Below, piece after piece: positions 1 to 64,000 of a DNA stretch of 64,000 nt (positions are counted from its first letter, which is position 1; each line of letters opens with the position of its first letter). Source of the stretch: an uncultured Actinomycetes bacterium (GTDB lineage Bacteria; Actinomycetota; Acidimicrobiia; Acidimicrobiales; RAAP-2). The stretch is taken from NCBI GenBank assembly GCA_903860745.1, contig CAIORQ010000044.1, positions 1-64,000 on the forward strand, written 5' to 3'. Both the position numbers and the translations under genes were made by a program. Below the pieces are notes generated by a model. That model was not told the DNA's origin, searched no databases, and was given only the letters and a program-made list of their open reading frames with translations.

Positions 1-948
1 CCACGACGCGCCGGCGCGCAGCGCGGCGCGCCGCGGCACCCCGTGGGCGCTGCACTGGACCCAGAACTCGTCGCCGTCTACGAGCGGCGCCCGCGCGCCG
101 CTCATCGAGTCGGCGTCCAGGCGCAGAGAGGTCACCATGATCTCGGCGAGTTCGCCGACCTCGATGCGCCCGCGGGCCAGGTCCACCGAGGAGACGTAGC
201 GGCGCCGCCCGTCGCGTCCCGGGGTGACGCCGCGTCGCTGACCGACGGTGACGAGTTGGGCCGCGTCGCTGCGGCCGACCACTTCGCCACTGGCGCGGTC
301 CACGATGTCGGCCGGGGTCAGGGCGATGCGCGAGCGCAGGAACACCTCGCGGCCCCGCGAGGCCTCGATGAAGCACACGTCCTGGGAATCGGGTTTGTCC
401 CAGGTGCGCAGCCCCACCCGTTCGGCGTGCGCGCGCACCTCGGTCTTGGTCATGCCCCCGATGGGCAGGAGGAGACGCCCCAACTGCTGCGCGCGCAGGT
501 AGCCCAGCACGTAGCTCTGGTCCTTGGCGTCGTCGGCGCCGCGGGTCAGCAGGACCTCGTCGCCGCGGCGTTCGATCTGGGCGTGATGACCGGTCGCCAC
601 GGCATCGAAACCGAGACGCTCGGCTCGCTCGAAGAGGAGGTCGAACTTGATGTGACGGTTGCACTCGATGCAGGGGTTGGGCGATTCGCCCCGGGCGTGG
701 CCCTCGACGAAGGGAGTGACCACCCGGCTCTCGAACTCCTCGGTGTAGTTGAAGACGTGGTGGTCGATACCCAGCGTCTGGGCCACCCGACGCGCGTCGT
801 CGACGTCGGCGACCGAGCAGCACCCCGAATCCGAGGCCCCGCCCCAGAGCTTCAAGGTGGCGCCCACGACCTCGTGGCCCGCCTCCTTCACCAGGGCCGC
901 CGCCACCGAGGAGTCGACGCCACCGCTCATGGCCACGAGGACTCTCAT
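1..948 (-). CDS. mnmA: tRNA-specific 2-thiouridylase MnmA (C-terminus outside window)
   Basis: MnmA activates U34 of tRNA-Lys/Glu/Gln with ATP and inserts sulfur to make 2-thiouridine in the cytosol. The visible 316 residues start with the PP-loop SGGVDSS (residues 8-14). They carry the two family cysteines, Cys93 in NPCIEC and Cys192 in DSQDVCF, and the tRNA-binding region follows. The reading frame is still open at base 1, so the last 40 or so residues of a typical 360-residue MnmA lie outside the window. The start is 17 nt after the stop of the cysteine desulfurase gene, so the sulfur donor and the thiolase are probably co-transcribed. Family assignment is secure; the operon is inferred from spacing. 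Confidence 0.95.
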   Translation of the reverse strand, partial: MRVLVAMSGGVDSSVAAALVKEAGHEVVGATLKLWGGASDSGCCSVADVDDARRVAQTLGIDHHVFNYTEEFESRVVTPFVEGHARGESPNPCIECNRHIKFDLLFERAERLGFDAVATGHHAQIERRGDEVLLTRGADDAKDQSYVLGYLRAQQLGRLLLPIGGMTKTEVRAHAERVGLRTWDKPDSQDVCFIEASRGREVFLRSRIALTPADIVDRASGEVVGRSDAAQLVTVGQRRGVTPGRDGRRRYVSSVDLARGRIEVGELAEIMVTSLRLDADSMSGARAPLVDGDEFWVQCSAHGVPRRAALRAGASW

Positions 949-964
949 GGTCCCAGTCTGCCAG

Positions 965-2140
965 TTAGCGCCTCGAACGAGACTCCTCGAGCAGGCGGGC
1001 GTGGGCGCGGGTGACCGCCGCGATCACCGCCGTCACCTCATCGTCGCAGGTGTCGGGACCCATGGTCAGCCGCAGCGAGCCGCGCGCGCGTGGCGCCGCC
1101 ACCCCCATGGCCGCCAGGACGTGGCTGGAGACGGCCGCGCCGCTCGAGCAGCTCGAGGCCGCCGAGGCGCACACGCCGTCCTGGTCGAGCAGGAAGAGCA
1201 TCTCGTCGCTGGCCAGTCCCTCGAAGGTGACGTGCACGGTGCCCGGCACGGTGCGCGCCTGCTCCGCGGTGATCGCCGCGCCCGCCAAGGTCGCGAGGGA
1301 CTGGCGCAGACGGTCCTGGTGCTGGCGCACGCGGTCGTGTCCCGCCCGGCGCTCGGCCTCGACGCAGCGAATCGCCGCGGCCAGGCCCACGCAGGCCGCC
1401 ACGTCCACCGTGCCGCCACGACGTCCCCGCTCCTGACCGCCGCCGGGCATCATCGCCTCCAGCGCCACGTCACCGCGCAGGACGAGGGCGCCGGAGTTGA
1501 CCGGTCCGCCCAGCTTGTGCGCGCACAAGGACACGGCGTCCACCCCGGCGCAGAGCTCGCCGAGGTCCAACCAGGGCGCCGCGGCCACGGCGTCGGAGTG
1601 CGTCACGGCGTGCGCGCGTCCCATGGCGGCCACGGCGTCGACCATCGCCCCCAGGGGCTGGACGACGCCCGTCTCGTTGTTGACGGCCATCACGCTCACC
1701 AGGGCCACCGTCTCGTCGAGCGCCTCGTGCAGCGCGGCCACGTCGAGGACGCCCTCGGCGTCGACGGCGATCTCGCGCACCCGCACCGAGTCGTGGTCCG
1801 CGGCGAGCATGTACGCGGCGTCGAGGACGGCGTGGTGCTCGATCGCCGAGACCACCACGGTGGTGAGCTCGTGGGAGCGGCGGTGCGCGTGGGCCACGCC
1901 GGTGACCGCCAGCGTGCACGACTCGGTGCCCCCGGCGGTGAAGATCACGCCGCCGGGCTTGGCGCCCACGAAGGACGCGACGACGTCACGCGCCTCCTCG
2001 ACGGCGCGACGCGCCGCGCGCGCGGCGCGGTGGCTCCCCGACGGATTGCCCACGACCCCGTGCATCCACGGGGCCATGGCCTCGGTCACCTCGTCTCGAC
2101 GCGGCGCCGAGGCCGCGTGATCGAAGTAGTACTGACTCAC
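965..2140 (-). CDS. Cysteine desulfurase (NifS/IscS family)
   Basis: This PLP enzyme converts cysteine to alanine and a protein-bound persulfide. The 391-residue protein begins with the family hallmark YFDHAA. It has the PLP-binding Lys209 in CAHKLGG and the persulfide Cys331 in SSCSSGA. The serine-rich active-site loop resembles the actinobacterial class that sits next to mnmA. Its ATG overlaps the stop of the upstream dehydrogenase gene by 4 nt, and mnmA follows after 16 nt. The likely role is sulfur donor for tRNA 2-thiolation, perhaps also for Fe-S assembly. No scaffold genes (iscU, sufBCD) are nearby, which favours the tRNA role. Confidence 0.95.
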   Translation of the reverse strand: MSQYYFDHAASAPRRDEVTEAMAPWMHGVVGNPSGSHRAARAARRAVEEARDVVASFVGAKPGGVIFTAGGTESCTLAVTGVAHAHRRSHELTTVVVSAIEHHAVLDAAYMLAADHDSVRVREIAVDAEGVLDVAALHEALDETVALVSVMAVNNETGVVQPLGAMVDAVAAMGRAHAVTHSDAVAAAPWLDLGELCAGVDAVSLCAHKLGGPVNSGALVLRGDVALEAMMPGGGQERGRRGGTVDVAACVGLAAAIRCVEAERRAGHDRVRQHQDRLRQSLATLAGAAITAEQARTVPGTVHVTFEGLASDEMLFLLDQDGVCASAASSCSSGAAVSSHVLAAMGVAAPRARGSLRLTMGPDTCDDEVTAVIAAVTRAHARLLEESRSRR

Positions 2141-3501
2141 GCGATGAAGAAGGACTTCACATTCGTGAACTCGCGCACGCCCGCGACGCCCAGCTCACGG
2201 CCGTAGCCCGAGGCCTTGACGCCGCCGAAGGGCAGTTCGTTCATCGAAGCGACGACCGCGTTGGCGAAGACGATGCCCACGTCGAGTCCGGCGATGGCCC
2301 GCTCGATCTCGTCGGGGTCAGTCGCCCACACCGATCCCGACAGGCCCCACGGCGTGTCGTTGGCGTAGCGGATGGCCTCGTCGAGGTCGTCGGCCACGTG
2401 CACCACGGCCACGGGACCGAAGAGCTCCTCGTGGGCGGCGGGCGCGGCGGCGGGCACGTCGACGAGCACGGTCGGGGCGAAGAAGTAGCCCGGACCCTCC
2501 AGGGGGACCCCCCCGGTCGTGGCGACGGCGCCCTGGGCCAGCGAATCGGCGACCTGCTTGCTCAAGGTGTTGAACTGGCCCTCGTTGGCCAGGGGGCCGA
2601 GCACGGTCGACGGGTCCATGGGGTCACCGGTCGGCGCCGCGGCCATGGCCGCCGAGAAACGCGCGATGAACTCGTCGGCGATGTCGCGCACCACGATGAA
2701 GCGCTTGGCGCAGATGCAGGCCTGGCCGTTGTTCTGCAGGCGCGCGGTCACCGCCAGGGGGATGGTGTGGTCGAGGTCGGCCGACTTGGCCACGATGAAG
2801 GGGTCCGAGCCCCCGAGCTCGAGCACGCACTTCTTCAAGTACTTGCCGGCCAGCGAGGCCACCGAACGGCCGGCGGTCTCCCCGCCGGTCACCGTGACCG
2901 CGGCGATGCGCGGGTCGGCGATCACCGTCTCGATGCGCCGCGACTCCAGGAAGAGGTTGGTGAAGATGCCCTGGGGGAAGCCCGCGCGCGCGAAGAGTCC
3001 CTCGACGTACTCGGCGCAGCCGGGCACGCTCGAGGAGTGCTTCAAGACGATGGGGTTGCCCGCCATGATGTTGGGCACCGCCACGCGGATGATCTGCCAC
3101 AGGGGGAAGTTCCAGGGCATGACCGCCAACAGCGGCCCCAGCGGGTCGTAACGGATCCCGCTCTTGGAGGCGCGGGTGGGGATCAGCTCCTCGGCCAGCA
3201 TGCCCTCGGCGCGCTCGGCGTAGTAGCGCATGGTCATCGCGCACTTGGCGGCCTCGCCCTTGGCGGCGGCGAAGGTCTTGCCCATCTCGTTGGTCATGAG
3301 CTGGGCCGCGACGGGGATCTCGCCCTCGAGCAGTTCGGCCACCCGGTTCATCAGCTCCGAGCGCTCGGCGAAGGGCGTCTTCTTCCACGCGAGGAAGGCC
3401 TCGTGGGCGGTGGCGAGGGCCGCGTCGACGTAGGCGTCGTCGTGGGTCTGGTACTCACCGAGAACGGCTTCGGTGGCGGGATTGATCGCAGTGAAGGTCA
3501 T
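2137..3501 (-). CDS. NAD(P)-dependent aldehyde dehydrogenase, succinate-semialdehyde type
   Basis: A 454-residue aldehyde dehydrogenase of the compact GabD2/SSADH-like group. Visible motifs are MPWNFPLWQ near residue 128, the general-base Glu228 in LELGGSDP and the nucleophile Cys262 in GQACICAKR. The length of about 455 and the N-terminus AINPATEAVLGEY match actinobacterial succinate-semialdehyde dehydrogenases. It could feed succinate from GABA breakdown into the TCA cycle, which would link it to the amine module at 12.7-20.3 kb. Substrate is not proven by sequence. It follows the MFS gene by 4 nt and overlaps the desulfurase gene by 4 nt, so all are likely one transcript. Confidence 0.88.
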   Translation of the reverse strand: MTFTAINPATEAVLGEYQTHDDAYVDAALATAHEAFLAWKKTPFAERSELMNRVAELLEGEIPVAAQLMTNEMGKTFAAAKGEAAKCAMTMRYYAERAEGMLAEELIPTRASKSGIRYDPLGPLLAVMPWNFPLWQIIRVAVPNIMAGNPIVLKHSSSVPGCAEYVEGLFARAGFPQGIFTNLFLESRRIETVIADPRIAAVTVTGGETAGRSVASLAGKYLKKCVLELGGSDPFIVAKSADLDHTIPLAVTARLQNNGQACICAKRFIVVRDIADEFIARFSAAMAAAPTGDPMDPSTVLGPLANEGQFNTLSKQVADSLAQGAVATTGGVPLEGPGYFFAPTVLVDVPAAAPAAHEELFGPVAVVHVADDLDEAIRYANDTPWGLSGSVWATDPDEIERAIAGLDVGIVFANAVVASMNELPFGGVKASGYGRELGVAGVREFTNVKSFFIA

Positions 3502-3505
3502 GTTC

Positions 3506-4756
3506 CTAGTCTGCCACGGCCGGCGTCAAGTGCGACGGGGTCGGACCCATTTCGTGCCAGTACTGGGGCCGAAAAAAGCTCAGGGCGCCGAAGAGCGCCG
3601 CGAAGGCCAGCGCGGCGCCCAGCGACACCGTTCGCACGCCGACGTGGTGGGCCAGGGTGGCCTGGACCAACGCGCCGACGGGATAGAAGAGCGACAGCGA
3701 CAAGACGTAGATCGACAAGATGCGCGAACGCTCGAAGGCGGGGGCGTGCAACTGCACCGCGGTGTTGAGGCCCGTCAGGGTTCCCACGTAGGACGCGCCG
3801 AGCAGGACCAGGGCCAACGCGGACGACGTCAGGTTCGGCGCCTGGGAGTAGAGCGCCTCGGCGAGCGCGATGGCGAGCATCGAAGCCCGCAGCACGAAGA
3901 GCCGCGAGGTGCGCCGCGCCAGGGCGGGCAGGGTCAGGGCGCCCAGGACTGCGCCCACCCCCTGGGCGGTGACCAGCCAGGAGGTGCCCACCTTGCCGGC
4001 GTGCAACACGTCGATGGCCATCGCGGGCACCAGGGTGATGAAGGGACTGATCAAGAGGCCCACGGTGCCCACGCCCGCGATGGCGTTGCGGCACCCGCGC
4101 GAGTGCCACGAGGCGCGCACGCCCTCCCAGGTCTCCGAGAGGATCGCCAGGCGCGTCGTCATGCGCGGCCGCGGCGGCGTGCGCACGAAGGAGAAGGCCA
4201 CCACCACGGTGATGAAGGACACGGCGTTGGCCACGAAGCACCAGCCCGGCGAGCCCAGGGCCAGGGTCGCCGCCGCGAAGACCGGACCGATGATGCGCCC
4301 CAGGTTGAACTGGGCCGAACCCAACGACACCGCCGCGAGGACCTCGTCGGGTTCGACGAGGTCGCGCAGCAGGGACTGCCAGGCCGCCCACGAGGCGGAA
4401 CCGCACAGTCCTTCGGCGACGGCGAGGTAGCAGGCCAGGACGGGAGAGAGGTGGTGGGTGAGCTCGGCGAGGGCCAGGGCGCTCGCGGTGGCCGCCATCA
4501 CCAGGTTGTTGACCTGTATCCAGCGCTGGCGCGAGTAGCGGTCCGCCATCACGCCGCCCAGGGGCGAACCGATCAGGGCGGGGAGCCACGCCGCCACCGT
4601 GAGCACCCCGAGCCAGACCGCGTTGTGCGTGGTCACCGTGAGGTAGACCCCCAGGGCCACGCTCTGCATCCACGTGCCCGTGGAGGAGATGAAGTTGGAG
4701 CCGAGGGCCAGGGCGAAGCTGCGGTGGCGCAGGGGCGCGAACGATGCGGACGCCAT
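3506..4756 (-). CDS. MFS transporter (EntS/MFS_3-like)
   Basis: A 416-residue polytopic membrane protein with about 12 hydrophobic segments. It has an MFS loop motif (GGVMADRYSRQR, near residue 65) between helices 2 and 3. The opening LRHRSFALALGSNFIS is typical of the MFS_3 exporter group that includes EntS-like proteins. The substrate cannot be read from the sequence. The start has a -10-like TAACCT 6 nt upstream of the ATG and no Shine-Dalgarno sequence, suggesting a leaderless transcript that heads the dehydrogenase-desulfurase-mnmA run. Confidence 0.85.
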   Translation of the reverse strand: MASASFAPLRHRSFALALGSNFISSTGTWMQSVALGVYLTVTTHNAVWLGVLTVAAWLPALIGSPLGGVMADRYSRQRWIQVNNLVMAATASALALAELTHHLSPVLACYLAVAEGLCGSASWAAWQSLLRDLVEPDEVLAAVSLGSAQFNLGRIIGPVFAAATLALGSPGWCFVANAVSFITVVVAFSFVRTPPRPRMTTRLAILSETWEGVRASWHSRGCRNAIAGVGTVGLLISPFITLVPAMAIDVLHAGKVGTSWLVTAQGVGAVLGALTLPALARRTSRLFVLRASMLAIALAEALYSQAPNLTSSALALVLLGASYVGTLTGLNTAVQLHAPAFERSRILSIYVLSLSLFYPVGALVQATLAHHVGVRTVSLGAALAFAALFGALSFFRPQYWHEMGPTPSHLTPAVAD

Positions 4757-4783
4757 GGCGTCAGGTTACCGTCACCGAGGCGC

Positions 4784-4906
4784 TCACTCCTCGCGGCGCT
4801 TGGGGCGTAGGGCGAACCACCAGACCGACAGGATCGTCAACAACGCACCCACGACGCCGAGGGTGGACTTGACCGCGCGACCGCTGTGGTTGGACTCTTC
4901 GCTCAC
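4784..4906 (-). CDS. Small single-span membrane protein, 40 residues
   Basis: Not recognised as a named family. The GTG-initiated frame encodes 40 residues: a polar N-terminus (VSEESNHSGRAVK), one hydrophobic segment (TLGVVGALLTILSVWWFAL) and a basic tail RPKRREE. This is the layout of a small bitopic membrane protein with a cytoplasmic tail. The GTG at 4906-4904 is chosen because TACGAT lies exactly 6 nt upstream, as at many leaderless genes here; another in-frame GTG lies 6 nt further up. The stop is 27 nt before the MFS start, so it may lead that operon. It sits just after the yceI terminator hairpins. Confidence 0.55.
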   Translation of the reverse strand: MSEESNHSGRAVKSTLGVVGALLTILSVWWFALRPKRREE

Positions 4907-4921
4907 GGTCACATCGTAACA

Positions 4922-4978
4922 ACGCGACGCCGGGGTCGAACCCCGGCGTCGCGTCGCTTGACACGTGCGCCACGTGTC
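4922..4978 (-). terminator. Double hairpin downstream of yceI
   Basis: Two inverted repeats lie right after the yceI stop. The first met by the polymerase is an 8-bp stem, GACACGTG/CACGTGTC, with loop CGC (4960-4978). The second is a perfect 14-bp stem, ACGCGACGCCGGGG with its complement, and a 5-nt loop (4922-4954). On the minus strand the second stem is followed by a weak T-rich stretch (TTGTTA). It probably ends yceI transcription and insulates the next gene. Confidence 0.7.
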
Positions 4979-4987
4979 GTGGGGGAC

Positions 4988-5529
4988 TCAGGCGGCGGAG
5001 GCGGCCTCGACGGCGATCTCGATCACGATCTTGTGGCTCACCGCGACGGCACCGTTCTCCAGCACGCCCTCGAAGTTGACGTTGAAGTCGCGACGGTCGA
5101 TCTCGGTCGTGCCCTCGAAGCCGATCACCGAAGCGCCGGGGACGGCCGACGGACCGGTTCCCAGGAACTCGACGTCGAAGGAGACGGACTTGGTGACGTC
5201 ACGGATGGTGAGGTCACCGGTCAAGACGTACTCGTCGCCGCTCTTGGGGGTGATGCTGGTGGACTTGAAGGTCAGGGTCGGGTAGGTTTCCTGGGCCAGG
5301 AAGTCGTTGGAGCGGATGTGGTTGTCGCGCATCTCGTTGTCGGTGGTGATGCTGGCGGCCAGGATGACCGCGGCGAGGAGGTCGCGGCGCTGTCACCGAT
5401 GGTGATGGTGCCGGCGAAGTCGGCGAAACGGCCGCGGACCTTCGAGACGACCAGGTGGCGGGCGATGAAGGTGAGGGTCGAGTGGACCGGGTCGATGGTG
5501 TAGACACCGGCGGCGGGGAAGTTGCTCAT
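4988..5529 (-). pseudogene. YceI-family lipid-binding protein with a -1 frameshift
   Basis: YceI proteins are lipocalin-like beta-barrels that bind isoprenoid lipids; actinobacterial ones are often cytoplasmic. The N-terminal part (VYTIDPVHSTLTFIARH) reads from an ATG at 5529 with a good AGGAG site. The rest (MRDNHIRSNDFL to the stop at 4988) lies in another frame. The switch is between about 5383 and 5395, and one extra base there would join TITIGDSAA to LLAAVILAASIT, giving a normal protein of about 180 residues. As written the upstream frame runs on out of frame. This is either a recent pseudogene or a sequencing error. The conservation of both halves and the intact promoter favour an error. 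Confidence 0.8.
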
Positions 5530-5572
5530 TGTTGGATCTCCTGAAGTACGTACACGGAACTGTGTGACTCCC

Positions 5573-5602
5573 AATATAGTTGCGTATGCAACAACTTGTC
5601 AA
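5573..5602 (-). promoter_or_regulatory. yceI promoter with MarR-type operator in the spacer
   Basis: On the minus strand TTGACA (5602-5597), an 18-nt spacer and TATATT (5578-5573) form a near-consensus sigma-70-type promoter reading into yceI. The spacer holds the palindrome GTTGC-N4-GCAAC (5579-5592), the layout of a MarR-family operator. A divergent MarR gene begins at 5631, so autoregulation and yceI repression from this site are inferred. Confidence 0.75.
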
Positions 5603-5630
5603 GCAATAATTGTGAAAGAAGTTAAATGCT

Positions 5631-6125
5631 ATGCTGAATCAGATGGAACCGGTCGACTCCCCGAGCGTGGCGTGTCCCTCGAGTGACGAGCGCGTGACGC
5701 TCTTCGCCCTCCTGCTCGACACCAACGCGCGATTGTCCCGGAGTTTCGCCACCCGGCTCGAGGAGAGTTGCGACATGTCCCTGGCCTGGTTCGAGGTTCT
5801 GCTGCAGCTGCGACGCGAACCCGGCGGGCGTCTCAAGATGAACCAGGTCGCCGACGCCATCGTCCACTCCACCGGCGGGACCACCCGTCTCATCGACCGT
5901 CTCGAGGAGTCCGGACTGGTCGAGCGCCAGTCGTGCCCCTCGGACCGGCGAGCGATCCACGTCGCCATCACGCCCGAAGGCAATCGCCGTCTCGACGAGG
6001 CCCTGGCGGTGCACGTGGACTACCTCGACGAGTTCATGTCGAGGCGATTGTCCTGCGACGAGCGTTCGCAGTTGACGATCCTGCTGAGCAAGCTCAACGA
6101 GACGAAGAGCCTTCCCTCGGCCTAG
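5631..6125 (+). CDS. MarR-family transcriptional regulator
   Basis: A 164-residue winged-helix regulator. The recognition region LKMNQVADAIVHSTGGTTRLIDRLEESGLVERQ is visible here in part as LKMNQVADAI and TRLIDRLEESGLV, followed by the wing CPSDRRAIHVAIT. MarR proteins are dimers that release DNA on binding small phenolic or oxidised ligands. It diverges from yceI and the shared region holds a GTTGC-N4-GCAAC palindrome. Its closest functional model is a MarR repressor of a YceI gene. There is no ligand clue. Its TAG overlaps the ileS TAG through a shared CTAG (6122-6125). Confidence 0.92.
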   Translation: MLNQMEPVDSPSVACPSSDERVTLFALLLDTNARLSRSFATRLEESCDMSLAWFEVLLQLRREPGGRLKMNQVADAIVHSTGGTTRLIDRLEESGLVERQSCPSDRRAIHVAITPEGNRRLDEALAVHVDYLDEFMSRRLSCDERSQLTILLSKLNETKSLPSA

Positions 6126-9100
6126 GCCTTGGTGATCCAGGCGAAGGCCTCGCGGCCGTCGTCGAGCTCGAGCGCGGTGCCCGGACCCTCCCCCTCACCG
6201 ATCTCCACGCGCGTCGCCAGGACCTCACCGGCCAGCAGTTCGAAGCCCTCGGCCAGGTCGTCGAGTCCACTGAGCCACAAGACGATACGGTCCGACACCT
6301 CCAGCCCGGAGTTCTTGCGCAGGTCCTGGACCTGACGAACGACGTCGCGCAGGTAACCGCGGCGCAGCAGACCCTCGTCGAGGGTCAGGTCGAGCGCGAT
6401 GACCTCGGCGCCGTCGCGCGAGACCGCGAACCCCCCCTGCCCCTTCACGCGCAGTTCCACGTCCTCGGCACCGAGCTCGAAGGCACCCGTCGAGAGCTGG
6501 ACCGTGATCGTGCCTCCCGCCTCGATCGCCGTGGCCGCGGCCACCGAGTCCAGGGCGGCCAGCGCGCCGCGCAACTCCTTGACGGCCTCGCCGAGGCGGG
6601 GACCGACGCTGCGGAAGTTGGGCACGATCTCGAAGCTCAGCACCTCGGCGAGTTCCGTGGCGTACTCGAGCACGTCGACGTTGAGCTCGTCCTCGACCAC
6701 GCCAACGGGGGGCATCACCGACCCCGCGGGCAAGAAGACCAGGGCGCGCGCCAGGGGCTGGCGGACCTTGACACCGGCCTCGGCGCGCGCCGCCCGACCC
6801 AGGGAGGTCAGACGCCGCGCCACGTCCATCGAGGCCTCGAGGGGCTGGTCGCGGCGCTCGGGCATGGCCACGGGCCAGTCCGCCAGGTGCACCGAGTCGT
6901 CGTCACTGGTCCCGAAGAGCTCGCGGAAGAGGTGTTCGGAGATGAAGGGGCACAGCGGCGCGAGCAGCAGCGTGACGCGCTGGAGCACCTCGAGGAGCGT
7001 CGCCTGGGCCGCCAGCGAGTCCGACCGCGGCGCGCGCGGGTCGGTGCGCCAGAAGCGCCGACGGCTGCGGCGCACGTACCAGTTGGACAGGTCGTCGATG
7101 AGCTGGGCGAAGGCGTCGGTGCCGCTCAGGGGTTCGTAGCCCTCGAGCGCGTCGGTCATCAGCGCCGTGACGTCCTCGAGCCGCGAGAGGATCCACCGGT
7201 CGATGGCCGGTCGTTCGGCCTCCGCGGGGATCTCGGGGTCCGCGGGGTCGAAGTCGTTGAGCGAGGCGTAGGTGGTGAAGAAGCTGTAGGTGTTCCACAG
7301 GGTGGCCAGCGTGTCGCGCAGCGACGCGTCGATGGCGCCCAGGCTGGCGCGCGTCGAGGTCCAGGGCGAGCCCTGGGAGAACATCCACCAGCGCAGGGCG
7401 TCGGCGCCGCGGGTGGAGAGGACCTCCCAGGGGTCGATGACGTTGCCCTGGGACTTGCTCATCTTCTTGCCGTTCTCGTCGACGATGTGTCCGAGGCACA
7501 GCACGTGCTGGTAGGGCGTCGACCCGAAGACCAGGGTGTTGACCGCCAGCAGTGAGTAGAACCAGCCGCGGGTCTGGTCGATGGCCTCGACGACGAGTTG
7601 GGCGGGGAACTGGCGCGCGTCGGCGCTGCCGGCCACGTGGGGGTAGCCCACCTGCGCCGAGGGCATCGCGCCCGAGTCGAACCAGGCGTCGATCACCGGC
7701 TCGACGCGGCGGGCCTCCTCGCCGCAGGTGCGACAGGCCAGGACGACCTCGTCGATGGCGGGACGGTGCGGGTCGAGCCCGCTCTGGTCACGCCCGGAGA
7801 GTTCGGTGAGCTCCGCGCGCGAGCCCACGCAGGTCAGGTGGTTCTGCGCGCAGCGCCAGATGGGCAGGGGCGTCCCCCAGAAGCGGTCGCGCGAGAGCGC
7901 CCAGTCCACGTTGTTGGCCAGCCACTCGCCGAAGCGACCGTCGCGGATGTGCGCGGGGTGCCAGTCGATCGTCGCGTTCTCGGCCATCATCTGGTCCTTG
8001 AGCTGGCTGGTGGCGATGTACCAACTGGGCTTGCCCCAGTAGATGAGGACCGTCCCGCATCGCCAGCAGTGCGGCAGCGAGTGGGTGTAGTCGAGTCGAC
8101 GCAGCAGGAACCCGCGCCGCTGCAGCTCGTCGTTGATGTCGTGGTTCGCCTCGCGCACGTCGCGCCCGGCCAGCCAGGGGACCTCGTCGGTGAAGGTGCC
8201 GTCGGGGCCGACGGGGTTGAGCGTGGGCAGGGAGTGGGCGCGGCCCACCAGGCGGTCCACCTCGCCGAAGGCCGGCGCCTGGTGCACGAGACCGGTCCCG
8301 TCCTCGGTGGTCACGTAGTCCGCCGCGACGACGTAGCAGGCGTCCACGCCCTCGGGGAAGGCCACGTCGGTGAAGGGTCGCTGGTAGTGCACCCCCACGA
8401 GCTCGGCGCCCGACATCGTCGCCGAGACCCTCGCGTCCTGGCCGAGCACCGACTCGACGAGGTCGACGGCCAGCACCAGTCCCTCCACCACCGCGTAGGT
8501 GATCTCGGGATTGACGGCGACCGCCACGTTGGACAACAGGGTCCACGGCGTCGTGGTCCACACCGCCAGGTGCGTCGCGCCGTGCAGGCCACCGTGCGCG
8601 TCGGCGTCGGTGATGGCCAGGCGCACGAAGGCGCTCTCGTCGAGCTCGTCGGTGTAGACCCCGGGTTGTCCCAACTCGTGGCTGGAGAGGGCCGTGCCGC
8701 AGCGCGGGCAGTAGGGGACGACCTTCAGGTCCTCGTAGAGCAGGCCGCGCTCGAAGAGCTGCTGGAGCTGCCACCACACCGACTCCACGTAGGCGGGGTG
8801 GAAGGTGTAGTAGGCGTGCTCCATGTCGGTCCAGTAGCCGATGCGCTCGGTGAGCCGCTCGAACTCGCCCACGTAGGTGAGCACGGACTCGCGGCACAGC
8901 CGGGTGAACTCGGCGATCCCCACCTGCTCCTCGATGGCCTTCTTGCCCGAGATGCCGAGCTGCTTCTCGACCTGGACCTCGACGGGGAGGCCGTGGGTGT
9001 CCCAACCGGCGCGTCGCGCCACGTAGTGGCCCCGCATGGTGCGGTAGCGGCAGAAGAGGTCCTTGTAGACCCGGGCCCAGACGTGGTGCAGACCCGGCAT

Positions 9101-9256
9101 GCCGTTCGCGGTCGGCGGACCCTCGTAGAAGACCCACGGCTCGGCGCCCTCACGCTGGGACAGGGTGCGTGCGAAGACGTCGTGGTCGCGCCAGCGGACC
9201 AATTCGGCCTCTTCGATGGCCACGAAATCAAGTTCAGCGCTGACCGGACGGAACAC
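6122..9256 (-). CDS. ileS: Isoleucyl-tRNA synthetase, type 2
   Basis: Charges tRNA-Ile with isoleucine. The 1044-residue class I synthetase has the HIGH-type motif GLHH (residues 55-58), a CP1 editing domain, a CPRCG zinc motif near residue 180 and KMSKS near residue 597. It then has an anticodon-binding domain and a long C-terminal extension without the C-terminal zinc finger of type 1 enzymes. That layout is the eukaryote-like IleRS2 class, known for low mupirocin sensitivity. The GTG start has an AGGAG site 5-6 nt upstream. The HAD phosphatase gene lies 56 nt upstream on the same strand. There is no T-box leader, so the usual tRNA-sensing control is absent. Confidence 0.97.
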   Translation of the reverse strand: MFRPVSAELDFVAIEEAELVRWRDHDVFARTLSQREGAEPWVFYEGPPTANGMPGLHHVWARVYKDLFCRYRTMRGHYVARRAGWDTHGLPVEVQVEKQLGISGKKAIEEQVGIAEFTRLCRESVLTYVGEFERLTERIGYWTDMEHAYYTFHPAYVESVWWQLQQLFERGLLYEDLKVVPYCPRCGTALSSHELGQPGVYTDELDESAFVRLAITDADAHGGLHGATHLAVWTTTPWTLLSNVAVAVNPEITYAVVEGLVLAVDLVESVLGQDARVSATMSGAELVGVHYQRPFTDVAFPEGVDACYVVAADYVTTEDGTGLVHQAPAFGEVDRLVGRAHSLPTLNPVGPDGTFTDEVPWLAGRDVREANHDINDELQRRGFLLRRLDYTHSLPHCWRCGTVLIYWGKPSWYIATSQLKDQMMAENATIDWHPAHIRDGRFGEWLANNVDWALSRDRFWGTPLPIWRCAQNHLTCVGSRAELTELSGRDQSGLDPHRPAIDEVVLACRTCGEEARRVEPVIDAWFDSGAMPSAQVGYPHVAGSADARQFPAQLVVEAIDQTRGWFYSLLAVNTLVFGSTPYQHVLCLGHIVDENGKKMSKSQGNVIDPWEVLSTRGADALRWWMFSQGSPWTSTRASLGAIDASLRDTLATLWNTYSFFTTYASLNDFDPADPEIPAEAERPAIDRWILSRLEDVTALMTDALEGYEPLSGTDAFAQLIDDLSNWYVRRSRRRFWRTDPRAPRSDSLAAQATLLEVLQRVTLLLAPLCPFISEHLFRELFGTSDDDSVHLADWPVAMPERRDQPLEASMDVARRLTSLGRAARAEAGVKVRQPLARALVFLPAGSVMPPVGVVEDELNVDVLEYATELAEVLSFEIVPNFRSVGPRLGEAVKELRGALAALDSVAAATAIEAGGTITVQLSTGAFELGAEDVELRVKGQGGFAVSRDGAEVIALDLTLDEGLLRRGYLRDVVRQVQDLRKNSGLEVSDRIVLWLSGLDDLAEGFELLAGEVLATRVEIGEGEGPGTALELDDGREAFAWITKA

Positions 9257-9312
9257 GGATCTCCTTTAGTGCGTCCGACCATCGTACTCACGGGCGCCCG
9301 CGCCCCCCGCGG

Positions 9313-9984
9313 TCAGGGCCGCGACGACGCGAAGCGCTCGTCGAGCCACGCCTCCTCGAGGTCCTCCAGCGACGCCAGGACCAGGTCGGCGATGGAGAAC
9401 ACCGCGAGCTCGCGATCGGCCGGCGCGGGGACCGCCACCACCGTCATGCGCGCCGCCTTGGCGGCCAGCACACCGGCCGTGGAGTCCTCGAGGACGAGGC
9501 AGCGATCCGGGGCGACGCCCAGGGCACGGGCCGCGCTCAAGAAGACGGCGGGGTGGGGCTTGCCGAAGTCCTCGAACTGCGCCGAGTGCAGCGAGACGAA
9601 GCGCGAGGTCAGCCCGAAGTGGTCCAAGATGCGCTCGATGAGCGCGATCGGGGTCGAGCTCGCCACGGCGACGGGCCCGCGCCGCGCCGTGAGTTCGATG
9701 GCGCGCACGGCGCCCGGCAGCAGTCGCCCCTTCTCGTCCACGAGCTCGCCGACGCGCTCGAGCAGCATCTGGGAGACCTGGGCGGGCGTCGGGCCGGACC
9801 AGGGGTAGAGCCCGAACCAGAAGTCGACCACCTCGTCGACGTAGAGACCCTTGGTGGACCGGTTGCTCGCCTCGGCCAGGGGGACGCCCAGGGCACCGAA
9901 GATCTCGACTTCGGCCTCGTGCCAGAGGACCTCGGAGTCGACCAGCAGTCCGTCCATGTCGAAGAGCGTGGCGTCGAGAGGCAT
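9313..9984 (-). CDS. HAD-superfamily sugar-phosphate phosphatase
   Basis: A 223-residue haloacid dehalogenase-like hydrolase of the YniC/beta-phosphoglucomutase subgroup. Motif I is FDMDGLLVDSE with the nucleophile Asp9 and acid/base Asp11. Motif II is VASSTP, motif III is the Lys in FGKPHP, and motif IV is VLEDSTAG. The small alpha-helical cap lies between motifs I and II. These enzymes dephosphorylate hexose phosphates such as 2-deoxyglucose 6-phosphate; the exact substrate is unknown. The ATG at 9984 is preferred because the protein then starts 4 residues before the core strand; an in-frame GTG/ATG upstream would add six residues. Confidence 0.85.
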   Translation of the reverse strand: MPLDATLFDMDGLLVDSEVLWHEAEVEIFGALGVPLAEASNRSTKGLYVDEVVDFWFGLYPWSGPTPAQVSQMLLERVGELVDEKGRLLPGAVRAIELTARRGPVAVASSTPIALIERILDHFGLTSRFVSLHSAQFEDFGKPHPAVFLSAARALGVAPDRCLVLEDSTAGVLAAKAARMTVVAVPAPADRELAVFSIADLVLASLEDLEEAWLDERFASSRP

Positions 9985-10019
9985 CGCACCACTCTGGCAC
10001 ACCCGCTACGGTGGACTCC

Positions 10020-10958
10020 GTGAGTCCCCTGCGTCGCGGCGTCAAGAGCGACGCGCCGGCGGTAGCCCAGCGCGTCGCGGACCAGCTCTTCAACGACTCT
10101 CGCGTCGAACCGCTGGTCGCCTCGGAGTTGCCCCGCGCCGAGTTCGAATCGGCGCTCGTGGCCAGTCACAGCCCCTTCTGGGTCGACGACTCCCACGGGC
10201 GTCTGCGCGGACACCTCTACGGGGCCACCCTCGACGATCCGCTGCACGGCCGCCAGACCTGGACGGGCCCCGACGGCTACTCCTTCGACGTGGAGGGCGT
10301 GCTCGACAACCTGCTCGAATGGGCGTACCGCGAATGGCGCGCGGGGGGCTCGACCGCGCACCTGGTGTGGGCGTTGGCGGGCAACGGGACCCAGGCCTGG
10401 GTGGAGCGCGGGTACCAGATCATCAGCGTGCGGGGCTCGACCGCTCTCGAGGACGTCGAGCCGACACCGTGGCCCCGCGGACAGCGGCTGCGCTTCGCCA
10501 CCATCGACGACCTGGAGACCGCCGTGGCCTTCGACGAGATGATCGACCAGGCCCAGGGCGTCGACGTGTCGGCGTTGAGCGAGGCGCAGCGCGCGGCCAA
10601 CGCCGCCGACGTCGCCGAGCTGCTCGAGGACCCCGAGTGCCGCTACTTCCTCGTCGAGGTGGACGGCCGACCCGCGGCCCAGTGCGTCACCTATCCCCTG
10701 CCCGCCCTGCGGGGCAATTTCCCCGACACCGTCTACCTCGGCTCCCTCGCGGTGCACCCCGACCTGCGACGCCGCGGCCTGGCGCGTGTCCTGGTGCGCA
10801 CGGCACTGGACGCCGCGCGCCGCGACGGCTTCGGACACGCCGAGGTCCGTTGGCACATCAACAACCACGGGGCGACCTCGCTGTGGTCCGCCCTGGGGTT
10901 CCGGCCCACCTACGTGCAACTGCGACGTTCCCTCGTCGAGGGGCCCGCCGGCGACTAG
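10020..10958 (+). CDS. GNAT-family N-acetyltransferase, two-domain
   Basis: A 312-residue protein with a C-terminal GNAT domain: VHPDLRRRGLARVLVRTALD is the acetyl-CoA-binding motif A, and the segment ending LWSALGF is motif B. The N-terminal half looks like a second, degenerate GNAT fold (LVWALAGNGTQAWVERGYQ). The length and tandem layout recall mycothiol synthase MshD, but the C-terminal signature is too different to claim it. The GTG at 10020 is chosen since TACGGT lies 7 nt upstream; the GTG at 10011 would overlap that -10 box. Its TAG shares CTAG with the convergent peroxidase gene. Confidence 0.75.
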   Translation: MSPLRRGVKSDAPAVAQRVADQLFNDSRVEPLVASELPRAEFESALVASHSPFWVDDSHGRLRGHLYGATLDDPLHGRQTWTGPDGYSFDVEGVLDNLLEWAYREWRAGGSTAHLVWALAGNGTQAWVERGYQIISVRGSTALEDVEPTPWPRGQRLRFATIDDLETAVAFDEMIDQAQGVDVSALSEAQRAANAADVAELLEDPECRYFLVEVDGRPAAQCVTYPLPALRGNFPDTVYLGSLAVHPDLRRRGLARVLVRTALDAARRDGFGHAEVRWHINNHGATSLWSALGFRPTYVQLRRSLVEGPAGD

Positions 10959-11440
10959 CCGAGGGCGGTCTCGATCGCGCTCACCAGTGCGGGGTCCTCG
11001 GGAGTCACCTGGGGCGCGAAGCGCTCGACGCTGCCGTCGGGGGAGACGAGGAACTTCTCGAAGTTCCAGCGGATGTCGCCCGTGTGGTCGTCGGCGGCGC
11101 TGGCCGACTCGATGAGCTCGGCGTAGAGGGGGTGACGGTCGTCCCCGTTGACCTCGATCTTCTCGAAGAGCGGGAAGGTCACGCCGTAGGTGGTCGAGCA
11201 GAAGGTCTGGATCTCCTCGGCGGTACCGGGCTCTTGGCCCATGAACTGGTTGCAGGGGAAGCCCAGGACACTGAAACCGCGCGCCGCGTAGGTCTCCTGG
11301 AGTCGCTCGAGCCCCTCGTACTGCGGCGTGAGTCCGCACTTGGAGGCGACGTTGACGATGAGCAGGGTCTGGCCCTCGTAGGGGGCGAGGGTGGTCGCCT
11401 GGCCGTCGAGGGTGTTGAGGGGGGTGTGGTAGAGGGACAT
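10955..11440 (-). CDS. Glutathione peroxidase-like thiol peroxidase
   Basis: A 161-residue peroxidase of the GPx family, Cys type rather than selenocysteine. Peroxidatic Cys35 lies in NVASKCGLT, the second motif is GFPCNQF, and the Trp of the catalytic triad is in IRWNFEKF. Bacterial Cys-GPx proteins usually take electrons from thioredoxin. Cys in GFPCNQF may be the resolving residue. The start has TAGGTT 6 nt upstream of the ATG with no Shine-Dalgarno site, so it is probably leaderless. It runs towards the GNAT gene and shares its stop tetranucleotide. Confidence 0.93.
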   Translation of the reverse strand: MSLYHTPLNTLDGQATTLAPYEGQTLLIVNVASKCGLTPQYEGLERLQETYAARGFSVLGFPCNQFMGQEPGTAEEIQTFCSTTYGVTFPLFEKIEVNGDDRHPLYAELIESASAADDHTGDIRWNFEKFLVSPDGSVERFAPQVTPEDPALVSAIETALG

Positions 11441-11491
11441 GTCGACAACCTACCGGTCGGCGCACGGGGTCCGTCGCCTAATCTCCTTCTC

Positions 11492-12448
11492 ATGCGCGCC
11501 GTCGTCATCGACCAGGGTGAACTCCACGTCCTCGAGCGCCCCGACCCCGAGGCCGGTCCCGGCGAGGCCGTCGTCGCGGTCTGCGCGGCCGGGCTCAACG
11601 CGGCCGATCTCCTGCAGCGCCGTGGCCACTACCCCGCCCCGCCCGGCTGGCCCGTCGACGTCCCCGGCATGGAGTTCTCCGGTCGGGTGCTGAGCGTCGG
11701 CGAGGGCGTCGACGACGCACTGATCGGCACGCGCGTCTGCGGCATCGTCGGCGGAGGGGCCCAGGCCACCCGCGTGCTGGTCCCCGCCGCCCACCTGATG
11801 GCGGTGCCCGACTCGGTGGACCTCACCGTCGCGGGCGCCTTCTGCGAGGCCTTCGTCACCGCCTACGACGCCCTGGTGCTCCGGGCCGGTCTCGTCGGGG
11901 GCCAGCGGCTACTGGTCTCGGGGGCGAGCGGGGGCGTCGGCAACGCCGCGGTGCAGATCGGACGCCTCGTGGGCGCCCACGTCATCGCGGTGACGCGTCA
12001 CGTCGACCATCGCGCAGCCCTGGAGGACTTGGGCGCCGATGAGGTCATCGACCTCGCGGAGGTCTCGACGCTCGATCCCGTCGACGTCGTGTTGGAACTC
12101 GTCGGAGCGGCGCACCTGTCGCTCGCCCTGGGACGCCTCGCCCCCTTCGCCACGGTGGTGGTCATCGGCGTGTCGGGCGGCGGCGCCAAGGTCGAGGTGA
12201 ACCTGCTCGGCCTCATGGCCGCGCGGGCCACGCTCACCGGTTCGACCCTCCGCTCACGCCCGGCGGCGGAGAAGACCGACCTGATCGCTCGCTGCGCGGA
12301 CGCCCTGCTGGGGCCGCTGGCCCACGGCCAGCTGCGCGTCCCCCTCGCCTCGCGCTTCGCGCTCGAGGACGTCGACGAGGCCTACGAGTACTTCTCTCGA
12401 CCCGGCAAGTTCGGCAAGGTCGCCCTCGTCGTGCCCGGTCAACGGTGA
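11492..12448 (+). CDS. NADPH:quinone oxidoreductase (zinc-less medium-chain reductase)
   Basis: A 318-residue medium-chain dehydrogenase/reductase of the quinone oxidoreductase type. It has the GroES-like N-terminal domain (AAGLNAADLLQRRG) and the Rossmann motif GASGGVG (residues 144-150). No structural or catalytic zinc cysteines are visible. Such enzymes reduce quinones or enones with NADPH. The divergent peroxidase gene suggests an oxidative or electrophile stress context. TAATCT lies 7 nt before the ATG, consistent with leaderless expression. The stop overlaps the next gene by 4 nt (GTGA). Confidence 0.88.
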   Translation: MRAVVIDQGELHVLERPDPEAGPGEAVVAVCAAGLNAADLLQRRGHYPAPPGWPVDVPGMEFSGRVLSVGEGVDDALIGTRVCGIVGGGAQATRVLVPAAHLMAVPDSVDLTVAGAFCEAFVTAYDALVLRAGLVGGQRLLVSGASGGVGNAAVQIGRLVGAHVIAVTRHVDHRAALEDLGADEVIDLAEVSTLDPVDVVLELVGAAHLSLALGRLAPFATVVVIGVSGGGAKVEVNLLGLMAARATLTGSTLRSRPAAEKTDLIARCADALLGPLAHGQLRVPLASRFALEDVDEAYEYFSRPGKFGKVALVVPGQR

Positions 12449-12663
12449 CGTCCCCGGCCCCGCACCCCTCGCGCCTCGACCCCGCACGGCGTGACTACGC
12501 GGCCATCCTCGAGGCGCACGACCGCGCCCAGGCGGCGGGCGAGCGCAGCTATCTCGATCCCTCGAGCGGACTGGTCGTGCAGACGCGCGACGCCCACCTG
12601 GCGCGCGGGACCTGCTGTGAGAGCGGCTGTCGCCACTGCCCCTGGGTCGGCGCGGACTCCTAG
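12445..12663 (+). CDS. DUF5522 small cysteine-rich protein
   Basis: A 72-residue protein with the DUF5522 signature: YLDPSSGLVVQT followed by LARGTCCESGCRHCPW, with four cysteines and a histidine in a compact C-terminal cluster that may bind metal. Its function is unknown. Homologues are often encoded next to unrelated metabolic genes. It overlaps the quinone reductase gene by 4 nt, so it is translated from the same mRNA. Its TAG shares CTAG with the stop of ald. Confidence 0.8.
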   Translation: MTSPAPHPSRLDPARRDYAAILEAHDRAQAAGERSYLDPSSGLVVQTRDAHLARGTCCESGCRHCPWVGADS

Positions 12664-13778
12664 AGCAGGGTGCGCAGCTGCGTGTAGGGCATCTCGAGGG
12701 CCTCGGCCACCGGCCCGTAGGTCACGGCACCGTTGACGACGTTGACCCCCTCGGCGAGCGCGTCGTCGGCCCGCACCGCTTCGCGCCAGCCGTGACGGGC
12801 CAGCTCGAGGGCGTAGGGCAGGGTCGCGTTCGCCAGGGCGTGCGTCGACGTCGAGGGCACCGCGCCGGGCATGTTGGCCACGCAGTAGAAGACGCTGCCG
12901 TTGACCACGAAGGTCGGGTTCGAGTGCGTGGTCGGACGCGTCGCCTCGAAGCAGCCACCCTGGTCGACCGAGATGTCGACGAGCACCGAGCCGTCCTTCA
13001 TGCGCGCGACCAGGTCGTTGGAGACCAGCTTGGGCGCCTTGGCGCCCACCACCAACACCGCGCCGATGACGATGTCGGCGTCGAGGCAGGCCTCTTCGAG
13101 GCTCAGCGTCGAGGAGGCGATGGTCTGGACCCGGCCGTCGAAGTGGATGTCGACCTGGCGGAGACGGTCGAGGTTGCGGTCGAGGATCTTCACGCTCGCG
13201 TGCATGCCCGCGGCGACGGTGGCCGCGGCCAGACCCGCCACGCCCGCACCGATGACCACGACGTTGGCCGGTGCCACACCCGGCACGCCGCCGATGAGGG
13301 TCCCGTGTCCGCCACCGGGGCGCATCAGGTGGTGCGCGCCCATCATGGGGGCCATCCGGCCGGCGACCTCGCTCATGGGGGTCAAGAGGGGCAGCGAGTT
13401 GTCACGCAGACGCACGGTCTCGTAGGCGATGGCCACGTTGTTCGAGGCCACCAGGGCGTCGGTGCACTCGCGCGAGGCGGCCAGGTGCAGATAGGTGAAG
13501 AGGACCTGGTTGGGTCGGGCCGAGAGACGGTGGTACTCCGGCGCGACGGGCTCCTTGACCTTGAGGACCAGCTCCGAATGGGCCCACACGTCGTCCGCGG
13601 CGGCGACGATGGTCGCCCCGTTGGCCACGTAGGCCTCGTCGGGGATCGACGAGCCGACGCCCGCGCCCTCTTCGATGAGGACCTGATGCCCGTTCGAAGT
13701 GAACTCGCGCACGCCCGCGGGGGTGAGCGCCACCCGGTTCTCGTCCGTCTTGATTTCCTTAGGTACTCCGATGATCAT
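12660..13778 (-). CDS. ald: Alanine dehydrogenase
   Basis: Interconverts alanine and pyruvate plus ammonia with NAD. The 372-residue protein starts MIIGVPKEIK and has the substrate Lys75 (KVKEP), His98 (YLHLA) and the nucleotide motif GAGVAGLAA near residue 175. It is the last gene of the minus-strand aldehyde dehydrogenase-permease-ald run, 23 nt after the permease. Next to a pyruvate-type aminotransferase it would regenerate pyruvate from the alanine formed and release ammonium. An Lrp/AsnC regulator in the same locus recalls the AldR-ald pair of mycobacteria. Confidence 0.96.
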   Translation of the reverse strand: MIIGVPKEIKTDENRVALTPAGVREFTSNGHQVLIEEGAGVGSSIPDEAYVANGATIVAAADDVWAHSELVLKVKEPVAPEYHRLSARPNQVLFTYLHLAASRECTDALVASNNVAIAYETVRLRDNSLPLLTPMSEVAGRMAPMMGAHHLMRPGGGHGTLIGGVPGVAPANVVVIGAGVAGLAAATVAAGMHASVKILDRNLDRLRQVDIHFDGRVQTIASSTLSLEEACLDADIVIGAVLVVGAKAPKLVSNDLVARMKDGSVLVDISVDQGGCFEATRPTTHSNPTFVVNGSVFYCVANMPGAVPSTSTHALANATLPYALELARHGWREAVRADDALAEGVNVVNGAVTYGPVAEALEMPYTQLRTLL

Positions 13779-13801
13779 CGTTGATCACTTCCTCCGTTGG
13801 C

Positions 13802-15319
13802 TCAGCCAACCTCTGTTTCATGCTCGATTGTGTCGAAGACGACGACCTTCGTCTTGAAGAAGTCGCCCTTGGTCACCAGGCGGGCCAGGACCACCAGAGG
13901 GATTCCCAAGGCGAAGGTGATCAGGATCGGGACGCTGTAGGTGAAGCCACTCGAGACGACCACCTGGTATCCGACCCACAGCAACCCTACCCCCGACAGG
14001 AGTGGCAGGACGAAGCCGGAGAAGAAGAAGGTGAACTTCTGGAACAGCACGCGACGGTACGCCCACGCGCACACGATGCCCGTCATGCCGTAGTAGAAGC
14101 CGATGAGGACGCCGACGTCGCCCACCATCTTCGCGAACACGTTGTTGACCGATGAGTTGCCCTGGGTGATGAACACGCCCAGCAAGCACACCAGCGCGAT
14201 GATGAGGGTGCCCACGAGGGGGTTCTGACGCTTGGGGTCGATGACCCTGAACAACCGCGGCCACACCCGGTCGCGCGCCATGGACAGGGTGATCCGAGCC
14301 GCCGGGAGCAGCGTGGTCTGGGTCGTGGCCACCGTCGAGCTCAGCACCGCGGCCAGCATGACGAAGTACGCCCAGTGCCCCACCGCGTGCTGCGCGAAGT
14401 ACAGCATCACCGTGGTCGGGTTGGACGAGTTGCTCAGCGCGGTGAACTCCTTCTCGGGAACCCACATCTGCAGCGCCACGATGTTCATGACGAAGATCAA
14501 CAACAGCAGGAACATCGAGATGACACCGGCCTGACCGGGGATCTTGGAGGAGTTCTTCGACTCCTCGTTCAGGTTGACCGCGGTGTCCCATCCCCAGAAG
14601 AAGAAGACCCCCAGGACCAGTCCGGCCGACAGCGCGCCGAAACTCTTGATCGACAGGGGATTGATCCACGACAGGTGGAAGCCCACCGTGTTGGCCGGGT
14701 GCGACACGGCGACCTTGATGATCCCCCAGATCGAGAAGCCCAGGACGCACACGTATTCGACGATCACCAGGATCCACTGGAAGTTGGTGGTCCATCGGAT
14801 GCCGAGGATGCACACCGCGGTGACGAAGACCAGCCACAGGGCGGCGACCACCGCCTGGAGCCAGAGGTTGTTGAACTGCGAGTTGTTGATCCAGTTCTGC
14901 TCCAGGAAGAACTGCAGCGTGTTCTGGGCGGCGGTGACCGGCGCCACGATGCAGAACAGCGCCGACGTGGCGATCTGCACCCATCCGTTGAACCACCCCA
15001 CGTAGGGGCTCATGAACTTCGACAACCACGAGTACGACGCACCGCAGTCGGGGTCGCGCCGATTGAGGTGGAAATACGCCACGGCGATGAAGAGGACCGG
15101 GACGAAGGATATCTCGATGATCGCCGGACCGAAGTAGCCGACCCCACCGGTCGCGAAGAGCAACACCGCCACCGTCGCCAAGGAGTACGTCGGCGCGACC
15201 GACGAGACCGCGACGGCGGTGGAGTCGAAGAGGTTGAGCTCGCCCGCCTTCAGGGTGGCGTCGGGTTGCCCTTCGGGCACCGGGACTCCGAACGGACCTT
15301 CAGCTTCGGTGACTGACAC
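13802..15319 (-). CDS. APC-family amino acid/amine permease
   Basis: A 505-residue transporter with about 12 membrane spans. The unwound helix 1 motif region is VAVSSVAPTYSLA, and helix 6 is in FFFWGWDTAVNLNEE. It belongs to the amino acid-polyamine-organocation superfamily. Its place between aminobutyraldehyde dehydrogenase and ald suggests uptake of putrescine, GABA or a related amine, by inference only. Spacing to the upstream dehydrogenase is 56 nt and to ald 23 nt, consistent with one operon. Confidence 0.9.
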   Translation of the reverse strand: MSVTEAEGPFGVPVPEGQPDATLKAGELNLFDSTAVAVSSVAPTYSLATVAVLLFATGGVGYFGPAIIEISFVPVLFIAVAYFHLNRRDPDCGASYSWLSKFMSPYVGWFNGWVQIATSALFCIVAPVTAAQNTLQFFLEQNWINNSQFNNLWLQAVVAALWLVFVTAVCILGIRWTTNFQWILVIVEYVCVLGFSIWGIIKVAVSHPANTVGFHLSWINPLSIKSFGALSAGLVLGVFFFWGWDTAVNLNEESKNSSKIPGQAGVISMFLLLLIFVMNIVALQMWVPEKEFTALSNSSNPTTVMLYFAQHAVGHWAYFVMLAAVLSSTVATTQTTLLPAARITLSMARDRVWPRLFRVIDPKRQNPLVGTLIIALVCLLGVFITQGNSSVNNVFAKMVGDVGVLIGFYYGMTGIVCAWAYRRVLFQKFTFFFSGFVLPLLSGVGLLWVGYQVVVSSGFTYSVPILITFALGIPLVVLARLVTKGDFFKTKVVVFDTIEHETEVG

Positions 15320-15375
15320 AAATTCCCCCTTTGTTCACTTCGATCCACCGCGGTCTCGGACGAGACCCGTGCGGC

Positions 15376-16806
15376 CTAGGCCTCGATGTTGTGCATCACG
15401 TGCTTGATGCGCGTGTAGTCCTCGAAACCGTACACCGAGAGGTCCTTGCCGTAGCCCGAGCGCTTGAAGCCGCCGTGGGGCATCTCGGCCACGATCGGGA
15501 TGTGGGTGTTGACCCACACGCAACCGAAGTCGAGGTCTCGCGTGAAGCGCATGGCGCGGCCGTGGTCGCTCGTCCACACCGACGAAGCCAGGCCGTAGTC
15601 CACGCCGTTGGCGAAGCTCAGCGCCTCGGCCTCGTCGGAGAACTTCTGACAGGTGATGACCGGTCCGAAGATCTCGCTCTGGATCATCTCGTCGTCCTGG
15701 TGAAGGTCGGCCACCACGGTGGGCGAGATGAAGTATCCCGAGTCGCCCACGCGAGTCCCACCGGCGGCGAAGCTGGCGTGAGCCGGCTTGCGGCTGAGGA
15801 AGCCGCTGACGCGTTCGAACTGGCTGGCGTTGTTCACCGGACCGAAGAGCGCGTCGTCGTTGTCACGCATGCCCACCACCGTGTTGCGGGCCTGCTCGGC
15901 CAAGGCGTCGACGAAGGAACCGTAGGCCTTCTCCTCCACCATCACGCGGGTCGCGGCGGTGCAGTCCTGTCCGGCGTTGAAGTAGCCGGCCACGGCGATC
16001 CATTCGGCGGCCGCGGCGATGTCGGCGTCGGCGAAGACGACGACGGGGGCCTTGCCGCCCAGTTCGAGGTGCACGCGCTTGAGGGTCTTGGAGGCCGACT
16101 CGGCCACCTGCATACCGGCGCGCACCGAACCCGTCACCGACGCCATCGCGGGCGTGGGGTGCTCGACGAGGGCGCGACCCGTGTCACGGTCGCCGCAGAC
16201 GACGTTCAACACCCCCGGGGGGAGGACCTGGGCCATCAGCTCGGCCATCAAGAGGGTGGAGGCCGGTGTCGAGTCACCGGGCTTGATCACCATCGTGTTG
16301 CCGGCGGCGATGGCGGGCGCCCACTTCCACACCGCCATCATCATCGGGTAGTTCCAGGGCGTCACGGCCGCGCACACGCCGATGGGCTCGCGCCGCACGT
16401 AACTCGTCATGCCCTCCATGTACTCCGCGGCGCCGCGACCCTCGAGGAGTCGCGCCGCACCGGCGAAGAAGCGAATCTGGTCGATCATGGGAGGGATCTC
16501 CTCGGCCATGGTGACCGCGGTGATCTTGCCGCAGTTCTCCGTCTCCACGTCGACGAGGCGCTCGGCGTTGGCCTCGAGGATGTCGGCGACCTGCTGGAGG
16601 GCGCGCGAACGCTGCGAGGGCGTCGCTCGACGCCAAGTGGTGAACGCCGCGGCCGCCGAGACGACGGCGGCGTCGACGTCGGCGGCGTTCGAAATCGGCA
16701 TCTCGGCGAAAGGTTCACCGGTGGCCGGATTGATCAGTTCCACGTACTGACCACTCTGCGGAGCGACGTACTCGCCCCCGATGAAGTTCGACAAACGACG
16801 CATCAT
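15376..16806 (-). CDS. Gamma-aminobutyraldehyde dehydrogenase-like aldehyde dehydrogenase
   Basis: A 476-residue NAD-dependent aldehyde dehydrogenase. It has the TPWNYP motif near residue 145, the general-base Glu in LELGGKAP and the nucleophile Cys in GQDCTAATR, plus MPHGGFKRSGYGKD near the C-terminus. It groups by sequence with 4-aminobutyraldehyde/betaine-aldehyde dehydrogenases (PatD/PuuC-like). It would oxidise the aldehyde made by the facing aminotransferase or oxidase. The start is placed at the paired ATGs 16801-16806, preceded by a GGAG site. The longer frame back to 16878 would run through the divergent promoter region. Confidence 0.88.
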   Translation of the reverse strand: MMRRLSNFIGGEYVAPQSGQYVELINPATGEPFAEMPISNAADVDAAVVSAAAAFTTWRRATPSQRSRALQQVADILEANAERLVDVETENCGKITAVTMAEEIPPMIDQIRFFAGAARLLEGRGAAEYMEGMTSYVRREPIGVCAAVTPWNYPMMMAVWKWAPAIAAGNTMVIKPGDSTPASTLLMAELMAQVLPPGVLNVVCGDRDTGRALVEHPTPAMASVTGSVRAGMQVAESASKTLKRVHLELGGKAPVVVFADADIAAAAEWIAVAGYFNAGQDCTAATRVMVEEKAYGSFVDALAEQARNTVVGMRDNDDALFGPVNNASQFERVSGFLSRKPAHASFAAGGTRVGDSGYFISPTVVADLHQDDEMIQSEIFGPVITCQKFSDEAEALSFANGVDYGLASSVWTSDHGRAMRFTRDLDFGCVWVNTHIPIVAEMPHGGFKRSGYGKDLSVYGFEDYTRIKHVMHNIEA

Positions 16807-16997
16807 TCCCCCATTTTCTCCTTGCGACCTACCTGTCGCGCCATCAGCAACTCTGTCAGAGATTACGCACATGCGCAACTCTTCACAAGCGTTATTAACA
16901 CAGAATTGACATTTGAGGACTGGATTCGTCGCGAAATGCCGCTATAGTTGCTCTATCCGCAGCACGGATGTCTACGACAACCGAGCGGGAGAAACCA
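16807..16997. promoter_or_regulatory. Divergent promoter region of the amine module
   Basis: This 191-bp AT-richer gap separates the dehydrogenase operon (minus) from the Lrp gene (plus). It holds TTGACA at 16905-16910 and a separate TATAGT (16943-16948) upstream of the Lrp gene. The box GCAACT occurs at 16847-16852 and 16875-16880 and inverted (AGTTGC) at 16946-16951. Repeated half-sites fit an Lrp/AsnC octamer wrapping the region. The assignment as Lrp sites is inference. Confidence 0.5.
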
Positions 16998-17519
16998 ATG
17001 CCAGCAGCCAAACCTCAGAAGTCAAGTGCCAAGAGTCGTGACCGCTCCCCCGTGGAGCTGGTCGCGTTGCCGGGCCCGCTCGACGCGATCGATCGACAGA
17101 TCATCGCCGTCTTGCAGCACGACGGGCGACGACCCTACGGAGCGATTGCTGACGAAGTCGGTCTCTCGGAGGCGGGCGTGCGTCGGCGCGTCCAGCGTCT
17201 CAGGGACGCGGGTGTCATGCAGATCGTCGCGATCACCGACCCCCTGCAGCTCGGCTACGGCCGAGAGGCTCTGGTCGGTATCCGAGTTCATGGTGACGTC
17301 CGTCTGGTCGCCGATCAAGTGGCGGCCATTGAAGAAGCCAACTACGTGGTCATGACCGCGGGCAGCTTCGACATCATCGCCGAGGTCATCGCCCTCGACG
17401 ACAACGCATTGGTGCACCTCTTGAATGACTCCATCCGGAGTATTCCCGGGGTGACCGAAGTTGAAACCTTTCTGTATTTGAAACTCTCAAAACAGACTTA
17501 CGCTTGGGGAGCGAAATGA
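16998..17519 (+). CDS. Lrp/AsnC-family transcriptional regulator
   Basis: A 173-residue regulator. A lysine-rich N-terminal extension precedes the helix-turn-helix (LDAIDRQIIAVLQHD, then IADEVGLSEAGVRRRVQRL). The RAM ligand-binding domain follows (VVMTAGSFDIIAEV). Lrp proteins form octamers that respond to amino acids. The ATG at 16998 has a GGGAGAAA site; an alternative in-frame ATG at 16968 would add ten residues. Its stop overlaps the aminotransferase ATG (ATGA), so regulator and enzyme are coupled. It very likely controls both divergent operons, in analogy to AldR and ald. Confidence 0.92.
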   Translation: MPAAKPQKSSAKSRDRSPVELVALPGPLDAIDRQIIAVLQHDGRRPYGAIADEVGLSEAGVRRRVQRLRDAGVMQIVAITDPLQLGYGREALVGIRVHGDVRLVADQVAAIEEANYVVMTAGSFDIIAEVIALDDNALVHLLNDSIRSIPGVTEVETFLYLKLSKQTYAWGAK

Positions 17520-18937
17520 GCATCGACGAAATCTTCACCGACGGTATCCACGTCAGTGGCGAGCACCAGGAGAGTCACCACTACTCCGAGAGGGCGCGTC
17601 GCAACCTGTGGTTGCAGATGTCGCGCATGGGGGCCTACTCGGAGAACCACGAGATCCCGATCATCGTCCGCGGCGAGGGCGTGCACGTCTACGACGCCAA
17701 CGGCAAGGAGTACTTCGACGGCATCTCGGGTCTCTTCACCAACGCCCTGGGCCACGGTCGGCCGGAGTTCGCGATCGCCGCGGCGGAGTCCATGAACAAC
17801 ATGACCTTCTTCCCGATCTGGACCTACGCCCACCCCAAGGCCATCGAGCTCGCCGAGAAGATCGCGAGCATCGCGCCCGGTGACCTCAACCGGGTCTTCT
17901 TCACCACCGGTGGGGCCGAGGCCAACGAGAGCGCGTGGAAGCTCGCGCGCCAGTACCACAAGCTGCGCGGCGACACCGACCGCTACAAGGTGATCAGTCG
18001 CGACATCGCCTACCACGGCACGACGCTGGGCGCCCTGACCATCACCTCGCTGGACCAGTACCGCAAGCCCTTCGAGCCCCTCGTGCCGGGCGCGGTCAAG
18101 GTCCCCGCGGTGAACTTCTACCGCGCCGAGGCCCACGCCGACGACTTCGAGGCCTTCGGCCTCTGGTCGGCCGAGCAGATCGAGGAGGCCCTGTTGCGCG
18201 AGGGCCCCGAGACCGTGGCGGCCGTGTTCCTCGAGCCCGTGCAGAACGCGGGCGGCTGCTTCACGCCTCCCCCGGGCTACTGGCAGAAGGTCCGCGAGAT
18301 CTGTGACCGCTACGGCGTCATCCTGGTCTCCGACGAGGTCATCTGCGCCTTCGGACGTCTGGGCACCTGGTTCGGTGGACAGAAGTACGACTACGTGCCC
18401 GACATCATCACCTGCGCCAAGGGCATCACCGCGGGCTACGCGCCGCTGGGTGCGATGATCGTGTCCGACCGCATGGCCGAGCCCTTCCACGACGGCGACG
18501 TCGCCTTCCAGCACGGCTTCACCTGGGCGGGCCACCCGCTGTCGGCCTCGATCGCGCTGACCAGCATCGGCATCATCGAGCGCGAGCACATCTTGGACCA
18601 CGTCCTGGGCAACCAGGAGTACTTCCGTCAGAGCCTCGAGGCCCTGAAGGACATCCCGATCGTCGGCGACGTCCGCGGAACGGGCTACTTCTGGGGCGTC
18701 GAACTGGTCAAGGACCAGGCGACCAAGGAGACCTGGCTGGGCGACGACGCCGAGCGCCTCCTGCGCGGCTTCATCTCGCCCGAGATGTTCCGTCGCGGGC
18801 TCATCTGCCGCTCGGACGACCGCGGCGACCCCGTCGTGCAGTTGGCGCCGCCGCTCATCTCCACGCGCGACGACATCGACTTCATGGTCGGCACCCTGCG
18901 CGAGGTCTTCACGGAGGCCGTCAAGCGCCACGTGTGA
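17516..18937 (+). CDS. Class III aminotransferase (omega-amino acid/putrescine:pyruvate type)
   Basis: A 473-residue PLP enzyme of the class III aminotransferases. Motifs are TTGGAEANE, the PLP-phosphate and Asp region VILVSDEVICAFGR, and the Schiff-base Lys302 in CAKGITAGY. The N-terminus with NLWLQMSRM and the length match pyruvate-dependent omega-transaminases such as putrescine or beta-alanine:pyruvate transaminases. It would give an aminoaldehyde plus alanine, matching the dehydrogenase and ald across the divergent promoter. Exact amine unknown. The start ATG overlaps the Lrp stop by 4 nt, with GGGGAGCG as ribosome site. Confidence 0.9.
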   Translation: MSIDEIFTDGIHVSGEHQESHHYSERARRNLWLQMSRMGAYSENHEIPIIVRGEGVHVYDANGKEYFDGISGLFTNALGHGRPEFAIAAAESMNNMTFFPIWTYAHPKAIELAEKIASIAPGDLNRVFFTTGGAEANESAWKLARQYHKLRGDTDRYKVISRDIAYHGTTLGALTITSLDQYRKPFEPLVPGAVKVPAVNFYRAEAHADDFEAFGLWSAEQIEEALLREGPETVAAVFLEPVQNAGGCFTPPPGYWQKVREICDRYGVILVSDEVICAFGRLGTWFGGQKYDYVPDIITCAKGITAGYAPLGAMIVSDRMAEPFHDGDVAFQHGFTWAGHPLSASIALTSIGIIEREHILDHVLGNQEYFRQSLEALKDIPIVGDVRGTGYFWGVELVKDQATKETWLGDDAERLLRGFISPEMFRRGLICRSDDRGDPVVQLAPPLISTRDDIDFMVGTLREVFTEAVKRHV

Positions 18938-20325
18938 TGCAGCCACCACGGTCTCTGTGGTGGAGCCAGATCGACCCGACGTCGCCCCGCGCAGCACTGC
19001 GGGGCGACGTCGACGTTGACGTCGCCATCGTCGGTGGCGGCTACACGGGTCTGTGGACCGCTCGAGAGCTGCTGCGTCGCGACCCGGGACTGAGGGTCTG
19101 CGTGCTCGAGGCCCAGGTCTGCGGCTTCGGCGCGTCGGGCCGCAACGGCGGATGGGTCTCGGCCCTCTTCCCGGTCCCGGCGAGCACCGTCATCGCACGC
19201 CACGGACTCGAGGCCTACACGCGTCTCCGCCACACCCTCCAAGACGCGGTGCCCGCCCTGGGCGCCGCTGCGGCGGCCGACGCCATCGAGTGCTCCTTCG
19301 TCCAGGGCGGAACCCTGTCCTTCGCCCGCTCTCCCCTGCAAGAGGCCCGTGGTCGTGCCTACGTCGCCGAGGCGGCGGCCCACGGCCTGGGTCCCCAGGA
19401 CCTGCGCTGGATGGAGGCCGGGGAACTGCGCGAGGTCGCCACGGTCGCCCAGGCGCGTGGTGCGGCGTTCTCCCCGCACTGCGCGCGCGTGCAGCCCGCC
19501 CGACTGGTGCGCGGACTCGCCGAGGCCGTCGAGCGCCACGGTGGCGTCATCTACGAGAACACCCGGGTGACCCGTCTGGAGGGAGCGACGTCGACGCGAC
19601 CCGCGCGCGCTCTCAGCGCGGCCGGCGTGGTGAGTGCTCGCTACGTGGTGCGCGCCACCGAAGGCTTCACTCCCGCTATGGAAGGCCAGCGCCGCACCGT
19701 CGTGCCCCTGTACTCGCTGATGATCGCCACCGAGCCCCTCTCGCGGGAGTGGTGGGACGACTACGGCTTCGCCACCGCGCCCACCTTCAACGACGAACGC
19801 CACCTGCTCGTCTACGGACAGCGCACCGCCGACGACCGCCTCGCCTTCGGTGGACGGGGCTCGCCCTACCACTACGGCTCCACCGTGGAGCCCCGCTACG
19901 ACCTCAACGAGGGGGTCTTCGATCACCTCGCCGCGTCCCTGCGCGAGCTGTTCCCGACGCTCGACGCCGAGGTCAGCCACCGCTGGGGCGGACCACTGGC
20001 CATGCCCCGCGACAAGTTCCCCTCGGTGCAGGTCGACCACCACAGCGGACTGGCCTCGGCCGGGGGCTACACCGGCGACGGGGTGACGCTGAGCTACGTC
20101 TGCGCCAACGCCCTCGCCGACCTGATCACCGCGCCCAGCGCCGACACGGCCGTCACCACCCTGCCCTTCGTGCGCGCCACCACCCGTCGTTGGGAAGTGG
20201 AGCCGCTGCGCTGGCTGGGCATCAACACCGGGCTGGCGCTGGCCACCTGGGCCGACCACGCCGAACGCCGCCACGGCCGGGAGAGTCGCGCCGCCCGGTG
20301 GCTGACCCGCTTGATGGACGCCTAG
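18937..20325 (+). CDS. FAD-dependent amine/D-amino acid oxidase (PuuB-like)
   Basis: A 462-residue flavoprotein of the DAO superfamily. The FAD-binding GGGYTG is at residues 33-38, ASGRNGG (residues 66-72) is the second flavin motif, and GGYTGDGV is near the C-terminus. The N-terminal LWW and overall layout resemble gamma-glutamylputrescine oxidase PuuB and related amine oxidases. It is translationally coupled to the aminotransferase (TGATG). In the module it would offer an oxygen-dependent route to the same aldehyde. No gamma-glutamylputrescine synthetase is visible in the window, so the substrate may be a free amine. Confidence 0.85.
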   Translation: MQPPRSLWWSQIDPTSPRAALRGDVDVDVAIVGGGYTGLWTARELLRRDPGLRVCVLEAQVCGFGASGRNGGWVSALFPVPASTVIARHGLEAYTRLRHTLQDAVPALGAAAAADAIECSFVQGGTLSFARSPLQEARGRAYVAEAAAHGLGPQDLRWMEAGELREVATVAQARGAAFSPHCARVQPARLVRGLAEAVERHGGVIYENTRVTRLEGATSTRPARALSAAGVVSARYVVRATEGFTPAMEGQRRTVVPLYSLMIATEPLSREWWDDYGFATAPTFNDERHLLVYGQRTADDRLAFGGRGSPYHYGSTVEPRYDLNEGVFDHLAASLRELFPTLDAEVSHRWGGPLAMPRDKFPSVQVDHHSGLASAGGYTGDGVTLSYVCANALADLITAPSADTAVTTLPFVRATTRRWEVEPLRWLGINTGLALATWADHAERRHGRESRAARWLTRLMDA

Positions 20326-20326
20326 C

Positions 20327-20962
20327 TCAGCGCAGGATGTTGACGGCCCGCGCGGCCACGACGGCGATGGTGACCAGGGAGACGATCGACTCGCTGGCGA
20401 AGAGGATCTTCATGCGCCGCGAGAGGGGCATGGCGTCGGCGGGCGCGAAGCTCGTCCCGTTGGCGAAGGAGGTGTAGAGGTAGTCGCCGAAGCGCGGACG
20501 CCACTGCGCCGGTGCCAGAGAGGGGTTCTCCATCTGGGGGAACTGCAGGTCGAAGACCGTGGTGTCCTCCGCGGCGCGGCGCGTCGGCCCGCCACGGTCG
20601 ACCTCCCAGAACCAGACGCCGTACACGATGACGTTGGTCAGCCACACCGCGACGGCCGAGTAGATCAGGGCCCGACCCTGGGACACCGAGGTGTCGAGGA
20701 GACGCTGCACCAACAAGACGACCGAGGTCACGTTGGCCAGGGTCACCAGGGCGATGAGGGTCAGGGTGAGACGGCGCACGCGCGGGGACTCGTCGGGGTG
20801 ACGGTGGCGCCGCGTCGACAGGGGTATGAGCGCCAGCACGATCAGGGCGGGGATCAGCCAACGCGGTCCGATCACCAGACGTCCGGGCAGGACCACGTAC
20901 AAGACGACGCAGGCGAGCAGGGCCGCCGACGCGGGCCATCGCGGTTCGGCGTGCACGCTCAC
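20327..20962 (-). CDS. DUF1345-like membrane protein
   Basis: A 211-residue protein with five hydrophobic segments. The C-terminal segment FGDYLYTSFANGTSFAPAD followed by a last helix matches the pattern of DUF1345, which resembles an ion-channel pore region. Function unknown. The GTG at 20962 is favoured because TAGGTT lies 6 nt upstream; an in-frame GTG at 20968 would add two residues. It converges with the FAD oxidase gene with only 1 bp between the stops and has no terminator hairpin there. Confidence 0.7.
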   Translation of the reverse strand: MSVHAEPRWPASAALLACVVLYVVLPGRLVIGPRWLIPALIVLALIPLSTRRHRHPDESPRVRRLTLTLIALVTLANVTSVVLLVQRLLDTSVSQGRALIYSAVAVWLTNVIVYGVWFWEVDRGGPTRRAAEDTTVFDLQFPQMENPSLAPAQWRPRFGDYLYTSFANGTSFAPADAMPLSRRMKILFASESIVSLVTIAVVAARAVNILR

Positions 20963-20971
20963 GCCCACAAC

Positions 20972-21757
20972 CTAGCGGGTGCGCTCCGCGAGCTTCAGGA
21001 GTGCCGCGGGCACGACGAGGGACCCCAGCTCGCCGCTCTTGACGAGTTCCGAGAGCAGGGGGGACGCCGACTGCGTGGCGCGCGAGGCCGGCGGGGCGAC
21101 GATGACGTGGGGCCGGTTGTAGGACAGGACCTGCAGGTCCACGGTGGTCGTGTTCGCCCCCGAGGTGAAGCGGACCCACAGTCCGGTGAACTCACCTTGT
21201 CGTCCCGTCGTGAGACGCAGTTCCAGCGTGCCGCGTCCCGACGCCGACGACGAACCGAAGGTGTTGAGCGACACGTTGGCCCGCGAACCCTCGTAGGTGC
21301 TGAAGGCACCCGCGTGCGTGACCCGGGTGTGGGCGAGCAGGCCCAGCAGCGCCGGGTCCGGCCTGACCAGGGCGTGCGCCAGCCGCGTGATCGAGGGCCA
21401 CGAGAGCGCCAGGGTGTACCACTGCGGACCCGAGGCGTCCGCGAGGTTGGGGGAGGTCACGTAGAGGCGACCGTCGATCGCGCGCACCGAGAAGGCCGTC
21501 GGGGCGGTGACGATGGGGACTTCGAGCTCGGCGCTCAGGGCGCTGGAGAGCGTGTCGATCCAGATCGTGCCCGAGGCGGACAGCGAGCCTCCGGTGGACA
21601 GCGTCGCGGCGAGCTCGATGCTCCGCGGCGTACGCCCGTCCAGGGGTGCCGGGTCGACTCGCGCGGGCGGGTGCGAGGCCGTGGCGCCCAGGGCCACCAC
21701 GACCATCGACACCACGACGACCGCGACCAGGCAAACGAGCAGGGGGCGTCGTTTCAC
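20972..21757 (-). CDS. Exported protein of unknown function
   Basis: Not recognised. The 261-residue protein begins with MKRRP and a hydrophobic run of about 20 residues (LLVCLVAVVVVSMVVVALG), a signal peptide or anchor. The rest is Ser/Thr-rich and beta-rich (SASGTIWIDTLSSA, ISTYEG-like turns), recalling LppX/LolA-like lipid carriers, but there is no lipobox cysteine after the hydrophobic run. GTG start with TAGGGT 6 nt upstream. It is followed by the DUF1345-like gene, whose own -10 box TAGGTT overlaps the end of this gene. Confidence 0.65.
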   Translation of the reverse strand: MKRRPLLVCLVAVVVVSMVVVALGATASHPPARVDPAPLDGRTPRSIELAATLSTGGSLSASGTIWIDTLSSALSAELEVPIVTAPTAFSVRAIDGRLYVTSPNLADASGPQWYTLALSWPSITRLAHALVRPDPALLGLLAHTRVTHAGAFSTYEGSRANVSLNTFGSSSASGRGTLELRLTTGRQGEFTGLWVRFTSGANTTTVDLQVLSYNRPHVIVAPPASRATQSASPLLSELVKSGELGSLVVPAALLKLAERTR

Positions 21758-21798
21758 CCGTTCACCCTACCGGCGTCGCCCGACGCAGACGCCCCGCG

Positions 21799-22773
21799 TC
21801 AGTCCAGCGCTTCGTTCAAGAGGTCGACGAGGAGCCCGTGAGCGATGTTGCGACCGCTGGCGATGAAGCCGATCCGCGACGACGGATCGTCGACGAGATG
21901 GCGAAGGATCGCCGCGTAGGGCGTGGCGGCCGAACCTTCGAAGACGAGCCCGTTGACCTCGGCCGCCTCTCGGACGCCTTGGCGGATGTAGTGCTCCTCG
22001 ACGAGCACCAGGGGGATCTGGGCATCGCGGATCAACTCGTTGGTGAGGGCCCCCTCGTCACCGCCACCCGCCAGCCCGTCGGCGATCGTCGCGCGATGGC
22101 GCACGGCGGCCATGGGGGTGCCGTGGAGCACGTGGTACATCGCCGCGCTGGCCTCGGGCTGCACGCCGGTGACGCGCACGTCCTCCCGGCCCATCGCGGC
22201 GCGAGCCATGAGCACGCCCGAGATCAGTCCCCCGCCGCCCACGGGAACGACGACGTGCTCGATCTCCGGGGACTGGACCAGCATCTCGGAGAAGACCGTG
22301 GCCTGGCCGGCGATGACGTGGGTGTCGTTGAAGGGCGAGATGTAGCGGATCGAGCGCTCGTCCGCCAGGGCCATGGCGTAGGCCTGGGCCTCGTCGTAGG
22401 ACGAACCGTGCTGGATCAGCTCGATGTCGTAGTTGCGCAGCTTCTTCACCTTGGCCAGTGAGGCGTTGGCCGGGACGACGACCGTCGCGGGCACGTGAAG
22501 GATCCCCGACGCGTGGGCGATGCCCAGACCGTGGTTGCCGGCCGAGGAGGTGATCACCGCACCGTGGGGGTCGTCGCGGTGGGCGGCGCTGACGGCCGCG
22601 AGGGCGCCGCGGATCTTGAAGGACCCCGTGATCTGGAGGCTCTCGAGCTTGGCGAGCACCGCTCGCCCGCGCAGTCGCATGGTCACCGTCGGGGTCACCT
22701 CGAGGTGGTCGGCAATGACGCGCGCCGCCTCGGCCAAATCGTCGTGTGAGGGGGCTACGACGTGGCTCATCAT
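21799..22773 (-). CDS. Threonine/serine dehydratase (PLP)
   Basis: A 324-residue fold-type II PLP enzyme. The Schiff-base Lys53 is in SFKIRGA, SSAGNHG follows near residue 80, and the phosphate-binding glycine loop is VGGGGL. There is no C-terminal ACT regulatory domain, so it resembles catabolic or serine/threonine dehydratases rather than the feedback-inhibited IlvA. It deaminates threonine to 2-oxobutyrate or serine to pyruvate. The ATG at 22773 is chosen because TAGTGT is 7 nt upstream; the GTG at 22782 would lie inside that box. Confidence 0.9.
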   Translation of the reverse strand: MMSHVVAPSHDDLAEAARVIADHLEVTPTVTMRLRGRAVLAKLESLQITGSFKIRGALAAVSAAHRDDPHGAVITSSAGNHGLGIAHASGILHVPATVVVPANASLAKVKKLRNYDIELIQHGSSYDEAQAYAMALADERSIRYISPFNDTHVIAGQATVFSEMLVQSPEIEHVVVPVGGGGLISGVLMARAAMGREDVRVTGVQPEASAAMYHVLHGTPMAAVRHRATIADGLAGGGDEGALTNELIRDAQIPLVLVEEHYIRQGVREAAEVNGLVFEGSAATPYAAILRHLVDDPSSRIGFIASGRNIAHGLLVDLLNEALD

Positions 22774-22832
22774 CTCGAACACACTATCCCCCGCGCCCCG
22801 TCGCGCCCCTACCTGACGGTAACGTCAAGTCC

Positions 22833-23399
22833 GTGCACTCGCTGTGGACCCTGCTCCTCGTGGGCTCCTTCGCCTACGTCGGCACGATGGTCGACAACCT
22901 CTTCGCCTTCGCCGCCCAACTCACCCTCACGCCCCGGGAACGCTTCACCTCGGTGACCCTCGCCCAGAGTGCGGGGGTCGTGGCGCTCGTCGGGCTGGCC
23001 GGCGCCGTGGGGTCGACCCTGCACGTGCTGCCCCTGCGCTGGGTGGGCCTCTTGGCCCTCGCCCCCTGGTCGCTCGGCTGGCACCACTGGCGCCACCGAC
23101 ACGACGAGGTAGCGACCTCGGTGCGCCGCGGTGTCCTCACCACCTTCGTGGTCACCCTGGGCCTGGGCGGCGACAACCTGGCGGTCTGGATCCCGATCCT
23201 GCGCGCCGCGAGCCTGGTGCGCGAAGTCGCCCTGTGCGCGGTCTTCGCGTTCTGGCAGCTGGTCTTCGTGGCCCTTGCGTGGACCCTCGCCACCCATCCG
23301 CGGGTCGTGTCGTGGGGGCAGAGCAGCGGTCGGTACTTCGTCCCGTGGCTCTACGGCGTCCTCGGCCTCGTCATCCTGGCCGAATGCCGCGTCCTCTGA
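22833..23399 (+). CDS. CadD/LysE-like membrane transporter
   Basis: A 188-residue polytopic protein with about six hydrophobic segments and internal two-fold similarity (GTMVDNLFAF and GLGGDNLAVWIP). The conserved Asp-Asn pairs in helices 1 and 4 are typical of the cadmium-resistance transporter CadD family. Substrate unknown; metal ion efflux is a guess from family. The GTG has TAACGT 7 nt upstream and lacks a Shine-Dalgarno site. Divergent from the dehydratase, with 59 bp between starts. Confidence 0.75.
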   Translation: MHSLWTLLLVGSFAYVGTMVDNLFAFAAQLTLTPRERFTSVTLAQSAGVVALVGLAGAVGSTLHVLPLRWVGLLALAPWSLGWHHWRHRHDEVATSVRRGVLTTFVVTLGLGGDNLAVWIPILRAASLVREVALCAVFAFWQLVFVALAWTLATHPRVVSWGQSSGRYFVPWLYGVLGLVILAECRVL

Positions 23400-23431
23400 A
23401 AGCTCGGCACCGGAGGCACTAGCGTGGCGTG

Positions 23432-24598
23432 GTGCCTGTCTCAACGCCGCAACAGACACTGAACCGGCTCACCGCCATCGTCCTCATCCAGTGGATGGGC
23501 GCCACCCTGGGCCTCCCGCTACTGGCGCTCTTCCTCGAGCACCGTGGCGGCTCGCCCCACATCATCGGCCTGATCGTGGCGTCCTTCTTCATCGCCGGGG
23601 TGGTCACCCAGTACTTCCTCGGACACCTGGCCGACCGCTTCGGGCGTCGTCCGATCCTCGTGACGAGCCTCATCGTCTACGGACTGGCCTCGATGACCTA
23701 CGCGCTTCCCCTGACCGCCGTCTGGTTCACCCTGACCCGCGCCCTCCAGGGCGCCTCGGCCGGCGCGCTCGAGGTCGCCTCCATGTCGGCGGTCGCCTCG
23801 CTCTTCCCCGAGCACCAACGCGGCACCGCGGTCTCGCGGATCCTCGCCGCCCAACTCGTCGGCGCGGCCATCGGTCCCCTGGCCGGCGTCGTGGCGTCGG
23901 TGGACAACCTGGGCGAGGTGTTCTTTCTCACCGGCGTCGTCAGCCTGGTGGCCGCCGTGGTCGCCTTCCGGACCAACCTGGGAGACGCCGTCTACGACCC
24001 GACCCCCCTGCCCCGGTTGCGCTGGAGCCGACCCTTCGTGGGGGTGCTCGTCGCCGCGGCGGCCACGGGACTGGTGGTGGGGGTCTACGAGACCTGTTGG
24101 AGCCTGCTGATGCACGCGCACCACGCCACGCAGCTGCAGATCCGCCTCAGCTGGACCATGTTCTGCGTGCCGTGGGTGGTGCTGAGCCGCGCCGGAGGCT
24201 GGATCGCCGACCACCTCAACCGGCGCGTCACGGCGCTCCTGGGCCTGCTCAACGCGGCGGCCTTCCTCGTCACCTATCCGCACATCCACAACAACGTCGT
24301 CATGCTCTTCGTCGGTTCGGCCGAGTCCCTGGGCGCGTCGCTGTCGTCTCCGTCCATCGCCTCGTTGCTCAGCCAGGGTGCCCACGACCGGGAGCTGTCG
24401 CGGCGCCAGGGCCTCTACGCCACCTCCACCACGGCCTCCATGGCGATCTCGGCCATCTGCTCGGGTTTCCTCTTCACCGTCAACACGGCGCTGCCCTTCA
24501 CCCTGGCGGCGATACTGGCGGCCACGCTGGCCCTGACGACCCTCTACTTCTGGCGCGGCGTCCACGGACGCATCGCGCCACCGGCGCCGCCGGGCTAG
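23432..24598 (+). CDS. MFS transporter (drug-efflux-like)
   Basis: A 388-residue major facilitator protein with 12 hydrophobic segments. The loop 2-3 motif GHLADRFGRRP is a strong MFS signature and GGWIADHLNRR is its half-repeat in the second bundle. It resembles DHA1-type multidrug exporters. GTG at 23432 is chosen since TAGCGT lies 6 nt upstream; the adjacent upstream GTG is part of the spacer. Its TAG shares CTAG with the following convergent small gene. Confidence 0.88.
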   Translation: MPVSTPQQTLNRLTAIVLIQWMGATLGLPLLALFLEHRGGSPHIIGLIVASFFIAGVVTQYFLGHLADRFGRRPILVTSLIVYGLASMTYALPLTAVWFTLTRALQGASAGALEVASMSAVASLFPEHQRGTAVSRILAAQLVGAAIGPLAGVVASVDNLGEVFFLTGVVSLVAAVVAFRTNLGDAVYDPTPLPRLRWSRPFVGVLVAAAATGLVVGVYETCWSLLMHAHHATQLQIRLSWTMFCVPWVVLSRAGGWIADHLNRRVTALLGLLNAAAFLVTYPHIHNNVVMLFVGSAESLGASLSSPSIASLLSQGAHDRELSRRQGLYATSTTASMAISAICSGFLFTVNTALPFTLAAILAATLALTTLYFWRGVHGRIAPPAPPG

Positions 24599-24831
24599 CG
24601 GCGCGACGCCCGGGCGTCGTCGGGGGCCACGACGAAGTACTTCGACGAGGCGACCTTGGTCATCGGAGTCACCGACGAGGCCGTGGTGGTGCCGGCCAGG
24701 GCCTTGGGGCCCACCGAGCTCGCCCCGCTCTGGGCGACGACGACCATGGTGGCGCCGGCCGCCGCGAGTGCCACGACCAGCGAGGTCGCGCCCAGACGGC
24801 GGACCAGTTTCCTCTTCTTGGGTCGATACAC
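24595..24831 (-). CDS. Small exported/membrane-anchored protein, 78 residues
   Basis: Not recognised. GTG start behind a strong AGGAGG site (24834-24841 region). It encodes a basic N-terminus VYRPKKRKLVRRLG, one hydrophobic stretch (TSLVVALAAAGATMVVVA) and a short Ser/Thr/Ala-rich tail. This is a type II anchor or uncleaved signal peptide topology with about 45 residues outside. The longer frame upstream has no start with a ribosome site. Its stop overlaps the MFS stop via CTAG. Confidence 0.6.
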   Translation of the reverse strand: MYRPKKRKLVRRLGATSLVVALAAAGATMVVVAQSGASSVGPKALAGTTTASSVTPMTKVASSKYFVVAPDDARASRR

Positions 24832-25123
24832 GGGTCCTCCTCGAACTCGATCAGCAGACCACTTCAGTGTGCCGGCTCCGGGTGAACCCCCGGCAAGGTC
24901 CGGGTAATAGGTGACTAAATCTCGCGCGTCACCCGCGCGGACCGCGTCGACGCGACGCCGACGCCGCGGGGCCGTTCCGGTCGGGGGTCCGCGGCCCAAG
25001 AATGCACACAGATTTAACACAGCGCCTCGCGGCTCCTTAAGTTTTCGGTAAGACTGTCCGCGTACGACTAGCCCCTCACGGAGTCGTCACAGATGTGTCA
25101 CATCAAATAGGGAGGACCACTCA

Positions 25124-26668
25124 GTGGCATCGACAGAGTTACACGACGGATCGGTCGGCGACGAAGCATTCAGGGTTGAGACGCACGGCATCGACTTCAT
25201 CCCCGAGACCGAGCGGTGGGCGACCCCGCGCAACATCGGCGCCATGTGGGCGGGATCGGCGATCAACGTCGAATACTTCGTCTACGGCGCCTTGTTGATG
25301 GGATTCGGCTTCAGCTTCTGGACCGCGGTGAGCATCATCGTCATCGGCAACCTCTCCTACCTGCTGTTGGGTCTCGCCTCCCTGCAGGGACAAGAGACCG
25401 GCACCACGGCCTTCACGGCGTCGCGCGCGGCCTTCGGGACCCGCGGCTCGCGCATCGTCTCGTTCTTCAACTGGATCACCCAGCTGGGCTTCGAGACCGA
25501 GGGCCTCATCCTCATCGTCGGCGCGGTCATCGTGCTGTGCCAATACGGGGGATTTCACCCCAACGACACCGCCAAGGTGATCTTCATCATCGTCGCCACC
25601 TCCATCCAGGCGGTCCTGCCCTACCTGGGGCACGCGACCATGGTCAAGGTGCTGCGCGCGCTGATCGTGCCCTTCGCGGTGATCTTCGTGATCTTCGCGG
25701 TCCTGGAGTCCCAGCACGCCCATCCCGGCGGCGTCTTCGTCTTCGCCCACGGCTGGGAGCCCTACAGCGCGGGGCTGGCCTTCACCATCGCGCTCTCGGG
25801 GCTGGGATGGACCGAGTGCGGCAACGACTACACCCGCTACCTGCCGCGCGACTCGAAGAAGGGCGCCGTCGTCGGCTGGATCTTCCTGGGCACGGCCCTG
25901 CCAGAGATCGCGATGATGGTGATGGGGGCCCTGGCCTTCAGCTTCTTGTCCACCTCGGCGGTGTGGAACAGCGCCAACCCCTTCGAGGCGCTCTACCACC
26001 AGCACCACATGCCCTCGTGGTTCGTGGTGATCTTCCTCCTCTTCGCCATCGTGCAGCTCTTCGGCATCAACTCGCTCGACCTGTACTCCTCGGGCGTGTC
26101 GGTCCAGGCGATGGGCATCCACCTCAAGCGCTACCAGGCCGTCCTCATGGACTCGGTCATCGCCTGCGGGTTGACGATCTGGGCGACCTTCGGCTCGTCC
26201 TTCTCGCTGTACATGAAGGACTTCGTCGGCGTCATCATCGTGTGGATCGCCCCGTGGTTCGGCATCTTCATCACCGACTGGCTGCTGCGCAAGTATCGCT
26301 ACAACGCCGCCGAGATGCAAAAGACCGGCTCGGACAGCATCTACTGGAGCGCGGGCGGTTACAACGTCAACGCGCTGATCGCCTTCGTCGTCGGCCTGGT
26401 CCTCTCGACGACCGCCTTCTCCAAGGCGCCGCCGCCCGTGAACTTCCCGATGCACTGGATGACGCCCTTCTCGAACCACTTCGGCGCCTTCTACTGCGAC
26501 GGGACGGCCAAGGCCAATTGCGGCCCCGCCGGCTGGTTCGGCGGAGCGGACATGTCGGTGTTCTTCGGCATCATCTCCGCCGCGCTCCTCTACTTCATCC
26601 TGGAGAAGGCCTCGGGACACGTCTCGCGCCAGGTGGCCCGACAGGACGAGCTCGAAGCCACTCGCTAG
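25124..26668 (+). CDS. NCS1-family nucleobase permease (cytosine/purine type)
   Basis: A 514-residue transporter of the purine-cytosine permease family with 12 predicted spans. The N-terminal FIPETERWATPRNIGAMW is the NCS1 entry motif, and GLGWTECGNDYTRYLP lies in the middle loop-helix 6 region. NCS1 proteins import cytosine, purines, allantoin, hydantoins or thiamine. The nearby cytosine deaminase and upp make cytosine the best guess. GTG start with AGGGAGGA. The 292-bp upstream region holds two direct TCACA boxes (25088-25101 region) but no recognised riboswitch. Confidence 0.88.
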   Translation: MASTELHDGSVGDEAFRVETHGIDFIPETERWATPRNIGAMWAGSAINVEYFVYGALLMGFGFSFWTAVSIIVIGNLSYLLLGLASLQGQETGTTAFTASRAAFGTRGSRIVSFFNWITQLGFETEGLILIVGAVIVLCQYGGFHPNDTAKVIFIIVATSIQAVLPYLGHATMVKVLRALIVPFAVIFVIFAVLESQHAHPGGVFVFAHGWEPYSAGLAFTIALSGLGWTECGNDYTRYLPRDSKKGAVVGWIFLGTALPEIAMMVMGALAFSFLSTSAVWNSANPFEALYHQHHMPSWFVVIFLLFAIVQLFGINSLDLYSSGVSVQAMGIHLKRYQAVLMDSVIACGLTIWATFGSSFSLYMKDFVGVIIVWIAPWFGIFITDWLLRKYRYNAAEMQKTGSDSIYWSAGGYNVNALIAFVVGLVLSTTAFSKAPPPVNFPMHWMTPFSNHFGAFYCDGTAKANCGPAGWFGGADMSVFFGIISAALLYFILEKASGHVSRQVARQDELEATR

Positions 26669-26674
26669 ACCCCC

Positions 26675-26710
26675 GGCACCCCGGCCGTCCGACGTGGCGG
26701 CCGGGGTGCC
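26675..26710 (+). terminator. GC-rich hairpin after the permease gene
   Basis: Six bases after the TAG stop a perfect 13-bp inverted repeat, GGCACCCCGGCCG and its complement, encloses a 10-nt loop. There is no U tract. It is a plausible actinobacterial-type I-shaped terminator. Confidence 0.65.
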
Positions 26711-26779
26711 TCGTGGGGCCGACGCTGGGCTAGTTTCGTGCGCAGGTGCCCGACCGGGGCGCGGGAGCGGAGGTGGCCG

Positions 26780-26986
26780 ATGGCGGATTCCCCAGGAACC
26801 AAGTGTCTGCGGTGCCAAGGGGACATGCAAGAGATCGGCGAGGTCTCGCTGGTCACCGGCAAGCACTCGGCGGCGGCCAAGCTGCTGTTCGGCCAGCTCG
26901 CCGAGATGGACGAGCGCCCCTGGGCGCTGAGCGCCCATCGCTGCAGCTCGTGCCACCTGGTGGAGCTCTACGACCCCGCGCCCTAG
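26780..26986 (+). CDS. Small zinc-ribbon protein, 68 residues
   Basis: The protein begins MADSPGTKCLRCQGDM and ends with a second pair CSSCH, so C-x2-C ... C-x2-C can form one zinc ribbon. Between them lies a helix-forming stretch (SAAAKLLFGQLAEMDE). Function unknown; such proteins are often annotated as hypothetical with possible nucleic-acid or protein contact. The ATG at 26780 has a GGAGG site 7 nt upstream, which decides it over an upstream GTG. Confidence 0.65.
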   Translation: MADSPGTKCLRCQGDMQEIGEVSLVTGKHSAAAKLLFGQLAEMDERPWALSAHRCSSCHLVELYDPAP

Positions 26987-27008
26987 GCCTCGGCTGGTCG
27001 ACCGGGGA

Positions 27009-27530
27009 CTACTGGTCGGTGGGCGGCACCCAGGTGGTCTCCTCGTCGCGGCGGTACGACCGCATGGCCTCGAAGTCGTCGCTCGCTCGCTGGGTGGCCT
27101 CGCGATAGTGTTCGCGGGCCGCCGCCGCGGCCTCGCCGGTGGGCCGCTGGGCGCTCAGGCTTGACCTGAGCGATCCCCACACCCTCGCCCGCACCGACTC
27201 GGCGGCGTCCTTCACGGCGGTCACCGGCGAGAAGTCCATCGACACCGACACCGGCGGCGAGGGTGGCGAGACGCCCTGGTCGTTGCGCGCCACCACCGAG
27301 ACGTCGTAGCGCTGCCCGACGCTGAGCCCGGTGACCGTGAGCGTCGTTCGATCACCCCTGGAGGGAATGGTCCTCGACGCGCCCGACGCGTCGGCCACGG
27401 TCACCTCGTAGCCCGTGACCGGTGAGGAACCGGCGAACCAGGGTGCGTCCCACGCGAGCGACAAGGTCGTGTCACCAGCGGGACTGGCCGTGACGTTGGA
27501 CGGTGATTCGGGTACGTGAACATTGCCCAT
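27009..27530 (-). CDS. Fibronectin type III domain protein
   Basis: A 173-residue protein with one FnIII domain at about residues 5-95 (the beta-strands include LSLAWDAPW, VTGYEVTVAD and YDVSVVARNDQGVSPPS). A charged helical C-terminal region of about 70 residues follows (AREHYREATQRASDDFEAMR). No signal peptide or membrane span is visible, so it appears cytoplasmic, which is unusual since bacterial FnIII domains are mostly in secreted carbohydrate-active proteins. ATG at 27530 is preceded by GGAGG. Function unknown. Confidence 0.75.
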   Translation of the reverse strand: MGNVHVPESPSNVTASPAGDTTLSLAWDAPWFAGSSPVTGYEVTVADASGASRTIPSRGDRTTLTVTGLSVGQRYDVSVVARNDQGVSPPSPPVSVSMDFSPVTAVKDAAESVRARVWGSLRSSLSAQRPTGEAAAAAREHYREATQRASDDFEAMRSYRRDEETTWVPPTDQ

Positions 27531-27647
27531 CGCGCCTCCGAGGTCGTGGTCGTCAAGGAGGGCCAGTGCCACCGGGCCTGGTCCGCTTGCACCACGGGTG
27601 ACTCTAGCCGCCGGTCCCGACGGTGACGAGTCTTGGAACCGGCCTCA

Positions 27648-28085
27648 TCACTCGGGGCCCGGTCGGTGGCTTCGCGAGGGCCGCGGCGATCCTCGGTGCT
27701 CGCGTGGCCAGACCAGCCGCAGGCCGCTCCAGACCTCGTCGATCGCGCAGACCTTGTTGTCCACGAGACCCGCCGCCAGGGCCGCCTCGCGCACCACCCG
27801 GTCCGTCAGGTCCGTCGCGACGCCCGAGGCCTTCTTCGGCCAGGCGATCCACACGGCGCCGTGGGGAAAGACCCGTCTCCCGAGGCCCGCGATAGACCGC
27901 TCCAGGGTGGCGGCTCGCGTGTGGAACGAGACGATGACGTCGGCGGCCCCCCGTGACCCTCGGCGCAGGACCGCGCCAGGAGGGAGTTCGATCGAGAAGG
28001 CGGGCGGTGCGCCGAGCAGCACCAGGGTCGAGTCCCCACGGACGCCCAACTTGCTGGCCAGAGGGGCCTGGGAGTATCCCGCCAT
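27648..28085 (-). CDS. DUF3052 family protein
   Basis: A 145-residue protein matching the actinobacterial DUF3052 pattern: AGYSQAPLASKLGV at the start, VLLGAPPAFS, then WIAWPKKASGV and the C-terminal VCAIDEVWSGLRLV. The family has unknown function. The ATG at 28085 marks the conserved N-terminus; upstream residues in the same frame look non-coding. It lies 117 bp before the FnIII gene start on the same strand. Confidence 0.85.
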   Translation of the reverse strand: MAGYSQAPLASKLGVRGDSTLVLLGAPPAFSIELPPGAVLRRGSRGAADVIVSFHTRAATLERSIAGLGRRVFPHGAVWIAWPKKASGVATDLTDRVVREAALAAGLVDNKVCAIDEVWSGLRLVWPREHRGSPRPSRSHRPGPE

Positions 28086-28215
28086 GGTCAGCAGTCTCCC
28101 ACCGGCGGGCCCCCGGTCGCTCCATGCGGTCCCGGGAGGCCGGACCACGCGCGACAGTGGGACGAGTCACTGCGAAAGACGGCGAAGGCGACCCTCGTCG
28201 GACGTCGCGGTGGGA

Positions 28216-28824
28216 TCAACCGTGCCAGTCCTCGATCAGGCTCCCGTCGCTGCCGGGTCGGAAGATGGGGATGGAACCCAGGGCGTGGACCCGGCTCGCG
28301 TCGTCGGCCAGGGCCTCTCGCCAGAGCGAGGCCTCCGTGACGAGGGTCCCGATGGCCACCACGTCGGCGCCCACCGAGCGCAGGAGCCGTAGGGCGGTCC
28401 CGGTGGACGCACCCGTCGAGATGACGTCGTCGACGATCGCCACACGCTGGCCGGCCACGTCGGGAATCCGCGCCCGGTCGAAGAGGAGCCGCTGTTCGGC
28501 GTCGGTGGTGATGGAGCGCACCTTCTCCGACACGGCGTCGGCGAGGTGGATCTTGGGCGTCTTGTGCAAGATGACGTACTGGTCCAGGCCCAGGGCGCGC
28601 GTCACCTCGATCGCGACGGGGATGCCCATCGTCGCGACCGTCGCCACGATGTCGACGTCGAAGGGCCGGAGGATCTCGGCCAGCTCCTCGCCCGCGCGAC
28701 GCATGAACTCCACCCCCATGTCCACGGTGATGAGCAGGGCGAGCGTCAAGTCCGCCGAGAGGGGGACCAGTGGTAGGTCGACCAGTTGGCTGCCGATGGA
28801 GACGCGATAGGTGGAACTGCTCAC
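28216..28824 (-). CDS. Adenine phosphoribosyltransferase-like enzyme
   Basis: A 202-residue type I phosphoribosyltransferase. The PRPP loop is VAIVDDVISTGAST near residue 140, the PPi loop region is VATMGIPVA, and a hood KTPKIHLADAVSEKV follows. It resembles APRT/xanthine PRT relatives that add PRPP to a purine. The base cannot be assigned. Start uncertain: GTG at 28824 is the best fit, only 22 bp from the divergent deaminase start. The two genes probably form one salvage unit with upp. Confidence 0.8.
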   Translation of the reverse strand: MSSSTYRVSIGSQLVDLPLVPLSADLTLALLITVDMGVEFMRRAGEELAEILRPFDVDIVATVATMGIPVAIEVTRALGLDQYVILHKTPKIHLADAVSEKVRSITTDAEQRLLFDRARIPDVAGQRVAIVDDVISTGASTGTALRLLRSVGADVVAIGTLVTEASLWREALADDASRVHALGSIPIFRPGSDGSLIEDWHG

Positions 28825-28846
28825 GACGTTGGAGCATACTGAAACC

Positions 28847-29314
28847 ATGACAACCCGAGATCCCCTCGACCCGGCCCTCGCCTCCACCATGCTCGCCACC
28901 GCGATCAGCGAAGCGCGTCAGGGGCTCGCCGAAGGCGGTATCCCCATCGGCGCCGCCCTCTTCAGCCGCTCGGGCGAGCTGCTCGGCTCCGGCCACAACC
29001 GTCGCGTCCAGGAGGACGACGCCTCGGTGCACGCCGAGACCGACGCCTTTCGCCACGCGGGCCGGCGGCGCAACTACGCCGACACCGTGATGGTGACCAC
29101 CCTGTCACCGTGCTGGTACTGCTCGGGGCTCGTGCGTCAGTTCAACATCGGCGCCGTGGTGATCGGGGAGGCGGAGAACTTCCACGGCGGTCACGACTGG
29201 CTGGCCGAGCTCGGCGTCGAGGTCGTGGTCCTCGACGACGAGGAGTGCACCGAGTTGTTGGGCACCTTCATCCACGAGCATCCCGAGCTGTGGAACGAGG
29301 ACATCGGCCTCTGA
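28847..29314 (+). CDS. Cytosine deaminase, yeast (FCY1) type
   Basis: A 155-residue zinc hydrolase of the CDA/deaminase fold. The zinc ligand and proton shuttle are in HAE (His62, Glu64) and the cysteine ligands in PCWYC (Cys89, Cys92). Spacing, size and the C-terminal WNEDIG closely follow fungal cytosine deaminase, not the TIM-barrel CodA of most bacteria. It would convert cytosine to uracil, which the adjacent upp uses. ATG at 28847 fits the family N-terminus. Its TGA abuts the upp stop as palindromic TGATCA with no gap. Confidence 0.88.
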   Translation: MTTRDPLDPALASTMLATAISEARQGLAEGGIPIGAALFSRSGELLGSGHNRRVQEDDASVHAETDAFRHAGRRRNYADTVMVTTLSPCWYCSGLVRQFNIGAVVIGEAENFHGGHDWLAELGVEVVVLDDEECTELLGTFIHEHPELWNEDIGL

Positions 29315-29950
29315 TCAGCGAACGGGCGGTCCGAAGAGCCGGTCGCCGGCGTCGCCCAGTCCCGGCGTGATGTAGCCCACCGAGGTCAACTCCCGGTCCA
29401 GCGCGGCCGCCACGATCTGCACGTCGGGGTGGGCCTGGCGCACCGCGTCGAGGCCCGGCTGGGCCGCGATGAGGCAGAGCGCGGTGATCTCACCGGCGTT
29501 GCGCTGGCGCAGCATGTCGAGGACCTGGATGAGCGACCCGCCAGTGGCGAGCATGGGGTCGCACAGCACCACCGGCGCGAGTTCGAGGTCCTCGGGCAGG
29601 CCGTCGAGGTAGACGTCGGCGTGCAGGGTGGTCTCGTTGCGGCGTAGCCCGACCAGGCACACGCGATGGCGCGGCAGCACCTCCTGCACGGCCGGGGTCA
29701 TCCCGAGACCCGCGCGCAGGATCGGCACGATCACGAACTGCGTGTCCACGCGCACCGCCGGCGCGCCGTCGACGACGGGGGTGTCGACGGTGGTCGCGGT
29801 GACCGGGATGTCGCGGAAGGCCTCGTAGGCGAGGAAACGCGAGATCTCCCCCGACAGACGCAGGAAGTCCGCGTTGGAGGTGTCCTTGTCGCGGATCTGG
29901 CGGACCTTGTCCTCGACGATGGGGTGCTGGACGATGAGTGGAGTGGGCAC
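29315..29950 (-). CDS. upp: Uracil phosphoribosyltransferase
   Basis: Makes UMP from uracil and PRPP. The 211-residue protein has the PRPP-binding DPMLATGGS near residue 131 and the uracil-binding C-terminus GYITPGLGDAGDR, plus PILRAGLGM. All are diagnostic for UPRT. GTG start with TAATGT 6 nt upstream and no ribosome site suggests leaderless mRNA. It converges exactly with the cytosine deaminase gene, and together they complete cytosine to UMP salvage. Confidence 0.97.
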   Translation of the reverse strand: MPTPLIVQHPIVEDKVRQIRDKDTSNADFLRLSGEISRFLAYEAFRDIPVTATTVDTPVVDGAPAVRVDTQFVIVPILRAGLGMTPAVQEVLPRHRVCLVGLRRNETTLHADVYLDGLPEDLELAPVVLCDPMLATGGSLIQVLDMLRQRNAGEITALCLIAAQPGLDAVRQAHPDVQIVAAALDRELTSVGYITPGLGDAGDRLFGPPVR

Positions 29951-30146
29951 GAGGTCACATTACGCCTTGGGGACCCGTCGGTTCGACGCCCGGGTGGGAC
30001 CGTGGTGGGAGGGTCCGCGCCGAGCCCACGACCCAAGGATCCCTTCGCGCGTGAGCGATGTCGAAAGGCTCGCCGGCGCTGGCGACTCACGCACCAGTAG
30101 AGGTCCGGCGGACGACCCCCGGTCGGAAATTCCTTGATTTCCGTAT

Positions 30147-30167
30147 TAACTTGTGTTTTGCAAGTTA
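30147..30167. promoter_or_regulatory. Putative HxlR operator 1
   Basis: Palindrome TAACTTG-N7-CAAGTTA lies 59 bp before the reductase start, partly overlapping TATACT (30166-30171), a likely -10 box. The same ACTTG-N7-CAAGT core appears at 31623-31639 behind the HxlR gene, which points to the HxlR protein as the binder. Confidence 0.7.
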
Positions 30168-30225
30168 TACTCGGTCGTGAACACCGTCGGCGACCAGGCC
30201 GACCGTACTCCAAGGAGACACCCCC

Positions 30226-31212
30226 ATGACGCAACGAGTCCTCGTCACCGGTATCGGTGGCTACGTGGGAAGACACGTCGCCGCCGAATTGCTCACGCAG
30301 GGCTACGAGGTCGTAGGTACCGTCCGCTCCCTCGCGAGGTCCGAGTCCACTCGGTCCGCCATCGCCGCGGCGGCCGCCGCCGAGATGCTGACCTTCGTCG
30401 AGGCGGATCTCCTCGCTGATGGCGGTTGGGACGAGGCGATGACCGGGTGCCGGTACGTCATCCACGTCGCCTCCCCCTTCGTCCTCGCCGAACCCAAGGA
30501 CGAAAACGACCTCATCGCCCCCGCCGTCGAGGGGACGAGGCGCGTACTGGGCGCCGCGAAGCGCGCCGGCGTCGAGCGAGTGGTGCTGACCTCGTCGGTG
30601 GTGGCCAATACCGCCGGCAAGCCCAGTGGCCGCTACGGCCCCGACGCCTGGTCCGACGTCAACGCCAACATCGGCGCCTACGCCAAGAGCAAGACCCTGG
30701 CCGAGCGCGCCGCCTGGGACATCGTCGCCGACGGATCGATGGAGCTCGTCGTCATCAACCCCGGCTTCATCATGGGACCCCCGCTCGGCACCCCCGGTGA
30801 CGGACAGAGTGAATCCATGATCAAGGCCATGATCGCCGGCAAGATGCCGATGATTCCCGACGTGGCCATGGGCATGATCGACGTGCGCGACGTCGCTCGT
30901 CTGCACGTCGCCGCCCTGAGCGCCAGTGCGGCGCCCGGCAAGCGCTTCATCGCCGCGAGCGAGCAGCCCGTCGAGTTGTCCTACCTGGCCAGCGTGCTGC
31001 GGGCAGCCGGCTACACCAAGGTGCCTTCGCGAAAGGCCCCGAACTTCGCGGTCCGGGTGATGAGCCTCTTCGACCGCGAGGCCAAGGGAACTTTGCCCCA
31101 GCTCGGGAAGAGGGTCGCCTACGACAACCACGAAACCTACGATGTTCTCAAGTGGCAGCCGACCCCGTTGGAGACGACCTTCGTGGAGATGGCTGCCTCG
31201 GTCGCTCGCTAG
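30226..31212 (+). CDS. NAD(P)-dependent epimerase/reductase (dihydroflavonol reductase-like)
   Basis: A 328-residue extended short-chain dehydrogenase. The Rossmann motif GIGGYVGRHVA is at residues 7-17, the strand HVASPF near residue 81 is typical of the DFR/cinnamyl-CoA reductase group, and the catalytic Tyr-Lys pair is in YAKSK. It probably reduces an aldehyde or ketone; the substrate is unknown. An AAGGAG site precedes the ATG. The HxlR regulator gene follows after 7 nt. Electrophile-responsive reductase control is typical of HxlR systems. Confidence 0.85.
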   Translation: MTQRVLVTGIGGYVGRHVAAELLTQGYEVVGTVRSLARSESTRSAIAAAAAAEMLTFVEADLLADGGWDEAMTGCRYVIHVASPFVLAEPKDENDLIAPAVEGTRRVLGAAKRAGVERVVLTSSVVANTAGKPSGRYGPDAWSDVNANIGAYAKSKTLAERAAWDIVADGSMELVVINPGFIMGPPLGTPGDGQSESMIKAMIAGKMPMIPDVAMGMIDVRDVARLHVAALSASAAPGKRFIAASEQPVELSYLASVLRAAGYTKVPSRKAPNFAVRVMSLFDREAKGTLPQLGKRVAYDNHETYDVLKWQPTPLETTFVEMAASVAR

Positions 31213-31219
31213 GAGGCTC

Positions 31220-31588
31220 ATGGAGAAGGAACTCGACTCGGAGACACTGGACTGGCGCTCGGTCTGTCCCATCGCCTCGGGCCTGGACGTCCTCGGGGAC
31301 AAGTGGTCCTTGATCATCGTGCGTGACCTCATCCAGCACGGGACCCGCACGTACTCCGAGTTCGGCGACTCGCCGGAGAGGATCTCCACCAACATCCTGG
31401 CGGCCCGGTTGAAGTGGCTCACCTCCCTCGGCCTCATCGAGCACGTCGACCCCGAGCGAGCCTCGCGCAACAACGCCTACCGACTGACCGCCAGCGGCCT
31501 GGCCCTGCGACCCGTCCTCGAAGAGCTCGGGCGTTGGTCGCAGAACCATCTCAAGGCGCTGCACCCCGACATCGTCGACATCCTCTAG
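31220..31588 (+). CDS. HxlR-family transcriptional regulator
   Basis: A 122-residue winged-helix protein of the HxlR/MarR-like family. Signature CPIASGLDVLGDKWSLIIVRDL is seen here as CPIASGLDVLGDKW with the N-terminal cysteine (about residue 16), and the wing region is ISTNILAARLKWL. HxlR proteins often sense aldehydes or quinones through this cysteine. ATG with AGGAGGCT 1-7 nt upstream, right after the reductase stop. Palindromes before the reductase and before the following DUF1330 gene share the same core, suggesting one local regulon. Confidence 0.92.
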   Translation: MEKELDSETLDWRSVCPIASGLDVLGDKWSLIIVRDLIQHGTRTYSEFGDSPERISTNILAARLKWLTSLGLIEHVDPERASRNNAYRLTASGLALRPVLEELGRWSQNHLKALHPDIVDIL

Positions 31589-31619
31589 CCAACCACGGCA
31601 GCCACCTCGGGGATCCTCC

Positions 31620-31648
31620 TTGACTTGCAATTCGCAAGTTACTACTAT
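31620..31648 (+). promoter_or_regulatory. Promoter with HxlR operator 2
   Basis: TTGACT (31620-31625), 17-nt spacer and TACTAT (31643-31648) form a good promoter for the DUF1330 gene. The palindrome ACTTGC-N5-GCAAGT (31623-31639) spans the -35 box and most of the spacer, so binding would block polymerase. The core matches operator 1 at 30147-30167. Confidence 0.75.
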
Positions 31649-31668
31649 CCGACGAGGAGTGAATCACA

Positions 31669-32001
31669 ATGACCGACGAAGCGACACCCGCCTACGCGAT
31701 GGTGCAGATCAACATGAAGGACCCCGAGGAGTTCATGGAGCGCTACGCCCAGCACGTCATGCCCATCCTGGCGGCCTGGGACGTGAAGATGATCGCGGGC
31801 ACCATGGCGCCGAGCACCATCGAGGGCGACTTCAGCGGAAACTGGGCCGCCATCTTGCGCTTCTCCAGCATCGACGCCGCCCACGAGTGGTACAACTCGG
31901 CGGACTACGAGCCCTACAAGAACCTGCGCCTCGACGAGTTGACCGACTTCACCAGCCTCGTCTTCCTCGAGGGTCTCCCCGCAACTCCGGTCGAGGGCTG
32001 A
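31669..32001 (+). CDS. DUF1330-type dimeric alpha/beta barrel protein
   Basis: A 110-residue ferredoxin-like barrel protein. MVQINMKDPEEFMERYAQHV starts the fold, seen here as MVQINMKDPEEF, and WAAILRFSSIDAAHEWYNS is the second half. DUF1330 proteins are small dimers, some related to monooxygenases or isomerases; function unknown. It has its own promoter with an HxlR-type operator, so it probably belongs to the same stress response as the reductase. A strong terminator hairpin follows. Confidence 0.85.
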   Translation: MTDEATPAYAMVQINMKDPEEFMERYAQHVMPILAAWDVKMIAGTMAPSTIEGDFSGNWAAILRFSSIDAAHEWYNSADYEPYKNLRLDELTDFTSLVFLEGLPATPVEG

Positions 32002-32077
32002 GAGAGTCGTCGACGCACGGATGGCCGTCCACGCTGACCCTGAAGGACACCCACCCACCGAGCACTGACGGCCACCG

Positions 32078-32114
32078 TCACGAGTCGGCCTCGTTCGGCG
32101 AGGCCGACTCGTGA
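32078..32114 (+). terminator. Perfect 16-bp hairpin after the HxlR regulon
   Basis: TCACGAGTCGGCCTCG (32078-32093) pairs exactly with 32099-32114 around the loop TTCGG. There is no U-run. The position after the last regulon gene and the length of the stem make a terminator the best reading. Confidence 0.7.
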
Positions 32115-32136
32115 CGTCATCGGGACCGACCTAGAT

Positions 32137-32154
32137 GAGTTGCTAGGGCAACTC
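32137..32154. repeat. Short inverted repeat upstream of ABC exporter genes
   Basis: GAGTTGC-N4-GCAACTC lies 110 bp before the ABC start at 32264. It could be an operator or a small hairpin. It resembles the MarR-type site at 5579-5592 (GTTGC-N4-GCAAC), but no regulator gene is adjacent. Low confidence. Confidence 0.3.
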
Positions 32155-32263
32155 TTGCGCCCTTCGTCTCCTCGTGCCCACGAAGCGAGGAACTCTCGCG
32201 AGAACGCGCCGACGTTCGCGGTGGACCGTCGGCGCGCCCGAGGTCGCCCGGTACGATGGCTCG

Positions 32264-34102
32264 GTGCCGAAAACCCTCCCCCCGCGCTCGCGAGCGGGTG
32301 GAGAAGGCGGCGCCAATCCCCTCGGCGGGGTCTTCTCCACCTACCCCGGACCGCGCGCGCAGATCTCGCGCGACACCACCCTGCCCTGGTGGCGACGGGT
32401 CTTGCCGATCATCGCGTCGCATCGCGTCACCTTCATCGCGTCCATCGCCCTCTCCTTCGCCAGCCTGATCTTCCAGACCCTGGTACCCAACATGCTCAAC
32501 CACGCGATCACCAACGTGCTGCAACGCCACGCGGGCTCGCTGCGCCAGGCGGTGATCGAGATCCTCGTCGTCGGCGTCGTCGCCGGTGCCACCGGCATCG
32601 TCTCGCGCCAGTTCCTCTACCGCACCGCCTACGAGGTCGAGGCGGACCTGCGCTCGTTGATCTACGAGCACCTCACCTGGCTGTCCTTCGGCTTCTACGA
32701 CCGGGTACAGTCCGGCCAGCTGATCAGTCGCGCCAACTCCGACATCCGCAGCGTGCAGATGTACTCGACCTTCGCGCCGCTGATCATCGTGCAGGCCTCG
32801 ATCGGAGTGCTGGCCTTCGGCTTCATGGTCTCGATCGACCCGCTACTCGCGCTGGTCGCCCTGACGATCATGCCGATCCTCTACGTCGTGGGCATCAAGA
32901 TGCGCCGGGTGCTCTTCCCGATCTCCTGGGTCCTGCAGTCACGCCTGGCCGACGTCGCGACGATCGTCGACGAGAACGTCAACGGGGTGCGCGTGGTCAA
33001 GTCCTTCGCCCAGGAGGAGGCCGAGGTGAACCGACTGGCCGACGCCGCCGAGCGAGTGGCCTGGGGCTACACCAAGGACGCCGAGATCCGCGCCACCTGG
33101 TCGCCCTGGGTCCAGAACCTGCCCCAACTGGGCCTGGCCCTGGTGCTCGCCTTCGGCGGGGCCATGGTCATCCAGGGCCACCTGCACCCCGGAGCGATCC
33201 TGGCCTTCAACGCCTACCTGATGATGCTCCAGGCCCCCTTCATGATGTTGGGCCAATTGGTGATGATGGGCCAGCGGGCCAAGGCCAGCGCCGAGCGCAT
33301 CTTCGAGATCCTCGACGAGCGCCCCGAGATCGTCGAGCGCCCCGGCGCCTTCGACCTCGTGCAGGTGGCCGGTGCGCTCGACTTCGACCACGTGCGCTTC
33401 GGCTATCACGCCGACAACGAGATCCTCCGGGACTTCGACCTGCACGTCGACCCGGGCGAGACCGTGGCGCTGGTCGGACGCACCGGTTCGGGCAAGTCCA
33501 CCGTCGCGCGCCTGCTGACGCGCTTCTACGACGTCTCCGGCGGCGCCGTGCGCGTCGACGGGCACGACGTGCGCGACGTGACCCTGGCCTCGTTGCGCGA
33601 GAACGTCGGCGTGGTGCTCGACGAGCCCTTCCTCTTCTCGGTGAGCGTGCGCGACAACATCGCCTACGGCGTGCCCCACGCGTCGCCCGAGGCGATCGAG
33701 GCCGCGGCGCGCGCGGCGGCCGCCCACGACTTCATCCTCGAACTGCCCGAGGGCTACGACACGGTGATCGGCGAACGCGGCTACACCCTCTCGGGCGGCC
33801 AGCGCCAGCGCCTGGCCATCGCGCGCACCCTGTTGGTCAACCCACCCGTGTTGATCCTCGACGACGCCACCAGCGCCGTCGACGTCCACGTGGAGTCCAC
33901 CATCTACGGGGCCCTGCGCGAGCTGATGAGTTCGCGCACCACCCTGGTGATCGCGCACCGCATCTCCACCATCGCCCTGGCGCGACGCGTCGTGGTGCTC
34001 GAGGAGGGGCGCGTGGTCGCCGACGGCACGCACGAGGAACTGCTCGCCACCTCCCCCCTCTACGGCGAGATCCTGGCCCAGACCATGGTCGAGGAGGCCT
34101 GA
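32264..34102 (+). CDS. ABC exporter half-transporter A (heterodimer)
   Basis: A 612-residue fusion of six-helix membrane domain and ATPase. Walker A GRTGSGKST is near residue 404, signature LSGGQRQR near 509, Walker B VLILDDATSAVD near 529 and the H-loop is IAHR. Walker B ends in DD, so the catalytic glutamate is aspartate, the usual mark of the degenerate site in a heterodimeric exporter. GTG at 32264 is chosen since TACGAT lies 6 nt upstream; the frame upstream reads as non-coding. It overlaps the next ABC gene (TGATG). Substrate not predictable; drug or lipid export is usual. Confidence 0.93.
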   Translation: MPKTLPPRSRAGGEGGANPLGGVFSTYPGPRAQISRDTTLPWWRRVLPIIASHRVTFIASIALSFASLIFQTLVPNMLNHAITNVLQRHAGSLRQAVIEILVVGVVAGATGIVSRQFLYRTAYEVEADLRSLIYEHLTWLSFGFYDRVQSGQLISRANSDIRSVQMYSTFAPLIIVQASIGVLAFGFMVSIDPLLALVALTIMPILYVVGIKMRRVLFPISWVLQSRLADVATIVDENVNGVRVVKSFAQEEAEVNRLADAAERVAWGYTKDAEIRATWSPWVQNLPQLGLALVLAFGGAMVIQGHLHPGAILAFNAYLMMLQAPFMMLGQLVMMGQRAKASAERIFEILDERPEIVERPGAFDLVQVAGALDFDHVRFGYHADNEILRDFDLHVDPGETVALVGRTGSGKSTVARLLTRFYDVSGGAVRVDGHDVRDVTLASLRENVGVVLDEPFLFSVSVRDNIAYGVPHASPEAIEAAARAAAAHDFILELPEGYDTVIGERGYTLSGGQRQRLAIARTLLVNPPVLILDDATSAVDVHVESTIYGALRELMSSRTTLVIAHRISTIALARRVVVLEEGRVVADGTHEELLATSPLYGEILAQTMVEEA

Positions 34103-36051
34103 TGGCCTGGGGCGGCGGATGGGGCGGCGGCGGCGCGATGTTCGGGGGGCGGGGCCCGCAGGCCGGCCTGCCCTTCGGCGGCATTCCGAGCGAGTTGGCC
34201 GAGGAGGCCGAGAGGCTCCTGGCGACCGAGCCCGAGCACCCCGCGTCGGCCCGGACCTTCCACCAACGACCCCTCGAGGACGAGCGTGAACGCCTCACCC
34301 TGCCCAAGATGCTCGGGCGCTACCCCCGCATGGTCGTCGAGGGGTCCCTCCTGGTGATCGTCACCAGCCTGCTGCTGCAGGCGGGTCCCCTCCTGACCAG
34401 CCTCGCGGTCGACCGGGGGATGGTGGGGACCCACCGCTCGCTCGCGGTGGTGCTGTGGTGCTCGGTGGCCTACCTGGTGATCGCGGTCCTCTCGGCCCTG
34501 GGTCAACGACGTCAGACCAAGGTCACGGGCGCCCTGGCCGCGCGCGTCATGCACGACCTGCGCATCCGCGTCTTCACCCACCTCCAGCGCCTCAGCCTCG
34601 ACTTCTTCACCGAGGAGAAGGCCGGCGTCTTGATGAGCCGCATGACCAGCGACATCGAGAACCTCCAGCAACTGGTCCAGGACGGCATCAGCTCCTTCGC
34701 CCTCCAGGGGCTGACGATGCTCGTCATCACGGCGGTGCTCTTCGCGCTCAACGTGACCCTGGCGCTGTGGACCATCTTGTTGGTGGTGCCCCTGCTCGTG
34801 GTGTTCTCGATCTGGTTCCACCGCGCCTCGGAGTCGGGCTACTTGATGAGCCGCGACCGCATCGCCAACGTGCTCGCGGACCTCTCGGAGTCGCTCTACG
34901 GCATCCGCGTGGTGACCGCCCACAACCGTCAGCGGCGCAACATCGTCAACCACCGTCACGTGGTGGGGGCGTACCGCGACGCCAACTTCTACACCGGACG
35001 GGTCAACGCCGTCTACGGACCGGCCACCATCATGATCGGGATCCTCGGCCAGGCGATGCTGCTGGGCATCGGCGGCGACATGGTGCTGCGCCACCGGCTC
35101 AGCCTGGGCGCGCTCTTCGCCTTCTTCCTCTACCTCAATCGCTTCTTCGCGCCCATCCAGCTCCTGGTGCAGCAGTACAACTCGCTCCAGCAGGGTCGCT
35201 CCTCGGTGATCCGCCTGCGCGAACTCCTGGAGACCCCCCCGACCGTCGACGAGGCCCCCGACGCCATCGACCTGCCGACGATCGAGGGGCGGATCACCTT
35301 CGAGGACGTGAGCTTCGGCTACGACCCCGCGCGCCCGGTCCTGCACCACGTCACCCTGGAGATCGCCCCGGGCGAGTCGGTGGCCTTCGTCGGACCCACC
35401 GGCGCGGGCAAGTCCACCCTGGCCAAACTGGCCAATCGCTTCTACGACCCCACCGAGGGACGCGTGCTGGTCGACGGGATCGACGTGCGCACCGTGACCC
35501 TTCGCTCACTGCGCAGCCAACTGGGCGTCGTGCCCCAGGAGCCCTTCCTCTTCGCCGGCACCGTCCGGACGAACCTGCGCTTCGGGCGCACCGGGATCAC
35601 CGACGACGAGATCGCCGAGGCCGTCGAGGTGGTGGGCCTGAGCGAGCTCGTCGATCGCCTGCCCCAGGGACTGGACACCGTGGTCCACGAGCGCGGACAG
35701 ACCCTGTCGTCGGGCGAGCGCCAACTGCTCGCCCTGGCCCGCGCCTTCCTCGCTCGCCCGCGCGTGCTGATCCTGGACGAGGCCACCTCCTCGCTCGACC
35801 TGCGCAGCGAGACGGTGATCGAACGGGCCCTCGACCGGCTCCTGGAGGGCCGGTCGGCCATTCTCATCGCCCATCGCCTGACCACGGCCCAGCGGGCCGA
35901 CCGCATCGTGGTCGTCGACGAGGGGGGTGTCCTCGAGGTCGGCACCCCGCGCGAACTGCTCGAACGCGGCGGCGCCTACGCCGCGATGCACGACGCCTGG
36001 CTGGCCTCGGGCGGGCGAGACTCGACCCGGGCGCCCGTCACGCCCAAGTAG
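34102..36051 (+). CDS. ABC exporter half-transporter B (heterodimer)
   Basis: A 649-residue half-transporter. A Gly-rich N-terminus (MAWGGGWGGGGAMFGGRG) of about 60 residues precedes the membrane domain. Walker A GPTGAGKST is near residue 431, the signature is LSSGERQL near 535 and Walker B VLILDEATSSLD near 556 is complete with Glu. The altered signature pairs with half A's Asp-type Walker B, giving one competent and one weakened site. The ATG overlaps the stop of half A, so equal expression is likely. Confidence 0.93.
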   Translation: MAWGGGWGGGGAMFGGRGPQAGLPFGGIPSELAEEAERLLATEPEHPASARTFHQRPLEDERERLTLPKMLGRYPRMVVEGSLLVIVTSLLLQAGPLLTSLAVDRGMVGTHRSLAVVLWCSVAYLVIAVLSALGQRRQTKVTGALAARVMHDLRIRVFTHLQRLSLDFFTEEKAGVLMSRMTSDIENLQQLVQDGISSFALQGLTMLVITAVLFALNVTLALWTILLVVPLLVVFSIWFHRASESGYLMSRDRIANVLADLSESLYGIRVVTAHNRQRRNIVNHRHVVGAYRDANFYTGRVNAVYGPATIMIGILGQAMLLGIGGDMVLRHRLSLGALFAFFLYLNRFFAPIQLLVQQYNSLQQGRSSVIRLRELLETPPTVDEAPDAIDLPTIEGRITFEDVSFGYDPARPVLHHVTLEIAPGESVAFVGPTGAGKSTLAKLANRFYDPTEGRVLVDGIDVRTVTLRSLRSQLGVVPQEPFLFAGTVRTNLRFGRTGITDDEIAEAVEVVGLSELVDRLPQGLDTVVHERGQTLSSGERQLLALARAFLARPRVLILDEATSSLDLRSETVIERALDRLLEGRSAILIAHRLTTAQRADRIVVVDEGGVLEVGTPRELLERGGAYAAMHDAWLASGGRDSTRAPVTPK

Positions 36052-36141
36052 GGACTTTGGGTTCGCCACCCGAGGCGCCGTCTCCAATACGCTTACGGGG
36101 CGGGCGACAATGTCCGCACGGATCAGAAGGCTGGTGACAAC

Positions 36142-37416
36142 GTGGTCACACGTCCCACTGAGTCGGACGTCGAGGAGTTCAACCCCTGGACGCACGTCTC
36201 TTCCCTCATTGAACGAGCCGGGCACCTGCTCAATCTCGACGACGGGATGATCAAGCGGATCATCACCCCCGAACGGATCCTCGAGGTCGCCGTTCCCGTG
36301 CGCCTGGACTCGGGCAACATCGAGATGTTCACCGGCTGGCGCATCCAGCACGACACGTCGCGCGGCCCCGGCAAGGGCGGCATCCGCTTCCACCAGAGCG
36401 TCAACGTCGACGAGATCGCCGCGCTCAGCGCCGACATGTCCATCAAGTGCGCCGTCGTCAACATCCCCTACGGCGGGGCCAAGGGCGGCGTGCGCGTCGA
36501 CCCCACCCAGCTGTCGGCGGCCGAGCTCGAGCGCCTGACGCGGCGCTACGCCTTCTCCATCGCCCCGGTGATCGGACCCGAGACCGACATCCCCGCCCCC
36601 GACGTCAACACCGACCCGCAGGTCATGAGCTGGATCATGGACACCATCACCATGCTGCGCGGCTACTCGGCCCCGGGCGTGGTGACCGGCAAGCCCCTGG
36701 CGATCGGCGGCTCCCAGGGTCACGCCGGCGCGACCTCCCTGGGCGTGACGATCTGCACGCTGGCGCTCTTGAAGAACCTGGCGCGCGACCCCGAGAACGA
36801 GCGGGTCATCGTCCAGGGCTACGGCAAGGTGGGTGCCCCGCTCGTGCAGATGCTGAGCGAGCACGGCATGAAGGTCGTGGGCGTGGCCGACGTCCATGGC
36901 GCGATCCACGTGCCCGGGGGCATCGACGCGGCGGCACTGGCGCACCACTTCGCCCAGAACGGTTCGGTGGTCGGATTCCCCGGCGCCGACCCCGTCGCCC
37001 TGGACGACTTCTTCGCCATCCCCAGTGACATCGCCATCCCGGCGGCCCTGGGCGGCGTCCTCACCGAGACCATCGCGGAGAAGCTCGCCGCGTCCATCGT
37101 CGTCGAGGCGGCCAACGGCCCCACCACCGGCGAGGGCGCGGCCGTGCTGCACGAGCGCGGCATCCCCGTGGTGCCCGACGTGCTGGCCAACGCCGGCGGC
37201 GTCGTGGCGTCGTACTTCGAGTGGGCCCAGGACATCCAGGGCTACATGTGGGAGAAGGAGCTGTTCCTCCAGCGCCTCGAGAAGACGATGCACGAGGCCT
37301 TCGACGCGGTGTGGGTGCGCCACGGCCAACTCGGGGTCAACCTGCGAGAGACCGCCCTGGCGGTCGGCGTGGAGCGCATCGCCGAGGCGACGCGCCTGCG
37401 AGGCCTCTTCCCGTGA
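36142..37416 (+). CDS. Glutamate/leucine-type dehydrogenase
   Basis: A 424-residue NAD(P)-dependent amino acid dehydrogenase. The substrate-binding region GPGKGGIRFHQ and KCAVVNIPYGGAKGG holds the two family lysines. PAPDVNTDPQVMSWIMD follows, and the Rossmann motif is GYGKVG near residue 233. The length of 424 matches the small hexameric GDH class. It interconverts glutamate and 2-oxoglutarate plus ammonia. GTG start with an AAGG site. The gene is monocistronic-looking except for a 45-residue gene 18 nt downstream. Confidence 0.93.
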   Translation: MVTRPTESDVEEFNPWTHVSSLIERAGHLLNLDDGMIKRIITPERILEVAVPVRLDSGNIEMFTGWRIQHDTSRGPGKGGIRFHQSVNVDEIAALSADMSIKCAVVNIPYGGAKGGVRVDPTQLSAAELERLTRRYAFSIAPVIGPETDIPAPDVNTDPQVMSWIMDTITMLRGYSAPGVVTGKPLAIGGSQGHAGATSLGVTICTLALLKNLARDPENERVIVQGYGKVGAPLVQMLSEHGMKVVGVADVHGAIHVPGGIDAAALAHHFAQNGSVVGFPGADPVALDDFFAIPSDIAIPAALGGVLTETIAEKLAASIVVEAANGPTTGEGAAVLHERGIPVVPDVLANAGGVVASYFEWAQDIQGYMWEKELFLQRLEKTMHEAFDAVWVRHGQLGVNLRETALAVGVERIAEATRLRGLFP

Positions 37417-37434
37417 TGCACGAGGCCTAGAGCG

Positions 37435-37572
37435 GTGAACGAAGAACCCTCGCGCAGCGAGCAGGAGTGGCGCGAGCTCGTCGCCGCGCTGCGCGAGGAG
37501 ATCGCGCACCTCAGGGACGAGCTACGCCGCGCCCGCCGTGACCACCACGAGGTCCCTCCGCACTACCTCTAG
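37435..37572 (+). CDS. Small coiled-coil protein, 45 residues
   Basis: Not recognised. GTG start; the protein is nearly all charged helix: SEQEWRELVAALREE then IAHLRDELRRARRD, with leucines and alanines at heptad spacing, ending HHEVPPHYL. It looks like a short amphipathic or coiled-coil peptide. It begins 18 nt after the dehydrogenase stop and ends sharing CTAG (37569-37572) with the stop of the hexosaminidase, a pattern also seen at four other convergent pairs of genes, which supports it being a real gene. Confidence 0.5.
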   Translation: MNEEPSRSEQEWRELVAALREEIAHLRDELRRARRDHHEVPPHYL

Positions 37573-38705
37573 GCCGCGGCGGGGCACGACAGGGTGTTGT
37601 TGGCGGCGAGCACCTGGGCCGCGGCGGCCACCACCTTTGCGCGCGTGAGCACGCCGTGCTCCACGGCGGCGAAGATCGCCGCGGTCATCCCCGACGCCGT
37701 CGCCAGGGCCTGCGCGGGGGTCGAGGGATTCGACCCCAGCACCTGGTCCACCCCGGCGGCCAGGGCGTCGACCGCCGCCTGGGCGATGGTGATGTGACGC
37801 AGCGAGATCGCGCCCGCGCCCAGCGCGTCGGTCATGATCAGTCCGTGGAAGCCCAACTGGTGTCGCAGCGCGGACACCGCCGCCGAGGAGAGCCCGGCCG
37901 GCAGCGTGGTCAGGCCGGGGATGGAGGCGTTGGACATCATCACCGCGTGCACCCCCGCCGCGATAGCCGCCCGGAAGGGGACCAGACCGGTGCTCTGCAG
38001 CACCGACCAGGGCTTGGTGGCCGCCGGCCCGTAGTCGGTGTCGGGCGAGGTGCCCCCGAGGCCGGGGAAGTGCTTGACCACCGCCACCACGTGCGAGGCC
38101 ATCAGACCCGACGCGAAGGCCACCACGTCGGCGGCGTCCTTGGTGGGCGACCCGCCGAAGGAACGGTAGCCGTCGGGGTCGCTCTCGCCCGGGAACACCG
38201 CGCGCCCGTCCACGTCGGCCACCGGCGCCAGGTCGGTGTTGAGACCGGCCCGGGCCATGGCCGCGCCCGCCGTCACTGCGGTGGCGCGGATCTGCGCGGT
38301 CGTCATGGTCGCGCCCATGGTCTGGGGCCAGGGCCACTGGCCCACCAGGTTGGGGAAGCGGATGATGCCGCCGCCCTCGTCGTCACTCATGACCATCGGT
38401 GCGAGGTGGTCGGGCTCGAGCCCCTTCAAGGACCCCAGGGTGGCCGGGAGGGTGGCCGGGGCGGTGGCGCCGAAGAGGATGAAGCCGCCGTATCCCTGGG
38501 CCGCGGCCGAGGTGAGGCTGGCGAGGCTCGTCGCCTGCGCCGAGACGACCACGGTCTCGCGCACCACGTGGGTGAGGGACCAGCCCGAGACGATGCGGGT
38601 GGCGCAGGCCAGGTTGCTCGTCGTCGGCGTCGCCGGAGCCGGGGCCGCGGGCGCCAGCGCCCCCGCGCCCACCACCGCCAGCACCACCGCGAGACGAAGC
38701 CTCAT
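37569..38705 (-). CDS. Exported GH3 beta-N-acetylhexosaminidase-like protein (NagZ/LpqI type)
   Basis: A 378-residue glycoside hydrolase family 3 protein with a signal peptide (MRLRLAVVLAVVGAGALAP). KHFPGLGG near residue 223 aligns with the NagZ motif KHFPGHG. The following segment reads PDTDYG where NagZ has Asp-Ser/Thr-His, so the His of the Asp-His catalytic dyad is Asp. The nucleophile Asp is in MTDALGAG. Actinobacterial LpqI-like proteins show similar changes, so activity on muropeptides is uncertain. TAAGGT lies 6 nt before the ATG. It follows the his operon by 21 nt. Confidence 0.85.
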   Translation of the reverse strand: MRLRLAVVLAVVGAGALAPAAPAPATPTTSNLACATRIVSGWSLTHVVRETVVVSAQATSLASLTSAAAQGYGGFILFGATAPATLPATLGSLKGLEPDHLAPMVMSDDEGGGIIRFPNLVGQWPWPQTMGATMTTAQIRATAVTAGAAMARAGLNTDLAPVADVDGRAVFPGESDPDGYRSFGGSPTKDAADVVAFASGLMASHVVAVVKHFPGLGGTSPDTDYGPAATKPWSVLQSTGLVPFRAAIAAGVHAVMMSNASIPGLTTLPAGLSSAAVSALRHQLGFHGLIMTDALGAGAISLRHITIAQAAVDALAAGVDQVLGSNPSTPAQALATASGMTAAIFAAVEHGVLTRAKVVAAAAQVLAANNTLSCPAAA

Positions 38706-38726
38706 GCCCCGACCTTAGGGCGGAGC

Positions 38727-39272
38727 TCAGCGTTCGCGTCGCCGCAGCTCGTCCTCGAGGTCGGCGGGGTCCACGCCGCGGCTGCGCAGCAACATGAGGA
38801 GGTGGAACCAGAGGTCCGCGGCCTCCGAGACCAGGCGCTCGTCGGTCTCGGCGAGGGCCGCCACCGCGGTCTCGACGGCCTCCTCGCCCACCTTGCGGGC
38901 CAGGAAGGCCGGACCCTTGGCCAAGGACGCGGCGACGTAGGAGTCGGGAGCGTTGGCGGCCTCGCGTTGGAGGATCTTGCGCCACAGCCACGGAGTGAAG
39001 CACGAGGTCGACCCGTCGTGACAGGCGGGGCCCTCGGCGTTGACGCGCACCAGCACCGCGTCCTGGTCGCAGTCGAGCGAGACCTCGACGACGTGCATGA
39101 AGTTGCCCGAGGTCTCGCCCTTGTGCCAGAGCTGTTGACGCGAACGCGAGAAGAAGTGCACGGTGCCCGACGACCTGGTGAGGGTGAGCGCCTCCTCGTC
39201 CATCCAGCCGAGCATCAACACCCGTCCGGTGGCGTCGTCTTGGACGATGGCCGCCCGCAGTTCCTCACTCAT
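38727..39272 (-). CDS. hisIE: HisIE: phosphoribosyl-AMP cyclohydrolase / phosphoribosyl-ATP pyrophosphatase
   Basis: A bifunctional 181-residue enzyme for histidine steps 2 and 3. The N-terminal HisI domain has [18 protein letters not shown] and the zinc motif CHDGSTSCF. The C-terminal HisE helical domain (about residues 105-181) has [13 protein letters not shown]. The ATG overlaps the hisF stop by 4 nt. It is the last gene of the his operon. Confidence 0.96.
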
Positions 39273-40021
39273 ACTCTCTCCTTCAGGGGCCGTAGCGTGA
39301 CGCCGAGCGCCTCGATCTCGCGGCGCAGCCCCGGCAGGCCGGCCGGGTTCTCGTGCACGATGCTCGCCACCAGTGCGGCGTCGGTGACCCGCAGGGCGTC
39401 GGCGACGTGCTGGGCCGAGCCCGCGCCGCCCGAGGCGATGACCGGGATGTCCACCGCGTCGCGCACCGCGCGCGTCAGCACGAGGTCGAAGCCCGTGCGC
39501 TGCCCGTCGCGCGCGATGGAGGTGAGGAGGATCTCGCCGGCGCCGCGCGCGGCCGCCTCGACGGCCCAGGGCACGGTGGCGATGTCCGTGGCGACCCGGC
39601 CGCCGTGGGTGTGCACGACGCCCTTGCCCGCGTCGATGGCCACCACGACCGCCTGGGAGCCGAAGCGCCGAGCGATCTCGGTGATCAGTTCGGGCGTGGC
39701 CAGCGCGGCCGAGTTGAGCGAGACCCGGTCGGCCCCGGCCTCGATGATGGCCGAGGCGTCGGCCACCGAGCGGATGCCCCCGCCCACGGTGAAGGGGATC
39801 TCCAAGACGTCGGCGACGCGCTCGACGACGTGCAGCAGGGTGCTCTCGTCGTCGGGGGTCGCCATGATGTCGAGGAAGACCAGTTCGTCGGCTCCCCCGT
39901 CGCTGTAGTGCTGGGCGAGTTCGACGGGGTCACCCACGTCACGCAGGTTGACGAAGCTCACGCCCTTGACGACGCGCCCGCGCGCGACGTCCAGGCAGGG
40001 GATCAGTCGCGGGAGAGGCAT
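39269..40021 (-). CDS. hisF: Imidazole glycerol phosphate synthase, cyclase subunit HisF
   Basis: A 250-residue TIM barrel that with HisH makes IGP and AICAR. Asp at IPCLDVARG (residue about 10) and Asp in [10 protein letters not shown] (about 129) are the catalytic pair, and phosphate-binding SGGAGS is near the end. Its ATG lies inside hisH, a 19-nt overlap, so it depends on hisH translation. The start matches the usual HisF length. Confidence 0.97.
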
Positions 40022-40563
40022 GAGGCCAGGAACTCCAATCCGGCTCGGTCGCTCTTCTCGGGGTGGAACTGCACCCCGAGGAAGGAACCGCGCGCCACGG
40101 CCGCGCAGAGCCCCTCCGAGGTCGCCACCGTGTCGGGCGATTCGGCGACGAAGGAGTGGGCGAAGTAGTAGGCGTCGCCCCAGGGCTCGACGAGGGCCCA
40201 GCCCAGGCGCGGGACGCGCGGCGCGTCCAGGCGCACCACCAGGCCCTCGAGCAGTCCCAGGCCCTTCACGCCGCCGTCCTCCTCGCTGGCCTGCAGGGCG
40301 AGCTGCATCCCCAGGCAGATCCCGAGCAGGGGGCGTTCGGCGGCGTAGCGCTCGCGCAGCGCCTCGGCGGCGCCGGTCTCCTCGAGGTGGATCATGGCGC
40401 TGCGCGCCGAGCCCACCCCGGGCAGGATCACGTGGGGGGCCTCGGCGATGAGCGAGGGCTCGGCGCTCACCACGCTCGAGCGCCCCAGGTGGCCCAGCGC
40501 GGCGCAGACCGAGCGGGTGTTGCCCGCGCCGTAGTCGACGACGACAACGACGTCGTCGCTCAC
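40003..40563 (-). CDS. hisH: Imidazole glycerol phosphate synthase, glutaminase subunit HisH
   Basis: A 186-residue class I glutamine amidotransferase that supplies ammonia to HisF. The nucleophile Cys is in LGICLGMQ and the His-Glu pair in QFHPEKS. The opening VVDYGAGN is typical. The ATG overlaps the hisCB stop by 4 nt, and the 3' end overlaps hisF by 19 nt. Confidence 0.97.
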   Translation of the reverse strand: MSDDVVVVVDYGAGNTRSVCAALGHLGRSSVVSAEPSLIAEAPHVILPGVGSARSAMIHLEETGAAEALRERYAAERPLLGICLGMQLALQASEEDGGVKGLGLLEGLVVRLDAPRVPRLGWALVEPWGDAYYFAHSFVAESPDTVATSEGLCAAVARGSFLGVQFHPEKSDRAGLEFLASCLSRD

Positions 40564-42077
40564 AGCGAGCCCTTGGTGGAACGGATGAGCGAGCCGTCGC
40601 GCACCAGGGCCTGGGCCATGGCGCGGCCCACCGCCTTGAAGGCGGCCTCGGCCACGTGGTGGGCGTTCTCGCCGGTCGCCGTGACGTGCAGGGTGATGCG
40701 CGCGGTCTGGGCCAGGGACTCGAAGGCGTGCGCGGCCATGCCCGGGTCGGGGTCGATGTTGAGCGTCGCCTTGGCGCGCCCCGACAGGTCCACCACCGCG
40801 TGGGCCAGGGCTTCGTCCATCGGCACGCGCGACTCGCCGTAGCGCGCCAGTCCCTTGCGGTCGCCGAGCGCCTGGTCGAGCGCCTCGCCGAAGGCGCGCA
40901 TCATGTCCTCGACGGTGTGGTGGTCGCCGGTCTCCAGGTCCCCGACGCCCTCGAGGCGCAGGTCCATCCCGCCGTGGAAGGCGAGCTGGGTGAGCATGTG
41001 GTCGTAGAAGCCCTCGCCGGTGTTGACGTAGACGCGGCCCTGGCCGGGGATGCGCAGGCGCAGGTTGAGCAGCGTCTCGGCGGTCGCGCGCCGGTAGCGC
41101 AGCGGCGCCGCCTCGAGGGGTTCACCCAGCAGCTCGGCGCGCAGCGCGCCGAGCAGGATGTCGTCGTCGATCTCGTCACGGATCGAGATGCGCAGTCCCC
41201 TCGCGTAGGCGCGCAGCATCACGCCGTAGGGCAGCATCCGGTCCACCAGCGCCTGGGGGTTCTCCATGGGGATGAACAAGAAGTTGGTGAACGACGCGAG
41301 CGGCGTGAGGCCCAGCGAGTGCAGCTCGCGCGCCACGCGTTCGCGCTCGGCCACCTGGGCCGTCACGTCGAGCGGCGTCGTGATCGAGGCCAGGGCCAGC
41401 GAGGCCGACAGGGCCGACACCGACAGCGGGGCCTGGTAGGAGTTGATCAGCGCGGTCGTCGCCGGGCTCGCCAGGGCGTAGCCCACCCGGGCGCCCGCCA
41501 GGCCGTAGGCCTTGGAGAAGGTGCGCAGCACGATCGCCCCGTCGGCCACGCGCGCGGTCTCGTCGACGCCGGCGTAGTGCGCGTAGGCCTCGTCGATGAC
41601 GAGCTGTCCCGACACCTCCGGCACGGCGCAGAGCTCGCCCGTGGGGTTGTTGGGACGGCACACGAAGACCAGGTCCGCCGTCGCGGGGTCCTCGACCATC
41701 GTAGCGCCCGCCATGGCCGCGGCGTAGCGGTACATCGAATAGGAGTCGGCGGGCACCTGGGCCACCGTGCCGTTCTCGGCGAAGATGGCCGCCAGCAGGA
41801 TGATGAACTCGTCGCTGCCCGCCCCCAGCGAGACCTGGTCGAGGCCCACGCCGTGGTGCTCGGCGATGGCCCGGCGCAGGCTCTCGTAACGGCCGCGGTC
41901 GTACTCGTTGACGTCGGCCAGGGCCTTGGCCAGGGCCGCCGGGCGGGCACTGGCCGGTGGGGAGGCGGGCGTGTTGCCGTCGAAGCGCAGGATCTGGTTG
42001 GGGCGCAGCCCCACGCGTTCGGCCAGGGCCTCGTTGGAGGGGGGCCACTGGTAGGTGTCGAGGGCGCGGCGGGTCAT
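40560..42077 (-). CDS. HisC-HisB fusion: histidinol-phosphate aminotransferase / IGP dehydratase
   Basis: One 505-residue frame carries two enzymes. Residues about 1-330 are HisC: the PLP Lys is in TFSKAYGLAGARVGY, with the Asp of VIDEAYAHY and CRPNNPTGE. Residues about 335-505 are HisB: YRRATAETLLNLRLRI begins it, then FYDHMLTQLAFH and GDHHTVED (manganese ligands), VPMDEALAHAVVDLSG, and GENAHHVAEAAFKA (second metal site). There is no stop, frameshift or long linker between them. Known HisB fusions join HisB to a phosphatase, so HisC-HisB is unusual. The ATG overlaps the hisD stop by 4 nt. Confidence 0.93.
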   Translation of the reverse strand: MTRRALDTYQWPPSNEALAERVGLRPNQILRFDGNTPASPPASARPAALAKALADVNEYDRGRYESLRRAIAEHHGVGLDQVSLGAGSDEFIILLAAIFAENGTVAQVPADSYSMYRYAAAMAGATMVEDPATADLVFVCRPNNPTGELCAVPEVSGQLVIDEAYAHYAGVDETARVADGAIVLRTFSKAYGLAGARVGYALASPATTALINSYQAPLSVSALSASLALASITTPLDVTAQVAERERVARELHSLGLTPLASFTNFLFIPMENPQALVDRMLPYGVMLRAYARGLRISIRDEIDDDILLGALRAELLGEPLEAAPLRYRRATAETLLNLRLRIPGQGRVYVNTGEGFYDHMLTQLAFHGGMDLRLEGVGDLETGDHHTVEDMMRAFGEALDQALGDRKGLARYGESRVPMDEALAHAVVDLSGRAKATLNIDPDPGMAAHAFESLAQTARITLHVTATGENAHHVAEAAFKAVGRAMAQALVRDGSLIRSTKGSL

Positions 42078-43132
42078 CGGCGCGCCGCGGCCTTGTGGGC
42101 GCTCATGCCCTCGAGCTCGGCCAATGCCTCGATGGTGGGCGCCAGGCGCTCGAGCCCGTCCTGGGAGACGCGCTGGACGGTGACGGCCTTCATGTAGGTC
42201 TCCAGGCCCAGGCCACCCGAGACCTTGGCCCATCCACCGGTGGGCAGAACGTGGTTGCCGCCGGTGGCGTAGTCGCCGGCGGGCACCGGCGAGTAGGGGC
42301 CGACGAAGACGGCGCCGGCGTTGCGGATCCGTGGCGCCAGGGACTCCGCGCGCTCGCCGAGCAGCGCCACGTGCTCGGCGGCGTAGCCCTCGATCTCGGC
42401 CAGCGCGGCGTCGAGGTCCTCACCGACGCGAACGACGAAGGCGCGGCTGTCGGGACCGTGCTCCATCTGGGCGTCGAGCTCTTGTTGGATGATGGCCTCG
42501 TCGAAGCCCAGGTCGGCGGCCACGACGATCTCGCTGGGCCCCGCGGGCAAGTCGATGGCGACGTCCTTGCTCACCAGCAGCTTGGCGGTGTTGACCGCCC
42601 CGCCGCCGGGTCCCACGATCTTGTCCACCGCCTTGATCGACTCGGTGCCGTAGGCCATGGCGGCGATGGCCTGGGCGCCGCCGATGGCCCAGACCTCCTC
42701 GATGCCGAGCAGGGCCGCGGCGGCGGCCACCGCCGGCGCGCCGCTGGGGGGCGTGCAGACCACGATGCGCTCCACGCCGGCCACCTGCGCCGGGACGGCC
42801 CCCATGATCAACGAGGACACGAGGCCCTTGGGGACGTAGATGCCCACGGAGCGGATCGGCGACCAGCGCCGCTCGAGGGTCACGCCGGGCGACACCTCGA
42901 GGGTCACGTCCTGGGGTCGCTGGGCGGCGTGCCAGGTCCGCACCGACTGGGCCGCGTCGAGGATGGCCGCGGTGGGGATGTCGCCGTAGGGGACCGCGCG
43001 CTCGGGCGACTCCGCGGTCGTCTGGTCGAGGCGCTGGCTCCACTCCACCAGGGCGACGTCGCCGCGCTCGCGCACGTCGGCGACGATCTCGGCGATGGTG
43101 ACCGGACGGTCGGTCTTGACAGGTGAACTCAT
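42074..43132 (-). CDS. hisD: Histidinol dehydrogenase, compact form
   Basis: Oxidises histidinol to histidine with two NAD. The 352-residue protein is about 80 residues shorter than usual HisD (about 430). Yet it keeps the core: YVPKGLVSSLIMGAVPAQVAG (seen as YVPKGLVSS), GGAQAIAAMAYGT, DKIVGPGG, AGPSEIVV, the zinc Gln-His of DAQMEHG, the catalytic Glu-His of AAEHV, the Asp of AGDYATGGNHVLPTG, and the C-terminal zinc His in EGMSAH. The missing parts are at the N-terminus and in the region before AAEHV. The ATG overlaps the hisG stop. Confidence 0.9.
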   Translation of the reverse strand: MSSPVKTDRPVTIAEIVADVRERGDVALVEWSQRLDQTTAESPERAVPYGDIPTAAILDAAQSVRTWHAAQRPQDVTLEVSPGVTLERRWSPIRSVGIYVPKGLVSSLIMGAVPAQVAGVERIVVCTPPSGAPAVAAAAALLGIEEVWAIGGAQAIAAMAYGTESIKAVDKIVGPGGGAVNTAKLLVSKDVAIDLPAGPSEIVVAADLGFDEAIIQQELDAQMEHGPDSRAFVVRVGEDLDAALAEIEGYAAEHVALLGERAESLAPRIRNAGAVFVGPYSPVPAGDYATGGNHVLPTGGWAKVSGGLGLETYMKAVTVQRVSQDGLERLAPTIEALAELEGMSAHKAAARR

Positions 43133-43986
43133 GGGACCATTCTTTCCACGGGCAGCGTGAGCACGGAGCTCGCACCGCGGGCTTGTAGTTGAGGCAGCAG
43201 CGACCAGATCTGCGAGGCCGGCACCAGGGCGTGCACCGCCACCGTGCCGGGCGTGGCGAGGTCCATCACCGTGGGCGAACCCGTGGTCGGCAGCAGCGCG
43301 GTCACCTCGTCGAGACGGTCCTTGGCGATGTTGAAGAGCAGGTAGCGGGTCGCGCGTGCGTTGATCACCGAGGCCAGCAGCATCGTCAGGGTGTTCTGGG
43401 CTTCGTGGTCGCTCGCGCCGCGTCGTCCGACCAGCACGGCTTCGGACTCGAAGATGGTGCCCAGCGAACGCAGGCCGTTGGTGCGCAACGTCGAACCGGT
43501 GGAGACCAGGTCGACGATGGCGTCGGCCAGGCCGAGGCGCGGGGTGATCTCCACCGAGCCCGAGACCCGGACGATGTCGGCGCTGAGGCCGTTGCGCTCG
43601 AGCCAGTTGCCGACGATGCGCGGGTGCGAGGTCGCGATGCGCCGGCCGTTCAGCTGACCGAGCTCCTCGGCGACGTCCTCGGTGGAGACCGCCGCCTGCA
43701 GCGAACAGGTCCCGTAGCCCAGACGCAGCAGGACGTCGACCTCGAAGTCGCGCTCGCTCACCAGGTCGAGGCCGGTGATGCCGCAGTCCACCACGCCGTC
43801 TTGCACGTACTCGGGCACGTCGTCGGCGCGCACGAAGAGCAGGTCGATGTCGGCGTTGCGGCAGAAGGTCTGCAAGACGCGCTCGCCGGGCTCCTGGGGG
43901 GCCACGCCGGTGGCTTCGAGCAAGGACCACGAGGGCTCGCGCAATCGGCCCTTGGAGGGCAGGGCCAGGGTCAGGCGTCGGTTCAT
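43129..43986 (-). CDS. hisG: ATP phosphoribosyltransferase HisG (long form)
   Basis: First enzyme of histidine synthesis. The 285 residues include the catalytic domains (LALPSKGRLREP, VDCGITGLDL, DAIVDLVSTGSTL at the PRPP loop) and the C-terminal HisG_C regulatory domain that binds histidine (MDLATPGTVAVHALVP). No hisZ is needed for this long form. The ATG overlaps the stop of the TrpR-like regulator gene by 4 nt. Confidence 0.97.
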   Translation of the reverse strand: MNRRLTLALPSKGRLREPSWSLLEATGVAPQEPGERVLQTFCRNADIDLLFVRADDVPEYVQDGVVDCGITGLDLVSERDFEVDVLLRLGYGTCSLQAAVSTEDVAEELGQLNGRRIATSHPRIVGNWLERNGLSADIVRVSGSVEITPRLGLADAIVDLVSTGSTLRTNGLRSLGTIFESEAVLVGRRGASDHEAQNTLTMLLASVINARATRYLLFNIAKDRLDEVTALLPTTGSPTVMDLATPGTVAVHALVPASQIWSLLPQLQARGASSVLTLPVERMVP

Positions 43987-44297
43987 GATCGTCCTCGTTT
44001 CAGTACGGCGGCGTAGCCGCCCTCGCCGTAGCGCAGCCAGTGCGCCACGCGGGTCACGGTCGCCGTCGAGGCTCCCGTACGCCGCGAGATCTCCTGGTAG
44101 GCGACGCCCTCGCTCACCAGACGCGCGACCTGTAGACGCTGGCCCATCGCGTCGAGCTCGGCGGTCGTGCACAGGTCGCGCAGGAACGCGGTCATGACCT
44201 CGGGGTCGCGCAGCCGCACGAAGGCGGCGACCAGCTCGTCGAAGCGCTGGCTCGTCTCGTCGTGCGCCTCGGCCGGGAGGACCTTTCCACTCGTCAT
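43983..44297 (-). CDS. TrpR-superfamily (YerC/YecD-type) regulator, probable his repressor
   Basis: A 104-residue all-helical protein like TrpR. LRDLCTTAELDAMGQRLQVARLV is helix region C, and the helix-turn-helix is YQEISRRTGASTATVTRVAHWL, seen as SRRTGASTATVTRV. These proteins bind palindromic DNA as dimers, with an amino acid corepressor in TrpR. It is the first gene of the his operon, coupled to hisG by ATGA, which points to control by histidine. A palindrome overlaps its own -10 box. TAGCAT lies 6 nt before the ATG, so the mRNA is likely leaderless. Confidence 0.9.
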   Translation of the reverse strand: MTSGKVLPAEAHDETSQRFDELVAAFVRLRDPEVMTAFLRDLCTTAELDAMGQRLQVARLVSEGVAYQEISRRTGASTATVTRVAHWLRYGEGGYAAVLKRGRS

Positions 44298-44303
44298 ATC
44301 AAC

Positions 44304-44321
44304 ATGCTAACGTAGTAGCAC
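44304..44321. promoter_or_regulatory. Bidirectional his promoter with palindromic operator
   Basis: Between the regulator ATG (44297-44295) and the hisA ATG (44328) lies TGCTA-N6-TAGCA (44305-44320). On the minus strand TAGCAT (44309-44304) is a -10 box 6 nt from the ATG; on the plus strand TAGCAC (44316-44321) is a -10-like box 6 nt from hisA. One dimer bound here would cover both. An outer repeat CATATCA/TGATATG (44295-44301, 44324-44330) spans the two start codons. Confidence 0.7.
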
Positions 44322-44327
44322 GCTGAT

Positions 44328-45011
44328 ATGCAACTGATCCCCGCCATCGACCTCCTCGGCGACGACGCCGTGCGCCTCGAACGAGGCGACTACGACCGCG
44401 TCCTGTTCCGGCTCCCGCTCGAGGAGTTCTTCGCGCGCGTCGTGGCGACCGGACCCGACCTCATCCACGTCGTCGACCTGCAGGGCGCCCGCGACGGGGC
44501 CCTGCGCCCCGAGGTGATCGCCCGATGCGCGGCCCTGGCCGGCGAGGTGCCCCTGCAGGTGTCGGGCGGGATCCGCTCGCTGGAGACCGCGCGCGCGGTG
44601 CTCGGCGCCGGTGCGCAGCGGGTCATCCTGGGCACCGCGCTGTGGGACGACGACGCCCTGGGCCGTTACGTCGAGGCGCTGGGCGATCGGCTCGTGGCGG
44701 CGCTCGACGTGCGCGACGGGCGCCTCGCGGTACGCGGATGGCTGGCGGAGGCCGGCCTCGACGTGGACGAGGCCCTCGAGCGCTGTCGCGACGCGGGCGT
44801 CACGCGACTGCACGTCACGGCCATCGCCCGCGACGGGACGATGAGCGGGCCCGACCTCGCCCTCTACGAGAGGGTCTGCGCCAGCGGACTCAAGGTGGTG
44901 GCCGCGGGCGGAGTGCGCGACGACGCCGACCTGGCGGCCCTCGACGCCGTCGGCTGCGAAGCCGCGGTGATGGGAGTGGGTTTCCTGTCCCGACTTGGCA
45001 TCACCTTCTGA
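44328..45011 (+). CDS. hisA: HisA: ProFAR isomerase
   Basis: A 227-residue TIM barrel that converts ProFAR to PRFAR. The catalytic Asp is in PAIDLLGDDAVRL (residue 8) and the second Asp is in LVAALDVRDG; GGIRS and AAGGVRDD are the phosphate sites. Actinobacterial homologues (PriA) also act as TrpF, but specific residues cannot be judged safely here. It is transcribed away from the rest of the his genes through the shared 30-bp region, and has no ribosome site. Confidence 0.95.
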   Translation: MQLIPAIDLLGDDAVRLERGDYDRVLFRLPLEEFFARVVATGPDLIHVVDLQGARDGALRPEVIARCAALAGEVPLQVSGGIRSLETARAVLGAGAQRVILGTALWDDDALGRYVEALGDRLVAALDVRDGRLAVRGWLAEAGLDVDEALERCRDAGVTRLHVTAIARDGTMSGPDLALYERVCASGLKVVAAGGVRDDADLAALDAVGCEAAVMGVGFLSRLGITF

Positions 45012-45070
45012 AGTATTTTCGCCCCCTGACGTGGACGAATCCGGACAAAGATGACAAGAGGCCCTAGGTG

Positions 45071-45086
45071 AGGCATTGTTATGCCT
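45071..45086. repeat. Inverted repeat upstream of membrane protein gene
   Basis: AGGCAT-TGTT-ATGCCT lies 48 bp before the start at 45134, downstream of hisA. It may be a small operator or hairpin. No regulator is adjacent. Confidence 0.3.
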
Positions 45087-45133
45087 TGTGAAACCTCGCA
45101 CAATGGTCGAGGTACTTAAAGAAAGGGCCATTC

Positions 45134-45700
45134 ATGAAGCGTCGTACTCTTGATTTGCTGTTGACCTGGTTGGGCGTGATACTCACCGTTGCGCTCATTG
45201 GAGCTGGAGCGGGGCTGATGGTGGGATACACCTTCGCCAACAACCAGGTCACCACCCAACTCGCCCAGCAGAAGATCTTCTTCCCCGACAAGGCAGCGTT
45301 CGCGCACCCGGTGGCGGGCAGCGAGATCACGCCGTCGATGATCCCCTCGGTCTCGCAGTACGCCGGCCAGCAGTTGTTGACCGGCCAGCAGGCCGAGGTC
45401 TTCGCCAACGACTTCATCGCCGTGCACCTCCAGGAGATCGGTGGCGGGAAGACGTATTCCCAACTCAGCGCGGAGCTGCAGTCCAACCCCTCCAACACCA
45501 CTCTGTCCAACCAGGTCGACACGATCTTCAAGGGCACCATGTTGCGCGGCTCGCTCCTCAACGCCTACGGCTACTGGTTCTTCGGCCAGATCGCGTTGTA
45601 CGCATCGATCGGTTGCTTCCTCCTCGCGTTGGTGATGCTGGTTCTGACGCTGCTAGGTCTCCGGCACTATCGACGGGTCGACGACACTACCGTCATTTAG
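45134..45700 (+). CDS. Two-span membrane protein of unknown function
   Basis: Not recognised. A 188-residue protein with one span near the N-terminus (LLTWLGVILTVALIGAGAG), about 105 polar residues with many Gln, Asn and Thr (residues 35-140), and a second span near the C-terminus (ALYASIGCFLLALVMLV) followed by a basic tail. With both ends inside, the loop would be extracytoplasmic. AT content is higher than in the neighbouring genes. An AAAG-rich GAAAGGG site precedes the ATG. A strong terminator follows. Confidence 0.7.
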   Translation: MKRRTLDLLLTWLGVILTVALIGAGAGLMVGYTFANNQVTTQLAQQKIFFPDKAAFAHPVAGSEITPSMIPSVSQYAGQQLLTGQQAEVFANDFIAVHLQEIGGGKTYSQLSAELQSNPSNTTLSNQVDTIFKGTMLRGSLLNAYGYWFFGQIALYASIGCFLLALVMLVLTLLGLRHYRRVDDTTVI

Positions 45701-45720
45701 CTCAACCGGAGTAATAAAGC

Positions 45721-45750
45721 AAAGAGCCCGGGCCCCCTCCCGGGCTCTTT
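45721..45750 (+). terminator. Rho-independent terminator
   Basis: AAAGAGCCCGGG and CCCGGGCTCTTT form a perfect 12-bp stem with a 6-nt loop, ending in CTCTTTGT. The A-rich 5' and T-rich 3' flanks make it bidirectional in design. It is the clearest intrinsic terminator in the window, 20 bp after the membrane protein stop. Confidence 0.85.
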
Positions 45751-45805
45751 GTCACGTCCGGGGCCCGGTGCCGACGTCGCCTCGCGCACTGGAGGAGACT
45801 GGGGC

Positions 45806-46411
45806 ATGTCCGATCACTGGAACGCGGTGTACGCCTCACGGAGCGACCAGGAGGTGAGCTGGTTCGAGACGGAGCCGTCGACCTCGCTCGAGCTCCTCGA
45901 CCTCTTGGGGGTCTCCCCCGCCGACTCGGTGCTCGACGTCGGGGGCGGCCGCAGCACCCTGGTCGACCGCTTGGCCGAACGAGGCCACCGCGACCTCAGC
46001 GTCCTCGACCTCTCGGACACCGCACTGGCCGCCGTGAGCTCGAGACTGGCGCCGGGCGCCGTGAGGACCATCGTGGCGGACGTCACCACCTGGCGTCCGA
46101 CACGGCGCTTCGACGTCTGGCACGACCGGGCGACCCTGCACTTCCTCGACGCCGAGCACGTCGGGGCCTACGTCGCGACCCTGCACGACGCCCTCTCGCT
46201 CCACGGTGGCGTCGTGCTCGGCGTCTTCGCACCCGACGGACCCGACTCCTGCTCCGGCCTCCCCGTCACCCGCTACGACGCCGCGGGCTTGACCACCCTG
46301 CTCGGTGAGCAGTTCACCGTCGTCCACCAACGTCGCACCTCACACACCACTCCCTGGGGGTCGCGCCAGTCCTTCCAGTGGATCGCCGCGCGTCGCCAGG
46401 TCGAGGCATGA
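45806..46411 (+). CDS. Class I SAM-dependent methyltransferase
   Basis: A 201-residue methyltransferase. The opening WNAVYASRSDQEVSWFE and the glycine motif VLDVGGGRS (near residue 46) are those of the small methyltransferase group related to thiopurine or metalloid methylases. DVWHDRATLHFL is motif IV. The substrate is unknown. ATG at 45806 has GGAGGAG upstream, which decides it over the longer frame. It begins just after the terminator. Confidence 0.87.
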   Translation: MSDHWNAVYASRSDQEVSWFETEPSTSLELLDLLGVSPADSVLDVGGGRSTLVDRLAERGHRDLSVLDLSDTALAAVSSRLAPGAVRTIVADVTTWRPTRRFDVWHDRATLHFLDAEHVGAYVATLHDALSLHGGVVLGVFAPDGPDSCSGLPVTRYDAAGLTTLLGEQFTVVHQRRTSHTTPWGSRQSFQWIAARRQVEA

Positions 46412-46466
46412 GCACTATCTGCCCCTGAGGGGTCGAGGTCGGGGTGAAACTTTGTAACGTGAAGGG

Positions 46467-49256
<2,790 letters not shown>

Positions 49257-49325
49257 GCCTTCGCGGATGCCCGAGCGCCGCCCCGCCATGAATTAGGTTG
49301 GGGTCGAGAAAGAGGAGTGGGAAAG

Positions 49326-49763
49326 ATGCCCTTCGGTGAAGCTGTCCGCACGGTCCTGCAGAAGTACGCCGAGTTCAAGGGGCGTGCCCCACGCTCGGAG
49401 TTCTGGTGGTGGGCCCTCTTCTACAACGTCATCTACTGGTTCATGCTCCTGTTCCTGACCCGCCTCGTCTTCCTGGTGGCCATCGCCTTCCTGATCCCCA
49501 ACCTGGCAGTGGGCGTACGTCGCATGCACGACTCGGACCACTCGGGATGGTGGATCATTTGTCCCATCGCGAACTTCGTCCTGTTGTTCTTCCCCTCGAC
49601 CCCCGGGGCCAACCGCTACGACGTCGGCGCCGGTGTCGGCACCTACACCCCCACCGTCGACGAGTCGTCGCTCTCGAGCACCACGATGGCCTGCCCCTCG
49701 TGCGGCAAGTTGCGTCTGCCCGGACAGAACTTCTGCCAGGGCTGCGGGAACAAGTTCGAATAG
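49326..49763 (+). CDS. DUF805 membrane protein with C-terminal zinc ribbon
   Basis: A 145-residue protein. The N-terminal DUF805 part has YAEFKGRAPRSEFWWW and two or three hydrophobic segments, with VGVRRMHDSDHSGWW in the loop. The last 25 residues add a zinc ribbon, ACPSCGK ... CQGCGNKFE. DUF805 function is unknown. The fusion suggests a membrane-bound metal or nucleic acid contact. AGAGGAG precedes the ATG and TAGGTT lies further upstream. Confidence 0.83.
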   Translation: MPFGEAVRTVLQKYAEFKGRAPRSEFWWWALFYNVIYWFMLLFLTRLVFLVAIAFLIPNLAVGVRRMHDSDHSGWWIICPIANFVLLFFPSTPGANRYDVGAGVGTYTPTVDESSLSSTTMACPSCGKLRLPGQNFCQGCGNKFE

Positions 49764-49830
49764 GAACCGTCGCGCCTCGAGACGTCGGTCGTTAGGATGC
49801 GCTGGAGACCTCGATCGACAGGAGCATCCG

Positions 49831-50268
49831 ATGCCACGACGTAGCGCTGACACCCACTGGAGCGGAGGGCTCAACGACGGTGCGGGCACCGTCAGGCTCT
49901 CGAGCAGCGGCGCCGGGAGCTTCGAGGTGAGCTTCCCGCGCCGCGCCGCCGACGACGCCGAGGGCGTCACCAGCCCCGAGGAGCTCATCGCCGCCGCGCA
50001 CTCCGCCTGCTACGCCATGCAGTGCTCGGCGCTGATCGCGCGCGCCGGCGCGACGCCGGGCACCCTCGACGTCCGCTCCGACGTCACCCTGGAGCCCGAC
50101 CCGGCCGGCGGTTTTCGCATCTCGGGCATCCACCTGACCGTGCGCGCCACCCTCGAGGGGCTCGACGCCGACGCCTTCGCCGAAGTGGCGCAGGCCGCCA
50201 AGGCCGGCTGCCCCGTCTCCAAGGCCCTCACCGGCACCACCATCACCCTCGACGCGGCGCTGGCCTGA
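49831..50268 (+). CDS. OsmC/Ohr-family peroxide reductase
   Basis: A 145-residue OsmC-like protein with the two redox cysteines: AHSACYAMQCSALI (the first Cys region, residues about 54-62) and KAGCPVSKAL near residue 130. OsmC reduces organic peroxides with dithiols. ATG is preceded by AGGAG. Its stop lies 2 bp from the stop of the converging membrane gene. It belongs with the oxidative stress genes seen elsewhere in the window, but shares no operon with them. Confidence 0.93.
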   Translation: MPRRSADTHWSGGLNDGAGTVRLSSSGAGSFEVSFPRRAADDAEGVTSPEELIAAAHSACYAMQCSALIARAGATPGTLDVRSDVTLEPDPAGGFRISGIHLTVRATLEGLDADAFAEVAQAAKAGCPVSKALTGTTITLDAALA

Positions 50269-50270
50269 GG

Positions 50271-50513
50271 CTACTTGCGCCGGGCGGCACTGACCGCGCG
50301 GCGCACCGACACGGTGAGCGCCGCGATCACCAGCACCGGGAGGACGACCACCGCGGTGGTGTTGGCGTGAATCGACTCCGACAGCCACGCCGCGACGGCG
50401 ATGACGACCAGGGCCGCGATGAACAGCTCGGGCGTGTCGCCCACGAGGAAGTCCCACCAGAACAACGCGAAACCCTTGATGAGACGGATCACGAGGGGGG
50501 TCTGCTTGGTCAT
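50271..50513 (-). CDS. Small two-span membrane protein, 80 residues
   Basis: The protein has an amphipathic start (MTKQTPLVIRLIKGFALFWW), two hydrophobic helices (LFIAALVVIAVAAWL; TTAVVVLPVLVIAALTV) and a basic end RRAVSAARRK. The ATG overlaps the stop of the COG4280-like gene by 4 nt, so the two are coupled and may form a complex. Function unknown. Confidence 0.8.
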   Translation of the reverse strand: MTKQTPLVIRLIKGFALFWWDFLVGDTPELFIAALVVIAVAAWLSESIHANTTAVVVLPVLVIAALTVSVRRAVSAARRK

Positions 50514-51271
50514 GCGTCCACCTTCACGGGATTCGAGGGGTGCTGCGGGGTGATCATGGTGACCAGCGCCCAGCAGACGCAGGCGTAGAGGACGACGAAG
50601 CCGGCGAGGAAGGTGTCGCCACCCGGCCACCTGACCTTGAGCCCCTCGCCCACCCAGAAGGTGCCGTAACTCACGAGCAGCACGCCGACGCTCATCTTCA
50701 TGGCGTTCTCGGGCACCTTGGACAGTTGCTTGGCGACGACGGCTCCTACGACGGCCACGATCACCACGGCCAGGGCCGCCACGACGACGGCCAGACCGAG
50801 CCGGTGCGCCGAGGTGCCCAGCGTGAGCACCGTGATGACGACCTCGAGCCCCTCGAGGAACACGCCCTTGAAGGCCATGACGAAGGCGATGCGGTCACGG
50901 TCGCTACCGGTGGCCACCTGGAGCTCGGCGACGGTCTCTTGGTAGATGGCGTCCTCGTCGTGCTTGGCCTTGAGCCCCGTGGAACGCAGGATGGCCTTGC
51001 GCAGCCACTGCATGCCGAAGATGAGCAGTACGCCCCCGACGATCAGACGCAGCCAGGTGAGCGGCACGTGCACGAGGGCCGGGCCGAAGACGGCCACCAG
51101 GGCCGCCAGGGCCGCCAGGGCCGCCGCGGTGCCCTCGAAGGCGCTGCGCCAGCCGCGGGTGTGGCCGACCGCGAAGACGATGGTGAGGGCCTCGACCATC
51201 TCGACGGCGCAGGCCAGGAAGACTGCTCCGACGAGGACGAGGGTGCCTGAGGACACGCTGACGGCAATCAC
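50510..51271 (-). CDS. COG4280-like multispan membrane protein, possible ion transporter
   Basis: A 253-residue protein with about seven spans. It contains two related acidic motifs, EMVEALTIVFAVG in helix 1 and FLEGLEVVITVLTLG in the middle, as in transporters built by internal duplication (for example iron permease and Gdt1-like families). A polar loop DEDAIYQETVAEL lies between halves. I assign it to the COG4280 group; metal cation transport is inferred from the Glu-x2-Glu pattern. GTG start with AGGAGAG upstream. Confidence 0.65.
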   Translation of the reverse strand: MIAVSVSSGTLVLVGAVFLACAVEMVEALTIVFAVGHTRGWRSAFEGTAAALAALAALVAVFGPALVHVPLTWLRLIVGGVLLIFGMQWLRKAILRSTGLKAKHDEDAIYQETVAELQVATGSDRDRIAFVMAFKGVFLEGLEVVITVLTLGTSAHRLGLAVVVAALAVVIVAVVGAVVAKQLSKVPENAMKMSVGVLLVSYGTFWVGEGLKVRWPGGDTFLAGFVVLYACVCWALVTMITPQHPSNPVKVDA

Positions 51272-51336
51272 AGTCTCATCTCGCTCTCCTGGGGTGCACC
51301 GTTCTCGACACTAGCGAGGCGCTGCTCATCGCCGCA

Positions 51337-52782
51337 CTAGCGGCGCAGGGTCTCCGGCCACCGGCCCGGGCGATCAGGACGCAACAACATGTCGGTGTAC
51401 TCGCGACCCAGGTGTTCCTGACGCCAGGTCAACATCTCCTGCGCAGCGCTCAGTACCCGTGGCGCGTCGTCGCACGGCGTACGCCAGGTGGGATCGGCCA
51501 CCAGGTCGAAGCACAGGTACGAGCCGTCGCCGAACTGGACGTAGGCGAGGTCCTCGCCCAGGGACACCGCCAGGTTCTGGCGCGACAGGTTGCGGTCCCA
51601 GGGCCAGGGCGACGACTCGTGACCGATGAAGAAGGTCCGGTAGTCCCACTCGTAGTGCGCACAACGCCGCCACTCGACCTCGCGACCCTCGAGGAGGGGG
51701 GTGAGCACTCGACCGTCGAACTGCGCGGGCACCTCGAGGCCGAGGGCGTGGGCCAGCGTCGGAGCGATGTCGACGTTCTCGGTGAACTCGTCCACCACCC
51801 GCCCGGCGTGGGGGCTGCGCGGATCGCGCCAGAGCCCCAGGATGTTGTAGCTCTGGGGGAAGAAGCCCAGCTTCTCGATCAGGCCGTGGTCGCCCAGCTG
51901 GTCGCCGTGGTCCGAGACCACGATGATCAGCGTGTCGTCGTACTCACCGCGCTGGCGCAGCGCCTCGACGACGCGCCCGAGGTGGAAGTCGACCTCCGAG
52001 ACCATGCCGTAGTACTGCGCGCGCAGTCGGCGCATGGCCTCCTCCTCGCGCGGCGCGCTACTCGCGGCCACCCCCAGGGCGATCTCGTGGAGCGGGTGGC
52101 GCTGGGGGGCCGGCACCGCCTCGATCGGCATCGCGACGTCGGCGGGGTCGTAGAGGCGCGAGTAATCCCCCGCCGCGGCGTAGGGCGGGTGGGGACGGAG
52201 GTAGCTCAGGTGGGCGAACCAGCCCTCGTCTTGGACGTCGAGCCACTCGAGGAACTTGTTCGTCAAGAACCCCGTCAGTGAGTGCTCGGCGGGTCGATCG
52301 GACTCCCCGCTCAGCGCCGGGGCCCACCCGAAGGGGACGTCGTAGCCGAGGTCGCGCAGGTACTGCACCCAGGTGGCCTGGCTCTCGGGCAGGTAGTGGC
52401 CCACGGCGAAGCCCGGGAGGATCCCGTCGTAGCTGTCGAGTCGCTCGTCGTCGAAGCCGTCGGCCTGGTTGGGGTCGAGTCCCTGGTCGGTGTAGCCGAA
52501 GAGGGTCGGGACGTAACCCGCGCGTCGGGCCAACCTCGCGACGTTGTCGAAGCGGTCCGCGAGGGGGGAGCCGTTCGCCACCACCCGGTTGTTCATCTGG
52601 TAGGTGCCGGTGTAGAGCGCCGCCCGTCCGGGGGCGCAGGGGGCGGCCTGGGAGTAGTGCCGGCCGAGCCGCACCCCGTCGGCGGCCAAGCCGTCGAGGG
52701 TGGGGGTCTTCACCAGGGGGTGGCCCGCCGCTCCGTAGGAGTCGGCGCGAAACTGGTCGAGGGTCACGAAGAGGACGTTCAC
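51337..52782 (-). CDS. Sulfatase (type I, formylglycine-dependent)
   Basis: A 481-residue alkaline-phosphatase-fold hydrolase. The metal-binding start FVTLDQFRADS, the sulfatase motif CAPGR (Cys49, Pro51, Arg53) for formylglycine formation and VVSDHGDQLGDHG near residue 290 are visible. It resembles choline-sulfatase and phosphonate monoester hydrolases. No signal peptide, so it is cytoplasmic. No formylglycine-generating enzyme is adjacent. Start: the GTG at 52782 has AAGGAG at ideal distance, while the in-frame GTG at 52788 would sit on it. Confidence 0.9.
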   Translation of the reverse strand: MNVLFVTLDQFRADSYGAAGHPLVKTPTLDGLAADGVRLGRHYSQAAPCAPGRAALYTGTYQMNNRVVANGSPLADRFDNVARLARRAGYVPTLFGYTDQGLDPNQADGFDDERLDSYDGILPGFAVGHYLPESQATWVQYLRDLGYDVPFGWAPALSGESDRPAEHSLTGFLTNKFLEWLDVQDEGWFAHLSYLRPHPPYAAAGDYSRLYDPADVAMPIEAVPAPQRHPLHEIALGVAASSAPREEEAMRRLRAQYYGMVSEVDFHLGRVVEALRQRGEYDDTLIIVVSDHGDQLGDHGLIEKLGFFPQSYNILGLWRDPRSPHAGRVVDEFTENVDIAPTLAHALGLEVPAQFDGRVLTPLLEGREVEWRRCAHYEWDYRTFFIGHESSPWPWDRNLSRQNLAVSLGEDLAYVQFGDGSYLCFDLVADPTWRTPCDDAPRVLSAAQEMLTWRQEHLGREYTDMLLRPDRPGRWPETLRR

Positions 52783-52919
52783 GGACACTCCTTGCTCGCG
52801 ACAGCGGCGTCGCCTCCCGAGGCTAGCCACGGGTGGTGAACTCTCGGTGACGCCTCTTCAACGCGTGGGCCACGCGGGGGCCCGGCGACCTTTCCCGGGG
52901 TGCTCGGTAGGCTGGATCG

Positions 52920-53456
52920 GTGCAGAACTCCTCGGGCTCGGGTCTCGGTGCCGTCGCGCTGATCGCGCTCATCGCCACCTCGATCCTGGTGCGTCGGGGT
53001 CGGCTCCAGTCGAGGTCGGCGAAGCTCGCGACGGGTGAGCGGATACGACCCCTCGCCATCACCCTGCTCGACCCGGTGGTGAGCGTCGTCATCATCGGAC
53101 AGTTCATCGTGCACTTCGCCAACGCCTCCCCCCTGCGCGTGGGCGCCATGGCGCTGGGCGCCGTCGTCGGCGTCGCCGTCGGCTACGCCCGGGCGCGGGT
53201 GATGTTCGTGCGCGCCATCAAGGAGACGACGTCGATCGTGCTGCGCCGCAGCGGCCTCGAGTACGGGTTGGTGTCGATCCTGATCGTGCTGCGCCTCGTC
53301 GAGGGCTCCATCGACCGCTCGACCTCGACGCTGGCCGTGGCGGGCGTCACCGGCCTCGCGGTGCTCGCCGCGGTCGAGGCCGTGGCGCGCGCCGGCTTCA
53401 TCGTCCGCCTCTATCTCCTCAGCCCCGCCACCACCTCGGGTGAACTCGACGCCTGA
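52920..53456 (+). CDS. Multispan membrane protein of unknown function
   Basis: Not firmly recognised. A 178-residue protein with a first span (LGAVALIALIATSILV), then about three further spans and a charged loop RVMFVRAIKETTSIVLRRSG. The layout recalls CcdC/DUF1453-like proteins. TAGGCT lies 6 nt before the GTG start, suggesting leaderless mRNA. It converges with the PadR-linked gene 18 bp downstream. Confidence 0.65.
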   Translation: MQNSSGSGLGAVALIALIATSILVRRGRLQSRSAKLATGERIRPLAITLLDPVVSVVIIGQFIVHFANASPLRVGAMALGAVVGVAVGYARARVMFVRAIKETTSIVLRRSGLEYGLVSILIVLRLVEGSIDRSTSTLAVAGVTGLAVLAAVEAVARAGFIVRLYLLSPATTSGELDA

Positions 53457-53474
53457 CTCGGCGCCCCGATCGGT

Positions 53475-54599
53475 CTAGTTCGACGGAGGCGGGCAGTTCG
53501 ACGGCGGGTATCCGACGACGCCACCGTTCTGGATCACGTCGCGGGGCAGGCACACGTGCTGGATCGCTCGCCCCCCGACTCGCACGGCGACGTGGAACAC
53601 GCCCCGTGAGAGACTGACCGACTCGATCGCCACGCCAGTGAGGCGCTCATCCACCAGCCCCGCGATCGACATCAGCTCCGTCGCCGTCGCGGGGTGCTGG
53701 AGGATCAGGTCCCGGGACTGCGCCGTCTGACTGATCGCCTGGACGTAGCGAAGGGCGAGCGGCTCCGCCCTGGTCACGCTCCCCACCGGGTAGAGCGCGG
53801 CCTCGACGGCGCTCGCCGCCACGCTGTCGATGGTGCACCACGACGGCATCGCCACGACCTCGGTCGCAACGGCGCACACGACGTCGGGCGCGCTGCGGTT
53901 GAGCATCGTCGTCGTGTAGCGGCGGCCGTGGTCGAGGTAGACCACCCTGACCCCGACCACGGGATAGACGTGGTGGACCCGCGCCACCCGCACGCCCACG
54001 TAGAGGGTGTTGTGGCGCGCCAGTGCCACGGTCCGCCCGAGGGCGGGTACCGGGTTATGGAGTGACAGGTTGGCCGTCTCGGCCATGGGCCAGGGGCCCG
54101 GGTTGATCACGTCGGAGCTGACAGCTGCGAAGTCCGCGCCCGCGACCGTCGCCAGGGGGAAGCCCGGCACGCCGATGACGTGCACCGAGAGGATGCGCAG
54201 CACCGTGCCCGGTCGGGCGCCGAAGCCGAAGGTCATGGTGGTCACCCCGGGCGCATCCGCCGTGAAGGTCCCCCCGCCGCTGCTGGTCGCGGTCAAGGTC
54301 GGCGGCGACGGTGTGGCGAGCACGGCGGCCACGATGAGCACGACGGCCACCGTCATCGCGGCCAGCCCCGTCACCCCCACCGTCCAGCGCAGCAGTCGTT
54401 GCAACTGCAGGCGGGTGACGAGGCCATGGAGAGCGACGTTCGCACCGCGTCGGGGCGACCAGGGGCGCTCGTCGAACTCTGCCTCGAGGTGGGCGCAGAA
54501 CTCCTCGCCGTAGCGCTCGCGCCAGACCCGCGGGTACCAGCGCAGGCTGCGTTGCGCCCGCGCGCCGTAGCGCGACGTCGCGACGGCGTCGGACCTCAC
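53475..54599 (-). CDS. PadR-associated membrane-anchored protein
   Basis: A 374-residue protein. The N-terminal RWYPRVWRERYGEEFCAHLEAEF is the short domain common in proteins encoded after PadR regulators (seen as YPRVWRERYGEEF). One membrane span follows (VTGLAAMTVAVVLIVAAVLA, residues about 78-97), then about 270 extracytoplasmic residues, Thr/Val-rich, with no known motif. GTG overlaps the PadR stop by 4 nt. It is probably the main target of PadR. Function unknown. Confidence 0.75.
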   Translation of the reverse strand: MRSDAVATSRYGARAQRSLRWYPRVWRERYGEEFCAHLEAEFDERPWSPRRGANVALHGLVTRLQLQRLLRWTVGVTGLAAMTVAVVLIVAAVLATPSPPTLTATSSGGGTFTADAPGVTTMTFGFGARPGTVLRILSVHVIGVPGFPLATVAGADFAAVSSDVINPGPWPMAETANLSLHNPVPALGRTVALARHNTLYVGVRVARVHHVYPVVGVRVVYLDHGRRYTTTMLNRSAPDVVCAVATEVVAMPSWCTIDSVAASAVEAALYPVGSVTRAEPLALRYVQAISQTAQSRDLILQHPATATELMSIAGLVDERLTGVAIESVSLSRGVFHVAVRVGGRAIQHVCLPRDVIQNGGVVGYPPSNCPPPSN

Positions 54600-54937
54600 G
54601 CGACACTCCACGAACGGCGCAGCCGCGCTCGACTCTCGGCCACCAGGCGCTCCTGCTCGCGCAACGTCGCGTCCAGCGCGGACGCCCCGGCGCCACTTAA
54701 CCGGTAGGGGCGGCGGCGGTCCTGGCTGGGCACCGCTTCGATCAGCCCCCGGCCCTCGAGCCGGGCCAGGGCTTCGTAGAGCGTGCCCGGGGCGATCCGC
54801 ACACCGGCGAAGCCCTCGATGTCCTTGGTCAAGGCGTAGCCGTGCTTCTCCCCGTCGGCCAGGCTCGTCAAGATGTAGAACGACGCGCCGGAGAGCAGGC
54901 CCTCGACCTCGGCCCTCGGTCGGCGCTGGCTCGTCAC
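54596..54937 (-). CDS. PadR-family transcriptional regulator
   Basis: A 113-residue winged-helix regulator. SGASFYILTSLADGEKHGYAL starts the fold (seen as FYILTSLADGEKHGYAL), followed by IAPGTLYEALARLEGRGLIE for the recognition helix and wing, and a short C-terminal dimer helix. It overlaps the membrane protein gene (GTGA). A perfect palindrome sits 4 bp upstream of its start and covers its -10 box TATAGT, so it is clearly autoregulated. Confidence 0.94.
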   Translation of the reverse strand: MTSQRRPRAEVEGLLSGASFYILTSLADGEKHGYALTKDIEGFAGVRIAPGTLYEALARLEGRGLIEAVPSQDRRRPYRLSGAGASALDATLREQERLVAESRARLRRSWSVA

Positions 54938-54940
54938 GCG

Positions 54941-54971
54941 ACCAACTATATCGGCTTCCGATATAGTTGGT
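54941..54971. promoter_or_regulatory. PadR operator: perfect 14-bp inverted repeat
   Basis: ACCAACTATATCGG (54941-54954) and its exact complement (54958-54971) are separated by CTT. On the minus strand the TATAGT within the proximal arm lies 7 nt before the GTG start, so operator and promoter coincide. The ATAT core matches known PadR sites. Confidence 0.85.
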
Positions 54972-55003
54972 GATCTGTTGGTACCCGGCGTCCGGGACGC
55001 CGG

Positions 55004-56392
<1,389 letters not shown>

Positions 56393-56595
56393 AACAGACC
56401 TCTTCTCACGTTTTCGCCGCTCTACCGACGCCGGGTCCCACTGCGTGAGCCCTCTTGCTACGTTACCTAGATTGGGTCGTATCCCGGTGCGCGCCCAAGG
56501 GAGGAAGGTCACTTCCCGACGCGCCACGTTCCGACGCAAACGGGTGGGTGGAGGCTCCCACGAGGCCCGCGGCCCCCGTCGAGCGCGCGGCGCGC

Positions 56596-57123
56596 CTAGT
56601 CGTCGGCCACTCTCAGCCCGCGTGCGCCCGTCGCGCGCTGCAGGTCCTCGAAGCTGGTGGCGAACACGGCGTGGGGGTGTCCCGCGGCCGCCCAGATGAC
56701 GTCGTGGTCCCCGAGGGCCTCGTCGATCAGCACGGTCACCTCCACCGGGAATCCGTGCGGCGACGACCCGCGCGACCTGTCGCTCACCCAACCGAAGGGG
56801 CCGACGCCGCCGATGGAGAAGCCCGACCATTCCTTGACGTAGTCGGCGTCGACGCGGTGCAGCGCGGTCACCTCGAGGAACTCGGCGACGAGGGCGACGT
56901 CGACGCGGTGACGCCCGCTGGTGATCACCAGGACCGGCTCGCCGCCCTCGCGCCGGAACACGAGGGATGAGGCGATCTGGCCCACCGTGATGCCCAGACT
57001 GTCGGCCGCTTCCTGGGCGGTGCGCGCCGAAGCCTCGAGCTGACGGATGGTCACCGGGAGTCCGGCCCGCGTCAGGGCCTCGCGAACCCGTCGGACGGCC
57101 GGACGCTCGAGGACTGACTCCAC
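56596..57123 (-). CDS. YbaK/EbsC-type aminoacyl-tRNA deacylase
   Basis: A 175-residue YbaK-fold protein. Conserved features are TAQEAADSLGITVGQIASSLVF (seen as AADSLGITVGQIASSL), the catalytic Lys region VKEWSGFSIGGVGPFGW, and HPHAVFATSFEDL. These proteins clear mischarged aa-tRNA such as Ala- or Cys-tRNA-Pro; the exact one cannot be told. GTG start with TAGTAT 7 nt upstream. It has 203 bp to the malic enzyme start, with no gene between. Confidence 0.9.
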   Translation of the reverse strand: MESVLERPAVRRVREALTRAGLPVTIRQLEASARTAQEAADSLGITVGQIASSLVFRREGGEPVLVITSGRHRVDVALVAEFLEVTALHRVDADYVKEWSGFSIGGVGPFGWVSDRSRGSSPHGFPVEVTVLIDEALGDHDVIWAAAGHPHAVFATSFEDLQRATGARGLRVADD

Positions 57124-57205
57124 CTCGCCGATACTAGGCCCGCCCCCGGCCCCCCACGAGTCGCGACGTCCCCGCTACCCGTGCGGGGCCGGAGCACCCG
57201 TCGCC

Positions 57206-58372
57206 TCAGACCCGCAACCGAGCGAGCCGAGCGACGGCCTCCTCGAGCACCTCACGGCGTTTGGAGAACATCCAGCGCACCAGGTGACGTCCCGCGTCGG
57301 GGTCGTCGTAGAAGTCCGAGCTGGGGATCGCCACCACCCCGCAACGCTCGGGCAGCGCACGACAGAAGTTGTAGGAGTCCTCGTCGGTCAGTGTCGAGAT
57401 GTCGGTGGTCAAGAAGAAGGTGCCGGGCGACGCGAAGACCTCGAAGCCCGCCCCGGCGAGTCCGTCCGCGAGGAGGTCCCGCTTCTCGCGCAGGGTGGCC
57501 GCCGCCTCCACGACGTACTCGTCGCAGCGCTCCAGCCCCTCGGCGATCGCGTACTGGAAGGGCCCGCCGTTGACGTAGGTGAGGAACTGCTTGGCGGCGC
57601 GCACCGCCGCCAGGAGGTCGGGCTGCGCGCAGGCCCAGCCGATCTTCCATCCCGTGAAGGAGAAGGTCTTCGCCGCCGAGGAGATCGTGACGGTCCTGTC
57701 GGCCATGCCCGGCAGCGACGCCAGGGAGACGTGCGGGGCGTCGTAGACCAGGTGCTCGTACACCTCGTCGGTGACCGCCAGGAGGTCGTGGCGGCGGCAG
57801 AGCTCGGCGATGACCTCCAGCTCGGCGCGCGAGAAGACCTTGCCCGTGGGATTGTGCGGGGTGTTCACCAGCACCAGTCGCGTGCGGTCGCTGACCGCGG
57901 CCTCGAGGGTCGCGGGGTCGAAGGACCAGTCCGGCGACCGCAGGGGCACGACCGAACGCCTCGCCCCGGCCATCGCCGTGCACGCGGCGTAGGCGTCGTA
58001 GTAGGGCTCGAACATGATCACCTCGTCGCCCACCTCGCACAAGGCGAGCAGACTGGCCGCAATCGCCTCGGTCGCGCCTGCGGTGACCAGGACCTCGGTC
58101 GCGGGATCGAAGTCCAGTGCACGGAAGCGACTCTGGTGCGCACTGATCGCCTCGCGGAGCTCGACGATGCCGATACCGGGCGGATACTGGTTGTGGCCGG
58201 CCTCGATCGCGCGCATCGCGGCTCGTTTGATCAGGTCGGGTCCGTCGCTGTCGGGGAAGCCCTGGCCCAGGTTGATCGAACCGGTGGCCACCGCGAGTGC
58301 GGACATCTCGGAGAAGATGGTTCCCGTGTAGCCCTGCAGCCGCGAAACGAGATAGGGGTTCGCGCGACTCAT
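57206..58372 (-). CDS. Class I/II aminotransferase (DapC/kynurenine aminotransferase-like)
   Basis: A 388-residue PLP enzyme. Motifs: NLGQGFPDSDGP, NTPHNPTGKVF, the Asp-Tyr of VTDEVYEHLVYD and the Schiff-base Lys in SSAAKTFSFTGWKIGW. In actinobacteria this subgroup includes N-succinyldiaminopimelate aminotransferase DapC, and elsewhere kynurenine or methionine aminotransferases. The context does not decide. TATCGT lies 7 nt before the ATG at 58372. Confidence 0.88.
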   Translation of the reverse strand: MSRANPYLVSRLQGYTGTIFSEMSALAVATGSINLGQGFPDSDGPDLIKRAAMRAIEAGHNQYPPGIGIVELREAISAHQSRFRALDFDPATEVLVTAGATEAIAASLLALCEVGDEVIMFEPYYDAYAACTAMAGARRSVVPLRSPDWSFDPATLEAAVSDRTRLVLVNTPHNPTGKVFSRAELEVIAELCRRHDLLAVTDEVYEHLVYDAPHVSLASLPGMADRTVTISSAAKTFSFTGWKIGWACAQPDLLAAVRAAKQFLTYVNGGPFQYAIAEGLERCDEYVVEAAATLREKRDLLADGLAGAGFEVFASPGTFFLTTDISTLTDEDSYNFCRALPERCGVVAIPSSDFYDDPDAGRHLVRWMFSKRREVLEEAVARLARLRV

Positions 58373-58574
58373 TGCGTCCACGATACTGAGATGTCCACCA
58401 CCCGCACCCGACCCCTCGAGTCCGTGCGTCGCCACCAAGATTTTCCCGCGCCGCGCCCGCGCAACGCCTAAACTGGCCTGCTCTGACAGCCCGGGTCGAC
58501 GCGCTGCGCCGAGGTGGTGACGCAGCCGTCAGACCCGACTCACCGGATACTCACTTCAGCGTCGAAGGACCGCA

Positions 58575-60302
58575 ATGCCGCATCTGCCGTACCGAGAATT
58601 GCCTGATGCGGACCCCGGCACGCCCCCGCTGCGCTCGCCCCAGCGCTACCTCGCGTGGCTCGCGCGCCACCAGAGCGGGCACCTGTCGGCCAACGCGATC
58701 TTCGGGATCGGCTGGATGGTGTCCCAGGCCCTGGTCTGGGCCGCGGTCGGCCGGGCCCTCGACGCTGGCGTCGTGCACCACGACCCGCGGGCCCTACTGG
58801 TCTGGGTGACCCTGGTCATGGCGCTCGGCGTCGTCCAGGCGGTGTGCGGGTCGCTGCGCCACCAACTCGCCGTCACTAACTGGATGCACGCGGCCTTTCG
58901 CACGAGCCACCTCATCGGTCGTCACATCACGGCCACCGGTGACGCCCTCACCGACGAGATCCCGGCGGGGGACATCGTCAACACCGTGATGGCCGACGCC
59001 ATGCGCGTGGGGGGGACCTTCGACTCCCTGGCCCGCTTCATCGGCTCGATCATCTCCTGGCTGGTCGTCACCGGGATCCTGCTCGCCACGTCGGTGCAGT
59101 TGGGCCTGATCGTGCTGGTCGGCGTCCCCGTCCTGACCGGGCTCACCGTCCCGCTGATGCGTCCCCTGCACCGCGCCCAGGCGGCCCAGCGCGAGGCGGC
59201 CGGACGACTGGCCGCCCTGGCATCGGACACCGTCACGGGTCTGCGCATCCTGCGTGGCGTCGGGGGGGAGGAGGTCTTCTACGCCAACTACCAGCGACAG
59301 AACGAGTTGGTCCGTCGCACCGGGGTGGCCATCGCGACCCCCCAGGCGGGACTGGAGTCCGGCCAGGTGCTGCTGCCCGCCGTGCTCACCGTCGTGGTGA
59401 CCTTCCTCGGCGCCCACGACGTGATGAACGGCCAGCTCCAGCCGGGTCAGCTCGTCTCCTTCTTCGGCTACACCACCTTCCTCACCACTCCCCTGCGCAC
59501 CGCGATCGAGTACGTCATCTCGGTGACGCGCGCCTACGTGGGCGCGGGCAAGGTGTTGCGCATACTGCGCGTCGCCCCCACGGTGAGCGACGCGGGCCCG
59601 ACCCAGCCGTGGCCCGACGACTTCGGGGCCCTGCACGACGCTCGCAGTGGGGTGACCCTGCGGCGCGGCGCCGTGGTCGGGCTCGTGAGCGCCGACAGCG
59701 CCGACGTCGTACCGGTGGTGGAGCGTCTCGGCCGCTTCAGCGCCGACGTCGAGGGAGTGACCCTGGACGACGTCGCGCTCGGGTCGATCGCCCTCGCCGA
59801 CCTGCGTCGGCACATCGTGGTCAGCGAGATCGAACCGCGACTGTTCTCGGGTCCCCTGCGCGAGGAGTTGTCCGGCCGTTCGCGACACGACGACGCCGCC
59901 CTCGAGGCCGCCCTGCACGCGGCCAGCGCCACCGACGTCCTCGACGTCCTCGAGGGCCGGCTGTCGGCGAGGGTCGAGGAGAGGGGCCGCAGCTTCTCGG
60001 GAGGGCAGCGTCAACGACTCGTTCTCGCGCGAGCCCTCCTGACCAGCGCCGACGTCCTGATCCTGGTCGAACCCACCTCGGCGGTCGACGCCCACACCGA
60101 ACAACGCATCGCCGAGCGTCTGCGCGAGGCGCGGATGGGGCGCTGCACGGCACTGGTCACGAGCAGCCCGCTGCTACTCGACGTGACCGACGAGGTCTAC
60201 GTGCTCGGCCAGGGACGCGTCATCGCCCACGGCACCAACGAGGAACTGCTGGCGAGCTCGCCCGACTACCGCCGCATCGTGCTCCGGACGGATCAGCCGT
60301 GA
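58575..60302 (+). CDS. ABC exporter half with degenerate ATPase (partner 1)
   Basis: A 575-residue six-helix plus ATPase protein. Where Walker A should be, it reads GLVSADSADVV (residues 369-379), with no lysine. Walker B is LILVEPTS (Asp replaced by Val), the Q-loop Gln is Glu (VVSEIEP) and the H-loop His is lost (LVTSSPL). The signature FSGGQRQR near residue 474 and D-loop SAVD are intact. So this domain cannot bind ATP at its own P-loop but can complete the partner's site. The ATG has AAGGA upstream; the stop overlaps the partner (GTGA). Confidence 0.93.
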   Translation: MPHLPYRELPDADPGTPPLRSPQRYLAWLARHQSGHLSANAIFGIGWMVSQALVWAAVGRALDAGVVHHDPRALLVWVTLVMALGVVQAVCGSLRHQLAVTNWMHAAFRTSHLIGRHITATGDALTDEIPAGDIVNTVMADAMRVGGTFDSLARFIGSIISWLVVTGILLATSVQLGLIVLVGVPVLTGLTVPLMRPLHRAQAAQREAAGRLAALASDTVTGLRILRGVGGEEVFYANYQRQNELVRRTGVAIATPQAGLESGQVLLPAVLTVVVTFLGAHDVMNGQLQPGQLVSFFGYTTFLTTPLRTAIEYVISVTRAYVGAGKVLRILRVAPTVSDAGPTQPWPDDFGALHDARSGVTLRRGAVVGLVSADSADVVPVVERLGRFSADVEGVTLDDVALGSIALADLRRHIVVSEIEPRLFSGPLREELSGRSRHDDAALEAALHAASATDVLDVLEGRLSARVEERGRSFSGGQRQRLVLARALLTSADVLILVEPTSAVDAHTEQRIAERLREARMGRCTALVTSSPLLLDVTDEVYVLGQGRVIAHGTNEELLASSPDYRRIVLRTDQP

Positions 60303-62056
60303 GCGCCCTGCCCATCGCCAGCTTCCCCGAGGTGCGGGCCTTCGCACGCACCTTGATCCGTCGTCACCGCGGCTCCCTGGCCATCATGCTCAGCCTCTAC
60401 GCCGTGGCCGCGGTCGCCGCGCTCGTACCGGCCTACGTGATCGGGATCCTCATCAACGACGCGACGACGCACGCGCTGAGCGACGCTCGCATCACCGCTG
60501 CGCTGGAGGTGCTCGCGAGCTCGTCGCTGGCCTACGGCGCCTTGACCTTCTTCGCCCGACGCCGCAGCTACATCCTGGGCGAACGCGTCTTCGCGGACCT
60601 GCGCGACTCCTTCTTGCAGTCGGTGCTCAACCTGCCGCTCCTCGAAGTCGAACGCGCCGGCACGGGCGACCTGCTCAGCCGCACGACCAGCGACGTCGAG
60701 GCGATGTCGCGCACCGTGCGCTTCGCCATGCCCGAGTGGCTCGTCGCCATCGTCCAGACCCTCCTGACCTTCGCAGCCATGGCGCTCGTGAGTCCGCTGG
60801 CGTCGCTGGCCTGCCTGGTGTCGATGCCCTTCTTGTTCTTCGCCACCCGCCACTACCTGCGCTACGCGACCCCCGGATACCGCCGCGAACGCATCAGCTA
60901 CGCCAGCCTGGCGGGTACGGTCTCCGAGACCGCCGAGGGGGCCCGCACCGTCGACGCCCTCCAACTCGCCGATCGTCAGAACCGCCGCATCGAGGCCAAT
61001 CTGCGCGAGAACTTCTACGCCGAGATGTACACGCTCCTGATGCGCATGATCTGGTTCCCCATCACCGAGGGGGCCTTCGCGCTGGCCGTCGCGGCCACCC
61101 TCGGCTGGAGCGGGCTGCTGGCCCTGCACCACGTGATCACCATCGGCGCGGCGACCACCGTCACCCTCTACGTGGTTCAGATCAACGACCCACTGGACCG
61201 CATCGTGTCGTGGCTCGACGAGCTGCAGATGGGGCAGTCCTCCCTGGCGCGCCTGGTGGGCGTCTCCGCGGTGCGCGACACCCGGCCCTTGAGCGGGCCG
61301 GAGCCGTCGGACGAGGAGCTGCGGGTCGAGCACGTCCATTACGCCTACGGCGAAGGTCGCGACGTCCTGCACGACGTGTCCCTGGTGATCCGTCCCGGTG
61401 AGCGACTCGCCATCGTCGGACCCTCGGGCGCGGGCAAGTCGACCCTCGGGCGTCTGCTGGCGGGCATGGACGCGCCCACCAGTGGGTCGCTGACCCTCGG
61501 TGGGGTCGCCGTCAGCGACATGCCCCTGGCCTCGCTTCGCCGCCACGTGCTCCTGGTGACCCAGGAGCACCACATCTTCTTGGGCACCGTGCGCGACAAC
61601 CTGGCCCTCGCCCACCCAGAAGCCACCGACCCCGCCATCGAGGAGGCCCTCGACGCCGTGGACGCGCTGGACTGGGTGCGCCTCCTCCCCCGGGGCCTCG
61701 ACACCGAACTGGGGACGACGGGACATCCCCTGAGCCCCGCCCACGCGCAGCAGATCGCCCTCGCCCGACTGGTGCTGGCCGATCCCCATACGCTCATCCT
61801 CGACGAGGCCACGGCCCTGCTGGACCCGCGAGCCGCTCGCCACCTCGAGCGCTCGCTCTCCGCGGTCCTCGAGGGCCGCACCGTCATCGCCATCGCTCAC
61901 CGTCTCCACACGGCCCACGACGCCGACCGGGTGTGCGTGATGCGCGACGGTCGCATCGTCGAGCTCGGCAGCCACGACGAGCTGTTGGCCCTCCACGGCG
62001 ACTACGCCGCGCTCTGGCGCAGCTGGCGACACGAGACGCCGTCGAGCGCGAGCTAG
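60299..62056 (+). CDS. ABC exporter half with catalytic ATPase (partner 2)
   Basis: A 585-residue half-transporter with six spans. It keeps Walker A GPSGAGKST near residue 375, Q-loop LLVTQEHH, Walker B LILDEATALLD and H-loop IAHRLH. Its signature reads LSPAHAQQ (near 477) instead of LSGGQ. That is the mirror of partner 1: together they form exactly one complete ATP site, made from this protein's P-loop and partner 1's SGGQ. Coupled by GTGA overlap. Substrate unknown. Confidence 0.93.
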   Translation: MSALPIASFPEVRAFARTLIRRHRGSLAIMLSLYAVAAVAALVPAYVIGILINDATTHALSDARITAALEVLASSSLAYGALTFFARRRSYILGERVFADLRDSFLQSVLNLPLLEVERAGTGDLLSRTTSDVEAMSRTVRFAMPEWLVAIVQTLLTFAAMALVSPLASLACLVSMPFLFFATRHYLRYATPGYRRERISYASLAGTVSETAEGARTVDALQLADRQNRRIEANLRENFYAEMYTLLMRMIWFPITEGAFALAVAATLGWSGLLALHHVITIGAATTVTLYVVQINDPLDRIVSWLDELQMGQSSLARLVGVSAVRDTRPLSGPEPSDEELRVEHVHYAYGEGRDVLHDVSLVIRPGERLAIVGPSGAGKSTLGRLLAGMDAPTSGSLTLGGVAVSDMPLASLRRHVLLVTQEHHIFLGTVRDNLALAHPEATDPAIEEALDAVDALDWVRLLPRGLDTELGTTGHPLSPAHAQQIALARLVLADPHTLILDEATALLDPRAARHLERSLSAVLEGRTVIAIAHRLHTAHDADRVCVMRDGRIVELGSHDELLALHGDYAALWRSWRHETPSSAS

Positions 62057-62158
62057 CCAAGGAGCCGGCCGGGACCTCCCGCGGTGCGCGTCGCCGGGGC
62101 CTGTTCCCTAACATGGGTGTGCCGCGAGCACGCGGCGTCCACCGAGGAGGGAGTTGAC

Positions 62159-62488
62159 ATGCGCTACCTCATCAGCGTGCTCGACGACCGCAGCGAGTCG
62201 GCCACGGCCGACGAGATGGCCGCCGTCGACCAGTTCAACGAGCGATTGCGAGCGGAGGGCCACTGGATCATGGCCGCCGGCCTCGCGTCACCGGACCAGG
62301 GCCTCGTCATCGAGCACCGGGGCGGGACCGAACTTCGCAGTGGCGGACTCTTCTTCGAGTCCGGGGACTACGTCAGTGGCTTCTGGATCGTCGAGGTCCC
62401 GACTCACGAGACGGCGCTCGAACTCGCCAGCGAGGGTTCACGTCACTGCGGGCGCAAGGTCGAGCTGCGACCCTTCCTCGAGGTGTAG
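62159..62488 (+). CDS. YCII-related domain protein
   Basis: A 109-residue protein with the YCII dimeric barrel pattern: MRYLISVLDDRSESAT, FNERLRAEGHWIMAAGLAS, SGFWIVEVPTHETALELA and the end VELRPF. Such proteins often sit next to ECF sigma factors, but none is seen here. GAGGAGGGAG lies upstream of the ATG, deciding it over an upstream in-frame GTG. Function unknown. Confidence 0.87.
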   Translation: MRYLISVLDDRSESATADEMAAVDQFNERLRAEGHWIMAAGLASPDQGLVIEHRGGTELRSGGLFFESGDYVSGFWIVEVPTHETALELASEGSRHCGRKVELRPFLEV

Positions 62489-62518
62489 CGCAGCGCGGCT
62501 CCCCCTAGGTTGGGAGGA

Positions 62519-62893
62519 GTGCTCACGCCTCCGCTCCTGGTATTCGACGGCGACTGCGGCTTCTGCACGGCGTGCGTCCGCTGGATCGAGCGGCGCTGGC
62601 CTGACGGGGTCGCGCGGGCGATCGCTTGGCAGGACCTCCCTCCCGAGACGCTGGGCTCGACTGGTCTGAGCGAAACGGACGTGACGGAGAAGGCGTGGTG
62701 GATAGATGGGGCGCGCCCGCGTGGTGGGGAGCGCGCCGTCGCCGCCGCGCTGGCTCGCTGCGGCGGGGCCTGGGGCGTCGTCGGACGATGTGTCGACACG
62801 ATCCCCGTGCGCTGGGCCGCGAGGCCGGTCTACGCACTGGTCGCGCGCTACCGCCACCTACTACCGGGCGCGACGTCCGCGTGTCGGACCTGA
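62519..62893 (+). CDS. DCC-family thiol-disulfide oxidoreductase-like protein (DUF393)
   Basis: A 124-residue protein with the DCC motif VFDGDCGFCTACVRW (DxDCxxC near residue 13). The second half has ALARCGGAWG and a C-terminal helix. DUF393 proteins have a predicted thioredoxin-like fold. TAGGTT ends 7 nt before the GTG at 62519; a TTG at 62510 in frame would add three residues. It follows the YCII gene by 30 bp. Confidence 0.87.
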   Translation: MLTPPLLVFDGDCGFCTACVRWIERRWPDGVARAIAWQDLPPETLGSTGLSETDVTEKAWWIDGARPRGGERAVAAALARCGGAWGVVGRCVDTIPVRWAARPVYALVARYRHLLPGATSACRT

Positions 62894-62935
62894 GCGGTCA
62901 ACGAGACGACTCTCTCGGCGCCATCGCGGTGAGGA

Positions 62936-62971
62936 CCTGTGGAGCGGTGGTTGGCCGCGGGTCCCCACAGG
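62936..62971. terminator. Weak hairpin between convergent genes
   Basis: CCTGTGG (62936-62942) and CCACAGG (62965-62971) could pair around a 22-nt GC-rich loop, between the DCC gene and the end of the GH1 gene. Stem short, no U-run; only suggestive. Confidence 0.3.
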
Positions 62972-62977
62972 AACGTC

Positions 62978-64000
62978 CTACTTGTGCGGATCCAGACGAC
63001 CCTCGAGTGGCGAGAGGATGTTGCCGGTGACCACGCCGCGATACCAATGGAAGCTGTGCTTGGGGATCCGGCGCCCGGTGTCGTAGTCCACCCACACGAT
63101 GCCGAAGCGTCGCGAGTAGCCCACCGCCCACTCGAAGTTGTCCAGCAGGCTCCACAGGAAGTAGCCCCGGAGGTTGACCCCGGCGTCGATGGCGTCCAGG
63201 CAGGCTCCGAGGTGGTCGTGGACGTACTGGATGCGCTGGGGGTCGCGGACCTGACCGTCGGTGTCGACGTAGTCGTGGAAGGCCGCACCGTTCTCCGTGA
63301 TGAAGAGGGGGATCTGCGTGTACTCGTCCTTGATGCGCAACAGGAGCTCGCGCAGGCCCGTCGCGTCGATCTCCCAGTCCATCGCCGTCTTGGGGCGCCC
63401 CGGCGTCTCGACACCGATGATCTGGAGGTTGTTGGACGTCGGCTCCTCGGGACGCGGGCCGACGTTGTACCCCATGGCGCGAGCCTCGAACTCGCGTCGA
63501 GCGTCGAACACCGTTCCCGGGCTGTAGAAGTTGACGCCGAGGAAGTCGATCGGCGAGGAGATCACGTCGAGGTCGCCGTCCTGCACCACCGAGAAACCGG
63601 GTGTCATGTGGGCGTAGTGCTCGAGCATGTCCTGGGGGTAGGAGCCCTTGAAGAGCGGGTCCAGGAAGATGCGGTTCTGATTGCCGTCGGCCCGGCGCAC
63701 CGCTTCGAGGTCCTGGGGGTCCGTCGTGCCGGGTCGCAGCACACCGAGGTTCAGCGTCAGCCCGATCTCCGCCTGGGGGCGGATGCTGCGCGCGGCGCGC
63801 ACACCGAGCCCGTGCGCGAACAGCAGGTTGTGGGTGGCCGCCACGGCCAAACCGATCTCGTCGCGACCCGGCGCGTGATGCCCGTAGCCATATCCCAGCC
63901 ACGCGCTGCACCAGGGCTCGTTGAGGGTGGTCCACTTGTCCACCCCGTCGAGACGCTCGAGGCATGCCCTTGGCGACGGCCATCAAGACGAAATCCTCGC
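62978..64000 (-). pseudogene. GH1 beta-glucosidase, N-terminus outside window, with apparent frameshift
   Basis: A family 1 glycoside hydrolase hydrolysing beta-glucosides in the cytosol. The acid/base Glu is in WTTLNEPW and the nucleophile Glu in FITENGAAF near 63290; FLWSLLDNFEWAVGY and the end VTGNILSPLEGR follow. This frame reaches back only to a TGA near 63982. The previous residues (EDFVLMAVAKGMP) lie in another frame, and adding one base between about 63945 and 63962 joins them to LERLDGVDKW. So it is either a pseudogene or an indel error. The gene starts beyond base 64000. Confidence 0.85.

Follow-up and report, generated by a model that had tools for sequence, protein, structure and literature searches.

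An adjacent pair of ABC half-transporter genes

The window, by which we mean the whole 64,000-nucleotide stretch of DNA that was analysed, contains two ABC half-transporter genes on the plus strand, on which all features described below also lie. The first, P1 (58575..60302, ATG start, 575 aa), encodes a membrane domain and a pseudo-nucleotide-binding domain (pseudo-NBD), and the second, P2 (60299..62056, GTG start, 585 aa), encodes a membrane domain and an NBD; the two open reading frames overlap by 4 nt. Pfam ABC_membrane and ABC_tran match both proteins. In P1, ABC_membrane matches at 58-307, and the ABC_tran match runs only from profile position 39 on.

In P1, most of the motifs that would contact ATP are gone. 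The region where the A-loop (Tyr) hairpin is expected is shortened (59619..59669); this tyrosine column is a gap in 35/50 P1 proteins and holds tyrosine in none of the 50. At the P-loop position P1 reads VSADSADVVP (59685..59714) against VGPSGAGKST in P2, and alignment with relatives places Asp at the last-Gly position and Val at the Lys position. The Q-loop region, IVVSEIEPRLF (59814..59846), reads SEIEP against PQEP in the window's canonical partner B, and the glutamine is found in 0/50 P1. The H-loop region, TSSPLLL (60159..60179), has VTSSP in place of IAHR, with the histidine again in 0/50 P1. Walker B (LILVE) lacks its aspartate and is followed by an intact D-loop, SAVD (60057..60089 together), so that the stretch reads LILVEPTSAVD as opposed to the LILDEATSSLD type. 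The Walker B catalytic glutamate is retained (E499), and the signature, FSGGQRQR (59994..60017), is intact.

P2 has all of its ATP-binding motifs: the A-loop VHYAY (61334..61348), the P-loop GPSGAGKST (61418..61444), the Q-loop LLVTQEHHIF (61550..61579, with TQE), Walker B LILDE with the D-loop ALLD (61793..61825) and the H-loop AHR (61895..61903). Only its signature deviates, reading LSPAHAQQ (61730..61753).

The split is conserved among relatives

We aligned the NBD motifs in two sets of relatives. The adjacent-pair set comprised 35 pairs, including the window's, chosen by adjacency, with six cut duplicate loci skipped; one further pair (L068) was dropped as fragmented, leaving 34 complete pairs. 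In P1 of these pairs the Walker A lysine, Q-loop glutamine and H-loop histidine are absent in 34/34, while SGGQ and the D-loop aspartate are present in 34/34; the Walker B aspartate is absent in 32 and present in two. Reading the alignment by eye, the A-loop hairpin itself is missing from 28/34 P1 rows. In P2 the A-loop tyrosine, the three glycines, lysine and threonine of the P-loop, the Q-loop glutamine, the Walker B aspartate and glutamate and the H-loop histidine are present in all 34, and LSGGQ in none.

The wider set consisted of distinct relatives with NBD sequence at hand, 50 P1 and 48 P2, after removal of cut duplicates of P2. One P1 protein (L093), whose sequence stops before the NBD, was left out of these counts. 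Proteins were taken as P1-type at a profile score above 420 bits; the next ones below, at 401 bits or less, are P-loop-bearing partners of ordinary heterodimers, with the exception of L104, a cut P1-like frame at 384 bits that likewise has no P-loop. Within this set the P-loop is absent and SGGQ present in 50/50 P1, and the P-loop is present in 48/48 P2, none of which has LSGG[QE]. Residue by residue, P1 has lost the lysine, the last glycine and the A-loop tyrosine in 50/50 and the first glycine in 48/50. The pseudo-P-loop that remains is patterned, with Pro at the second-Gly position in 33/50, Ala at the Lys position in 39/50 and Asp or Glu at the last-Gly position in 31/50 (another residue in 19/50). 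The Walker B aspartate is kept in 5/50, and the catalytic position holds Glu in 33, Asp in 16 and Asn in one.

The invariant columns tell the same story. Those of 31 P1 sequences include S475, G476, G477, Q478, Q480, R481 and D505 and no ATP-binding residue, and those of 31 P2 sequences include Y350, G374, G377, G379, K380, T382, Q422, D502, E503 and H534. For comparison, ordinary heterodimers have the last-position glycine and the lysine in 12/12 A partners and 14/14 B partners. The A partners keep the P-loop in 12/12 and have the catalytic glutamate replaced in 11/12, and we regard them as a half-way state.

The original prediction, made from the window's sequence alone, had claimed that P1 lost the Walker A lysine and glycines, the Walker B aspartate, the Q-loop glutamine and the H-loop histidine but kept SGGQRQR, that P2 kept all of these with LSPAHAQQ as its signature, and that the losses fall in one composite ATP site, leaving the other complete. 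All three claims held for the window, and the third in 34/34 complete adjacent pairs. P1 homologues with an intact P-loop, which would have refuted it, were looked for and found in 0/50 distinct P1-type proteins. The loss of the P1 A-loop and the retained catalytic glutamate had not been mentioned.

Clades, selection and distribution

P1 proteins form one clade and P2 proteins another, also when membrane-domain columns are used alone, and the P2 clade falls together with the B partners of ordinary heterodimers. Selection on P1 is purifying. Its NBD, with dN/dS of 0.09-0.20 over six close pairs, is under somewhat weaker constraint than the other domains (0.05-0.12); three of these pairs had a dS of ~1 or more. 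In a survey confined to Actinomycetota, P1 was present in at least 26 of 396 genomes, and in one genus, which is probably Streptomyces, in 60/61 of the genomes sampled. The same split is found in many other genomes and on plasmids, where the five annotated records examined all name such proteins simply ABC transporter ATP-binding protein.

Gene context

The genes of the pair are either adjacent or overlapping or, in three relatives examined, the P2 and P1 types flank an ORF of 3651-3698 aa, all on one strand. In L114, the only one of the three tested, this ORF is a non-ribosomal peptide synthetase (NRPS). The P2-NRPS-P1 order is consistent with the numbering published for the genes of CchG/CchI (SCO0491 and SCO0493), which is presumed to export coelichelin in Streptomyces coelicolor (PMC12161575). 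It is possible that CchG/CchI are themselves P1 and P2 types, a lead that comes from gene order, with no comparison made to the S. coelicolor sequences. Unlike a CchG/CchI-type pair, the window pair does not lie on either side of an NRPS within a siderophore cluster; NRPS neighbours occur only in distant relatives, and the ORF listing at 54-64 kb of the window contains no ORF of NRPS size. The two genes scanned next to the window pair encode an aminotransferase and a YCII protein. The scanned neighbours of acidimicrobial relatives (exonuclease VII large subunit, a metallo-beta-lactamase fold protein, an FAD/NAD oxidoreductase, an RNase_H_2 protein and an extra ABC-like ORF) hint at no substrate.

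A proposed heterodimer with a single ATP site

Since P1 has no ATP pocket and P2 lacks the part that would close that pocket, the pump seems to be built for a single ATP site. We think it likely that P1 and P2 pair obligately into a heterodimeric transporter that has the ABC-exporter fold and one ATP site. This reading is supported by the complementary partition of motifs in 34/34 complete adjacent pairs and in the 50 P1 and 48 P2 proteins, by the invariant columns, by the arrangement of the genes, by the low dN/dS of the P1 NBD, by the residues that replace the P-loop and by the half-way state of ordinary A partners. The loss and retention of motifs, their conservation, the gene pairing, the clades and the selection are shown; the ATP stoichiometry and the P1-P2 dimerisation are inferred, without biochemical or structural data. 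The original prediction of a one-ATP transporter is supported to this extent and, with no binding measurement, remains an inference from sequence. Action of P1 or P2 as a homodimer can be rejected by logic, as neither alone has both halves of a site.

In the proposed heterodimer, the live site would be made of the P2 A-loop, P-loop, Q-loop, Walker B and H-loop together with the P1 signature and D-loop. The opposite interface would be nucleotide-free, because P1 has neither a P-loop nor the adenine-stacking tyrosine and P2 has no signature there. The place of the P-loop in P1 is taken by what looks like a helix N-cap, commonly Pro-x-Asp/Glu-Ala, and most members carry an acidic residue at the last-Gly position; such an acidic cap would fill the phosphate pocket and repel phosphate. 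One ATP per cycle would then close and open the NBDs from one side, and the dead interface may act as a permanent protein hinge, taking the role that bound ATP plays at the degenerate site of TM287/288 and similar exporters. Put more boldly, we probably have before us a large actinobacterial ABC transporter clade in which each dimer binds one ATP and no more, the degenerate interface is a protein hinge free of nucleotide, a self-capped and often acidic helix start stands where the P-loop was, and NBD closure is one-sided. The hinge role and the N-cap geometry, like the stoichiometry, are inferred in the absence of binding data.

Structural modelling, which had been suggested as a check, gave models of too low quality to assess the dead site. 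AlphaFold2 models of P1 and P2, predicted singly and each from only 8 close sequences, had mean pLDDT values of 54 and 38, so the dead-site geometry is not shown. Within the P1 model, poor overall, block means were 61-89 at residues 341-420 and 65-89 at 511-570, and a helix begins at residue 375, ~3 residues before the Lys position, to which we give little weight.

Three observations sit awkwardly with a single site. The Walker B glutamate (33/50) and aspartate (5/50) found in P1 would be superfluous at an ATP-free site unless they serve another contact, and the acidic residue at the last-Gly position is not universal, 19/50 having something else. The weaker constraint on the P1 NBD, given above, is the third.

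Alternative explanations

The strongest rival is an ordinary degenerate-site heterodimer, in which the P1 site has diverged but no more than that, and a structural ATP remains bound there by unusual contacts, as in Pdr5 or TM287/288. In its favour, described degenerate sites are occupied by nucleotide in some states at least, the site of Pdr5 shows ATP even though its Walker A lysine is a cysteine, and 33/50 P1 retain the Walker B glutamate. Against it, no P1 protein has the lysine, the last glycine or the A-loop tyrosine, 48/50 lack the first glycine as well, the loop is often acidic, and ordinary A partners keep the P-loop in 12/12. We consider this reading unlikely. Less likely still is that the P1 pocket has been re-purposed for another ligand or a regulator. 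The replaced loop is indeed patterned (Pro, Asp/Glu and Ala, as above) and selection on the domain is purifying; however, a helix cap accounts for the pattern equally well, and no conserved alternative ligand motif was noticed, though no systematic search was made. Local decay or a sequencing or binning error, conceivable in a 110-contig draft assembly, is all but excluded and is refuted by the relatives and by dN/dS of 0.09-0.20, as the pattern recurs in many other genomes and plasmids with the frames open.

Implications

The purpose of the dead ATP site in asymmetric ABC exporters has been called unresolved in published work. If the single-ATP heterodimer is real, a natural clade has discarded nucleotide binding on one side and offers a natural test of what the dead site does. 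Should the P1/P2 pump transport, ATP bound at a second site is not essential, and an interface remade out of protein can take its place. Such pairs can be recognised by a simple sequence rule: a protein with SGGQ and no P-loop beside one with a P-loop and a signature like xPAQAQQ.

Comparison with known systems

The literature searched, which did not cover most subscription journals, yielded work on known degenerate sites, on siderophores and on unrelated subjects, and no description of a clade of exporters that lack the P-loop on one side; this does not show that none has been published.

The nearest systems are exporters of the TM287/288 type, including BmrCD and MsRv1273c/72c, which like P1/P2 consist of two half-transporters with one consensus and one degenerate site. 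Among bacterial half-transporter chains, the P2 profile finds its best PDB match in TM_0288; the top matches overall are eukaryotic ABCB proteins. P1/P2 share with these systems two TMD-NBD half-transporters encoded together and one complete consensus site drawn from both partners (the P2 cis motifs with the P1 SGGQ and D-loop Asp, 34/34 pairs). The original prediction held that known heterodimers usually bind ATP at the degenerate site, and this is borne out for TM287/288, MsRv1273c/72c and Pdr5, in all of which nucleotide has been described there, with one ADP state of MsRv1273c/72c in which the site is empty. P1/P2 differ in having lost the P-loop, which would hold such an ATP (present in 0/50 P1), the A-loop, Gln and His, and in most cases the Walker B Asp. 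An absent Walker B catalytic glutamate has been named a hallmark of a degenerate site (PMC7544095); the window's P1, with E499, does not show it, and its degeneracy sits in other motifs.

Yeast Pdr5, of the PDR/ABCG family, also has one canonical site, and its NBS1 deviates in every motif except one (the Walker A lysine is Cys and the signature is LNVEQ), an asymmetry termed the most extreme. However, Pdr5 is a single polypeptide of reversed topology, NBD before TMD, with ATP seen in the deviant site, whereas P1 and P2 are two genes with TMD before NBD. Human ABCG5/G8 likewise has a degenerate site with both a signature and a Walker A change, but it belongs to the type II exporter fold class and the Walker A change named is that of the lysine alone (to Arg). 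Heterodimeric exporters with one degenerate site are already known; what sets P1/P2 apart, as far as the literature was searched, is that the P-loop is gone on one side across a clade.

Motifs of the P1 and P2 genes

The two adjoining ABC half-transporter genes, P1 (58575-60302, forward strand, 575 aa) and P2 (60299-62056, forward strand, 585 aa, with a GTG start), overlap by four bases, and both encode an ABC-exporter membrane domain followed by a nucleotide-binding domain (NBD). In P1 the Pfam ABC_tran match starts only at profile position 39, past the P-loop, and VSADSADVVP stands at the place of VGPSGAGKST in P2. The Q-loop glutamine is absent from P1, its Walker B reads LILVE and its H-loop histidine is replaced (TSSP); the FSGGQRQR signature and SAVD D-loop are intact. 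P2 has an intact A-loop tyrosine, P-loop, Q-loop, Walker B and histidine, and carries LSPAHAQQ as its signature, not LSGGQ. The composite site made from the P2 P-loop and the P1 signature is complete, and that made from the P1 P-loop and the P2 signature is lost on both sides. The original prediction had placed both genes here and claimed that P1 lost the Walker A lysine and glycines, Walker B aspartate, Q-loop glutamine and H-loop histidine with its signature kept, and that P2 kept these residues with an altered signature, all of which held. Beyond what it claimed, P1 keeps the Walker B glutamate, and the A-loop hairpin itself is missing from 28 of 34 aligned P1 rows (alignment read by eye).

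Conservation of the motif losses

Relatives were drawn from genome contigs, 396 genomes of the phylum, 296 of the class, plasmids and flanking sequence, and 35 adjacent P1-P2 pairs were compared, the window's included. Since pairs were chosen by adjacency, their number alone is no proof that every P1 neighbours a P2. One fragmented pair (L068, 2702-5202, genome G042), with both genes split into several frames by decay or assembly errors, was left out. In all 34 remaining pairs P1 lacks the Walker A lysine, Q-loop glutamine and histidine and has SGGQ and the D-loop aspartate; the Walker B aspartate is lost in 32. P2 has the three P-loop glycines, lysine, A-loop tyrosine, glutamine, aspartate, glutamate and histidine in 34/34, and LSGGQ in 0/34.

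A wider set was collected with two profile HMMs (cut-offs >420 bits for P1 and >510 bits for P2), which were built from P1- and P2-type proteins and so might favour them. It holds 51 distinct P1 sequences; one (L093) is cut before the NBD, leaving 50 assessable. GxxxxGK[ST] occurs in 0/50 and SGGQ in 50/50. Among 48 distinct P2 sequences, GxxGxGK[ST]T is present in all, LSGG[QE] in none, and AHR in 46, with the remaining two sequences truncated ahead of this motif. Homologues of P1 with an intact P-loop, which would have refuted the original prediction, were sought and not found among the 50. Proteins scoring next against the P1 profile (≤401 bits) bear a P-loop and belong to ordinary heterodimers, except for a cut frame (L104, 384 bits) that also lacks a P-loop. 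Members with a name come from Arthrobacter (L074), Nonomuraea (L075) and Streptomyces (L076-L080), and from MAGs whose titles read Acidimicrobiales, Acidimicrobiaceae, Actinomycetes or the like. At the sequence level the motif result is robust.

The P-loop of P1 has been replaced in a recurrent way. The last glycine position holds aspartate or glutamate in 31/50 sequences (glycine in none), the lysine position alanine in 39/50 (lysine in none), and the second glycine position proline in 33/50 (glycine in one); glycine remains at the first in two. Canonical partners have glycine and lysine at the last-glycine and lysine positions in 12/12 A and 14/14 B rows, A and B being the degenerate-site and altered-signature partners of ordinary heterodimers. 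Pro-x-Asp/Glu-Ala is expected where a self-capped helix starts, and the P1 loop may have become such a start, a reading made from sequence alone. AlphaFold2 models were too poor for use (mean pLDDT 54 and 38). Two findings count against a clean picture: the Walker B aspartate is retained in 5/50 P1 sequences, and the catalytic position holds glutamate in 33/50 (aspartate in 16, asparagine in one). The one-site reading offers no explanation for this frequent retention of glutamate.

Selection and distribution

Over six close pairs, dN/dS was 0.09-0.20 for the P1 NBD and 0.05-0.12 for the other three domains of P1 and P2, with dS near or above 1 in three of the six. The P1 NBD is constrained, slightly less than the others. 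Using a threshold of 1e-122, between the best canonical match (400 bits) and the lowest-scoring P1 inspected visually (454 bits), P1 is present in at least 26/396 phylum genomes and at least 60/61 genomes of the genus of G128, inferred to be Streptomyces. These are lower bounds, as P-loop-less P1-like frames in G171 and G369 (L049, L050) were missed. In the class sample 16/296 genomes have a match >430 bits; the family to which the window belongs, with 19 genomes in the sample, accounts for 14 of the 16. A MAG titled Acidobacteria (L003, 4001-5407) has a P1, truncated where its contig stops, that shares 81% identity with that of the window; this MAG may be misnamed or misbinned.

Relation to ordinary heterodimers

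Trees were built from all columns and, separately, from those of the membrane domain and those of the NBD, the latter two with 29 P1, 29 P2, 12 A and 14 B rows. P1 and P2 are each set apart by a branch with support of 100 in all three; because membrane-domain columns alone also group them, the clades are not a product of the lost motifs. In the all-column tree P2 groups with B partners, which carry signatures such as LSAGE (support 97 at the fork uniting P2 with 13/14 B rows). The placement of P1 beside some A partners is weak (support 66). A partners retain the P-loop (12/12) and mostly the histidine (10/12), with the catalytic glutamate and the Q-loop glutamine each replaced in 11/12. They could represent an earlier stage of the P1 condition, and because they show this intermediate state it is plausible, though not demonstrated, that a catalytically dead site still holding ATP gave way to an ATP-free interface. 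The window itself holds an ordinary heterodimeric pair at ~32396-36048, which provided a built-in reference for a typical degenerate site: partner A keeps its P-loop, with Walker B Asp-Asp and a Q-loop aspartate, and partner B has the signature LSSGE.

Gene order and the NRPS-linked subclade

In adjacent pairs P2 starts between 1 base before and ~200 bases after the projected P1 end. In a distant subclade, three genomes (G107, G334, G704; L113-L118) have P2 followed on one strand by a large ORF (3651-3698 aa) and then P1. The only one of these ORFs tested, that of L114, encodes an NRPS, and in L114 a gene for a periplasmic binding protein lies beyond P2. P2 directly precedes P1 in L105, no P2 was found in the fetched stretch of L106, and contig ends truncate L087 and L104. 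L080 lies within an NRPS/SidA siderophore cluster. The L113-L118 arrangement looks like a coelichelin-type siderophore cluster, and the subclade resembles CchGI, the presumed coelichelin exporter (SCO0491 and SCO0493; PMC12161575); we regard both as possible, the second as a lead only. The direction of transport is unsettled, as uptake-type genes are present in both L080 and L114 and some importers, such as IrtAB and YbtPQ, have the exporter fold.

P2 of this subclade also lacks its own D-loop, reading EATAEAGSxGA or ESTAEAGSEGA (6/34 pairs). AEAGS for SALD is seen in L069-L073, L080, L105, L114, L115 and L117. The lost element is one serving the dead site and NBD-NBD contact. Elsewhere, in L063, L064 and L066 (minus strand), a P-loop-bearing ABC pair lies immediately upstream of P1-P2 in the same orientation, so that four half-transporter genes follow one another. 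L054 has a further ABC-like ORF (9409-10911), with a weak membrane-domain match, two genes downstream of P1-P2; L055-L057 carry relatives of it in the corresponding position.

Proposed mechanism and comparison with known degenerate sites

By the logic of the motifs, a working ATP site is possible only in a P1-P2 heterodimer, and only one such site, with dimerisation itself inferred. ATP binding between the P2 P-loop and the P1 signature would close that side and hydrolysis would open it, with the opposite interface staying together as a protein hinge. Protein contacts at the dead interface would do what bound ATP does at degenerate sites like that of TM287/288. The one-ATP transporter of the original prediction is supported as a strong and likely inference, in which ATP stoichiometry and dimerisation alike are read from sequence. 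A review of degenerate sites mentions lysine replacements in Pdr5 and ABCG5/G8, and its relevant sections name no site without a P-loop (PMC7756269). Even Pdr5, described as the extreme of such asymmetry, shows ATP bound at its deviant site (PMC8421411). The dead interface of P1-P2 would be nucleotide-free; if this is true, the clade takes asymmetry one step past Pdr5.
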